From NCBI GenBank assembly GCA_033220425.1, contig CM065653.1, positions 4,092,001 to 4,156,000 on the forward strand: 64,000 bases of DNA. Reading direction: 5' to 3'. The notes under the pieces were generated by a model. The model was not told the DNA's origin. It saw nothing but the letters and a program-made list of their open reading frames with translations, and ran no database searches. Position 1 is the stretch's first letter. Each line of letters opens with the position of its first letter. The translations under genes and the position numbers were made by a program. Source of the DNA: Lepraria neglecta. Taxonomy: Eukaryota; Ascomycota; Lecanoromycetes; Lecanorales; Stereocaulaceae. Below are positions 1 through 64,000 of the stretch, one piece after another.

Positions 1-111
1 TATATAGCGGTAACAGGCGGTGCGCTAGAGCTTACCTCCTCTTCCTCTACCTCCTCTTCTTCCTCTACCTCCTCTTTATTATCCTCCCTACTTTCCCTAA
101 ACCCCTCCTAC

Positions 112-392
112 TCCTCTTCCTCTTCCTCTTCCTCTTCCTCTTCCTCTTCCTCTTCCTCTTCCTCTTCCTCTTCCTCTTCCTCTTCCTCTTCCTCTTCCTC
201 TTCCTCTTCCTCTTCCTCTTCCTCTTCCTCTTCCTCTTCCTCTTCCTCTTCCTCTTCCTCTTCCTCTTCCTCTTCCTCTTCCTCTTCCTCTTCCTCTTCC
301 TCTTCCTCTTCCTCTTCCTCTTCCTCTTCCTCTTCCTCTTCCTCTTCCTCTTCCTCTTCCTCTTCCTCTTCCTCTTCCTCTTCCTCTTCCTC
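112..392. repeat. (TCTTCC)n hexanucleotide tract
   Basis: About 47 near-perfect copies of TCTTCC run without interruption over roughly 280 bp. Degenerate CCTCTTCCT-type sequence flanks it on both sides. Read on the minus strand it is GGAAGA repeats, which can encode poly-Glu in the frame GAA GAG, directly downstream of the antisense spliced ORF at 438-700. The second copy of this region (from 2331) begins at the right edge of this tract, so the tract may have been a recombination or truncation point. Confidence 0.95.
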
Positions 393-437
393 CTTACTCT
401 CCTCTTCCTCCTCCTTACTCTCCTCTACTATACTTAC

Positions 438-700
438 CTCCGCGCTTATAATACGTAGCCCTTCTACCTTATCCTGGAAGAAATTAGTCGGTATACGTAT
501 AGTATATAAGGCGTATAAGCGGAGTTAAGAAAAGCGGTATAATAGAAGGATAGAGAAGGAAAGAATAGGATATAACTTACCTCCTGCGGCGAGTTAGCGG
601 AGTTAACTTGCAGATTCGGAATTCTTACTAATACCCGCACCCTCCCCTCCAGGTCGGCCACCTGCTGAGCCGACTGATGGCCCGACGTAGCGGGGGTCAT
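438..700 (-). pseudogene. Antisense spliced ORF in the 3' region of Gypsy-B
   Basis: On the minus strand an open frame (700-581) ends at a perfect GTAAGT donor (575-580). A 107-nt intron follows (474-580) with a branch-like GACTAAT, a pyrimidine run and CAG. Next comes a 36-nt, 12-codon exon (438-473) ending at another GTAAGT. Translation stays in phase across the junction. The frame continues upstream of 700 across one TAG that could be a RIP-mutated Trp codon, so the true start is unknown. Residues around the middle (QQVADLEGRVRVLV) look coiled-coil-like. No family was recognised. The ORF lies antisense to the retroelement, between the presumed end of pol and the 3' LTR. The copy at 2331-3055 is more strongly mutated. 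Confidence 0.45.
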
Positions 701-1555
701 GCCGTGGTCCTTACGCCACTAGGTGACCTGCCGAAGCAGGTCCCCAATACGTTGGACTAACGGGCGTGACACGCCCGCTGCTACTATACTACCGGCTGAC
801 TTGGCGGAGAGCGCCCGGGCCTCTACCCTAAACTCTAGTAGTATCTTTAACGTCAGCGGAACGCAGGTAGAACATTAAGTAATACCTATACTATAATACA
901 ACGGTTTACTCTATATTATACCCCCTTATACTAAGTATAAGGAGGTACTAGCCTATAGTAGTACTAGACTTATACCCGAAGGTACGGCCTATACGGGAGG
1001 TCCGCTACTGCGAATATTAGTAGCGCCCCGACAGCGGGGCTCTTACGTATTAAATCACACTTACTTCTAGTACTACTACTATTATTAACTATCAAGATAT
1101 TAATAGTATTCTACGACGACTCCGCGATAGCTCTATTTACTTAGGAATCAAAAATTGTTATAACGAGATAATCTATTATTAATCAGGGTCTATACCTATT
1201 AAAGGAGTATTAGATTATAGGTTATATACTATAAGTAGTAGGAGTTATAAAGGAAGAAAGTAAAGGGGGAATCTATAGGGTTTTTAATATTGCGACGGCG
1301 GTTAGCCAGCGTTATACGAGATTTACTTCGAAATAAATTCACCTTATAATCTCGTTACTACGGTAGTAAATATACTTGTATTATTTCGGAGCTTGTATAA
1401 AGTAGAGACTCTTTTCCCTCCTTTTTCCTATCGGGTTTTAGAAGGTTTTTAACGAGCTCTATATATAACTATCTAGCCCTACTATCGGTATGCGCTGCGA
1501 ATACGCGCCGCTATAGGTTTGTACTGGAGGGCTAGTACTTAAGGGGGGAGATAAT

Positions 1556-2007
1556 TATAATACTAACTATTATATTGGAAGGGGTCTGCCTTATTAGTGA
1601 AGCTATTCTAATATCTCTTAGTATACGGAGCGCTGGCGTAGATCGGAATGATATTCGACCGACTTGGCAGCTGTCAGGAGCTAGGTTCTTAGTGGTACGC
1701 TAGCTGCCTAATAGCGGCTATATATTACCCGCAGGAAGAAGCTTAAGGAGCGGTCTACCCACTTCTTTCCTGAGGATCCTTAGTAATTAGTTCTAATATA
1801 GAACCATCTATACTGTGCTAGTAATATAACCACTTCACGTCTTTAAATACCTTTATATATAGTAGTATAACGCTAGCGAAGAGCTGAGCCGTAGTCCGAC
1901 ATCGTAGCGCCCGCGGGATATAGATCCTAGGGCGCAGTAACGGTCTGCTAGCGAGGAGCCTAGTTCACGGAGCGATAACGGCCCGCTGACGGGGAGCATA
2001 CCTTACA
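1556..2007 (+). repeat. Gypsy-B LTR (452 bp)
   Basis: It matches the LTRs at 10305-10755, 57078-57529 and, inverted, 37732-38183 over full length (451-452 bp). It begins TATAATACTAAC and ends GCATACCTTACA, which are RIP-mutated TG...CA ends. The inner sequence is less mutated than at 10305-10755. Confidence 0.85.
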
Positions 2008-2330
2008 CTATCTCTACTACCTTCTAAGGTACTAGATATTTCGCCTCTATTCTAGCTGCGAGTTATACGCGTTTACCTTAATATACTTATTCTAGATTAC
2101 TACCCTTTATAAGGAAGGAGAATTAGAATTATAATAGGAATCTATAGTAATATAGAATAAACTATAGTAGTAGGGTTTATACTAAGACTAATTCTTAAGG
2201 AGTCTATAAAAAGGGGGGAGCCCAAACCCTCTATTAAACAAGGGATATATAGAACTCGTAGCGCTAACGCACGCCAAGCGTACGGTAATCGCGGGCTAAC
2301 CAAGACTTTGCCAAGCTTTCTATTATACCT
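2008..2330. other. Unassigned AT-rich spacer between two Gypsy-B tails
   Basis: 323 bp with no ORF of note and no match to other repeats in the window. A G-rich run (about 2210-2222) is the only local feature. Confidence 0.5.
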
Positions 2331-2986
2331 TCTCCTTACTCTCCTCTATTATATTTAGCTCTATATTTATAAAATATAGTATCTCTATCTTATCCTTAAA
2401 AAATTAGTCGGTATATATATAATATATATAGCGCGAGGGTAGAGTTAGGATAAATAGTATAATAGAAGGATAGAAAAGAAAAGAGTAGGATATAACTTAC
2501 CTTCTATAGCGAGTTAGCGAAGTTAACTTATAGATTTAGATTTCTTACTAATATCTATACCCTTCTTTCTAGGTCGGCTACCTACTAAGTAGACCGATAG
2601 TCTAATATAGCGGGGGTTATACTATAGTCCTTATACTACTAAATAATCTACTAAAGTAGGTCTCTAATACGCTAGACTAACGGGCGTAACACGCCCGCTA
2701 CTACTATACTACTAGCTAATTTAGTAGAGAGCGCCCGGGCCTCTATCCTAAACTTAGATAGTATCTTTAATATTAGCGGAATATAGATAGAATATTAAGT
2801 AATATCTATACTATAATATAACGGTCTACTCTATATTATATCCCCTTATACTAAGTATAAGGAGATACTAGCCTATAGTAGTACTAGACTTGTACCCGAA
2901 GGTACGATCTATACGAAAGGTCCGCTACTATAAATATTAGTAGCGCTCTAATAACGGAGCTTTTATATATTAAATTATACTTATTT

Positions 2987-3055
<69 letters not shown>

Positions 3056-3563
3056 TGTTACGAACCGTGCGTACCGGTCTTCGTATATAGATTGATTCTC
3101 AATAGGGATAGCGGTGTTACTATACAAGAGGTGAAGCAGGCTTCAAGTGATACTAAGCGGGTCTAGTATATAATCAGATGATATATATTTAGTGCCTAGC
3201 CTAAGAGATCTATTATATATAGTAAATAATTGAATAGTAAGTTGAGCACGATACTCTAAGTAGTAAGTAGTACTCCGTATATATAGATATACGAAATCCA
3301 TGCCAAGTATTCTTGATCGCACTGATCGTACTAATCGCATCTGCGCTCATTGCGACCACTGCGCTTATCGCTTAATATGCCAAGCCTTCCTAATTATACT
3401 AATCGTACTAATTGCATATATACTTATTATAACTACTACGCTTATCGCTTAATATACCAAGCCTTCAGGGTCTATCCGAGTCGGATACTAACTTGTTAAC
3501 TCGAACTATAATAGGCGCTACGCTCTATAAGCGTGTCTCTAATTATATTTCCTAATTATAATA
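3056..3563 (-). repeat. Gypsy-A1 3' LTR
   Basis: 508 bp, starting TGTTACGAACC on the plus strand. It is the same length as its partner at 9296-9803 but carries somewhat different RIP changes. Confidence 0.88.
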
Positions 3564-6500
3564 TTAGCTCCCTCTTCTAGATTTCTCGTCCTGAGAAACT
3601 ATCTATCCTTTATACTACCCCGACGTACTAAACGTTTAGATAAACCGACCGTCTACCGAACGGTATTGGCTAGTAAGCTAAATAAAGTTATTATACGGCT
3701 GTACTCCCGATATATTACTAGTAGTAAATAGTACCTAATAGGTATAGGGTTCGATAGGTATTCTAACTATATAGGCAGCGGTAGGAAATACGACCTTATA
3801 GTATTACCCCTTAAAATATATTATATTAAGACGGAATAAAAGGAAGCGTAGTTATAGTTAAAAAATACGCGCGAAGAGCTTAAGGATTATATACGAAAAT
3901 TAATAGAGAAATCTATATATCTTTAGACTACGCTAATACGCCTTTAGATATAGTATAAATATCTTGAAAATAAAAAGCGGAAGATTATAGACTAAGAGAT
4001 ATAGAATATTAAGGAGTTAGAAGAAGACTAGCGATCTATCCTAAGTATTCCTGATAATTAGATATTTAACGTCTCGTCCGAATAATTTGGCTTCCTAGCC
4101 GGAACCAATTAGTCCTCCTTCCTAATTATTCCCGGAACTCCTATAGAAGGTCCTAGCAGTTCTAGAGGTTCTTAAGGGGTTCCTAGGTATTTTCGGTATC
4201 GTTGTACCCTTTCTATTTAACTAGATATTTCTAATTAACCTAATTTAGAATCCTCTTAACCTTGAACTCTATTTCTTCCTTAATATTATAGTAAAATATT
4301 TCTTAGAGAGGTATATTAGAGTCCGCTAGCTCTAAGAGTAAGATATAGAATACCGGATATACTTTGGCGTCAGGTAGTAGTTAGAGTTTATAGTTGACTA
4401 GTCCTTTTAACCGTTTAATCAAGAATAGTCCGACCTTAATATAATCTAGTTTCTTACTTAGTCTTATTATCCTTATATTTTTTATTAGGAGGTATACTTT
4501 ATCCCCCTCTTTTAGCTAAGGAATATTCTTTCTTTTCTTATTAATCTATTCCTTTAACTTCTTATTAGAGCTCTTAATAGACCTTTATATATTCTTATAT
4601 AAATTCTTTAGCTCTTCTATCTTAACTAAGGCTCTTTCTATATTAGGTCCCTCTCTTAGTTATAGAAATATATTTATATTCTTTCTATAGTTGGTAAAGA
4701 ATAGGGTTAGTCCGATTATATCTAACCGCTTGTCGTTATATACTAGTTATACTATTAGAAGTAGTGAAATCTAGTTATCCTACTTCTAGTTTATATAATA
4801 TCTTAGGTATACTTCTATTATTTAATTTGCACGTTCTATCTATCTATTAGTCTATAGGTAATATACTATTAATATCCGAAGTTTAGTTCTAATTACTACT
4901 ATTAGCGTTCTCTAGTAGTTAGAAGTGAATAGCTTGTCTCTATCGGATATTATCGACTTTGGTATACTATAATCCCTTATTAGCTTGTTGAGTAGTATAA
5001 AGGCTAACTAGTCTACCTTATATATCTCCTTAAAAGGTATTATAATTATATATTTTATAAGTTTATCTATAATGACTATAATCGAGTTAAAGGTATCCTA
5101 TATAGCTGGATCTTTCAAAGGTAGTAGTTTAACCACGAAGTCTATTATAATATTATTCTATAGTAACTCTAGTATAGGAGTAAACTATATTTGTCTATAC
5201 CTAGCGTATCGTGCAGCCTTGTTCTACTAGCACTTAATATATTCTTTAATATATTATTTAACGCGCGCTCGAAGCTTCGGCGCCGCGTATCCTTATCCTA
5301 GGAGTTCTATAGTCTTAGATACCCCCGGGTAACCTTATAAAGGGTTATTGTATTAATCCCTAATTACTTCTTCAACGTATATATTAGATAAGTAGGTTTT
5401 ATCCTAGTATTTGAGTAATACTAAATCCGGTTAATCCTTTCTTAGGTTTGCTGCGAATATATCGTTATTATAGGCCTTTATAATCCTATTAGTTATATTA
5501 GGTCCTAATATACGAAGGGTCGTAGCTAATACCTAGTATAGTACTAGCGATCCGTCCGCCTCTTTCTTTAGGATTAGTTATTCTATAATATTCTTTTCTT
5601 CTATATAGTCCGATCGCCTACTAAGGGTATCCGCTCGACTATTATCCTTTCCTAGAGTATAGGTTATCTTGAATTTATATTAACCTAATAGTTCTAACTA
5701 TCGAACTTATCTTCTATTTAGCTCCTTTATTATTATAAAGTTAAGAAGAATCTTATAATCCGTAAAGATAGTTAAATCCGAGTAGCTCTCTATATATACT
5801 CGCTAGTTCTAAAGTATATAAACTACGATAAGTAGTTCCTTATCGTATATATTATAGTTCTATTCTACTACTAATATCTTCCTTAAATAGTAGATAACTA
5901 GATACTACTTTTAGTCTTTTATTTAATATAGGTATACTCTAATCGCGAGATCCGAGGTATCTATTTCGATATAAGCCGGTTCGTTAGCCTAGAAGGTACA
6001 GAGTACTAGTAGATCTATATATACTTTCTTTAACGTGTTAAATGATTTCTATTAGTCTTTTCCCTATATAAATCCGATATCCTTTCTCGTAATATCCGTT
6101 AGAGATAGTACTTTCTTTAAGTAGCCCTCGATAAACTTCCTATTAAAGTTAGTAAATCCTAAGAAGCTTTGTACTACTTTAATATCCTATAGTATAGGCT
6201 ATTCAGCGATAGCCTTAATCTTTTCTAGACTTATACTAATACCTTTTATACTAACTATAAATCCTAGAAATTCTATCGATTCTCGATAAAATTCGTACTT
6301 TTCTAGTTTAAGAAGAAGTTTCGCTTATAATAGGTATCCGAGGATATCCTATATATATTTAATATACTCTTTCTTATTCTTAGAATAAATTAGTATATTA
6401 TCGAGGTACGCTATCGCTATTCAATCTAAGTATACTCGTATAATATTATTAATAAGTACTTAGCAGGTTACTAGTGCGTTAGTAAGTCTAAACGGTATTA

Positions 6501-9295
6501 CTAAATACTTATAGTAGCTATATCTTGTTCGGAAGGCAGTTTTCTATTCTTCGCCCTCTTTTATCCAAATTAGATTATATATACCTCTAAGATCTAGTTT
6601 AGTAAATATCCTTGCTTTTCTAAGCTAATTCTATAGCTCGCCGATATTAGGTAAAGGGTATCTATTCTTGATTATAATATCGTTCAACTTTTAATAGTCG
6701 ATATATAGTCTTAGGCTTCTATCCTTCTTTAGTATAAAGAGGATTAGATAACCTACTAGTAATTTGGATTCCCGAATAAATCCCTTTTTAAGGTTCTCGT
6801 TAATATACCCGCGAAGTACCTTAAGTTCCTTTTCTAATAATATATAAATAGATCTAAATATCAGCTATTTACTAGGTTCGAGTTCGATCTTATAATCCTA
6901 TAGCTAGTACCTAGGTAATACTTCTATATTCGTCTCTTCCTCGAATAAGTACGTCTATTTACTATATTCTCGAGGGATAGAGGGTATATTAGTTCCTCCC
7001 TTATCTCTTACTTTATTATCCTACTAACCTTTACTAGTAACTATAGAGTCGGACTACCTTTTAGTACCGTCCTTATATAAAGCTAGGTAATATATACCTC
7101 GACCGGTCTTCGGTTCGGCTTCTTATCTACTATTAAACGCTGCTGATATATAGGTATAATCCTGGTAATATTGCCGGATTAATCTATCTTGAGTACTCCT
7201 CGAGCCTAATTAATTATTAGATTATACTTCTTTAACTAAGGTATTCCTAAAATTATATAATAAATAGCTATCCTAACGATATTAAAGGTAATCTCCTTAT
7301 AGTAGTACTGAATTATAATAGGTAACGAAAGTATCTCTTCGTCTACCTTTCCTGTTAATAGTATTAACCTATTAGCTATCTAAAGGTTATACTACTATAA
7401 CTTCTTCTGAGTTAGTATTCTAGTTATTCGCACTAAGTCTCGTAAGATAAAGTTTCTAGTAGCTCTAGAATCTATTATCGCAACGGTCCGCTATCTATTA
7501 ACGATTACCGGTATCTTTATATATATATTATATTACGCGGAATACAGATATTATTTAGGGGTTAATATATTAATCTCCTTATAGCTACCCCTGCTATAAG
7601 GGATTACTCTTTTCCCTATATAGGGAGGAATCCTATAAGTTATTTCTCGAACTTGTATTTCTTATAGTCGTCGTATAAATATATATACTATTACTATAGA
7701 TAGTATTAGTTTACTTCTAGACTCTAACGTCTTATTTAGTTTTAATAGTAAGTCTCTTCTTTATCCTTCTTGCGCGGAAAGTAACTTAGTTATTATTTTC
7801 TTACTAAGTACTAAGGATATCTATCGTCCTTATACTTATAGTACTAGTAATTACTATAGAATAATTTTATTAGAACTCCTAGTTCCTTCCTATAGTTAAT
7901 TCTATAATAGTCGTAACTATTTTCTATATACTATCTCTAGTAGACTTCCTTATATTTAGGGTAATAGTAGTTATACCTAAAGTCTAAGATACTAAAATCG
8001 TTCTAGAATCCTTTTAGTCTTTCTTCCTCTAAGTATTCCTTTCTCTCCTTAGATATAGTAGATCTAGGTTCGGGTATTATCGGTAGTTCTTTCCTTTTAA
8101 TTATAACCTCCTATTCTAATTCTTCCTTATTCTAATCCTACTTAGGTTATTTTCCCTAAGTATTACTACTACCCCTAACGTATAGCTTTTCTATCCGAGT
8201 ATTAGCTTTATTCGTAAAGCTATTATTAGAGAACTCCTTATCTCCTAAGTTAGATTCCCTATCTAGTTACTAACCGTAGACTTCGTCCTATATTAGTAAG
8301 ATTCTACTAGAATTACTATCCTGGTCTCGTACCTTTTCTAGTACGTTTAGCTACTATCGATATACTATATTCTTCGACTTATAGTCTCTGGCGAAGTAGC
8401 TCGGTTTACTATAGCTATAACACGTAAGTATTTTCTTTCTACCCCTTTACTGCTTCTTACCCCTAGCTAGCCCCCTAAAGGCCTATTTGCCTTTCTTCTC
8501 TGTAAAATCTAGTTCTATTAGTACTAGTCTATATAGGTTATATTCTTTATATCCTAGGTAATAGCTCTTCGATTTAGTAAAAAAGCTCGAGTATCCTATT
8601 CCGTCGACTCTTCTATTATCCCCTTTCTCTATAGTCCTTTTAAATAGCTTATTATTAATTTCGATTACTTCCTTAATTAGTTTATTAAGGGTATCTAAGA
8701 TAATCCCTAACCTTATAAGTTCGTCCTTAATATTATCCTTTAGACCTCTTTAGTATATAGTTATTAATATATTATTATCCTAGTTAGTCTTTGCTATATA
8801 CTATTAAAACTAAGTTAAATACTCTAATATAGACTTCTTCTAAGTTAAGTACTAGATAGTTCGTATTACTATATTAATTTTATTAGACGGTCCGAATATA
8901 CGGCAGATTTCGAGTCTAAATATAGCTATACTCTCTATCTACTACTTGATTTCCGTATTATCGTTGTCTTCTAGTTCTTCTATATACTTCTTTAGGAACG
9001 GGTTAATCTACTTCTAGGCTCTTCTACGTAAGTAAGTAATAGCGAAGGTTAGATATTACTAAGTAGGTATATAGTCTCCCTGGAAAGCTAGGTATAGACT
9101 AACCTAAGATAGCTATCCCTCGAGCTTATCTCTTTCTCTATAGTATAAGTTAGGCTAGGCTATCTTAATATATCTACTAGTTCCTTCGTTAATAGTCGGG
9201 TATCTCTATTATTATTATCCGCTCTCTCCTAAGGAACTTAGGGTATTAGCCCTAGGGTCTCTTAGTATAGTACTTATCCTTAAGGGTACTCAAAG

Positions 9296-9803
9296 TATTA
9301 CGAACCGTACGTACCGGTCTTTATATATAGATTGATTCTTAATAGGGATAGCGGTATTACTATATAAGAGGTAAAGTAGGCTTCAAGTAATACTAAGCGG
9401 GTCTAGTATATAATTAGATAATATATATTTAGTGCCTAGCCTAAGAGATCTATCGTATATAGTAAATAATTAAATAGCAAGTTAAGCACAATACTCCAAG
9501 TAGTAAGTAGTACTCCGTATATATAGATATACGAAATCTATACTAAGCATTCTTAATCGCACTAATCGCACTAATCGCATCTGCGCTCATTGCGACTACT
9601 GCGCTCATCGCTTAATATACCAAGCCTTCCTAATCGCACTGATCGCACTAATCGTATCTACGCTTATTGCGACTACTGCGCTTATCGCTTAACATGCCAA
9701 GCCTTCAGGGTCTATCCGAGTCGGATACCGACTCGTCGACTCGAACTATAACGGGCGCTACGCTCTATAAGCGCATCCCTGATCATGTTTCCTAATCGTA
9801 ATA
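9296..9803 (-). repeat. Gypsy-A1 5' LTR
   Basis: 508 bp and collinear with 3056-3563. Its outer edge is at the resumed (TAC)n tract. The inner edge next to gag reads CTTTGAGTACCC on the minus strand, at the place where the primer-binding site is expected. Confidence 0.88.
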
Positions 9804-10304
9804 TACTACTACTACTACTACTACTACTATTATTAACTATTAAAATATTAATATTATTTCACGAGGACTCCGCGATAGCTCTATTTACTTAGGAATTAAG
9901 AATTAATATAACAAGATAATCTATTATTAATTAGAGTCTATATCTACTAAAGGAATATTAGATTATAGAGTATATACTATAAATAGTAGGAGTTATAAAA
10001 GAAGAAAGTAAAAGGGGAATCTATAGGGTTTTAATATAGCGATAGCGGTTAGCTAGCGTTATACGAGATTTACTTCGAAACGAATTTATCTTATAATTTC
10101 GTTATTACGATAATAGATATACTCGCGTTATCTCGGGGCTTATATAAAGTAGAGACTCTTTTCCCTCCTTTTTCCTATTAGGTTTTAGAAGGTTTTTAAT
10201 AAGCTCTACCTAATAACTATCTAGCCTCTCTACTATATATACGCTACGAATATATATCGCTATAGATTTATACTAGAGAGCTAGTACTTAAGGAGGGAGA
10301 TAAT

Positions 10305-10755
10305 TATAATACTAACTATTATATTAGAAGAGTTTATCTTATTAGTAAAGCTATTCTAATATCTTCTAGCTCGTAGAGCGCTAGCGTAGACCGAGATGAT
10401 ATTCGACCGACTTGGTAGCTATTAGGAGCTAGACTCTTAGTAGAGCGCTAGCTACCTAATAGCGGCTATATATTACCCGTAGAGAGAAGCTTAAGGAGCG
10501 GTCTATCTACTTCTTTCCTAAAGATCCTTAGTAATTAGTTCTAATATAGAACCATCTATACTATACTAGTAATATAATTACTTTACATCTTTGAATACCT
10601 TTATATATAGTAGCGTAGTAATAGCGAGAAGCTAAACCGTAGTCCGATATCGTAGCGCTAGCGAGATATAGTTCCTAGAACGCAGTAATAGTTCGCTAGC
10701 GAGGAGCCTATTCGACGGAGCGATAACGGCTCGCTAACGGGGAGTATATCTTATA
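10305..10755 (+). repeat. Gypsy-B LTR, second copy
   Basis: 451 bp, collinear with 1556-2007. The purine tract before it (AAGGAGGGAGAT) is conserved. Confidence 0.85.
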
Positions 10756-11128
10756 TAATACTACAAGGTTATTGTTACGAACCGTACGTACCGGTATCGT
10801 AGTATAGATTGATTCTTAATAGAGATGAAGGTACTACCGATACAAGAGTATAAAGCAGGCTTCAAGTAGTACTAAGCGGGTCTAGTATATAATTAGATGA
10901 TATATATTTAGTGCCTAGCCTAAGAGATCTATCGTATATAACCAAGTACAATAGATATATAAAGTAAGTTGAGCACGATACTCCAAGTAGTAAGTAGTAC
11001 TCCGTATATATAGCAATAGTAAATCCATACTAAGCAATCCTGTTTAAACGAGTCGAATATCGATCGCCTAAACTATATCCGAGTCGAACGAGTCGAATAT
11101 CGATTCGTCTAAACTAGACCCTACTAAG

Positions 11129-11732
11129 TATAGCCCGGAAAGATATATAATAGTATAGAATATTGGCTTTCTTACCCATCCCGGGGTATAGTATAGTATT
11201 AAGGTCTGAAATCCTATACTATTAGTAGGAGGTATGGGATCTCAATAGGATATCCTACGATATGGGATATTAGTAGGATTATCTAATAATACGGGATATT
11301 TTCGGGATATCCTAGTGGCGGATAAGATAAAACCTATATAAAGTATATTTAGAATTTCTAGTTATTATACTAGTTATCAAAACTTTAATAATTTTTTTTG
11401 AATATTCTATAATTCTATATTTCCTACTAGAATATCCTATATTATAGAATATTCAAAAAAAATTGAAGTTTTAATAACTAGAATAATAACTAGAAATTCT
11501 AAATATACTTTATATAGGTCTTATCTTATCCGCTACTAGGATATCTCGAAAATATCCCGTACTATTAGATAATCCCACTAATATCCTATACCGTGGGATA
11601 TCCTATTGAGATCCCATCCTATATCTCCTAAAAGATATAGGTTTTAGAATCTTCTAATCCCATCCCATACCGGAATCTCATACCTAACCCTTGGGATATC
11701 CTATAGGATATTCTATATCTTTCCGAGCTATA
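11129..11732. mobile_element. 604-bp near-palindromic hAT-like MITE
   Basis: Inserted inside the left LTR of Gypsy-A2. The two halves are inverted copies of each other over almost the whole length, meeting near 11400-11450. Termini are TATAGCCCGGAAAGATAT and its inverse. Flanks are CTACTAAG (11121-11128) and CTATCAAG (11733-11740). The uninterrupted LTR at about 24781-24788 has CTGCCAAG, so both flanks are RIP derivatives of one 8-bp duplication. An 8-bp duplication with short terminal repeats suggests the hAT superfamily. No ORF. Confidence 0.85.
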
Positions 11733-11971
11733 CTATCAAGTCTATACTAGTTTATACGCCCCTGGCGCGTTTCCTCCAGTATACTCTTAGCTCGTAATAT
11801 TAGCTCCCCCTCTCTAGAATTCTCGTCCTAAGGATAACCTACTATCCTTTATATCTCGCTTAAAGCTAGATAATCTATCTAAGTTAGTAATTAGAAGATA
11901 GCGTATCCTTGCCAGTTTGAGCATCGTAGTTATCGTTATATAGAAGTATAAGTACTATATTCGCCGCGAGA

Positions 11972-12587
11972 CATCGCGCTTTCCCAAATCTTACTGAGAA
12001 CTTCTAATTTGCTAGACGCGCGGATAGGGCTGAAATTAGCCTATTAGTAGGATTAGCAAATAGCGCCCGCTGATAGGTCGATTTCAGCGCAATTAGCAAA
12101 TAGCGCCCGCTAACAGCGCGATTTCAGCGTATTTAGTAACTCTAGCTTGCTAATAGCAGGATTAGTAGGATCAGTAAGTATTCAGCGAATCACGTGATTG
12201 ATAACTAAGCAAAATGTTGATTTTCTATAATCGTCGCCATCGACGGTAGCGACTCCCCTAGAGCCCTATCAACACCAGCTGAAAACGGACCCCGGAATCG
12301 TGCGATTGGGCCTAAATTCTCGCGGGGGTGATGTTCGTAGCTACCCTAGGGGTTTAGTTGCGGCGTCGCAGTATCGTAATCATTGCGCGCGGTCGTATAT
12401 CTTCGGGGATGATTTTTGGTTGCTGCTTGGTTACCTTAGAGTTGCTAATAGTAACCGGAGTTACTAATCCTGCTGATTTCTCGGCCCGCAATTGATATAG
12501 GATATAGACCCTAATCGCTATACGGCCTGCTCACAGCGCAAAACTAGCTGTGACGCTAATAATATAATCTTTTAGGAAAGCGCGATG
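11972..12587. mobile_element. 616-bp inverted-repeat element (copy 1)
   Basis: Ends are CATCGCGCTTTCCCAAA and its inverse. An equally long copy lies in the opposite orientation at 50885-51500. The middle is GC-richer than the surroundings and contains no convincing ORF. The flanking dinucleotide is GA on both sides. It appears to be a non-autonomous DNA transposon of unclear superfamily. Confidence 0.8.
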
Positions 12588-14242
12588 GAAGGAGTATTGT
12601 ATTAGAACCGAGTCGGAGTTATATATAGAGTATACGTCGTCTAGACTATCCTATAAGCTTATCTTCTTCGAGGCCAAGCTTCGCTATATATAAAAGAAAC
12701 GTTGCGAAAAGATAGTTACGCTACGCGAGATACTTCGTAAATAGGCCGAACTCGCTATATATACTATAAGACTAAACTATAAGATAGAGAAGCTCGAAGA
12801 GGAAGAAGATACGCTAGTATACCGCGAGTTACTAAATATTAAGGAGATAGAGCGCGATAAAACTACCCCGCTATTTAATCCTAATAACCTTATATTTAAC
12901 GTCTTATCCGAATATTTCAATCTCTCTAATAGTTTAGACGTCCCTAAAGGCTTCGACTAGTCCTCTTTTATCTCTAATAGAACTCTTATAAATATCCCTT
13001 ATAGTTCCTCGTAAGGTTCCTAAGAGGTTCCTAGATATTTTCCGTTTCTTTATATCCTTTCTATTTAACTAGATAGAACTAATTCCTTCTATCTAGAATC
13101 CTCTTAACCTTAGACTCTATTTCTTCTTTAATATTATAATAGAATATTTCCTATAAGAGTATATTAGAGCCCGCTAGCTCTAAAAGTAAGATATAGAATA
13201 TCGAATATACCTTAGTATTAGGTAGAAGCTCGAGTTTATAGTTAATAGGTCCTTTTACCTATTTAATTAAGAATATTCCGACCTTAATATAATCTAGTTT
13301 CTTATCTAGTCTTATTATTCTTATATTCTTTATTAGGAAGTATACTTTATCCCCCTCTTTTAGTTAAGGAATATTCTTTATTTTTCTATTAATCTATTCC
13401 TTTAACCTACTATTTAAGCTTTTAATCGACCTTTATATATCTATATATGAATTCTTAAGCTCCTCTACCTCTACCAAGGCTTTTTCTATATTAGGCCCTT
13501 TCCTTAGGTCTAAAAATATATTTATATTCTTTTTATAGTTAGTAAAGAATAGTATTAGTTCTTTTATATCTAATTCCTTATTATTATACGCTATTTACGC
13601 TATTAGAAATAGTAAAATCTAGTTATTCTATTTCTAGTTTATATAATACCTAAGGTATACTTCTATTATTTAATTCGCACGTTCTATTTATCTATTTATC
13701 TATAGATAATATACTATTAATATCCGAAGTTTGGTTCTAATTACTACTATTAGAGTTTTCTAGTAGTTAGAAGTAAATAACTTATCTCTATCGGACGTTA
13801 TTAATTTAGATATACTATAATCTCTTATTAATTTATCGAGTAGTATAAAGGCTAACTAATCTACTTTATAGGTTTCTTTAAATAGTATTATAATTATATA
13901 CTTCCTTAGTTTATCTATAATAACTATAATTAAGTTAAAGGTATTCTATATCGCTAGGTCCTTTAATAGTAGTAGCTTAACTATAAAGTCTATTATAATA
14001 TTATTCTATAGTAACTCTAGTATAGAAGTAAATTATATTTATCTATATTTAGTATATCGTACCGCCTTATTCTACTAGTACTCGATATATTCTTTAATAT
14101 ATTATTTAACACGCGCCCGAAGCTTCGGCGCCGTATATTCTCTTCCTAGGAGTTCTATTATTTTAGATACTCCTAGGTAATCTTGTAAAGAGTTATTATA
14201 GTAATCCCTAATTACTTCTTTAACGTATATATTAGGTAAGTA

Positions 14243-15016
14243 TATCTGCAAATTATTTCTGCCTCGGCAAATATTAGCTTCCGCGGATAGCGCTCGGAGC
14301 TCCCGAAGGTGCCTCTACTACCTCAGCGCAACGCGCAATGCTCCGAGGCAGTAGAGGCAGCTCTAAGGCAGCTCGAGTAGCCAAGCTTCGGCGCCAAGCG
14401 CCTAGAAGCTTAACCCCGAAAGCCGTGATGTTCCATGATCGACGGCAGCGCTCGGGAACCTCACCCTCCAATAGCGCAAAGTTATAGCCCCAACATCTGC
14501 CCGGATTCGAGCGATTCAGCTAAAGTTCTCGCGGGGGTATACGCCTATAGAGGCCCCGTACCGTTGATATTCGACGTTAACATATGCGCATTCGGTGGAC
14601 TTGCGACTTTGCGGCTTTGCGTATTCCGCCCCTAGCGTTGGTAGCGCCTATAGCGCCCGCTAAGTCCTTAGCTTTGTTGATATCCGGGCGCGTTGCTAGG
14701 CGCGTTCCTGCGCGCATTCCTCGCGCCCGCACCCTAGAATATCAATATTTCAACGCTGCGCACTTGAATAACTCGCGTACTATGGCACCTATAGGGCCTT
14801 GATTTAGGGAGGTTTATCATATAACCCTTGCGCAGCTACACTTGAAATTTGGGGCCAATCGGAATCGATTTGGGGCTGCCTCTTAGTGCCTCTTAGGTGC
14901 CTCGCGATGCCTTAGTAGCCCCTAGAGGCGCTCCTAAGCTAGCTTTCTAGTACACCCCGCTTATAGCCCCGGAGGCTACTAAGGCACCCTCGAGGCAGAA
15001 ATATAATTCGCAGATG
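14243..15016. mobile_element. 774-bp Tc1/mariner-like MITE with TA duplication
   Basis: Terminal inverted repeats of about 25 bp: the right end inverted begins CATCTGCGAATTATATTTCT, the left copy is the RIP form TATCTGC. TA flanks both sides (14241-14242 and 15017-15018). Comparison with other Gypsy-A copies (AAGTAGGTC) shows a clean TA insertion. Short ORFs inside are not conserved. Internal GC is well above the host element, and a partial copy of its right end is at 25551-25623. The TA target suggests Tc1/mariner. Confidence 0.75.
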
Positions 15017-17148
15017 TAGATCTTACTCTAATATTTAAATAATATCGAATTTTATTAATCCCTTCGTAGATTTATCACGAATATATTATTATTATAGGCC
15101 TTTATAATTCTATTAGTTATATTAGATCCTAATATATATAGAGTTATAGCTAATACCTAGTATAGTACTAATAATTCGTCCGCTTCTTCTTTTATAATTA
15201 GTTATTCTATAATATTCTTTTCTTCTATATAGTCTAATCGTCTACTAAGAGTATCTACTCGACTATTATCTTTTTCTAGGATATAGATTATCTTAAACTT
15301 ATATTAACCTAATAGTTCTAACTATCGAGCTTATCTTCTATTTAACCCCTTCGTTATAGTAAAATTAAGAAGATTCTTATAATCCGTAAAGATAGTTAGA
15401 TCCAAGTAGCTTTCTATATATACTCGTTAATTCTATAGTATATATACTATAGTAAGTAGTTTCTTGTTATATATATTATAGTTTTACTCTACTACTAATA
15501 TCTTTCTTAAATAGTAGATAACTAGATACTACTTCTAGTCTTTTATTTAATATAGGTATACTTCGATTATAAGATCCGAGGTATCTATTTCGATATAGGC
15601 CGGTATATTAGCCTAAAAGGTATAGAGTACTAGTAGATCTATATATACTTTCTTAAATATATCGAATACTCTCTATTAGTCTTTTCCCTATATAAATCTA
15701 ATATCCTTCTTTATAATATCTATTAGAGATAGTACTTTCTTTAAGTAGCTCTTAATAAACTTCCTATTAAAGTTAGTAAATCCTAAGAAGCTTTATACTA
15801 CTTTAACGTTCTATAGTATAGACTATTTCGCTATAGCTTTGATTTTCTCTAGGCTTATACTAATACCTTCTATACTAACTATAAATCCTAGAAATTCTAC
15901 CGACTATCGATAAAACTCGTACTTTTCCGGTTTTAGGAGAAGTTTCGCTTATAATAGATATCTAAGGATATTCTATATATATAAAATATATTCCTTCTTA
16001 TTCTTAGAATAGATTAATATATTATTAAGGTACGCTATCGCTATTCGATCTAAATATACTTATATAATATTATTAATAAATACTTAGTAGATTACTAGTG
16101 CGTTAGTAAGACTAAACGGTATTACTAGATATTTATAATAGCTATATCTTGTTCGGAAGGTAGTTTTCTATTCTTCGCCTTCTTTTATCCGAATTAGATT
16201 ATATATACCTCTAAGATCTAGTTTAGTAAATATCCTTACCTTGCCGAGCCGATCCTATAGCTCCCCTATATTTAGTAATAGATATCTATTCTTAATAGTA
16301 ATATTATTTAACTTTCGATAGTCGATATATAGCCTTAAGCTTCCGTTCTTCTTTAGTATAAAGAGGATTAAGTAACCTACTAGTAATTTGGATTCTCGAA
16401 TAAATCCCTTCTTAAGGTACTTATTAATATACCTACGAAGTACTTTAAGTTCCTTTTCTAATAATATATAAATAGGTCTAAATATCGGCTATTTACTAGA
16501 TTCGAGTTCAATCTTATAATCCTATAGCTAGTACCTAGGTAATACTTCTATATTTATCTCTTCCTCGAATAAGTATATCTATTTACTATATTCCTAAGGG
16601 ACGGAGAATATATTAGTTCCTCTCTTAACTCTTACTTTCTTATCCTACTAATCTTCGCTAGTAACTATAGAGTTAGACTACCTTTTAGTATCGTCCTTAT
16701 ATAAAGCTAAGGTAATATATACCTTAATCGGTCTTCGATTCGACTTCTTATCTACTATTAAACGCTATTAATATATAGGTATAATCCTAGTAATATTACC
16801 GGATTAATCTATCTTAAGTACTCCTCGAGCCTAATTAATTATTAGATTATACTTCTTTAACTAAAGTATTCCTAAAGTTATATAATAGATAGCTATCCTA
16901 ACGACGTTAAAGGTAATCTCCTTATAGTAGTACTAAATTATAATAGATAACGAAAGTATCTCTTCGTCTACCTTTACTATTAATAGTATTAACTCGTTAG
17001 CTATCTAAAGATTATACTACTACGACTTCTTTCAAGTTAGTATTCCTATTATTTATACTAGATCTCGTGAAATAAAGTTTCTAGTAGCTCTAGAATCTAT
17101 TATCGCAACGGTCCGCTATCTATTAACGATTACCGGTATTTTTATATA

Positions 17149-17358
17149 TATTACGGCTTAGCCTTTACTTACTATTGGTGCCGATACGCGTAGTATAGAG
17201 TATAGTTATCGAACGTTCGATTATTGCTTATCGCTTATAGCTAGCGGCTTAGCGTATCTCCAAGACGCGTAGGCTTTATATATCTATCTTCTCTCCTTAG
17301 ATATATTCTTCTAGTTATACTATACCCCTATCGACTCGCTCTAGATAGGCCTCTAATA
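17149..17358 (+). repeat. Gypsy-C1 5' LTR (210 bp)
   Basis: Starts TATTACGGC (RIP form of TGTCACGGC) and ends CCTCTAATA. Collinear with 22918-23127 and with the less mutated LTR at 59623. Confidence 0.85.
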
Positions 17359-20300
17359 TTAGAACATATTTTATCCTTATCCTACCCTCGTACGCTTATC
17401 AGCGAGGTTAAATAAACGGTAGAGCTCGTAAGCCAGTTAGCAAGTCTAAATAAACGACGTAGAAGGTCTCTAAATCTATATTATAGGAGTAGTTACTAAG
17501 GCTATACTACCCGATTTATATCGACAGGGTCAAGACGCGATCAGCTATAGAATAGTAAGAGCTCTACGGAGTATACTAGAAAAAGTAAGCTTTAGGGAAG
17601 TATCTATATCTAGAAAGAGAAAGGTATACTAGTCTACCTATAGCCAATACGAGTTGCCGTATTAAAGAAAGACAACTCTATACTAAAGAACCGACTATAT
17701 ACGCTATAGCATGAAGCCTACTAGACGAACCTATACCTCGAGATACCGAGTAATAGCGCGACGACATCCTATAACAAGTATAAGTATACTAACGCGTATT
17801 AGTTATCCCTTAAGATACGTCTACCGGTGCTAAAGATACTAAAACTCTATAGAATATTAGTAATATATCTTAAGTGTAGTACTAGGCCAAGTATTAGCCG
17901 GCTTAGCTACTATAATCCTTCGAAGAACTCTATTAGAAGTATAATACTACCTTCTCTTATATTAAAGAATAGAGTAATATAGTTAATAAGGTCGATTAAG
18001 CTAACGATACTACTATATTAGTATAATACTAGAGGAAAGTAGCTTAAGAGAAGGTCCGAATACTATAATTATAGAATATAGATCTAGAAGATTAGAATAC
18101 TCGCTAGGAGGAACGTATTAGCGAATTAGAAGCGGATATATCTCTCTAGCGCCAGGAGACTCCAAGTTTAACTATTAGCGGATCCAAGACTCGTATACTA
18201 AAGGTACCTGACCTACCGCTATATTACGAGATAGATAGTAACCTTACTATTAAGGACTAGATATAGCGAATTCGCGATAAACTTATAATTAATAAGGATT
18301 ACTTTAAGGATAATACTACTCGAATAATCTATATTATCTCTTATATAGGAGGTACTATAGTAAAGTATATCTAAGCCTATTAAATAAATAATCCCGAGTA
18401 CTTTACGAATCTAGAAGAAATCTTTAGTACCTTAAGCGATATTATAGAGAATCCGAATAAAAAGGATAATATATACCGTAGTTTTAAGACGCTAAGATAG
18501 AAGGCTACTAATACCTTTACTACCTTCTTCTCCTAGTTCTATATATATACTAACTACCTAAAGCTAGATAAAGAGACTATAATCGATGAGTTAAAGGATA
18601 AAGTTAATCTTCGCCTATAAGATATAATTATAGCTACTCCTTATAACTTCTACACCTTAAAGGAGCTTAGCGACTTATATTAGCGAGTAGATAATTAATA
18701 GCGCTATATAAGCGAGAAGCGTAAGCGTATAGTATCGGCTTTAATACGCTCGTTAACTCGAACTATCCTAGCTATAGCTAGGCGTGCCTTATCTATATAT
18801 ATCCCCCCTGCGAAATAATAATCTATTAAACCTATAGTCGTTATTATATCTTACCGTCCTATATTACCTTATAAAGACACCTCTCTAACCAAGTTATAAG
18901 ACTCTAAGCAATACTATATTTATAATAAGGAAGGGTATTTCGCTATAGACTATCCTAAGAAGAGAAAGGAGACTATTTAAAGGATATAGGACGAAGTAGA
19001 TAAAGGAGAGAAGGAGAAGGGACCTAGTAATATTAGCGAGATAGAAGACTACTCGGAGTTAGAAAACTAGAAGTCCTTAAGGAAGTCGCCCTTGAGGATC
19101 TACTATTCTTATTATTAATAGATATCTATAATCTATATAGTAGAAGATCATTTATATACTCTATTATATTATTTACTTAAGGAAAAGAATACTAATCTAA
19201 AGCCCTTACTAATACTAGTACTACTATATATTTATTTATCGATAAAAAGAAGCGTAACTACTTTCTAAATATCTTAATATTATCTCTATACCTCTCGCTA
19301 AACTATATTACCTCTATAGATATAATAGTAAGATATGAAAGAAATCTGTTACCTATACTATTTACCCTTCTATAAAAGTCTATAATTATCTCGAGTCGAC
19401 TATATATATACTTATTACTAGCCTAGATAACTAATATATTATCCTTAGTAAGCTATAGATAAATAAGTATAAGGTCCTACTAGATATAGCAGATAATCGT
19501 ATTATCTTCCTATCTAGCCGCTGTAACTATATTAGGGTCCCTTAAGCTCTTATTAAGCCTTCTATCGAGAAGGTAGATAAGATAAGGAATAGTCCTATAA
19601 ATTATCTACCTCCGCTACCTAAGAAACTAGAGGTACTAGATATCGTCGAAATTAGTACTACTATATTCTATATATACGCAAGGAACTAAAAGAAGTATAA
19701 TATCTAATACTTCTCTATAATAATAGCTGAGTTAGAGAAGGCTATCTAGAATAGATCTATACTAGACTAGATCTATAAGGTATCGAAAGCAACGGAGGGT
19801 ATAGTTAAGTAGAAGCTTCCTCGACAATACTATAATCTTATTAATATCTTTGATTAGAGTAAAGCAAAGGAACTCCTACTATATCGGTTATATAATTATA
19901 AGATTAAGATAGAACCTAGAAAGAAACCCCTTTAAAGTCGCTTATATTTAATATCTAGATTTAAGCTCTAAAAGGTAAAGGAGTATTTAGATAATAACCT
20001 TAAAAAGGGCTTTATCTTATCTAGCACGACGCCCTATATATTACTAGTCCTATTTATCTAAAAGTATAATAGAAGTCTCCGTTTCTGCGTCGACTATTAG
20101 AAACTTAATACCCTTACGATTTAGAACTACTATCCTATACCGCTTATCGAGGAAACGCTTACTCGCGTTATTAGATATAAATACCTTATAAAGCTAGATA
20201 TTATTGCCGCGTTTAATAAGCTCTATATATATCTAGATAGCGAAGATCTTATAACGTTTACTACCTTATTCGGAGCGTTTAAATACTACGTTCTACTATT

Positions 20301-22917
20301 TAGCCTAACTAATAGATCTACGTCCTTCTAGTACTATATAAATAATACCCTCTTCGAATACCTGAATGATTTCTACTAGGTCTATCTAGATAAGATCCTA
20401 ATCTATAGTAAGACGGAAAAAGAGTATAAGTAATATATATAAAAGGTCTTACTGAAGCTTCGGGAGGCGAGACTATAGGTTAATATCGAGAAATACGAAT
20501 TCTACGTCTAAGAGATAACCTTCCTCGGACTAATCGTATTAATAAAAGATCTATATATAGACCCTTCTAAAGTTAAGGTTATTATTAACTAGGAACCCCT
20601 AACTCGTCTAAAGGAGGTATAAGTATTTATTAGTTTCTATAACTTCTATCGCCGGTTTATTAAGGACTTCTCAAAAATAGTTAGACCTTTAGTATTACTT
20701 ACTAAAAAGGATTATCTATTCTAGTAGTCTAAAGTATATTAGGCGGCCTTCGAACGTCTTAAGAGTACGATTACTAATACCCTAGTACTTCGGTATTATA
20801 ATAGATCCCGACTAGTAGTACTAGAGATAGATTCGTCCGATTACGTTAATAGCGATATCCTATCCTAAGCTAATAATAACGGAGTCCTTTATCCAGTTAT
20901 ATTCTATAGTAAGAACCTACTACCTATAGAGTATAACTATAAGATCTACAATAAAAAGCTACTTATAATCGTCCGCTATCTAGAATACTAGTATCCTAAA
21001 TTAGAATTAACTAATATTCCTATCCAAATATTTACCGATTATAAGAGTCTTAAATATTTTATATAGATAAAGGAGCTAACGCGCTATCAAGCTCGATAGG
21101 TAGAGAAATCAGCTAATTTTAACTTTAAAATTATATACCGGAGTAGTAAATCTAACGGTAAAGTAGACGCCTTAATATATATACTAAATTTAGTTCCTAC
21201 TAATAACCAAGATAAGTATTAAAAGTATTAATATCGTGCCCTACTATCTCTAGAGTATTTTTAGAAATTCTCTAAGGATAGAGACCTTAAAGAGAGGGAT
21301 AGCGGTAATAATACTATATTAGATGAATAGATTAACGCGATAGCTAATAAAGACTTACCTCTATATATAAGAGTAGTACTAGTAAATAAGGAAGACGACG
21401 ACTATAGATATATCTATAATACCCTCGCGAAGGATCCGTCTTAGATATTCGAGATAGTTAACCTATATTATTACTCTAGTTATAATAATATACTCTTCTA
21501 TAAGGATTATCTTTAGGTTCTAGTAATAGCTAAACTCTATATAGATCTAATTAAGAAAAGCTATAACTAATCTATATATAGCTATCCTAGTAGAAATAGG
21601 ATACTTAAGTTAGTAAAGAGATAGTTCTACTAGCGTAGTATAAAAGATAAGATTACTTACTATATCTATAATTACTATATCTACTAACGAAGTAAAGCCC
21701 CTTGAGACTAATATAATAGGCTACTATAGGCTTTACCGGTACCGGAGTAACGCTAGTAAGATATCTCTATAGACTTTATTACTAGACTTCCCGTCTCGAA
21801 AGGGTATAATACTATATATACTATCGTAGATCGGCTTTCTAAAGAGTGTTACTACGCTCTATATATTATAACTAATTAAAGTACGTCTATAGAAGCCACG
21901 GTCGATATACTAATAAGATATATCTTCCGTTTATATAGTCTCCTAGAGTCGATTATCTCTAATCGAGGGCTATAGTTTATATTATTAGTATAGAAGGTAC
22001 TATATTAGCGACTAAAGATTAAGATTAAGCTATCTACGGCGTTCTATCCGGAAACTAATAGTTAGATAGAACGGGCTAATTAAGACATCGAGCGTTACCT
22101 GAGAACGTATTACTTATATATATAAGATAATTAGGTCCGACTTCTCGCTATAGCCGAATTTATAGATAATAACTCTATTACTAGTACTATAGGAATAACT
22201 CCCTTCTTTACTAATAATAGTTTCTACCTTTAGATATCTTTCTCTCTATCTATAGACGCTAGATCTATAGCTTATAAGTATATCTAGTATACTAAGGCGA
22301 ATAATATCGCAGACCGTATAATAAGAGTCTTGGACTTTATAACTAAGTAATCTATTACGAGCTATAGGAGAATAACGGATTAAGCTAATAAGAAGCGGTC
22401 TAATATTATACACGATAAAGGAGATATAGTATTCCTATCTAGTCGGAATATAAGTATAGAACGTCTAAGTAGGAAACTGGATAACAAGATACTAGGACCG
22501 TTTAAGGTATCAGATAAAGTTAGATTATTATACCGTCTAGAACTTCTATCCAGTTATAAATATATAATATCTTCTACCCTAGTCTACTACGAAAAGTATC
22601 TACGGACCCTTTACCTAGTTAGCGAACGGAGCCGCTAAGACCTATTATAGTAGATAACTAGGAAGAGTAGGAGATCGACGACGTCTTAGATACTAGACTA
22701 TTCGGTTATAGCTACTATCTATAGTTCCGGGTCCGATAGAAGAACGAGTAATAACCGGACCGCTAATAGTACTATACGGACGGCGACGAATTTGGCAACG
22801 CTCAGGATATATTTAACGACTTCTATACGCGCTACCCGAATAAATTAGATAGTCCGAGTCGGCTATAGTCGTCTTACTTTCTGTATTAGAGACGATGCTT
22901 ACTTAAGAGGGGGGTAG

Positions 22918-23127
22918 TATTACGGTTTGGCCTTTGCTTACTATTAGTGCCGATACGCGTAGTATAGAGTATAGTTATCGAACGTTCGATCATTACTTAT
23001 TGTCTATAGCTAGCGGCTTGGCGCGTCTCTAAGACGCGCAGGCTTTATATATCTATCTTCTCTCCTTAGATATATTCTTCTAGTTATACTACACCTCTAT
23101 TAACTCGCTCTAGGTAGGCCCCTAATA
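22918..23127 (+). repeat. Gypsy-C1 3' LTR (210 bp)
   Basis: Follows the polypurine tract at about 22904-22917 and is the same length as the 5' LTR. Confidence 0.85.
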
Positions 23128-24505
23128 ACTAGGAACTAATACCTTCTTCGACTTTATCCTATATTAGTAGTTTTTCCTTAGGCGTATCGTCTATATTATT
23201 CTAGATATATACTCTTTCTAGTATATTTAGCTACGGTTAATATACTATATTTTTCGACTTGTAGTCTCTAGTAAAGTAGTCCGGTTTACTATAGCTATAA
23301 TACTTTAGTATTTTCTTGCCCCTTTACTACTTCTTGCCTCTAGTAGGCTATCTAAAGGCTTACTTTCCTTTCTTCTCCGTGAAGTCCAGTTCTATAGATA
23401 TATATCTATAGGGGTTGTATTCTTTATATCCTAGATAATAGCTCTTCGATTTAGTAAAAAGGCTTAAGTATCCTATTCTACTAACTACTCTATTATATAT
23501 TTTCTCTATACTTCTTTTAAATAACTTATCGTTAATCTTAATTACTTCTTCGATTAGTTTATCTAGAGTATTAATAATATTCCCCGATCTTATAAGCTCG
23601 TCTTTAATATTATCCTTAAGTCCTCGTCGATATATAGATATTAATATATTATTATCCTAGTCGATCTTTACTATATACTATTGGAATTGAGTAGAGTACT
23701 TCGATATAGACTTCTTTTATATAATATACTAGATAATATAGACTACCGCGTTGTTTTTATTTAACGGTCCGAATATACGGCGAATTTCAAGCCTAAATAT
23801 AGCTATACTTTCTATCTATTATTTAATTTCTATATTATTATCGTCCTCTAGTTCTTCTATATATTTCTTTAGGAATAGATTAATCTACTTCTAGACTCTT
23901 CTACATAAGTAAGTAATAGCGAAGGTCGAGTATCGTTATATAGATATATATTCTCTATAGAACGCTAGATATAATAATATCTATAATAGCTATCCTCTAA
24001 GCTTGTCTCTTTCTCTATAGTATAAGTCGGGCTAGACTTACTTGATATATTTACCGATTCCTTCGTTAATAGTAGGGCGTCTCTACCCGCTTCTTTCTTC
24101 TAAAGAGCTTAGAGTAACGGCTCTAGGGTCTTTTAGTATAGCATTTATCCTTAAAGGTACTCAAAGTATTACGAACCGTACGTAATAGTATCGTAGTATA
24201 GATTAATTCTTAATAGAGATAGAGGTACTACCGGTACAAGAGTATAAAGTAGGCTTCAAGTAGTACTAAGCGGGTCTGGTATATAATTAGATAATATATG
24301 TTTAGTATCTAGCCTAAGAGATCTATCGTATATAACCAAGTATAATAGATATATGAAGTAAGTTGAGCACGATGCTCCAAGTGGTAAGTAGTACTCCGTA
24401 TATATAGCAATAGTAAATCCATGCTAAGCAATCCTGTTCAAACGAGTCGAACATCGATCGTCTGAACCATTTCCGAGTTGAACGAGTCGAATATCGATTC
24501 GTCTA

Positions 24506-24685
24506 TATTACGGCCTGATCTAGTGGTAGTAGAACGGTGGCTATCAATGAGGTAATATGGATAAAATACTAATGCTAAGGAAAGAAGGCCACATGGGCGC
24601 GCGCGAGGAATCTATATAGGCATGCGGCGGCAAGCCCCTGAGCTAGGCCCAATGAGATATGCGTATGCATGGCCAGCCCGTGACA
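24506..24685 (-). repeat. Solo LTR of the small element LTR-D
   Basis: 180 bp with TGTCACGG-type ends on both sides, matching the paired LTRs at 44381-44558 and 46950-47127. Flanks are GTCTA on the left and GTCTG on the right. GTCTG is the normal LTR sequence, so this is a 5-bp duplication with one RIP change. It lies in the right LTR of Gypsy-A2. Confidence 0.82.
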
Positions 24686-24848
24686 GTCTGAACCATATCC
24701 GAGTCGAACGAGTCGAACATCGATTCGTCTAAACCATGTCCGAGTCGAACGAGTCGAACATCGATTCGTCTGAACCAGACCCTGCCAAGCCCATGCTAGT
24801 TCGTGCGCCCCTGGCGCGTTTCCTCCAGCATGCTCTTGGCTCGTAACA

Positions 24849-25550
24849 GTTATATTTCCCACCACCAGCAACGCAGTTAGAATATCTATTAGAGTTATCG
24901 CCTACCAGGTATTATTTACCGCTAGCAACGCATTAGGAACACGGCCTTATTGCGACTTCGGATAGCTTACTAGCTAGCTCCGTTCGGCGGACGGACGGTT
25001 TACTTAAATATTTAGTATAGTAGAGTAGTATAAAGGATAGATGGTTTCTCGGGACGAGAAATCTAGGAGAGGGAGCTAATTTTAGGACCAGAAGCTATAA
25101 TCAGGGATGCGTCTACGGGCGTAGCGCCTATTATAGTATAAGTCGGACTAGATAATACTCGACTCGGACAAGACCCTGAGGGCTTGGTATACTAAATGAT
25201 AAGCGCAACGAGCGCAGTGCAATCAAAGCGATCCTCAAGGATAAGTATAACGAGCGCAGTACGATCAAAGCGATCCTGAAGTGCTTAGCGGACTTTCGTA
25301 TATCTATATATATATAGAGTATTTACTCGCTACTTGGAGCATCGTACTTAACTTGCTATTCAATTATTTACTATATACGATAGATCTCTTAGGCTAGGTA
25401 CTAAATATATATTATCTAATTATATACTAGACCCGCTTAGTATTACTTGAAGCCTACTTCATCTCTTGTGTAGTTATACCTCTATCCCCATTGAGAATCA
25501 ATTAAGGATCTACCGGTACGCACGGACTAGGTTCGTAACACTCGGGGTGC
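24849..25550 (+). mobile_element. 3' end of a plus-strand Gypsy-A (Gypsy-A3) with its LTR
   Basis: Sequence at 10756-10772 continues at 24849, showing that Gypsy-A2 jumped into this older copy. A purine-rich tract (about 25062-25078) leads into an LTR at about 25080-25550 ending GGTTCGTAACA. The LTR shows fewer RIP changes than others in the block. The rest of this element lies left of 10756 and is cut by the Gypsy-B LTR. Confidence 0.7.
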
Positions 25551-25623
25551 CTCGGTAGCCCCTAGAGGCGCTCCTGAGCTAGCTTTCTAACAACCCCCGA
25601 GGCAGAAATATAATTTATAGATA
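25551..25623. mobile_element. Partial copy of the TA-flanked MITE
   Basis: This matches the right end of the MITE at 14243-15016 (GCCCCTAGAGGCGCTCC and the GAGGCAGAAATATAATT terminal repeat). The rest is missing. It abuts the Gypsy-A3 LTR. Confidence 0.6.
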
Positions 25624-26043
25624 TATACGTATAGTATATATATTCTATACTATTAACTAAAAAGGGTAATTAGATAGACTAATAGGAAGTTTAAAACTAA
25701 ATCTAATCGAGTAATTAAATTAGTTTACTATATTAAATACTAAAATCTATTTAGACTAAGTCTTATAATCGATTAGGATATAACTTTTTACTTCGTTTTA
25801 GAGTAAAGTACCTTATCTTTAGGATAGGCAATAGATATAGATTGATAATAAATCTAGTAAATAGTTACTAGGAAGAGATATTCCTCTAAAGCCAGATATT
25901 AGTGCGCCAAGGCGCCAAGATAGGGCTGGGCTCTATGGCTAGACTCGATCAGATAGCGCTCTAGCTATAATCGTAACTAGGTACCTTAGTCAGGTAGTAC
26001 TCGAATGAATTACTCCAGTCATTTTTCCGGGCAGCCCCCCTAA
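25624..26043. other. Transition from RIP-damaged repeat to gene island
   Basis: AT-rich up to about 25880, then of ordinary composition with normal CA/TG frequency. No ORF, repeat or RNA gene was recognised here. Confidence 0.6.
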
Positions 26044-26120
26044 ACGCCGCAGGCCCATACTAGAAAATACGGGTACGGTAGTGGACCCGTGGTCGGCATC
26101 TTAGGTAGGGCCTGCGGCGT
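26044..26120. promoter_or_regulatory. 13-bp perfect inverted repeat upstream of the FAD oxidase
   Basis: ACGCCGCAGGCCC (26044-26056) and its exact inverse (26108-26120) are separated by 51 bp. The site lies about 530 bp upstream of the FAD oxidase start, at the edge of the island. It could form a stem-loop or be a paired protein-binding site. Function unknown. Confidence 0.5.
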
Positions 26121-26285
26121 GTGGCGTTGCCGTGTGGCTGGCAGGGAAACGGGCAACTTAACTTAGCGTCTCAAGAGCCGATCAAACCTCCCGCCAGCCG
26201 CTAGCCCCGTTTATACTTTATATCCACCACACCTCCCACCTCCACCTCCAATGTGGTACAGCGTCTGCGAGATCGCATTGCTCTA

Positions 26286-26320
26286 CTCTGCACTGCACTG
26301 CACTGCACTGCACTACACTC
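26286..26320. repeat. (CACTG)n pentanucleotide microsatellite
   Basis: Four perfect CACTG units followed by two one-base variants, about 335 bp upstream of the FAD oxidase start. Confidence 0.85.
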
Positions 26321-26653
26321 TTTGGGAAGTCGGATGCAGTTCTTCATATGTCGCAGGTTGCACGACATGACATCGAAATAGAGTTGGCCGAAATATGCCA
26401 AATCCACCGAACTCCGAATCTGCTTCTCTTCTCGCCTTCGAATCGGAGCGCTGAACTATCCACACCCCGCTTTTGCTTGCTCATATGTTTCGTCATCACA
26501 ATCAAGCGGCAATTCTGGCCCCTCCACATGCATGTGTTTTTGAACACCTAGTCTAATCGATGGCGCAGCGGAAGAAGGAGTCTATACCTGTCAATACATG
26601 AAGCCGAAGGGAGTTGCGAGGACTGATTTGCCATATTTCAACCTTGCTAAGCC

Positions 26654-28387
26654 ATGAACTTCTCATTGTCAATTTTTCATCTTCTTTCTGTACTCGTGAC
26701 AGCATTTGCTCAGACTGGCCCAGAAGTAGCCTTATACTTCAGAAAACACCTCTCAAACACGTCTGCGATTTATCTTCCCCCTGAAAGCAATTATTTGTTG
26801 GAGACTACTCAAAGATGGAACGCTTTCAGTGCGCCGACATATATCATTTCTGTGAAACCGACTACCGATTTGGATATCCAGAAGATTGTGCGTTCATTTG
26901 ACCCAAGCAAGAGCCAAATTGGACCAATCTATAAACCCACGCCGCTGACAATCTCGGGGACAGATCGAATATGCTTTCCTACACAACATATCATTTCTCG
27001 GCACAGGTGGCGGGCATAGCTACTCAGTAACTCTAGATACAGTCCAGAACGGGATTGAAATCGACCTTGGCCATTTCGACAGTGTCTCCATCGACCAAAC
27101 TGCCAATACTATGACCATTGGTGGAGCTGTTCACTTTGCCAATATCACGGACCCACTGTACGATGCTGGAAAGGAATTTCGTACGTGAATAGTTGTCAAT
27201 GTTTCTCTCCACCATCACCGTCCCAAGAGCGTATACTAAAACATTTGTTCGCAGAAGTTGGCTCGTGCTCCTGCGTTGGCATCCTTGGAGCTACACTCGG
27301 GGGCGGTGTCGGACCCTACGGAGGTTTACATGGTCTTCAGATCGATGCTCTCAAGTCCGTCAGAATGGTTACAGGTACTGGTTCTCTCATCGAAGTCTCA
27401 TCAACCAGCCACCCCGATCTCTGGTGGGGCATGCGAGGGGCGGGCTTCAACTTCGGCATTGTTACATCAGCCACGTACCAAGTCTATAACTTTACACACA
27501 ACGGCCAAGCCATGAGTGCAGACTTCAGGTTTCATGCCATCCAGAACGCATCCCTCTACGAATTCGCGCGGTCTTTCATAGGCAAAATGCCCGATGCCTT
27601 TTCAATAGACATAGCAATCGCTTACAACGAGTCGTTCGGAGGCGTCAGTCATCTCCCCATGGCCATCTACTACCAGCTAACATTGCCCCCAGACTTACCT
27701 CTTTGCCAACTTCATTTACGTAGGCCCATTGAAAGAGGGCATCGCTCTTATCCAGCCATTAATCGACCTCGAGCCCTTCGACCAAATCGTCACCATGATT
27801 CCCTGGAAAGACATCGAGACTTCGTCCAAATTCGGCGTCGACGCTATCGCCTGCATCAAAGGCAACTTCCATAGCGTTTGGGGCCTGAACCTCTATCAAA
27901 TCGACGTGCCCACTCTCATCGCCGCAGTCAACTACATGGACGCCGTCTACGCGCAGCACGCCGACTTCCGCTTCGCGTTCCTCGCAATAGACATGTACGC
28001 GTCTCGAGTCATCGAGTCTATCCCTGACGATGAAACTGCCTATCCGTTCCGAAGTGCTGTCGCACGCTTGTATGTCAAATTCCCCTTCTTCCGCTTGGTT
28101 TCCGTAAATATGTTAACAGCCGGCCCTCTAGCCTCCTCGATGTCGGATTCTCAAACAGCTCTCGAGCTACCGCCGCGTCCCAAGTCGGCCGCACTGCGCG
28201 AAGCATCTTCATTCCGACGAGTGGTGCAAGCACAAGCAACATCGAGGTCTATGTAAACTATGGACACGGCGACGAGGGGCAGCTGGGATGGTACACGGAG
28301 CGGAAGCTGCCGCGGCTGAACAAGCTCAAGAATAGATACGATCCCAATAGGCTGTTCTCGCACTACAACGCGTTGGAGGCAACTTAA
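26654..28387 (+). CDS. Secreted FAD-linked oxidase, BBE-like (PCMH-type FAD domain)
   Basis: Predicted 494 aa from five exons: 26654-26887, 26964-27180, 27255-27643, 27693-28069 and 28120-28387. The four introns are 49-76 nt with GT/AG ends; exon lengths total 1485 nt and the frame is kept throughout. An N-terminal hydrophobic stretch (residues 1-19) ending AFAQ is a signal peptide. The PCMH FAD-binding fold shows GTGGGHSYS with His96, and GSCSCVG with Cys155, the positions that carry covalent flavin in glucooligosaccharide-oxidase relatives. The BBE-type C-terminus (NYGHGDEG, later RYDPNRLFSHYN) is complete. Family members oxidise alcohols, amines or phenols with O2, often in secondary metabolism; the substrate here is unknown. 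It points towards the O-methyltransferase gene, end to end, 616 bp apart. Frame changes that might suggest a pseudogene are all explained by the introns. Confidence 0.9.
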
Positions 28388-29003
28388 CACGTACTCAAGT
28401 TCTAGTGATAGTGACTGAAGGTGGACGAATTGGGAATACCGTTGGGCTGGAGTCGTTAGCTGCGGCGATGAACAGATTTGACATGACAATTGTAGTTCAA
28501 TGGATGGAAATGTGTCGCGGATGTTTCTTGAGACCGCACTTCGGAAACAGGAGTGTGCGAACCTCGTTTGATCTCCAGCTTTGTGTAGTCAAAGAGAATC
28601 CCGTCTCTTCCCTAGCCCTCCGTCCGTCCGTCTCCTTGCCCCCTCTCTCAATCGTCCCGCCCCTCCCTCTTCTCGTCGAACCCACTCCCCCGTTATCATA
28701 GACCCCACCCAACCCCACTCAGCCTGTAAGCGTGCCATCCATCCCAACCACAAGCGCCTAATTCCCATAATAGTCCTCCACTACAGACCTCATCACAAAC
28801 GCCACCCTGTCCGGGATCACTCTCGAGTTTTTGCTAAGCTGGCTAGGTGGTTACACTAGGCCGTATAGGGTGTAGTTAGGGCGATACACAACCTTAACAT
28901 AACCACAGCCAACAAACTTGTACTCTAGTGTTTTCCTCGCCAATACGAGGGTTGCCCGGGTAAGATACCTTAATTGAGAAGAACTCTAATTCACAGAAAG
29001 GTC
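28388..29003. other. Convergent intergenic region, FAD oxidase / O-methyltransferase
   Basis: Shared 3' flanks of two genes. A pyrimidine-rich stretch (about 28600-28700) gives chance ORFs. No conserved coding sequence or RNA gene was recognised. Confidence 0.6.
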
Positions 29004-30510
29004 CTACGATACGCCATGCCCTTCCCAAGCAGCCTCGATAAACGCCATTTGAGAGCCGGGTGGATCCTGAACTCCGAGAAAACGAAACCTCTCATCTGCT
29101 TCTCGAAACAACTCGGCCCAATCGTGGCGTCCACGTTCTCTCGCATTCAGCATGGCCATCATACCCAAGTCAGATGCTCTGTGGTAAATGATTAATAAAG
29201 CGACCGTCGAGTGTAGCTGCAAAAGTCTGCAGTGGATGGGTAACTGACCGCATTTTCTTCTCAAGGGTAGACGGAAGAGCATGAGGCTCTGGTAAGCAAA
29301 TGTCGCTGATCAAGATCCGCGCACCATATTTGAGCGCTGGTACTAGGCTTCTAAGAATCTTGATCGAGTACTTATCTGACCAATTGTGGAAGATCCGGCA
29401 GAAAAGGTAGACATCTGCCGCCTTCGCTACCTCGGGTGGCTCAGTGAAGAAATCATGGGCTGCGAATGTGACGCGAGACTTGAGATCTGAAGGTATCTTG
29501 GACGGACCATCGGCCACGACTTCCGGAAGGTCCAGCACGATACAGTGAAGGGATGGGTATTTTTCGGCAATAGCTATGCCACGACTTCCGTGCGATCCTC
29601 CTACATCAATGATAGTCCCTTTACCAATGGCACCCCAAGGATAATGCTTGAGTAGGGCTGATATTGCCGAGCCATGTCCGGATTCAAACATACTCATGGC
29701 ATCTGCAAATCGTTTCGCACGGGTAGCATTCTTTCCAAGCTCTACAAAGAATGGAACACTAGTGTTTTTCGCGAGAGCAAACCCCTGTTATATATTCGTC
29801 AGCCGGATAGATACTGACGTTGCGAAGGATAAGGTTTCACCGTGTGCTCTGGCTCTTGGGATCTTGGCCAGCGTTCCAGGGCATCAACGGTCTGCCAGAT
29901 GAATTAGTGGATACCCTATAGCTTGAGTCACATGGTTGCCTGACCCGTGCCGCTGCAGGCCATGATTCCTCACATATCATCTCGGCCCATGCCCGCATCA
30001 TAGGGTTCTCGTTCAGTAATTTGGAGGCTGCTGTATGAGTGATCATATTGTTGTGCTCTTTGAATATGTAATTGGTCATGGATTGGCGCATTATTCGGCG
30101 CAGAGTTAGTTCGTCCAATCCGCATTTATCAGAAATCTGCGTATATGATGCTTCCTCAGAGAAAGACTGGGCAATCTCAAAGTGGCAAATAGCCTGAAGG
30201 CTTATAAGATCAATGTACTATTGTTTTCGATCAGTCAAAATTGCTTCTGTCGCAAGTAGCAAGCCTAACATACCATTAAGGCATTACTTCGTAACATGCC
30301 TATGGGTCCAAGAACCAATGCCTGGAGCTCAGAGATTGCTTCCAGTATAGCGGTCTGTGTTTCCTGCAGTTCCTCCGATGGCGGCAACTTTGCAAATGTT
30401 GAGGGATCAAACGAAGGAGAAGGGAGCTTGTGTAATGCAAGCAGTTCTTCAAACTTCGTTGTGCTGGTCATAACAACCGACGCTAAGTCCATAATTCTGG
30501 AAGACGGCAT
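29004..30510 (-). CDS. SAM-dependent O-methyltransferase (class II, PF00891 type)
   Basis: Predicted 415 aa from five exons on the minus strand: 30274-30510, 29945-30193, 29841-29891, 29249-29784 and 29004-29178. Introns of 80, 53, 56 and 70 nt have GT/AG ends; exons total 1248 nt in frame. The start at 30510 has an A at -3 (CACCATG); Met7 is an alternative. The N-terminal half is the helical dimerisation domain (residues about 1-170). SAM motif I is IIDVGGSHG (237-245), followed by LDLPEV (263-268). The catalytic base is most likely His312 in RIFHNWSD. Length matches fungal O-methyltransferases of polyketide and aromatic pathways. It likely methylates a phenolic hydroxyl in the cytosol. It is divergent from the CmcJ-like gene with a 540-bp shared promoter. 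Confidence 0.9.
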
Positions 30511-31050
30511 GGTGCTTTGGTCGTATATCGAACGAACTTCGTGAACTATGAACGATTAGTGGAATCGAAATGCAAAATAGAGAGAAAGATTTGGAACTGG
30601 AAGCCTTCAAATTACACCTCGGATCAGTAAGTGCTGCAATGAGAAGGCAACAGCACTCAACGAAAATACGCTGGGTTCCTGGTATGTTTATGGCACCGAA
30701 AGTCATTGCGGGTTAACTGTTCGGGCCGAATTTAGGTCTACCCCAACCCTAATTAAACCTCCGAATTTGGAGTTGAGCTTCGGCGCATTTAACCTGATCT
30801 GACGGCAGGCCTGGAGACAGAATCCACTCATTATGCATGTATGATCATCCAATGCGTCTTGAAACACTCGGGGTAACTCGGCAATGACGATGATCACACG
30901 TCACTTCCACATGTTGCTGGTTTCATCTCGTATAGACCGATTTTCTTCCTACGTATTACCTGATTGTGACCCTTTGTTGTATCTTCCTGAGTCCGTACGT
31001 TTACATATAACTTATCGTTGAAATCATACTACAGAAAGCTAGCATCCACG
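30511..31050. promoter_or_regulatory. Shared divergent promoter of O-methyltransferase and CmcJ-like gene
   Basis: 540 bp between the two start codons. It contains GGGCCGAATTT (30723-30733) and CTCCGAATTT (30759-30768). The CCGAATTT core also occurs twice in the exporter promoter repeat (34389-34528), and a near form, CTCCGAATCT, lies at 26412-26421 ahead of the FAD oxidase. Short ORFs in this interval have no recognisable homology. Co-regulation by one factor is an inference. Confidence 0.5.
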
Positions 31051-32193
31051 ATGTCCCCTACTACCGTAACAGAACCACTCTCAACTACTCCCATTACCTA
31101 TGGCAAGCTACGATATGTTACTGCTGACTGGGCCCCTAAGGCGATCTCACAGCCTTTCGGACTGCCTGACGTCTCCGAATATGGTGATGAGCGCCTTATG
31201 CCAATCCACGACATCCGCCCTCTTCCAACCGTCGATGAGCTTCCAACCGCGAAAGAGGGCACCGCGCAACTCTTAACCCATGGGTTTACAGCTGTCAAAC
31301 ACTCCTCCAGCTTGCATTCCAGCCCATACACTGCCGCGAGTTGGCGCAACCCCGAACTTGTCCAAAAGGTCTACGTCGCAGAAGTGGAAGAGATGTTGAA
31401 ACGGATAACGGGTGCACAAACAGTGATCACGGAAGTTCTCCTCATGCGCGGCACCCCCAAGAGCGGACACGACGTCCCCTCCACCAACACCAGCCACAGC
31501 CAAGATAATTCAACCAAGGGAGCACCAACCGAAGCCCCCGAGAAGACCCAAGCCCCCCTCCCGGCCCATCTCCAAGACAAGACATTATTCAAACTCAGAT
31601 TCCCCAACCCTATCGGCTTCTCCCCCGTCTTTGGCGGCGTACCTCCCGCCCCCAAAACCCACCTCGATTTCACCCCTGGGGGTGCCCGCACTCACATCCG
31701 GCTCTTCCATCCCACCCTGACCGCCGCGAGCGCCCGCATCATCGCCGCCGAAGACCGCCTCCTTGCCGCCAACCTGCCCCTCGCCACCCATTACTCCACC
31801 GCCCCCGATGCGCCCCGATGGGCCATCTACTCCGTGTGGCGCCCGCTGAAGCCCGTGAAACGCGACCCGCTCGCTTTCGGCGACGTGCGCTCCTTTGTGA
31901 AAGAAGACTATGTGCAGATCGACGTGCCGGCGCCAACCATAGGGTCGGATGGGGAGAGCAAAGGCATGCACATCATGAAGGCGTATGTGGCGAGGGGGAG
32001 CGAAGGGCATCGTTGGTGTTATGTGAGCGAGCAGATGCCGGACGAGGTACTGGTTATTGGGCTCTGGGATAGTGACCGGGAAGGGGATAGCGTGGCGGCG
32101 GGAGGGGCGATGCATAGTAGTGTGGAGTTACAGGGGCGGGAGGGGGAGGAACCGCGAGAGAGTTTGGAGTTGAGGTGTTTGGCGATATGGTGA
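31051..32193 (+). CDS. CmcJ/AsaB/NvfI-type oxidoreductase (GA4-desaturase-like)
   Basis: Single exon, 380 aa from the ATG at 31051 (A at -3). The open frame extends 33 nt upstream to a TTG, which is not a likely fungal start. Family hallmarks are an N-terminal LRYVTADW strand near residue 20, a Trp/Arg-rich core (YSVWRPLKPVKRDPLAFGD, about 260-278) and a C-terminal MPDEVLVIGLWDS segment. The HLD triad pair at His204 and Asp206 with His355 fits the HxD...H iron site of Fe(II)/2-oxoglutarate-type members such as NvfI. A Pro/Thr/Ser-rich linker (about residues 135-175) is longer than usual. Members hydroxylate, desaturate or endoperoxidise metabolites, and some have been described as methyltransferases, so the reaction is unknown. 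Its 3' end is 282 bp from the convergent exporter gene. Confidence 0.85.
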   Translation: MSPTTVTEPLSTTPITYGKLRYVTADWAPKAISQPFGLPDVSEYGDERLMPIHDIRPLPTVDELPTAKEGTAQLLTHGFTAVKHSSSLHSSPYTAASWRNPELVQKVYVAEVEEMLKRITGAQTVITEVLLMRGTPKSGHDVPSTNTSHSQDNSTKGAPTEAPEKTQAPLPAHLQDKTLFKLRFPNPIGFSPVFGGVPPAPKTHLDFTPGGARTHIRLFHPTLTAASARIIAAEDRLLAANLPLATHYSTAPDAPRWAIYSVWRPLKPVKRDPLAFGDVRSFVKEDYVQIDVPAPTIGSDGESKGMHIMKAYVARGSEGHRWCYVSEQMPDEVLVIGLWDSDREGDSVAAGGAMHSSVELQGREGEEPRESLELRCLAIW

Positions 32194-32475
32194 GGGTTGA
32201 TGGTTGGAGTTGTTGCGCTATGCATGTGGCGATAGATCAGAGTACAGTCTTCAACAGATTGAGATTCCTGAATGTCAATCATGACTCGCGCTGCTGTTCT
32301 TGAACTCAAAAGACTACAGCCATACGTTACGGGGGGGAGACCGGACAAGGCATACGGATGGGTCTTGGCAGATAGTTTTCTTCAAGGACAAAGCTGCAAT
32401 CGGCTCGACATAATTATCACACCAAGAAGCAGAATTGTAGTAGAGTGAGTAACTATCATTTCATGCTCTACTTCT

Positions 32476-34241
32476 TCACATAGTATCCACAGTCCTTTCC
32501 TGCGCTTCTGCAACTACTTGACCATCCTTTTTGCCCTTCACACTCCTCCACTCCACAATGAATGCTCCAACAGCAGAAAAACATGCCGTGGCTAAAGCAA
32601 CCTTATACGCATCTGTTAACGCACCATTGTAAGCCAACAGCACAACACCGAGATCTTTCGCGGGGACCAGATTCCTAATCTCGGTTGCTCCAGTATTCAC
32701 CACATTGATAGGATCAAGTCCGGACACGTCGTTCAGCCCAGAGACTAGACTGTTTGTGAAAACAGTCTGGGCGATGGAGACAAAGACGGCGCCACCAAGT
32801 GCCTGCGCGAAAAACATCAGAGACGCGCCGATTGGAACATCTTGTCTCGAGAGGACGGTCTGAGCTGCCAGATTGGGTTGCTGCATACCCAGTCCAAGGC
32901 CTATACCAAATAAGATCTGATAGCTGATCCATTCTGCAGCACCCGTATCTGTTTGGAACGTTGTCAGAAGACCAGCGCCAACAGACATAAGAATGGTGCT
33001 AAAGATCATGAAGGGAGCGTAGTATCCTATAGCAGCAATAGCACCACCTGCAGCAATACTAGCAATTACCAAGGAAAGCATCAAAGGAAGGTTCCTGATG
33101 CCGGACTCAACAGCGCTTACGCCCATAATCGCTTGGAACCAGACTGGGAGATAGAAGACCATTACTATCATCGAAGCTCCGAGACAGAAAGCGGAGCAAA
33201 AACCGGATGCCATACTCCGCTGTTTGAGAATGCGAGGAGGGACCGTTGCAGTTTCTTGCTTCCAGCACTGCACAGCGATGAAGGCAGATGCGAGAACTCC
33301 GGAAATCACGAGTAACGCGATAATCCGCCCATCTTTCCAAGCGTATGTTGATCCTCCCCATTCTAGAGCTAGGAGCAGACACACGATGCAAGGAAGGAAG
33401 AAGAGATTTCCAAGAGGATCAAGCTGTAGGAATTTCTGCTGTAGTGAGTTGCCAGAAGTTTTCTGACTAGGTAGTTTGAGGATGAGAACGATAATCAGGA
33501 CCGTCAGAGCACCGATAGGGAGGTTTACATAGAAGCACCATCGCCTAATATTGATCAGAGGATGTAGCAGATGCCAGGAGTGTGGTGGAAAGCATACCAT
33601 GTTACACGATCAGTGAAAACGCCACCAAGCAATGGCCCCATAACCGACGCAACACCATAAAGTGCTCCAATGAGACCTTGATAGATTGACCGTTTGGAAA
33701 GAGGAACAATATACACCATAATGACGATTGCTCCCGAGAATATGCCAGAGTTGCCTAAGCCCGCGAAGGCTCGCCCCACTATAAAGGCGACAGAACTCGG
33801 TGCGGCACCGCAGAGAGCGGACCCAAGCTCAAAGAGGCCGATGGCGACCAGGAAGACCCATTTGGGGGAATAGAACGTATATATCCGTCCAAAGAGTAAC
33901 TGAGAGGCGCACTGGGCGAGCAGGTATGCACTTCCGTACCATCCAGTGTCACCCAGCGACTGGAAGTCATCGGTGATACGGGGAATGGCTGTAGCAATAA
34001 TTGTTCGATCCTACACGTTCGGTCAGTTTCGATTATGAGCCTCCAATGCAGAAAACCGTACGAGAGCGACTAGAAACACGGCGAGATAGAGGGCAAGCAT
34101 GATTAAGGCCAGGGCTTTCCCCTTCGGATAGACTGTCTGGTCATCATGCTGCTCCGAGCTCGAGATGGAGATCGAAGGTTCCTTCTTCGCAACCTCTGTT
34201 GATTTCTTTTCTTGCTCACCGGTCGGACGCTCTTCGGCCAT
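32476..34241 (-). CDS. DHA2-family major facilitator exporter (14 TM)
   Basis: Predicted 553 aa from three exons: 34062-34241, 33598-34010 and 32476-33544. Introns are 51 and 53 nt with GT/AG ends, total 1662 nt in frame. The first 40 residues are charged and cytosolic. TM1 begins near residue 43 and runs into [11 protein letters not shown] (60-70), the motif near TM1 of DHA drug:H+ antiporters. Motif A is [11 protein letters not shown] (101-111) and motif C is [12 protein letters not shown] (179-190). The rest is a long hydrophobic body with 14 expected helices and a Lys-rich tail. Relatives in fungal clusters export the pathway product or give self-resistance. Its promoter carries an exact 70-bp duplication. 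Confidence 0.92.
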
Positions 34242-34388
34242 TCCGAACGACGTTTGAAGACTGTTCGAATCTCACGTGCTTATGTGTTTTTTCCAATGCT
34301 TGGAGGGCAAAGGTCTTGCTTTCTGGACTTCCACTCGTTATTCTGTACGTATATACTCTGAATAGAACAATTGTGAGCAAATGGAAGG

Positions 34389-34528
34389 ACTGATGCGGAT
34401 GAATGCATGATGAAATCCACCGAATGGGACGGGCCGAATTTTCGGAGGCGGGATACCGACTGATGCGGATGAATGCATGATGAAATCCACCGAATGGGAC
34501 GGGCCGAATTTTCGGAGGCGGGATACCG
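34389..34528. promoter_or_regulatory. Exact 70-bp tandem duplication in the exporter promoter
   Basis: Units 34389-34458 and 34459-34528 are identical. Each holds CCGAATTTTCGG, an everted CCG-N6-CGG arrangement of the kind bound by Zn(II)2Cys6 factors, and CGGGATACCG, an inverted CGG-N4-CCG. Each also has AAATCCACCGAA, which recurs once at 26400-26411 ahead of the FAD oxidase. The module lies 148-287 bp upstream of the exporter start. The lack of any difference between the units implies a recent duplication. Confidence 0.85.
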
Positions 34529-34879
34529 TGCGCAATAAGTTGCGTGACCTGCCTGTAGCTAAGTCACAGATAAGGTACATGTACTTTGGCAAGACTTAGG
34601 TAAGCTCGGTAGTTTTCATGCATCTTTATTCTGCTAATAATATTTCCCGGTTGTTGAGAACCCTAGTCTGCGGAATGATAATACCTTGATCAATGAAGAT
34701 GTTGAACCATGGTTATGTAAGGTAGTGTGCAATTTTGAATCAATCCAAACATCTGCCATTGATACTTCTCGTTCGTCAATATCTCTGTAGTCCAAAAGTT
34801 TGGCCTGAAACCATCGTTAGCAATTCAGATAACTTGACAGACATATAACCCTCTATACCAGACTTACTCTGTGAGTGTA

Positions 34880-35917
34880 CTAAATCAGACAAATGTTGAC
34901 GGCGAGGACCTGTCCCCCAACTGTGTCATTTCCACCCGTTGTCACATATATTGTGTTCTCCGCCTGTTTGGACCCTCGTCCAAACTGTGCCGACGTAGGC
35001 TCTGTCATTTCTATGTTCTGGCCGTTTCCTGTGATATTCCTCTGTTTTCCTTCTACAGTAATCTCATTCAACATGTTCCCATGAGTCGCAATCCATGCGG
35101 TACCTTCCCAATCCATGTCGAAATCATCATATATCGCAGGTAAATTTATTCTCGCAAGTACCTCCACCTCTCCAGCTGCACTGCCGTCAGCATTAAGAGG
35201 GACACGGCCGTAAGCCCCTTGAGCTGAATTGAGGTAATAAAGATGTCCGTCAAAGGTACGAAGGCCGTTGATCCCTATGGGGATTATGCTGGAATTGGCG
35301 AAGAGAGGACTTTGGATGGCAACGCTGTATTCACCCGAGGTCACATTCAGCCTTCCTACGGCCCCTAGAGCCGAATCGGCGGCAAGAACAATATCGGGTG
35401 ATCCCTTCAGAGTCGTTAACCCGTTCAGGGCAGCAGCTTCGGGTATCGAAGCAATAATCTTCACCGTTGGTTGAGGATGATTGAAATCGACCGACCAAAT
35501 GGAAAAAGATCCTGGTGTCCCCTGAAATGTCTCACGCGACCAATTCCCAGCGACGACAGCGAAGACGTCTGGGGCCGTTTCGACTATACCTGTCAGACTG
35601 GTAACACCAGGGATTCGGGGCAGAGGTGTCGGGGGTGCATTGCGAGCATTAGGATTCATGTCGTATACGATTGGTTGGTTTGAAACCGTAAGAACGAGGT
35701 GGCCATTTGAGCGAGCGGCAAGATTCTCTAGGGCAACATGACCTTTGAATTGGTAGATCAATTGGACAGCAGAGGATGGTGCTGCAGCAGCTTCGGTCTC
35801 TATGACAGGGCCGCCGACGGATTGTAAGACCAATTGATTAGCCGGGAATGAGAATGACGATGGAAGTGTGAGAACATTGAAAGGAGCAAGAAGCAGTATC
35901 AGAAGTAATCCGAGCAT
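34880..35917 (-). CDS. Secreted SMP-30/gluconolactonase-like beta-propeller protein
   Basis: Single exon, 345 aa from the ATG at 35917 (A at -3). The frame is open 189 nt further upstream, but the start chosen puts a clean signal peptide first (residues 1-17, ending NVLTLP), and the upstream extension looks non-coding. The body has recurring propeller strands: ALNGLTTLKGSPDIVLAADS, GINGLRTFDGHLYYLNS and DDFDMDWEGTAWIATHGN, typical of fungal SMP-30/gluconolactonase-like proteins. Five N-glycosylation sequons (NWS, NVT, NSS, NIT, NDT) fit secretion. Acidic and Asn residues in the strand ends could bind the divalent metal used by this fold. Activity is not predictable: lactonase, hydrolase or a non-enzymatic binder are possible. 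It is transcribed in the same direction as the exporter, about 640 bp upstream of it. Confidence 0.82.
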   Translation of the reverse strand: MLGLLLILLLAPFNVLTLPSSFSFPANQLVLQSVGGPVIETEAAAAPSSAVQLIYQFKGHVALENLAARSNGHLVLTVSNQPIVYDMNPNARNAPPTPLPRIPGVTSLTGIVETAPDVFAVVAGNWSRETFQGTPGSFSIWSVDFNHPQPTVKIIASIPEAAALNGLTTLKGSPDIVLAADSALGAVGRLNVTSGEYSVAIQSPLFANSSIIPIGINGLRTFDGHLYYLNSAQGAYGRVPLNADGSAAGEVEVLARINLPAIYDDFDMDWEGTAWIATHGNMLNEITVEGKQRNITGNGQNIEMTEPTSAQFGRGSKQAENTIYVTTGGNDTVGGQVLAVNICLI

Positions 35918-36540
35918 TTTCAGAAAGATTCTGAGCGGGCAGTGTGGTAGGAATAATGGTAATGGATAGGACAATCTTATGATTAATTCAGTAACAACGT
36001 TTTGTCTGTTACCCTTGGGGCTCGTTGGGGTTATAAGCATTGAGCACCCGTCCCCGCACACGCTCGACCCCGCTTTGCCTTCTCCACCATCTGATGGCAG
36101 AACCATCCACTAGATTGCTGAGGTATCAAAATTTCTCGGAGTGCCGTAAAAGCTTGTTATGTCGTGGAAACGATCCCGATTCGCACTTCATGTAGCACTG
36201 CATACAACAAATCATTCCTTGATCGCTCGAAAACTCTACCCAATCGAAGTACTTGATGTTTCACCGAACATGGGTATCGGCCTAATGACCAATTCGAGGG
36301 GACAACAGAAAGCTTGGTACTTGCTGCTCACCTCCTAGTGTAGATAGACTCGCATTGTCGAGGCAGGCTTACACATTTCCAAAAGCAGGAGAACGCAACA
36401 AGGGAAAGCACCACGCAACTTGAATGTAGTCAGTTAGTGTTCTGTCTCACGTGCTACCGGTTGTGGTACGGAGAATGACACCAAATGTCTTGAATCCGTG
36501 GCATACTAGTTAAGCCGTTTCTGTCCACTTCGCACTTAGT
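35918..36540. other. Upstream region of the SMP-30-like gene; right edge of the island
   Basis: Ordinary composition, no ORF with recognisable homology. AAATTTCTCGGAG at about 36129-36141 loosely resembles the inverse of the CTCCGAATTT motif. Composition becomes AT-rich from about 36550. Confidence 0.5.
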
Positions 36541-36960
36541 GCCCTTAGTTTAATGTATTACGAACACAATACACACTTTTATTTTGCAAGCTTTATAGCA
36601 ACTCCAATAACTCCAACTTCTTTTAACTAATAGCAACTATCTATTTAGACACTAATACTAGCATTCAAGCTCCCATTATAACTGCTATCAGGGCTATAGC
36701 CTTACTTCCGATCCTTATATCGCTGCTAACGTTCCGTAGGGATATATAGAAGTATATCAGATCATTCGCCTTCCTCCCTTCCTTCCCTATACTCATTCTA
36801 CTGTATAATTCTATAACTTTCAAATGCTAAGTTAGCAATATAACGTAGGAGGCGTTCAATCCACAATTGGATACGCTTCTAAATAAGTTCTTTTTCCTAG
36901 TAGCGCGTCTAGACCTTAGTCAGAATCGCCCTGGTCCGCGAGCAGTCTTTGCGAGTTATA
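36541..36960. other. AT-rich non-coding stretch
   Basis: No repeat family recognised and no coding signal. It separates the island from the first LTR on the right. Confidence 0.5.
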
Positions 36961-37306
36961 TGTTACGAACCGTGCGTACCGGTATCGTATATGGATTATT
37001 CTCAATGGGGATGGAGGTGCTAGATGTGCAAGAGAGTGAAACAGGCTTCAATTGATGCTAAGCGGGTCTGGTATATAATTAGGTAATATATGTTCAGTGT
37101 CTAGCCTTAGAGATCTATCGCATGTAATCAAGTACAACAGATAAGGTAGTAAGTTGAGCACGATACTCCAAGTGGTGAGCAACGCTCTATATATATAGGC
37201 ACAAGAACGGAGCCGTGTTCGACTCGATCATTTCATGATCTAAATGAACCGAGTCGAACCAAGCCCATGACAGGCACTACGCCTTCCGGGCGCATCCGTG
37301 GTCATA
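36961..37306 (-). repeat. Truncated solo Gypsy-A LTR
   Basis: Starts TGTTACGAACCGTGCGTACC and follows the family LTR for about 345 bp. It is interrupted by the start of the next LTR at 37307. It is among the least RIP-mutated copies in the window. Confidence 0.65.
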
Positions 37307-37731
37307 TGTTACGAACCATGAGTACTGGTATCGTATTATGGATTGTTCTCACTGGGATGAAGGTGTAATAGAGCAAGAGTATGAAGCAGGCTTCAAGTGA
37401 TACTAAGCGGTCTGGTATATAATCAGATAATATATGTTCAGTGCCTAGCCTAAGAGATCTATCGTATGTAGTAAACAAGCAAGTAGGAAGTTGAGTACGA
37501 TACTCTAAGTGGTGAGTAGTGCTCTGTATATATAGACATACAAAAGTCTGCTAAGCCCTCCATGATCGCTTTGATCGCACTGCGCTTATTGCGCTTACCG
37601 CTTAGTATGCAAAGCCTTTAGGGTCTTATCCGAGTCGGGCATTATCTAGTCCGACTTGTACCATGATGGGTGCTACGCCATAAAGGCGTATCTCTGGTTA
37701 TAGCTCCTGGTCTTAATATTAGCTCCCTCTC

Positions 37732-38183
37732 TGTGAGGTATGCTCCCCGTCAGCGGGCCGTTATCGTTCCGTGAGATAGGCTCCTCGCTGACGGACTGTC
37801 GCTGCGCCCTGGGAACTGCGTCCCGCTGGCGCTACGATGTTGGACTGCGGCTCAGCTTCCCGCTATTGCTACGCTACTGTATATAAAGGTATTCAAAGAC
37901 GTGAAGTGGTCATATTACTGGCACAGTGTAGGTGATTCTGTATTAGAACTAATCACTAAGGATCCTCAGGAAAGAAGTAGGTAGACCGCTCCTTAAGCTT
38001 CTTCCTACGGGTAACACATAGCCGCTATCAGGCAGCTAGCGCACCACTGAGAGCCTAGCTCCTGACAGCTGCCAAGTCGGTCGAACATCATCCCGATCCA
38101 CGCCAGCGCTCCGCGCGCTAGAAGACATCGGAACAGCTTCACTAACAAGGCAGACCCCTTCCAACATGACAGTTGGTATTATA
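37732..38183 (-). repeat. Gypsy-B solo LTR with perfect target duplication
   Basis: 452 bp, starting TGTGAGGTATGC, inverted relative to 1556-2007. CTCTC flanks it at 37727-37731 and 38184-38188. It is the least RIP-mutated Gypsy-B LTR here and useful as the family reference. Confidence 0.9.
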
Positions 38184-41100
38184 CTCTCCTAGATTTCTCG
38201 TCCCGAGAAACTATCCATCCTTTATACTACCCCGTCGTACTAAATATTCAAATAAACCATCTGTTCGTCGGACGGAACTGGCTAGTAAGCTATCTGAATT
38301 CGTGATAAGGCCGTGTTCCCGATACGTTGTCAGCGGCAAATAGTGCCTGATAGGCGACGACTCTGATAAATATTCTAACTGCGTTGCTAGTAGTAGGAAA
38401 TACGACCTTATAGTATCGCCCCTTAAAATACGTTATCTTAAGAAGCGGCGTAACGAAATATAGTAGGAGTTATCTAATACCCTAGCGAGGGTAAGTTGGC
38501 TATAGAAATAATTTGAAGCGATAGAAAATAAGAAGAAGTTAATAGTTGAACGTAAACTATAGAATATTAAGAAGTTAGAAGAGAATTAGTATATTACTCC
38601 TATATCTTCTAGTAATCTAATATTTAATATCTTGTCTAAGTAATTCGATCTCCTAAGCAGGTGTTACGAACCGTGCGTTCCGGTATCGTATATAGATTGA
38701 TTCTCAATAGGGATGGAGGTATAACAGAGTAAGAGAGTAAAGTAGGCTTCAAGTAATACTAAGCGGGTCTGGTATATAATTAGATAATATATATATTTAG
38801 TGTCTAGCCTAAGAGATCTATTATATATAATCAAGTATAAGGTAAGATACGAAGTTGAGTACGATGCTCTAAGTAGTAAGTAGTACTCTATATATATAGA
38901 TATACGAAAGTCTGCTAAGCTCTTTATGATCGCTCTAATCGTCCTGCGCTCGTTACGCTCATTTCTATAATTACTTTGATCGTACTACGCTTATTACGCT
39001 CATCGCTTAGTATAACAAGCCTTCAGGGTCTTATCCGAGTCGAGTATAGCCTAGTCCGACTTATACTATAATGGGTGCTACGCTATAAAAGCGTATCCCT
39101 GGTTATAGCTCCTGGTCTTAATATTAGCTCCCTCTCCTAGATTTCTTATCCCGAGAAACTATCTATCCTTTATACTATCCCGTCGTACCAAATATTCTAG
39201 TAAACCAACCGTCCGTCGAACGGAACTAGCTAGCGAGCTTTCCGAATTCGTAATACGACTGTACTCCCGATGCGTTACCAGCGGCAAGTAGTACCTTATA
39301 GGTGAAGAGTCCGATAGATATTCTAACTATATCGGTAGTAGTAGGAAATATAACCTTATAGTATTACCCCTTAAAATACGGCGTGTTAAAAAACGGCGTA
39401 ACGAAATACTATAGGAGTTATCCGACTCTATAGCGAAGTTAGATTATCTTTAGAAATAATTAGAAGCGGTTAAGAAGGAGAAGAAATTAATAGTAGATCG
39501 CGAGCTATAAAATATTAAGGAGCTAGAGGAGGATTAACGCGTTACTCCTATTCCTTCTAACGATTTAATATAGAATATCTTATCTAAATAATTCGATTTC
39601 CCCGGCGAGCTAGAAGTCCCTGAGAGCTTCGACTAGTCTTCTCTTATCTCCGATAGAACTCTTATAGATATTCCTTACAGTTCCCTACAAGGTTCCTAAG
39701 AGGCTCCTAGATACTCTCCGTCTTATCGTACCCTTTCTATATAACTAGATAGAACTAATTCCTTCTATCTAGGATCCTCTCGACTTTATACTCTATTTCT
39801 TCTTCGATATTATAATAAAACGTCTCTTATAGCGATATATTAGAGTCTACTAGTTCTAAGAGTAAGATATAGAATATCGGATATACTTTGGCGTCAGGTA
39901 GTAGTTAGAGTTTATAGTTAATAGGTCCTTTTACCTATTTAATTAAGAATAGTCCGATCTTAATATAATCTAGTTTCTTACTTAGTCTTATTATTCTTAT
40001 ATTTTTTATTAGGAGATATACTTTATCCCCCTCTTTTAGCTAAGGAATATTCTTTCTTTTCTTATTAACCTACTCCTTTAACTTACTATTCGAGCTTTTA
40101 ATAGATCTTTATATATCTATATATAAATTCTTTAGCTCCTCTATCTTAACTAAGGCTTTTTCTATATTAGGCCCTTTCCTTAGATCTAGAAATATATTCG
40201 TATTCTTCTCGTAGTTAGTAAAGAATAGGATTAGTCCTATTATATCTAACCTCTTATTATTATATACTAGCTATACTATTAGAAGTAGTGAAATCTAGTT
40301 ATCTTGCTTCTAGTTTATATAATATCTTAAATATACTTCTATTATCTAATTTACACGTTCTATTTATCTATCCGTCTATAGGTAATACGCTATTAATATC
40401 CGAAGTTTCGTTCTAATTACTACTACAAGCGTTCTCTAGTAGTTAGAAGTAAATAATTTATCTCTATCGGATATTATCGATTTGGATATACTATAATCCC
40501 TTATTAGTTTATCTAATAGTATAAAGGCTAACTAATCTACTTTATAGGTTTCTTTAAACGATATTATAATTATATACTTTATTAGTTTATCTATAATAAC
40601 TATAATTAAGTCGAAGGTATCCTATATAGCTAGATCTTTTAAAGGTAGTAGCTTAACTATAAAGTCTATTATAATATTATCCTATAGTAACTTCGGTACG
40701 GGAGTAAATTATATTTATCCGTACTTGGCGTATTATACCGCCTTATTCTACTAGCACTCGATATATTCTCTAATATATTATTTAACGCGTGCCCGAAGCT
40801 TCGGTACCGCGTATCCTCGTCCTAGGAGTTCTATAGTCTTAGATACTCCTAGGTATCCTTATAGAGGGTCGTTGTAGTAATCCCTAATTACTTCTTTAAC
40901 GTATATATTAGGCAAGTAGGTCCTTGTTAGAACTAGCGGTTCTAATAGAACTATCGTAGAGGACGAGAGGACTTGGAATAGGACAGGCAGATTAAGCGAT
41001 AAGCGTAGTGCAATCAAGGCGCTCAAGAATAATGAGCGTAATGAGCGTAGTGCGATTAGTACGCTCATGAAAGGCTTGGTAGGATTTCCTATTGCTATAT

Positions 41101-44100
41101 ATAGGAGTACTTACTTACTACTTAGAGTATCGTACTTAACTTCTATTTATATCTAGTATCGTACTATATATAATAGATCTCTTAGGCTAGGTACTAAATA
41201 TATACATTATCTAATTATATACTAGACCCGCTTAGTATTATATAGAAGACTATTTTATACTTTTATTAGCTATACCTCTATCCCTATTAAGAATCAATCT
41301 ATAATACGATATCGAAACGTATAGTTCGTAATACTTTAAGTACCCTTAAGGATAAATACTATACTAAGAGACCCTAGAGTACCTACCCTAAGCTCCTTAG
41401 GAGGGAGTAGATAATAACGCCTAACTATTGACAAAGGACTTAGTAGATATATTAAGATAGCCTAGCTAGAGAGAGAGATAAGCTCGAAGGATAGCTATTC
41501 TAGGTATTACTTTACTTAAAGTTTTAAGGAGACTTTATACCTATATAATAATATCTAACCTTCGCTATTATTTACTTAAGTAGAAGAGCCTAAAAGTAGG
41601 TTAATCTATTCCTAAAGAAATATATAGAAGACGATAACGAGGACGGCGAAATCAAATAGTAGATAGAGAGTATAGCTATATCTAGACTTGAAATCCGCTA
41701 TATATTCGGTCTATTAAACAAGATTAATATAGTAATATAAACTATTTAGTACTTGACTTAGAAGAAGTCTATATCGGAATATTCGACTTAGTTTTAGTAG
41801 TACGTAGTAAGGACTAACTAGGACGATAATATATTAATAACTATATATCGGAGAGGTCTTAAGGATAATATTAAAGACGAACTTATAAGATCGAGGATTA
41901 TTATTAATATCCTAGATAAGTTAATTAAGGAAGTAATCGAAATTAATAATAAGCTATTTAAGAGGACTATAGAGAAAAGGTATAATAGAGGAGTCGGCGG
42001 AATAGAATACTCAAGCTTTTTTGCTAAATCGAAGAGCTATTACCTAGGATATAATAAATACCACCTCTATAGATATACGCCTATAGAACTAGACTTTACG
42101 GAGAACAAAGGGAAGTAAGTCTTTAGAGGGCCTATAAGGGGTAAGAAGTAGTAAAGGGGCAAGAAAATACTAAAGTATTATAGCTATAGTAAACCGGACT
42201 ACTTTACTAGAGACTACAAGTCGAAAAATATAGTATATCAATAGTAGCTGAATATACTAGAGAAAGTATATACCTAGGACGATATAGACGATATACCTAA
42301 GGAGATTCTACTAGTATAGGGTAAAGTCGAAGAAGATACTAGTTCCTAGTATAATAGGATAACGTAAGAAGAACTTAATAAAGAATCCGAAAATAGCGAT
42401 AACGATTTTATAAGGAAATTTAATACGCGTATTAGGGAACGATATAAGGACGACCTAAATACTAAAGACGGTAGTAAGGCTTAAGAAGAAGAATTAGAGT
42501 AGAATTAGGAAGAAAGCGAAATAGACCTAGAGTAGAAAGAAGCCCTTAGTATATTAGAAGCTAAATAGGAAGAAGTACGACTACTAAAGAGAATAATACC
42601 TAAAACTACTACGTTTAAGGAAGAAGAAGAAAGCTCTAAGGAATATATATAGCTAGACTATCGGATAGATCGGAATTACTAAGGCTATAAGAACGTACTA
42701 TAGGAAGAATATATATCGCTTCACTACGTATAGTATAGTACGCCGAGGAATATAGCCAAGGGACTAATAAGGGTACTATCCTACGGATATAACTTTTACT
42801 ATAACTATTAGGAAGATAGATATCTATAGCACCTCGCAACGAAAAGAATTTACTAGTACTTCCTAGAATATAACAAAAAATAGTTAAAGAAGATTATTAG
42901 AGAGTTAAACTATAACCCAAGCGCTAAAGAGTACTATTTAGTAGAATAGTACGCCTATCTATATAATAACTACGAGAAGTATATATAGTCGAAGTTAAAG
43001 GTAGGATTCCTACTCCTATAAGCGAGAAAAGAGTAATCCCTTATAGTAGAGGTAGCTATAAGGAGATTAATATATTAACCCCCAAATAATATCTATGTTC
43101 CGCGCAATATAATATATATATAAAGATACCGGTAATTGTCGATAGATAGCGGACCGTTGCGATAATAGATTCTAGAGCTACTAGAAACTTTATTTTACGA
43201 GACTTAGTATAAATAACTAGATTACTAACGCGAAAGAAGTTACGGTAGTACGACCTTTAGATAGCCGATAGGTTAATACTATTAATAGGAAAGGTAGACG
43301 AAGAGATATATTCGTTACCTATTACAATTCAGCGCTACTATAAGGAGATTACCTTTAATATTATTAGAATAGCTACTTATTATATAATTTTAGGAATATC
43401 TTAGTTAAAAAAGTATAACCTAATAATTAATTAGGCTCGAAGAGTACTCAAGATAGAATAATCCGGAAAGATTACTAGGATTATACTTACGTATCGGTAG
43501 CGTTCGATAGTAGATAAGAAGTTAAACCGAAGACCGGTCGAGGTATATATTACCTCAGCTTCGAATAGTAAAGACGACCTCTAGTAGAGAGGGTCCGACT
43601 CTATAGTTACTAGTATAGATTAGCGAGATAATAAAGTAAGAGTAAAGAAAAGAAAAGAGGAATCGACATATCCTCTATCCCTTAAGAGTATAATATATAG
43701 GTATATTTATTCAAGGAAGAGACGAATATAAAAGTATTACCTAGATACTAACTATAGGATTATAAGATCGAACTCGAATCTAGTAAATAGCCGATATTTA
43801 GACCTATTTACGTATTATCGGAAAAGGAACTTAAGGTACTTAGCGGGTATATTAACGAGAATCTAAAGAAAGGATTTATTCGGGAATCTAAATTACTAGT
43901 AGATTATCCTATCCTCTTTATACTAAAGAAGGACGGAAGCTTAAGACTATACGTCGACTATCGAAAGTTGAACGATATTACTATTAAGAATAGATATCTA
44001 TTACTAAATATAGAGGAGCTATAGGATCGGCTTAGCAAAGCAAAGATATTTACTAAACTGAATCTTAGAGGCGTATATAATTTAATTCGAATAAAGGGAG

Positions 44101-44380
44101 GCGAAGAATAGAAAACTACCTTCCGGACAAGATATAGCCACTACGAGTATCTAGTAATACCGTTTAGGCTTACTAATATACTAGTAATCTACTAAGTACT
44201 TGTTAATAATATTATACGAGTATATTTAGATCGAATAGTAATAGCGTACCTCGATACTATACTAATTTACTCTAAAAACGAGGAAGAATATATTCTATAT
44301 ATATAGGATATCCTTAGATACCTATTATAAGCGGGACTTCTCCTTAAACTAGAAAAGTACGAATTCTATAGAGAATTAGT

Positions 44381-44558
44381 TATCACGGCCTAATCTAGTG
44401 GTAGTAGAACGGTGGCTATCAATGAAATAATATGGATAAAATACTAATACTAAGGAAAGAAGGCTATATGGGCGCGCGAGGAATCTATATAGGCGTACGG
44501 CGGCAAGCCTCTGAGCTAGGCCCAATGAGGTATACGTATACATGGCCAGCCCGTGACA
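44381..44558 (-). repeat. LTR-D left LTR (178 bp)
   Basis: Starts TATCACGGCC and ends CCGTGACA; matches 46950-47127 and the solo copy at 24506-24685. Confidence 0.85.
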
Positions 44559-46949
44559 TTACCCCCCTTCTACTAGGCATCGTCCCGATACCTGCAGCCA
44601 ATTAGGATTTCGCAGGCCTGGCGCTAGCGGAGGCTCGTGAAAGATTTCAGCCAATTAGGTGCATAGGTGGTGGCTGCTCCCAGGAATTGCGAAATGGGCA
44701 TGTCGAATACTGAACTTGCGACAGCAGAAAACGGTGGCGTTCAGATACCAAGCCAGCTGGTTATCAGGGGCAACTATGGTATACAGCGACTGAAGGCCGG
44801 CCTCAGGTATCAAAAGATATATACTATTACGGTGGAATAGCGGCCGGTAGTTGGAAGAAGGTAAAGGATATATAGTATTATATGAAAATATATAAACATT
44901 TAAAATCGGTAATAGTAATTATTAAATGATGGCGTTTATAAGTCTTGGCGCCCGTGCTTTAGCTAGAATAGACTAGCTTGTTGAATCGAATAGATAAGCA
45001 AGCTGCTTCGGGGCAGACATACTAGATATAGGGCTATATAGAGCTGGTATCTACTACTATATAGGACGGCGTATATAAGGTGGTTATCAGCGGTGTTTCA
45101 GCGCGATGAGGGACGGTTAGTATCAGGGATTAGATATATAGAGGTGCGGTTATATATAGCGGAACCTAGGCGGAGCTCGCCTGGAAGAAGGAACGTTAAC
45201 TAGGTACTGGCGCAGGATAGCTTATTAAACGAGGTCTCTATAATAGTAGTATAGATTTGTATAGCGTCAGGCGGAGAGGTGTTCCACTAAATGAAGAAAA
45301 TGGATTTTTTGGTGTTAGTATTTTAGGTATTTTGGTACTTCTATCCCCCTTTTTAGCAAGGTAGCGTCCGCGATACCTGCTAGATATATATATCTTTTCT
45401 GATCCTGTATATATATAGCTATCTCTTTTGGCTTATTGGATAGCGGAGGTAGCGGAGGTAGTCGTCTTTATTAAGGTAGTCGAAGCTGCGGAAGCGGTAG
45501 CGGAATTCATAGATTTGGCGGTAGTAGTATAGCCAGATTGAGTAGAACAGTGAAATTCGATAGGGCGGCCGACTTTAGTAGAATTAGTAGATCTGGTAGT
45601 AGAGGATTTAGTAGTAGTAGAACGTTATCTAAATAGTCGAGATAAATCACTCATCCTAAGGTATAGAGGTATATACTTGTTGGTAGCTCTTAGAGGTATA
45701 TATCTTATATAAAGGTCTTTGACGGTAAAGTAATCCTTAATAGCTTTATAAGCTGGCGGTAGAGGCGAAATCATTCGATATCTCGGAGGTAGCGTAGCTA
45801 GTGGAGTCGCTAGCGTAGATGGCTACTTCTAAGGTAGAGGTAATATAGCTATAGGATTAGCAGCTAAGCACTTAGTCCGCAAATGCTCGTATAGCTGGTT
45901 TCTAGAGGTAAAGATCTGGTCGCAACGCTTGTATATAGGCTTATTATAATTGCTTTCTTACGTATAATATATAAGGCGGGCCATCGATGAGAATGCAGCT
46001 GAGTATAGCTTGTAATAGTAGTATTCGGGTGCTTGGCTTGATTCCATTGGCTATAGAGCTACTTGCGGAGCTACTTGCGGGAATTAAGCTTTCATGGCTT
46101 GCATATATTTGGATAGATCCTAATAACTTCTCGATTGGTTGAACTAGGTAAGGGCTCCGCCGTGGAGGCACTTGGGAAGAAGCGCTAGGGTATTAGCTTC
46201 TAGGAATTATAATCGAGATTGCTCGATATGGTTATAAAAGGCGTTTATATTATAAAAAGGTATAGATTAGGAAAGTTATATTGTAGCGAAAGATCTAGAA
46301 ATCCGATATCTTTTAGTACTGGCTTTAGCGATAGCTTTAGCGGGGATATACACGAAGATAACTTTAGTAGTCTCTTTTAGAATATTAGGCAGCTCTCTAA
46401 GTAGATTAGATACTTAATCTCAGGATTATCTTCTGGTTCCCAATCGTATAAGCGGGTATTATATATCCGATAGACAACGTTATCTATATAGCTGGCTATA
46501 GGTATATAGCTGAATCTAGCTTCTACAAGATCTTCTAGAGTAGGAGAGGTATACGGCCATGAGGCGAATAAGGCAAGACATTTAGTATATATCGATATCT
46601 TAATAGATTCGGTAGTAAGGAGTAGCGGCAGGATAGCTAAGTCGACGGCTTAGTAAAGAGATCGATCTAGCGGTAATACGTTGGGTGATAGGGTCGGTAG
46701 GTAGTTGGATGGTTAGATGGCTAGATGGCTGGATAGCTGGATAGTTAGATAGTTAGCTCGTGTTTCGAGGGTTATATAGGTAGTTTCGATAAAGATAATA
46801 TATAGGATAAAGTATAGGATTTGGTTTAATTGCGAGCTCGGTTTTTTGGTAGTATTATTAGGAATATCGCGTTTACTACCGGCCTAATAGTAGCTAGTAG
46901 GATGTATATAAAGATACACCCCGGTAGCTTGTTTAGAGTATTAGTATTA

Positions 46950-47127
46950 TATTACGGCCTAATCTAGTAGTAGTAGAACGGTGGCTATTAATGAAGTAAT
47001 ATGGATAAAATACTAATGCTAAGGAAAGAAGGCTATATAGGCGCGTGAGGAATCTATATAGGCGTGCGGCGACAAGCCTCTAAGCTAGGCCCAATAATAT
47101 ATACGTATATATGGCCAGCCCGTGATA
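46950..47127 (-). repeat. LTR-D right LTR (178 bp)
   Basis: Starts TATTACGGCC and ends CCGTGATA. It is more RIP-mutated than its partner but the same length. Confidence 0.85.
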
Positions 47128-48914
47128 TTAGTAGAATTTATAGAATTTATAGTTAGTATAAAAGGTATTAGTATAAGCCCGGAGAAAATCAAGGCTATTA
47201 CTAAATAATCTATACTATAGGATATTAAAGTAGTATAAAGCTTCTTAGGATTTACTAATTTTAATAGGAAATTTATCGAAGGCTACTTAAAGAAAGTACT
47301 ACCTCTAATAGATATTATAAAGAAGAATATTGGATTTATATAGGGAAAAGACTAATAGAAATTATTCGACACGTTGAAAAAAGTATATATAGATCTACTA
47401 GTACTCTATACCTTTTAGGCTAACGTAGTAGCCCGTATTAAAATAGATACCTTAGATCTTTTAATTAGAGTATACCTATATTAAATAAAAGACTTAAAAT
47501 AGTATCTAGTTACCTATTATTCAAGGAAGATATTAGTAGTAGAATAGAATTATAATATATACGATAAGGAGCTACTTGCCGTAGTATATATATTATAGAA
47601 CTAGCGAGTATACGTAGAAAGCTACTCGGATCTAACTATCTTTACGGATTATAAGAACCTTCTTAACTTTATAACGATAAAGGAGTTAAATAGAAGATAG
47701 GTTCGATAGTTAGAGCTATTAAGTTAATATAAATTTAAGATAATCTATACCCTAGGAAAAGATAATAGTTAAGTAGATACCTTTAGTAGACGATTAGACT
47801 ATATAGAAGAAAAGAATATTATAGAGTAACTAATCCTAAAAGAAGAAGCGGACGGATCGTTAGTACTATACTAGGTATTAGCTATAACCCTTCGTATATC
47901 GGGACCCGATATAACTAATAGGATCGTAAAGGCCTATAATAACGATATATTTATAATAAATCTAAAGGAGAATTAACGGGGTTTAGTATTACTTAAATAC
48001 TAGGATAAGACCTACTTGCCTAATATATACGTTGAAGAAGTAATTAGGGATTACTATAACGACCCTTTATAAGGTTACCCTAGAGTATCTAAGATAATAG
48101 AACTCTTAGGACGAGAATACGTAGCGCTAAGGCTTCGAGCGCGCGTTAAGTAGTATATTAAAGAATATATCGAGTACTAGTAGAATAAAGCGGCACGGTA
48201 TACTAAGTATAGACAAATATAGTTTATATCTATACTAGAGTTACTATAGAACGATATTATAATAGACTTTATAGTTAAGTTACTACTATTAAAAGATTCG
48301 GCTACGTAAGATATCTTCAATTCAATTATAGTTATTATAGATAAACTAACGAAATATACGATTATAATACTATTTAAAGAGACCTATAAGGCGGATTAGT
48401 TAGCCTTCGTACTACTAGACAAGCTAATAAGAGATTATAGTATACTAAAGTCGATAATATCCGATAGAGATAAGTTATTTATATCTAACTACTAGAGGAC
48501 GCTAATAGTAGTAATTAGAACGAAGCTTCGGATATTAATAGTATATTATCTATAGACTAATAGATAGACTAAACGCGTAAATCAAATAATAGAAGTATAT
48601 TTAAGATACTACGTGAACTAGAAATAAGATAACTAGGTTTTACTACTTCTAATAGCGTAACTAGCGTATAATAATAAGAGGTTAGATATAATAGGACTAA
48701 CTCTATTCTTTACTAACTTCGAAAAGAATATAAATATATTTCTAGATCTAAGAAAGGGACCTAATATAGAAAAAGCTTTAGTTAAGGTAGAAGAGCTGAA
48801 GAATTTATATAGAGATATATAAAGATCGATTAAGAGCTTAAATACTAAGTTAAAGGAATAGGCTAATAGGAAAAGAAAGAATATTCCTTAGCTAAAAGAG
48901 GGGGATAAAGTATA

Positions 48915-49937
48915 TCTTTCTTCTAATAATAGATTATAAGGACTTTCGGAGCAATTCCGCACTTGTAGCCAATGAGATCGGCCCTATATTCCTTCCCCCC
49001 TGATAGTACGCTTTTCGGCCTAGCGCCTTCAACTACCAAAACTTGAATACGTACCGCAACTTCTTCGCAGTACTTCCCCGCGCCACATACACTATATGAT
49101 ATCGAGATGATTTCATAAGTTTTGGATTCAATCATTAGCTTGCTTGCGCATCAAGAATTTTTAGAATCGGCCCATTTACGCAATAGTTATGAGCAAAAGA
49201 AGCGTTTTCGCCATGTTTTGCAGGCAGCGCGAGCTCGGTAGCAGATGCCAAGCATTGAGCTTGGCGCCCCCGGACCCTGGAATATCAAAAGTTGAATGCG
49301 CACCGTAACTTCTTCGCAGTGATGCCCCGCGCTACATACGTCATATGATATCAAGATGATTTCATGAGTTTTAGAACCAAGCATGTGCTTTCTAATACTG
49401 TCAATTTTTTCAAAATCGGTCTACTTACGCAAAAGTAATGAGCAAAAGAAGCGTTTTCGCCATGTTTTACAGGCAGCGCGAGCTCGGTAGCAGATGCCAA
49501 GCATTGAGCTTGGCGCCCCCGGACCCTGGAACATCAAAAGTTGAATGCGCACCGTAACTTCTTCGCAGTGATGCCCCGCGCTACATACGCTATATGATAT
49601 CCAGATGATTTCATGAGCTTTAGAACCAAGCATGCGCTTTCCAACGCCGTTCGAATTTTGAAATTTGGTTAGAATTTCGCTAAGGAAAGCTCAAAAAACA
49701 TGTTTTTGCCTGCAGAGTTCCCTAAAGCTACCCCCGCAGCCGCCCCGGAAGTACTAATATACTAAATCCTTAATAACTTTTGTCCTATTAGGATTAGGGC
49801 TTAGCTTTATATATTAAAAATATATAGTATATATATAGCTTTATAACTCTACTTAAATTTCCTAAATCGAGTATAAGATAAGCGAGATATAGCCATTTTT
49901 ACGGTAATATTCTGTGAAGATTACGGGTACTTACTTG
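48915..49937. mobile_element. Unclassified 1.0-kb repeat with internal tandem units
   Basis: It interrupts Gypsy-A6 between GTATA and TCTCCTAATAA, which are adjacent (apart from RIP changes) in other copies. The left end (TCTTTCTTCTAATAATAG) is the same as that of the repeat starting near 63487 in a different host element. The interior holds tandem units of about 249 bp (49191-49439, 49440-49688, plus partial units on each side), followed by an AT-rich tail. No terminal inverted repeat and no clear target duplication were found. Confidence 0.65.
49191..49688. repeat. Two full tandem units of about 249 bp
   Basis: Each begins GAGCAAAAGAAGCGTTTTCG and includes CCAAGC-ATTGA-GCTTGG, a short perfect hairpin. 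Similar ORFs of 65-70 codons on the minus strand are a consequence of the repeat. The units are GC-richer and far less RIP-mutated than their surroundings. Confidence 0.8.
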
Positions 49938-50884
49938 TCTCCTAATAAAAAATATAAGAATAACGAGACTAAGCAGGAAACTAGATTATATTAAGATTAG
50001 ACTATTCTTAATTAAGTAGATTAAAGGACTAGTTAACTATAAACTCTAACTACCGCCTGACGCTAAGGTATATCCGATATTCTATATCTTACTCTTAGAA
50101 CTAGTAGACTCTAATATACTACTATAAGAGATATTCTATTATAATATTAAAGAAGAAATAGAATATAAGGTTAAGAGGATCCTAGATAGGAAGAATTAGT
50201 TCTATCTAGTTAAATAGAAAGGATATAATAAAACGGAGAATATCTAGAAGCCTCTTAGGAATCTTGCGGGGAACTATAGGGAACGTCTATAAGAGTTCTA
50301 TTAGAGATAAGAGAAGACTAGTCGAAGTTCTCAGGAACTTCTAGCCCGTTAGGGAAATCGAATTACTCGGATAAGATATTAAATATTAAGTTATCGGAAG
50401 AAGCAGGAGCGATATATAGCTTCTCTTCCAATTCCTTAATATTTTATAACTCTCGGTCTACTATTTTCTTCTTCTCTTTCTTAATAATTTCGAACTATTT
50501 ATAGAGACGAGCGAGCCTCGCTTAGGTATCTATTATATTAGACTATATTTCGCTGCGATACTTTTCTATATAACGTATTTCAAGGACCGATACTATAAGG
50601 TCGCATTTTCTACTACCGTTAACGTAGTTAGAATATTAGTCGGAATTAGTACCTACAAGGCACTACTTCCTAGTAGCGGTACATCGGGAGTAGGGGCGTA
50701 TTACTATTTCGGATAACTTACTAGCCAACTCCGTTCGGCGAACGGCTTGTTTATTTAATCGTTTTGTATAGCGGGGTAGTATAAAGGATAGATGGTTTCT
50801 CGGGACGAGAAATCTAGAGGAGGGAGCTAGTATTAGAACTAGCGGTTCTAATAGGACTGTTGCAGAGGACGAGAGGACTTAGAA

Positions 50885-51500
50885 CATCGCGCTTTCCCAA
50901 AAGATTATGTTATTAGCGTCACAGCTAGTTTTGCGCTGTCAGCAGGCCGTATGGCGATCAGGGTCTATATCCCATGTCAATTGCGGGCCGAGAAATCAGC
51001 AGGATCAGCAACTCCGGTTACTGTCAGTAACTCCAAGCTAACCAAGCAGCAACCAAAAATCATCCCCGAAGACATGCGACCGCGCGCAATGATTACGATA
51101 CTGCGACGCCGCAACTAAACCCCCAGGGTAGCTACGAACATCACCCCCGCGAGAATTTGGGCCCAATCGCACGATTCCGGGGTCCGTTTTCAGCTGGTGT
51201 TGATAGGGCTCTAGGGGAGTCGCTGCCGTCGATGGCGACGATCATAGAAAATCAACATTTTGCTTAGTCATTAATCACGTGATTCGCTGAATGCTTGCTG
51301 ATCCTGCTGATCCTGCTATTAGCAAGCCGGAGTTGCTAAATGCGCTGAAATCGCGCTGTTAGCGGGCGCTATTTGCTGATTGCGCTGAAATTGACCCATT
51401 AGCGGGCGCTATTTACTGATCCTGCTGATAGGCTAATTTCAGCCCTATCCGCGCGTCTAGCAAATTAGAAGTTCTTCGTAAGATTTGGGAAAGCGCGATG
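50885..51500. mobile_element. 616-bp inverted-repeat element (copy 2)
   Basis: Same ends and length as 11972-12587, in opposite orientation. It sits in the 3' LTR of Gypsy-A6. Aligning with the intact 5' LTR leaves exactly two extra bases, AA, as the target duplication. This copy has fewer RIP changes than copy 1. Confidence 0.82.
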
Positions 51501-54500
51501 AATAGAATAGGTAGGTTAAGCGATAAGCGTAGTATAATCAAGGCGCTTAAGAATAATAAGCGTAATAAGCGTAGTGTAATTAGTACGCTTATAAAAGGCT
51601 TGGCAGGATTTCCTATTACTATATATAGGAGCATTTACTTACTACTTAGAGTATCGTGCTTAACTTCTATTTATATCTAGTATCTTACTATATACGATAG
51701 ATCTCTTAGGCTAGGCACCAAATATATATATTATCTAATTATATACTAGACCCGCTTAGTATTATATAGAAGACTATTTTATACTCTTATTAACTATACC
51801 TCTATCTCTATTAAGAATCAATCTATAATACGATACCGGAACGTACGGTTCGTAATAGTCCTATCCTAGTATCTAAGTAATACTAAATCCTACTAACTCT
51901 TTTGTAGATTTATTACGAATATATCGTTGTTATAGGCCTTTATAATCCTTTCTATTATATTAGGTCCTAATATATAAAGGGTTATAGCTAATATCTAGTA
52001 TAGTACTAATAAACCGTCCGCTTCTTTCTTTAGGATTGGTTGTTCTATAATATTCTTTTCTTCTATATAGTTCGATCGCCTACTAAGGGTATCTACTCGA
52101 CTATTATCTTTTCCTAGAGTATAGGTTATCTTGAACTTATATTAACCTAATAGTTCTAACTATTGAACTTATCTTCTATTTAACTCTTTTGTCGTTATAA
52201 AGTTAAGAAGATTCTTATAATCTATAAAGATAGTTAGATTCGAGCAGCTTTCTATATATATTTACTAGTTCTATAATATATAAACTACGATAAATAGCTC
52301 CTTATCGTATATAATATAGTTCTATTCTACTACTAATATCTTCCTTGAATAATAGGTAACTAGATACTACTTTTAGTCTTTTATTTAATATAGATATACT
52401 CCGATTATAAGATCTAAGGTATCTATTTCGATACGGGCCGATTTATTAGCCTGAAAGGTATAGAGTATAGATAGATCCGTATATACTTTCTTTAATATAT
52501 CGAATAATTTCTATTAGTCTTTTCCCTATATAAATCTAATATCCTTCTTTATAATATCTATTAGAGGTAGTACTTTCTTTAAGTAGCCTTTAATAAACTT
52601 CCTATTAAAGTTAGCGAATCCTAAGAAACTTTATACTACTTTAATATCTTATAGTATAGGCTATTCCGCTATAGCTTTAATCTTCTCTAGGCTTATACTA
52701 ATACCTTCTATACTAACTATAAATCCTAGAAATTCTACTAACTATCGATAAAACTTGCACTTTTCTAGTTTAAGGAGAAGTTTCGCTTGCGATAGATATC
52801 TAAGGATATCCTATATATACTTGATATATTCTTCCTTATTCTTAGAATAAATTAGTATATTATCGAGGTACGCTATCGCTATTCGATCTAAGTATACTCG
52901 TATAATATTATTAATAAATATTTAGTAGGTTACTAGTGCGTTGGTAAGTCTAAATAGTATTACTAGATACTTATAGTAGCTATATCTCGTTCGGAAGGTA
53001 GTTTTCTATTCCTCGCCTTCTTTTATCCGAATTAAGTTATATACGCCTCTAAGATCTAGTTTAGTAAATATCTTTGCTTTGCTAAGCCGATTCTATAGCT
53101 CTTCTATATTTAGTAATAGATATCTATTCTTAATAGTAATATCGTTTAACTTTCGATAGTCGATATATAGTCTTAAGCTTCTATCCTTCTTTAGTATAAA
53201 GAGGATAGGATAATCTACTAGTAATTTAGATTCCCGAATAAATCCTTTCTTAAGGTTCTTGTTAATATATCTACGAAGTACCTTAAGTTCCTTTTCTAAT
53301 AATATATAAATAGATCTAAATATCGGCTATCTACTAGGTTTGAGTTCAATCTTATAATCCTATAGCTAGTATCTAGATAATACTTCTATATTCGTCTCTT
53401 CCTCGAATAAGTACGCCTACTTACTATATTCCTAAAGGACGGAGAGTATATCTATTCCTCCTTTAACTCTTACTTTCTTATCCTACTAAGCTCTACTAGT
53501 AATTATAGAGTTAGACTACCTTTTAGTATCGTCCTTATACGAAGCTAAGGTAATATATACCTCGACTAGTCTTCGGTTCGACTTCTTATCTATTATCGTC
53601 CGCTATTAATATATAGGTTCGATTTTAGTAATATAGCCAAATTATCTAATCTCGAGTACTCCTCTTATCTAATTGATTATTAGGTTATACTTCTTTAACT
53701 AAGGTATCTCTAAAATTACGTAATAGGTAGCTATCCTAATAACGTTAAAGGTAATCTCCTTATAGTAGCGCTGAATTATAATAGGTAATAAAAGTATCTC
53801 TTCGTCTATCTTTTCTATTGATAGTATTAACCTATTAGCTATCTAAAGGTCGTACTATTATAACTTCCTTCGAGTTAGTATCCTAGTTATTTATACTAAG
53901 TCTCGCGAAATAAAGTTTCTAGTAGCTCTAGAATCTATTATTACAATGGTTCGCTATCTATTAACGATCACCGATATTTTAATATATATATCGTACTACG
54001 CGGAATACAAATATTATTTAGGGGTTAATATATTGATCTCCTTATAGCTACCTCTACTATAAGGGATTACTCTTTTCCCTATTCGAGAAGGAATTCTATA
54101 AGTTCTTTCTATCTTATATATTTTTGATATTTCTTATAGAGGTATATATACTATTCTATTATATAATATTCTTCTATATTTAGATTATAGATCAATTCCC
54201 GTCGTAGGTTATTTATCTATATCTATCCGTTCTCTAGGAAGTACTAATACTTTCGCTTTTAAGCTAGATACTATTTATATAAGTCCTTGATACAATATAT
54301 CTACCGTTAGAAACCGTATTCTTTAGATAGTTCGCCTTCTGCGTATTGTCTTACTAGTTCGTATATTAGATATAACCGATCTATATAGTATTTCCAATAT
54401 ATTCGCTAGTGAGCCGGGTAAAAGATATTATTTCGGTAGTCCTTTTCAATTTCTATACTAGCCTATAGTAACTTTATTCTTTACTTATTTACTTCTTACT

Positions 54501-57077
54501 TCCCTTTCCCTTTAGATATAATAAGTCTAGGTTTAGGTTCTATCGGTAGTTCCTTAGAGTTTCCTTCTCCCTTAGATATAGTAGATCTAGGTATCGATCT
54601 CCTTAGTAGTCGTATATCTTTATACTTAGCTTCTAACGTGCTAAGGGCTTCTTCCTACTCTAGGTCTATTCCTTCTTCTTCCTAATCCTATTTAGATTCT
54701 CCTTAAGTATTACTACTATCTCTAATACTTAGGTTTTCTTCTTATTAGTCTCTAATTTAAGAGTTAAATTCATCTATAAATTCGTCCTCGTTATTAGATT
54801 CCTCGTCGAGTTCGTCTTATACTATCCTATTATACTAGGAGTCGACGTCTTCTTCGACTTTATCCTATACTAGTAGTTTTTTCTCAAGCGTACCGTCTAT
54901 ATTATCCTAGGTATATACTCTTTCTAGTACATTTAGCTACGGTCGATATACTATATTTTTCGACTTATAGTCTCTAGCGAAGTAGCTCGGTTTGCTATAG
55001 CTATAATACTTTAGTATTTTCTTTCCCCCGTACTACTTCTTACCCCTAGTAGGCCCTCTAAAGGCTTGCTTTCCTTTCTTCTCTATAAAGTCTAGTTCTA
55101 TTAGTATTAGTCCGTAGAGGTCGCGATAGCTCTTCGATTTAGTAAAAAAGCTTAAGCGTTCTATTTCGCTAACTCCTCCGTTATACTTCTTTTCTATAAC
55201 TCTTTTAAATAACTTATTATTAATCTTAATTACTTCTTTAATTATCTTATCGAGAGTATTAATAATATAACTCGTTCTTATAAGTTCGTCCTTAATGTTA
55301 TCCTTTAGTCCTCTTCGGTATATAGTTATTAATATATTATTATCCTAATCTATCTTGGCTATATATTATTAAAACTAAGTTGAATACTCTAATATAGACT
55401 TCTTTTAGGTAAGATATTAGATAATATATACTATCGTATTAACTTTGTTGGATAGTCCGAATATACGGCGGATTTCAAGCCTGAACCTAGCTATACTCTC
55501 TATCTATACTTTGATTTCTATATTATTATCGTCCTCTAGTTCTTCTATATACTTCTTTAGGAACGGATCCACCTATTTTTAGGCTCTTCTATATAGGTAG
55601 ATAATTGCGAAGATAGGACGTCGTTATATAGATATATATTCTCCTTAGAATACTAGATATAACGTTACCTAAAATAGCTATCCCTCGAGCTTATCTCTTT
55701 CTCTATAGTATAAGTCGGGCTAGGCTATCTTAATATATTTACTAAGTCCTTTATTAATCGTTAGTTATCGTTATCCTCCTAATAAACTTAGGGTAGTAAC
55801 CCTAGAGTCTCTTAGTATAGTACTTATCCTTAAGGCTACTAAAAGTATTATAAACCGTATATTCTAATATCGTATATAGATTAATTCTTAATAGGGATAG
55901 AGGTATAATAGAGTAAGAGGGTGAAGTAGGCTTCAAGTAATACTAAGCGAGTCTAGTATATAATTAGATAATATATATATTTAGTATCTAGCCTAAGAGA
56001 TCTATTATATATAATTAAGTATAAAGTAAGATACGAAGTAGAGTACGATACTCTAAATAGTAAGTAGTACTCTATATATATATATATATACGAAAGTCCG
56101 CCAAGCCCTTTATGATCGCTCTAATCGTACTACGCTCGTTACGCTTATTTCTATAATCGCTTTAATCGTACTACGCTTATTATACTTATCGCTTAGTATA
56201 CTAAGCCTTTAGAGTCTTATCCGAGTCGAGTATAGCCTAGTCCGACTTATACTATAATAGACGCTACGCCATGAAGGCGTATCCCTAGTTCTAGCTCCTA
56301 GTCTTAATAGTAGGATAGAAATCCCTAAGGGCTTCGACTAGTCTTCTCTTATTTCTAATAGAACTTTTATAGATACTCTCTATAGTTCCCCGCAAGGTTC
56401 CTAAAAGGTTCCTAGATATTCTCTATCTTATTATACCCTTTCTATTTAACTAGATAGAACTAATTCCTTATATCTAGGATTCTCTCGACCTTATAATCTA
56501 TTTCTTCTTTGATATTATAGTAAAATATCTCTTATAGCGGTATATTAGAGTTCGCTAGTTCCAAGAGTAAGATATAGAATATCGGATATACTTTAGTATT
56601 AGGTAGTAGCTAGAGTTTATAGTTAATAGGTCCTTTTATCCGTTTTATTAAGAGTAATTCGACCTTAATATAATCTAGTTTCTTATTTAGTCTCGTCGTT
56701 CTTATATTTTTTATTAGGAGGTATACTTTATCCTCCTCTTTTAGCTAAGGAATATTCTTTCTTTTCCTATTAACTTATTAGCTTAACTTATTATTTAAGC
56801 TTTTAATAGACCTTTATATATTATTATACAAGTTCTTTAGCTCTTTTACCTTAACTAAGGCCTTTTCTATATTAGGTCCTTTTCTTAGATCTAGAAATAT
56901 ATTTATATTCTTTCCGTAGCTAGTAAAGAATAGTATTAGTCCTATTATATCTAACCTTTTATTATTATACGCTAGTTATACTATTAGAAGTAGTAAAACC
57001 TAGTTATCTTATTTCTAGTTCACGTAATATCTTAAATATACTTCTATCGTTTGATTTGTATATTCTATTTATCTATT

Positions 57078-57529
57078 TATAATACTAACGATTATATTAG
57101 ACGGGGTCTACCTTGTTAGTAAAGCTATTCTTATATCTCCTAGTGCGCGGAGCGCTAGCGTAGATCGGGATAATATTCGATCGACTTAGTAGCTATTAGA
57201 AGCTAGGCTCTTAGTAGTACGCTAGCTGCCTAATAGCGGCTATATATTACCCGTAGAAAGAAGCTTAAGAAGCGGTCTACCTACTTCTTTCCTAAGGATC
57301 CTTAGTAATTAGTTCTAATATAGAACTACCTATACTATACTAGTAATATAACTACTTCACGTCTTTGAATACCTTTATATATAGTAGCGTAGTAATAGCG
57401 GGAAGCTAAGCTATAGTCCGATATCGTAGCGCTAGCAGGATATAGTTCCTAGAGCGTAGTAATAGTCCGCTAGCGAGGAGCCTAGTTTATAGAGCGATAA
57501 CGGCCCGCTAACGGGGAGTATACCTTATA
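57078..57529 (+). repeat. Gypsy-B 5' LTR
   Basis: 452 bp, full-length match to 1556-2007. The plus-strand gag that follows sets the orientation of the family. Confidence 0.85.
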
Positions 57530-59622
57530 GTTCTAATTACTCCAACCTTTAAGGCTAAAGGCCCGGAGTAGGATATTATAGTAAGATAACCGCGCCTTTT
57601 AGAGGAACTAGAAATAGAAACTCCGCGCCCCGATAACACGCCGATAGCGGAGTCCTCGGACTCGACCCTTTTATCTTCGATACTCTAGTAGAGGATTACC
57701 TAACTTAAGGTAGAAAAACAGCGCTTATTAGAAGAAAAACGCGTATAGAAGTTAGAAGCTCGGAACGTAGAGCTTTAACTAGGAGCTAAAGCTAATATAG
57801 AAGACTTTAATAGGCTTAGCGATAGCGAGGCGCTATTAGTCTTACTGGCGGTAAAGATAATACGCTCTAAAAAGATATAACTCTATTATAGGAATAGCGA
57901 AGGAGAATATATCCGCTAGTTCGCTAATATCGAAATCAAATTCCTTCTAAATTCTAAATATTTTACTACTAATAGGGCGAAAATTCTCTACTATATATAG
58001 TATCTAGAAGGGGATATAGTAATATAGTAGCGCTAATACTTTCGGAAGGAATAGCTAGATAATTATTCTTTTAAGAACTTTTCTTAGTTTCTCTTAGATT
58101 TAGTAGTAGACCTAGTAAATTACTAACTACTTACCTATAAGCGCTTAAATAGCGCTAAGTAATAGTAGAGATAGAAGGTTTTCGTCTTTAAGGCTTATCT
58201 AGAAGAACTAGAAAGCTATATTACCCCTCTATTAGAAGAGTTTCGGGTAAATAGCTTTTTAACTAAACTCCGCTCTAAATTAAAGTCTAAAATCCTAAGT
58301 AGCGACAGTATCCCGACGACGCGTAACTATCTCTTAGTACTTACGATTATATAAGAAAAGAACCTTAAGCTTAATATATTAACGCCTAGGTCTAGTAGTA
58401 AGGGTAGGCCTTTAGAATAACGAGTATCTAGTACTCTAACTAAGTCCGCTAGCGGAGAGCTAGTAGGATATCAGCGAGGTAGTAAGAAGAGACGAGATTC
58501 TAAGTCTTATCTAGTATCTAAGGCTAACTCTAACTACTATAATAATAGTTACTATTATTATAGTAAGACGGGGTATTAGAAACTAGAATACCCCTATAGA
58601 GATAATCTAAGCTTTACCTCTATTAATTCGATATAGTTAAAAAAAGATAGTACCCTACCGCCTCTAAGTAAGTAGGGAAAGATAGATAAATAGAAGCCTT
58701 AGAACCTCTTTACTTTATAGGATAAGTAATCCTCCTAGGTAGTTAATAGCCTACTAAGGAGCTGATTAACTCTAGAGTAACGATTAGCTTAGTCTCTTAG
58801 CGGTTCGTAGTACAATATAATTTATAGCTAGAATACGCTATCTTGCCGACGCCGGTATAGCCGAGTAGATAAGGTACCTTTTATTATAGGGCGTTTTAGT
58901 TAGGCTATATAGCTACTAATAACTAGGGGTAAGAAAAGGAATATAGTTCCTTATTCTACGCCGTAGACTAGGAGGGTCCCGATTTAATTATCGAGATACT
59001 AGCGCTTTATAAGTTAGGTATTATAGTTAATATACTAGCGCGCTAATAGCGGTACTAAATAAATCCTAGGCTAATATAGCTAGATAGACTAACCGAATTT
59101 AGCAAAATTTTGTAATAGGAATAGAAAGTATTCGCTATAGTTTACGCTAGCGCCGTAATAGCGGAGTAACCTTAGACTAACGAGTTTAATATAACCCTTC
59201 CTCCTAAATTACGGGAGTTTAAAGATATCTTCTTAAGTAAGAAAGTAAGGATCTTACCTAAATAAAAGTAGAGAGACTATACTATTAAGTTAGACGGTAG
59301 GGAGCTACCTTATAGTTCTATCTATAATCTATTAAGGATAGAGCTAATAGAGCTTCGGTAGTACCTTAATAATATACTAGGAAAGGAGTAGATTCGCTAC
59401 TCCGTTTCGTCGGTAGGAGTACCTATACTTTTTATACCGAAAAAGGATAGGAGGCTACGTCTTTATATAGATTATTAAGGGTTAAATATAGTAACGATTA
59501 AGAATCGGCACCTATTGCCCCTAATTACCGAGACGCTAGACCTTAAGGATATATATTATCGTATCCGAATTAAGTATAGCGATGAATAAAAGATAGCGTT
59601 CCGTACGCGTTATAGTTACTTT
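57078..59622 (+). mobile_element. 5' half of a Gypsy-B element
   Basis: 5' LTR 57078-57529 (452 bp) is followed by plus-strand gag remnants with a coiled-coil stretch (about 57700-57850), a zinc knuckle (about 58559-58605) in which all four ligands read as Tyr, protease-like sequence, and an N-terminal RT segment (about 59200-59622) with LYIDY and related blocks. It is cut at 59623 by Gypsy-C2 and continues beyond the window if at all. Stops throughout. Confidence 0.75.
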
Positions 59623-62600
59623 TGTCACGGCTTGGCCTTTACTTACTATTGGTACCGATACGCGTAGTATAGAGTATAGTTATCGAATATGGTTATCGAA
59701 CGTTCGATCACCGCTTATAGCTAGCGGCTTGGCGCGTCTCCAAGGCGCGCAGGCTTTATATATCTATCTTCTCTCCTTAGATATATTCTTCTACTTATAC
59801 TTCACCCCTATCGACTCGCTCTAGGCAGGCCCCTGATATTAGAATATATCTCTTCCTTATCCCGCCCTCGTAAGCTTGTCAGCGAGGTTAAATAAACGGT
59901 AGGGCTCGTAAGCCAGTTAGCGAGTCTAAACAAACGATATAGAAGGTCCCTAAGTCTATACTGCAGGAGTAGTCACTAAGTCTATACTACCCGATTTGCA
60001 TCGATAGGGTTGAAACGCGATTAGCTATAGGATAGTAAGAGCTCTACGAAGTATACCAGAAAGAGAAAGGTATACCAGTCTACCTATAGCCAATACGAGT
60101 TACTATATTAAAGAAAGACACCCCTATACTAAAGAATCGACTATATATACTATGGTACGAAGCCTACCAGGCGAACCTACACCCCGAGATACCGAGTAAC
60201 AGCGCGACGATATCCTATAACAAGTACAAGTATACCGACGCGTATTAGTTATCCCTCAAGATGCGTCTACCGGTACTAAAAATGCTGAGACTCTATAGGA
60301 TATCAGTAATATACCTTAAGTATAGTACTAGGCTAGGTATTAGCCGGCTCAGCTACTATAATCCCTCGAAGAACTCCGTTAGGAGCGTAACGCTACCCTC
60401 TCTTATATTAAAGAATAGAGTAATATAGTTAATAAGGTCGATCGAGCTAACGACGCTGCTATATCGGTATAATACTAGAGGAAAGTAGCTTAAGAGAAGG
60501 TCCGAACGCTATAATCGCGGAATATAGACCTAGAAGATCAGAATACTCGCTAGGAGGAACGTATTAGCGAGTTAGAAGCGGATATATCTCTCTAGCGCTA
60601 GGAGACTCTAAGTTTAACCGTTAGCGGATCTAAGACTTGTATACTAAAGATACCCGACCTACCGCTATATTGCGAGATAGATAGCGACCTTGCTATTAAG
60701 GACTAGACGTAGTAAATTTATAATAAGCTTATAATTAATAAGGATCACTTTAAAGATAACGCTACCTAAGCGATCTATATTATCTTTTATATAGGAGGTA
60801 CTATATTAAAGTATATCCAAGCCTATCGAACGAATAATCCCGAGTATTTCACGAATCTAGAAGAAGTCTTTAGCACGTTAAGCGATATTATAGAGAATCC
60901 GAATAAGAAGGACGATATACGCCGTAGTTTTAAGACGCTAAGATAGAAGGCTACCGATACCTTTACTATCTTCTTCTCCTAGTTCTATATATATACTAAC
61001 TACCTAAAGCTAGACGAGGAGACTATAATCGATAAGTTAAAGGATAAAGTTAACCTTCGCCTATAAGACGCGATTATAGCTACCCTTTATAACTTCCGCA
61101 CCTTAAAGGAGCTTAGTAACTTATATTAGCGGGTGGATAATTAATAGCGCTATATAAGCGAGAAGCGTGAGCGAATAGTATCGGCTTTAATACGCTCGTT
61201 AACTCGGACTCCGCTAGCTATAAATCAGCGTACCTTACCTATATACGTCCCCCCTACGAAACGATAATCTATTAAACCTACTATCGTTATCGTACCTTAC
61301 TATCCTATATTACCTTATAAAGACGGACCTCTAACCAAGTTATAAGACTCTAAGCGATGCTATATTTATGATAAAGAAGGGTATTTCGCTATAGACTACC
61401 CTAAGAAGAGGAAGGAGACCGTTTAAAGGATACGAGACGAAGTAGACGAAGGAGAGGAGAAGAAGAGACCTAGCGATATTAGCGAGACGGAAGACTACTC
61501 GGAGTCGGAAAACTAGAAGTCCTCAGGGAAGTCGCCCTCGAGGATCTACTATTCTTATTATCAATAGATATCTATAATCTATATAGCAGAAGATCATTTA
61601 TATACCCTATTATATTACTTACTTAAGGAAAAGAATACTAATCTAAAGCCCTTACTAATACTAGTACTACTATAAATTCATTTATCGATAAAAAAGAAGC
61701 GTAACTACTTTCTAAGTATCTTAATATCGTCTCTATACCTCTCGCTAAACTATATTACCTCTATAGATATAACGGCAAGATACGAAAGAAACCCGTTACC
61801 TATACTATTTACTCTTCTATAAAGGTCTATAACCATCTTGAGTCAACTATACCTATATTTATTACCAGCCTAGATAACCAATATATTATTCTCGGTAAGC
61901 TATAGATAAATAAGTATAAGATCCTACTAGATATATCCGATAATCGTATCGTCTTCCTACCTGGTCGCTGTAACTATATTAGGGCCCCTCAAGCTCTTAT
62001 TAAGCCTCCTACCAAGAAGGTAGATTAGACGATAAATATTCCTACGAATCCTCCGCCCCCGCTACCTAAGAAACTCGAGGTACTAGATATCGCCGAAATT
62101 AGTATACCTGCTTTCTATATATAGGCGAGGAATTAAAAGAAGTATAATATCTAATATTTCTCTATAACGATAGCTAAGATAGAGAAAGTAATCCGGAATA
62201 GATCTAGGCTAGATTAGATTAATAAAGTGTCGGAAAAAGCAGAGGAAATAGTCAAGTAGAAGCTTCTCTAGGAATACTATAACCTAATTAATATCTTTGA
62301 CCGGAGTAAGGTAAAGGAACTCCTACCGTACTAGTTATATAATTATAAGATCGAGCTGGAACCTAGAAAGAAGCCCCCTCAAAGTTGCTTATATTTAATA
62401 TCTAGATTCAAGCTCTAAAAGGTAAAGGAGTACTTAGACGATAACCTTAAGAAGGGCTTTATCTTACCTAGCACGGCTCCCTACGCGTTACTAGTTCTAT
62501 TTATCTAGAAGTACGATAGAAGTCTCCGTTTCTACGTCGACTATCGGAAACTTAACGCCCTTACAATTCGGAACTACTATCCGATACCGCTTATCGAAGA

Positions 62601-63486
62601 AATACTTTCTCGCGTTATTAGATATAAATATCTTACTAAGCTAGATATTATTGCCGTATTCAATAAACTTCGGATATATCCTAGTAGTAAGGATCTTACG
62701 ATGCTTACTACCTCCTTCGGAGCGTTTAAATACTATATCCTACTATTTAGTCTAACTAGTAGACCTACGTTCTATTAGTACTATATAAATAATACCCTCT
62801 TCGAATACCTTAACGACTTCTGCTAGGTATACCTAGATAATATCCTAATCTATAGTAAGACGGAGAAAGAATATAAGGAATATATACGAAAGGTCTTACT
62901 AAAGCTTCGGGATATAGAATTACAAGTTAATATCGAAAAATACAAATTCTATATTCAAGAAATAACCTTCCTCGGCCTGATCGTATCAATAGAAGGTCTA
63001 TATATAGACCCTACTAAGGTTAAGGTTATTACTAACTAGGAATCTCTAACTTATCTAAAAAGGTTTTGTAACTTCTACCGCCGATTTATTAAGGATTTCT
63101 TAAAAATAGTTAAGCTACTAGTATTACTTACTAGAAAGGATTGTATATTCTAATAGTTCGAAGTATATTAGGCGATCTTTAAACGTCTTAAGAGTATAGT
63201 TACTAGTACCCTAGTACTTCGATATTATAATAGATCGCGACTAGTAGTACTCAAGACGAATTCATCTAATTACGTTAATAGCGGAGTCCTATCCCAAGCT
63301 AACGATGACGGAGTACTCTATCTAGTTGTATTCTATAGTAAGAACTTATTACCTACGGAGTATAACTATAAGATCTACGATAAGGAGCTACTTACGATCA
63401 TCCGCTACCTAGAATACTAGCGTCCTAAATTAGAATCAACTAATATCCCTATCCAAATATTCACCGACTATAAGAGCCTTGAATCT
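59623..63486 (+). mobile_element. Gypsy-C2, RIP-inactivated, right end missing
   Basis: 5' LTR 59623-59838 starts with intact TGTCACGGC and is 216 bp. Collinear with Gypsy-C1 through gag, zinc knuckle (about 61354-61395, pattern C-x2-Y-x4-Y-x4-Y), protease, RT (about 62420-63000, box YLDN near 62835) and into RNase H. It breaks off near 63486, where an unclassified repeat begins. Confidence 0.8.
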
Positions 63487-64000
63487 TTCTTCTAATAATA
63501 GATTATCGCGACATTCGGAGCAATTCCGCACTTGTAGCCAATTAGAATATCTCTTTAGAGCTGTATTTCCTCTCTCAGCTAGCGCCTTCAACTACTAAAA
63601 GTTGAATCCGCTGCGCACTTCTTCGCAGTAATGCCCCGCGCTACATACGCCATATGATATCGAGATGATTTCATATGTTTTGGAGTTAATCATTAGCTTG
63701 CTTGCGCATCAAGAATTTTTAGAATCGGCCTATTTACGCAATAGTTATGAGCAAAAGAAGCGTTTTCGCCATGTTTTGCTTGCGCACCGTAACTTCTTCG
63801 CAGGACTTCCCCGCGCCACATACATCATATAATATCGAGATGATTTCACAAGTTTTGGAACCAAGCATGCGCTTTCCAACACCGTCAAAATTTTCAAAAT
63901 CAGTCTACTTACGCAATAGTTATAAGCAAAAGAAACGTTTTCACTATGTTTTACAGGCAGTACGAGCTCAGTAGCAAATACCAAGCATTAAGCTTGGCGC
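63487..64000. mobile_element. Second copy of the unclassified tandem-unit repeat
   Basis: Starts CTTTCTTCTAATAATAGATT like the copy at 48915, then continues with the same unit sequence in rearranged form: part of one unit is deleted around 63780. It runs off the right edge. ORFs here reflect the repeat, not a gene. Confidence 0.65.

Follow-up and report, generated by a model that had tools for sequence, protein, structure and literature searches.

Fragmented or stranded pathway pieces and clusters within AT-isochores are already known kinds of locus. In Leptosphaeria maculans, AT-isochores are reported to be enriched in secondary-metabolite clusters (PMC4210507, available in part). In Dothistroma septosporum, the dothistromin genes are described as separate mini-clusters that appear co-regulated, have candidate binding motifs in common and include an MFS gene (PMC3153176, available in part), and the final azasperpyranone product is described as coming from more than one locus (PMC8902786, available in part).

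Here we analysed a window of 64,000 nucleotides from Lepraria neglecta (contig CM065653.1, hereafter C8). It resembles the L. maculans situation in that metabolite genes lie inside RIP-marked, AT-rich blocks among GC-normal DNA, but unlike the clusters in the accessible part of that account, the gene island has no backbone synthase (PMC4210507). It recalls the dothistromin mini-clusters; however, their partner synthase is known and other genes flank them, as far as the available text goes (PMC3153176), whereas here repeats are the flanks and no partner was identified. The two azasperpyranone clusters contain four PKS/NRPSs, going by the title of a reference cited in that paper (PMC8902786), while the present cassette has no demonstrated synthase link. 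A literature search returned no paper naming several of AsaB, CmcJ, NvfI, SMP-30, FAD-linked oxidoreductase and gene cluster together. Because programs that detect clusters start from a backbone synthase, they are likely to overlook sets like this one.

Five intact genes in an AT-rich, RIP-marked block

Gene models built from the window sequence placed five intact genes in approximately 9.3 kb (26,654-35,917), confirming the original prediction of five intact tailoring and export genes at this place:

26,654-28,387, plus strand: BBE-type FAD oxidase, 494 aa, 5 exons (stop codon 28,385-28,387)
29,004-30,510, minus strand: COMT-type O-methyltransferase (OMT), 423 aa, 5 exons
31,051-32,193, plus strand: CmcJ/NvfI-type oxidoreductase, 380 aa, 1 exon
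32,476-34,241, minus strand: MFS exporter, 553 aa, 3 exons
34,880-35,917, minus strand: EupfF/PycR1-like (SMP-30-like) presumed beta-propeller, 345 aa, 1 exon

The ten introns were all GT-AG (49-76 nt). There were 16 stop-to-stop frames of at least 120 aa in the window, and 14 of them overlapped the cassette genes. The remaining pair, at 108-524 (of low complexity) and 26,162-26,551, had no Pfam match.

The set is the sole recognisable gene island inside an AT-rich, RIP-marked block of approximately 195 kb (C8:4.003-4.198 Mb) in this 42-Mb fungal genome. Isolation by RIP-damaged repeats, as first proposed from the window, was borne out over a wider block than the window could reveal. The gene-like frames nearest to the cassette were about 118 kb to the left and 71 kb to the right. 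RIP marks were scored as GC, TA/AT and (CA+TG)/(AC+GT):

Block left of the island: GC 0.36; TA/AT 1.52; (CA+TG)/(AC+GT) 0.36
Island: GC 0.50; TA/AT 0.70; (CA+TG)/(AC+GT) 1.23
Block right of the island: GC 0.345; TA/AT 1.52; (CA+TG)/(AC+GT) 0.32
Right-hand genic DNA: GC 0.498; TA/AT 0.69; (CA+TG)/(AC+GT) 1.32

The description of the surroundings as a repeat desert holds in that they have no other recognisable genes, but the block is not wholly devoid of open frames. A few more were present, some of them in minisatellite stretches, including a pair at 4,013-4,015 kb (one with C2H2 similarity below the cut-off) and a 132-aa frame at 4,195 kb. None of the frames scanned elsewhere in the block had a Pfam match over the cut-off.

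Two LTR-like termini flank the cassette, each with its 5' end toward it:

25,512-25,540, minus strand: LTR-like terminus starting TGTTACGAACC on that strand (read directly; too many differences for listing by pattern search)
36,961-36,983, plus strand: LTR-like terminus TGTTACGAACCGTGCGTACCGGT

These termini are opposite in orientation and were consequently read as two separate insertions; a composite transposon carrying the cassette was rejected on the same ground. A centromeric nature of the block was also considered. The transposon family is present on eight contigs, as judged from 40 scored out of 468 first-look candidates, and when C8 was sampled at 16 interior points, 600 bases each, two samples were likewise AT-rich (1.96 Mb, GC 0.35; 3.50 Mb, GC 0.30), so AT blocks are not unique on this contig. 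Starship cargo was likewise unsupported, with no DUF3435 captain near the locus: the nearest of 36 DUF3435 matches in the genome that lies on C8 is at 3.625 Mb, approximately 0.49 Mb away, although a heavily mutated captain could escape such a search.

Predicted functions of the five proteins

The FAD oxidase matched PF01565 (9.5e-20) and PF08031 (2.2e-6), and its PDB relatives include 5k8e, EncM and SorD. It has a hydrophobic, signal-peptide-like N-terminus (residues 1-19), a His in GGGHSYS (93 on) and a Cys in GSCSCVG (153 on). We take this His and Cys to be the residues of bicovalent FAD attachment, and their presence suggests a bicovalently bound FAD. With FAD_binding_4 and BBE domains together with both residues, the protein is assigned by sequence to the BBE-type oxidases.

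The CmcJ/NvfI-type protein exceeded the cut-off of NCBIfam NF041278 (5e-37, 127.9 bits vs. 80) and is related to PDB 7eus (1.8e-17) and NvfI (3.3e-7). It has HLD in THLDFT (203 on), a His in AMHSS (353 on) and an Arg in PRESLELR (368 on), and this His/Asp/His/Arg set presumably represents the functional residues of the family. On the family match and these four residues, the protein is classed with CmcJ/NvfI, as a putative Fe/2-oxoglutarate oxidoreductase. Pfam named no family for this protein or for the propeller protein.

The OMT matched PF00891 (5.1e-27), and its closest PDB relatives, HpiI (9.9e-41) and 7bqj (1.7e-40), align over almost the full length. The family group of these relatives also includes pericyclases and AflS-type coactivators, and the roles of the SAM motif and catalytic His in COMT-type OMTs have been described (PMC10784701, available in part). 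In the pericyclases, the key active-site lysine is K339 in HpiI and K337 in PdxI (PMC8159843, available in part). The predicted OMT, like true OMTs in the accessible text, keeps the SAM motif (DVGGSHG, 247 on) and the catalytic His (His320 in FHNWSD), but has Asn321 aligned to HpiI K339 (position counted by hand); it shares with the hetero-Diels-Alder type a Met at the corresponding position, Met372 (PMC8159843, PMC10784701). A pericyclase reading of the PdxI/HpiI kind was lowered because the key lysine is absent, despite Met372. With Methyltransf_2, a glycine-rich SAM motif and the catalytic His, the protein is a COMT-type OMT of predicted activity. A coactivator of the AflS type would act together with a pathway regulator; none was present among the window frames scanned.

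The MFS exporter matched PF07690 (9.7e-42) and the PDB entries of EfpA (5.7e-26) and EmrB (4.3e-20); it is DHA2-like by these relatives, and export is predicted. A simple hydropathy scan gave 12 hydrophobic stretches, so 14 helices are not shown for this protein.

The propeller protein had no Pfam or NCBIfam match, and a hydrophobic stretch occupies its N-terminus (residues 1-24). Its closest solved relatives were EupfF (9.1e-19) and PycR1 (3.9e-14), followed by 2p4o (1.8e-12). The SMP-30-like label given to it at the outset stands and can be refined: the protein is close to the fungal hetero-Diels-Alderases EupfF and PycR1, being EupfF-like by sequence homology, with a presumed fold. The EupfF, AsR5 and PycR1 clusters contain a tropolone PKS, FMO, dioxygenase and humulene synthase, according to the available portions of the reports (PMC8902786, PMC9503010), whereas none of these adjoins the present propeller, and the five genes include no tropolone or humulene cluster genes.

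Promoters and shared motifs

Three promoter features were recorded:

26,400-26,411, plus strand: AAATCCACCGAA in the FAD oxidase promoter (motif search)
30,511-31,050, no strand assigned: divergent promoter common to the OMT and CmcJ/NvfI-type genes, with CGGGCCGAATTT at 30,722-30,733
34,388-34,527, no strand assigned: in the exporter promoter, two identical 70-bp copies in tandem, both with AAATCCACCGAA and CGGGCCGAATTT (34,413-34,424, 34,430-34,441, 34,483-34,494 and 34,500-34,511)

CCGAA occurred 14 times in the four cassette promoters, against a mean of 4.2 in random draws from right-hand genic DNA, none of which (0/5000) reached that count. Its density was 5.7 per kb in the promoters vs. 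1.75 in the genic DNA, and was somewhat raised in the cassette coding DNA too (2.64). The promoters shared more long words than their shuffles did: 14 vs. 4.5 10-mers (P 0.005), 5 vs. 1.07 11-mers (P 0.015) and 2 vs. 0.26 12-mers (P 0.05). Shorter words present in all four promoters were within the shuffle range (6-mers, 15 vs. a mean of 10.1 and maximum of 21; 7-mers, 1 vs. a mean of 0.35 and maximum of 2), and the top 5-mer was GTGGA, not CCGAA. The motif sharing, of modest significance (P approximately 0.005-0.05, with motifs chosen post hoc), suggests one regulatory unit; co-regulation fits but is unproven.

CGGGCCGAATTT occurred five times in the 42 Mb (reversed control, 3), three of them in the cassette; the other two (C6:790,692 and 3,263,630) pointed to no clear partner. 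AAATCCACCGAA lacked specificity, with 13 occurrences genome-wide against 7 of its reversed control. The genome search with these two 12-mers gave no clear partner locus.

A proposed synthase at another locus

The island has no backbone synthase inside, and consequently is not a canonical fungal biosynthetic gene cluster. Between 3.99 Mb and its end at 4.488 Mb, C8 gave no KS match, and the single NRPS condensation domain match on C8 (1.51 Mb) is more than 2.6 Mb from the cassette. No regulator was present among the window frames scanned. The absence of PKS, NRPS and regulator noted in the original prediction is thus confirmed within these limits. The nearest regulator-like frames scanned were a Zn_clus frame at C8:3.996-3.998 Mb, which at 19.3 bits missed the cut-off (21), and a Fungal_trans_2 frame at C8:4.206-4.208 Mb.

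Paralogues of the OMT, FAD oxidase, propeller and CmcJ/NvfI families (exporter left out) were located elsewhere in the genome. Ten of 45 paralogue places had a KS place no more than 25 kb away, compared to 4.3% expected (binomial P 1.7e-5): OMT 5/20, FAD oxidase 4/19, propeller 1/3 and CmcJ/NvfI 0/3. The suggestion that the set serves late steps of a polyketide or aromatic pathway gains from this excess of the four families near PKS genes, but 35 of the 45 places are away from any KS. No partner synthase was identified. No other place had the full set among the matches listed for the five proteins, and a second copy of the cassette was rejected. The closest to one is a locus at C5:3.450-3.470 Mb (family-level likeness only), where a highly reducing PKS is accompanied by FAD-oxidase-, OMT- and MFS-like frames.

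Our preferred explanation, to which we give a little under an even chance, is that the five genes form a co-regulated mini-cluster for tailoring and export, serving a polyketide or other aromatic pathway with its synthase at another locus. In this scheme the BBE-type flavoenzyme would oxidise the product of that synthase, the COMT-type enzyme would O-methylate it and the CmcJ/NvfI-type enzyme would oxidise it again; the propeller might then cyclise or rearrange the molecule before the MFS protein exports it. Joint activation of the genes might come from a Zn2Cys6-type regulator that recognises CCGAA half-sites in trans, and transposon growth with RIP would account for the set now being an island in the 195-kb block.

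In weighing this explanation, the intact genes and clean splice sites beside heavily RIP-marked DNA, the family roles, KS-near paralogues, C5 comparator and shared promoter motifs were counted for it. The missing partner synthase, the post hoc choice of motif, the 6- and 7-mers within the shuffle range, GTGGA as the top 5-mer, the raised CCGAA density in the cassette coding DNA, the unspecific AAATCCACCGAA, the two outside CGGGCCGAATTT sites and the 35 paralogue places away from a KS were counted against it. Of the three options in the original prediction, a satellite of a distant cluster and a split or orphaned cluster are the likeliest, while the results neither bear out nor exclude a cassette acting on an imported compound.

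Alternative explanations

The nearest KS belongs to a broken C-MeT-type non-reducing PKS (C8:3.987-3.995 Mb), 129 kb left of the cassette, with frames for a P450, a Zn-cluster-like protein and aldo-keto reductases beside it. The cercosporin analogy drawn in the original prediction is not supported, and this PKS has no demonstrated link to the cassette. Its pieces, searched separately, gave SAT, KS, AT, DH-like (PT), two ACP and C-methyltransferase domains. Successive KS pieces are in frames 0, 1 and 0, the first two 22 bases apart and the last two overlapping, which leaves no room for introns. Same-frame stop codons occur at 3,990,174 (where an intron is possible) and at 3,993,525, the latter interrupting the HTH_51 domain. 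The cassette might hence be the survivor of a dead cluster, separated by transposons from a synthase that has since broken, with this PKS as the candidate and the five genes kept intact by recency or another use. We consider this rather unlikely, though it is the foremost alternative. That the broken PKS is the nearest KS of the contig, edges the same AT block and carries frame breaks and same-frame stops all fit; however, its indels could partly be assembly errors, CCGAA is near background in the PKS island (2.2 per kb, where right-hand genic DNA has 1.75 and the cassette promoters have 5.7), and the two islands, with no demonstrated link, need not share an origin.

A self-sufficient cassette that modifies and expels an imported compound, such as a plant or microbial phenolic, would need no synthase. 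The hydrophobic, secretion-like N-termini of the oxidase and propeller, the exporter with its EfpA and EmrB relatives and the lack of a nearby KS or NRPS are in keeping with this, but the known relatives of the CmcJ/NvfI and EupfF-like proteins belong to biosynthesis in the available parts of the literature (PMC8902786, PMC9503010), and we regard it as improbable. Still less credible is that five unrelated genes were stranded by chance as transposons filled their surroundings: AT-isochores do contain genes of several kinds, in the accessible part of the L. maculans account (PMC4210507), but these five genes represent families often met in secondary metabolism, occupy only 9.3 kb and have promoter motifs in common. 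Least credible of all is a backbone-free coupling station, silenceable as a unit in its heterochromatic block, in which the flavoenzyme would turn one cluster's product into a quinone methide or reactive diene. The EupfF-like propeller, maybe with assistance from the HpiI-group protein, would direct the intermolecular cycloaddition of that intermediate with a second cluster's product, the island needing no synthase because it would join molecules made elsewhere.

If the five genes do serve a distant synthase, they offer a clear example for testing how transposons can divide a fungal pathway among loci, and the common promoter motif is a candidate for locating the partner. If the propeller is a pericyclase, this small enzyme group would be widened beyond tropolone sesquiterpenoids.

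Gene content and isolation of the cassette

Gene models built from the sequence gave five intact genes in the interval 26,654-35,917 of the window, with ten introns, all GT-AG and 49-76 nt long. The BBE-type FAD oxidase, the COMT-type O-methyltransferase (OMT) and the MFS exporter were assigned to their families via Pfam, the CmcJ/NvfI-type oxidoreductase via NCBIfam, and the propeller protein from PDB sequence matches only. The solved relatives of the exporter are EfpA and EmrB. On contig C8 the window covers 4,092,001-4,156,000. Models, introns and family matches together bear out the five intact genes of the original prediction.

A base-composition walk over 264 kb of contig C8 (CM065653.1; 4.488 Mb of a 42.02-Mb genome in 11 contigs) showed the cassette to be a GC-normal island in an AT-rich block at about C8:4,003-4,198 kb. 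RIP indices differed sharply between block and island, the island resembling ordinary genic DNA; the isolation in RIP-marked DNA claimed earlier is thus upheld. LTR-like termini flank the island on either side. The frames nearest to it are as follows.

Frames around the cassette on C8
end at about 4,000.6 kb: aldo-keto reductase, closest frame with a Pfam match on the left, 118 kb off
4,013-4,015 kb: pair of frames, one with C2H2 similarity below cut-off
4,195 kb: 132-aa frame
start at 4,199.5 kb: first long genic frame on the right, 71 kb off, without Pfam match
4,203.8 kb: DUF3533, first frame over the Pfam cut-off on the right

Apart from the pair and the 132-aa frame, the other block frames of at least 120 aa were low-complexity or minisatellite stretches, and no block frame of this size outside the cassette, the pair and the 132-aa frame included, passed the Pfam cut-off. 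Two minisatellites within the block (C8:4,020,748-4,021,770 and 4,156,056-4,156,841) have long open frames of MAIWR/TWRYG-type repeats, without RIP mark or Pfam match. Related tandem repeats with 249-bp and 175-bp units (window 49037-49645 and 63617-63952) are less strongly RIP-marked than the DNA around them. At window 112-415, TCCTCT is repeated about 50 times, almost perfectly. TTAGGG/CCCTAA was absent from the 600 bases sampled at each contig end (C8:1-600, L024; C8:4,487,840-4,488,439, L025), so the contig may fall short of the telomeres.

Search for the synthase

A six-frame search of the whole genome for ketosynthase (KS) domains gave 63 matches, merged by hand into 36 places. The nearest (3,988,935-3,989,684) lies 129 kb left of the cassette, and no KS was found in the six-frame search of C8 right of 3.99 Mb, to the contig end. 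C8 has a single match to the NRPS condensation domain, at 1.51 Mb. In these KS and condensation-domain searches no PKS or NRPS came up next to the cassette, and this missing synthase gives the locus its value.

The nearest KS is part of a 24-kb island with normal GC content (C8:3,979,000-4,003,000; stretches L022, L023 and L002), which adjoins the block around the cassette and is itself flanked by AT-rich blocks. Piecewise domain search recovered SAT, KS, AT, DH-like (PT), two ACP and C-methyltransferase domains, the set of a non-reducing PKS of C-MeT type. This PKS is broken: the frame shifts between successive KS pieces, which leave no space for introns, and at two places it is cut by same-frame stop codons, the second within the HTH_51 domain. 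Beside it are aldo-keto reductase frames, one P450-matching frame and a frame of 600 aa, stop to stop, with weak Zn-cluster similarity below cut-off (E 0.0012).

Paralogues near PKS genes

Hand merging of the genome matches to the OMT, FAD oxidase, propeller and CmcJ/NvfI proteins left 45 other places (20, 19, 3 and 3 respectively). Ten of these are no more than 25 kb from a KS place, where 4.3% would be expected (binomial P 1.7e-5), the limit being our choice and metabolite genes clustering in general. The top OMT paralogue (48%) begins 8.5 kb from a KS and the top FAD oxidase paralogue (31-45% by piece) is 12 kb from one. The proposed polyketide-tailoring context gains some support. The next-ranked OMT paralogues are not near a KS, and the closest exporter paralogues (61% and 57%, outside the 45-place count) lie away from any KS place.

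At C5:3.450-3.470 Mb (stretches L042 and L043), frames matching the FAD oxidase, OMT and MFS of the cassette accompany a highly reducing PKS whose open frames are 873 and 1593 aa long. Its FAD_binding_4 and MFS_1 matches are just short of or below the Pfam cut-offs, and stop codons fall within the matched KS pieces (introns or damage). The locus shows, at the level of predicted families, that such a set occurs together with a PKS at another site in this genome.

DUF3435 had 36 matches genome-wide, many with stop codons, perhaps a sign of old Starship-type elements. One remnant, at C7:873,854, has a KS place on either side.

Predicted roles of the propeller protein and the OMT

The best solved relatives of the propeller are EupfF and PycR1. 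In the biosynthesis of tropolone sesquiterpenoids, EupfF and AsR5 perform hetero [4+2] cycloadditions; an enzyme of this type is also encoded in the pycnidione cluster (PMC8902786, PMC9503010). Homology to EupfF/PycR1 is by itself insufficient for assigning such activity, since the hypothetical protein 2p4o matches too.

HpiI and its kin are the best solved relatives of the OMT. HpiI K339 is equivalent to PdxI K337 (PMC8159843); in the alignment Asn321 of the OMT occupies this position. The OMT retains DVGGSHG and the His of FHNWSD, so methyl transfer is the better reading. Met372, at the position of a Met in the hetero-Diels-Alder type, counts against it. Besides 31 characterised methyltransferases, the PdxI group holds 14 AflS-like coactivators (PMC10784701); because of the latter, a regulatory role is conceivable, if remotely.

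Promoter motifs and reading of the locus

Four promoter regions were compared (25950-26653, 30511-31050, 34242-34879 and 35918-36560), the 70-bp duplication in the third being counted once. They hold 14 CCGAA sites, a density of 5.7 per kb. The corresponding densities were 1.75 per kb for right-hand genic DNA, 1.8 for the C5 locus, 2.2 for the PKS island and 2.6 for the cassette gene spans. GTGGA (z 4.6) and CCGAA (z 4.1) stood out from the other 5-mers; a top z as high as that of GTGGA was reached in 0.8% of shuffles. 10-mers shared between promoters were in excess (14 versus 4.5, P 0.005). CGGGCCGAATTT has five genome copies (reversed control three) and AAATCCACCGAA 13 (control seven); each has three in the cassette, of which two fall in the 70-bp duplication, one per copy. 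On the other side, 6-mers and 7-mers present in all four promoters were within the shuffle range, and the motifs were picked post hoc. Co-regulation of the five genes is likely.

In Leptosphaeria maculans, AT-isochores reportedly show an enrichment of metabolite clusters (PMC4210507); there, as here, metabolite-type genes are set in AT-rich DNA. Transposon-disrupted PKS genes and transposons associated with clusters are described in Colletotrichum higginsianum (PMC5576322), and fragmented, seemingly co-regulated mini-clusters for dothistromin (PMC3153176). The locus therefore belongs to a known kind. The best reading, held tentatively, is a co-regulated satellite mini-cluster for tailoring and export; its main rival, that the genes survive from a dead cluster, is less likely. 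Of the original prediction, the tailoring and export set with no PKS or NRPS found close to it stands, and the interpretation gains partial support.

The 70-bp tandem duplication (window 34388-34527) lies in the exporter promoter, where it doubles two candidate binding motifs; its copies are identical, so it is probably recent.
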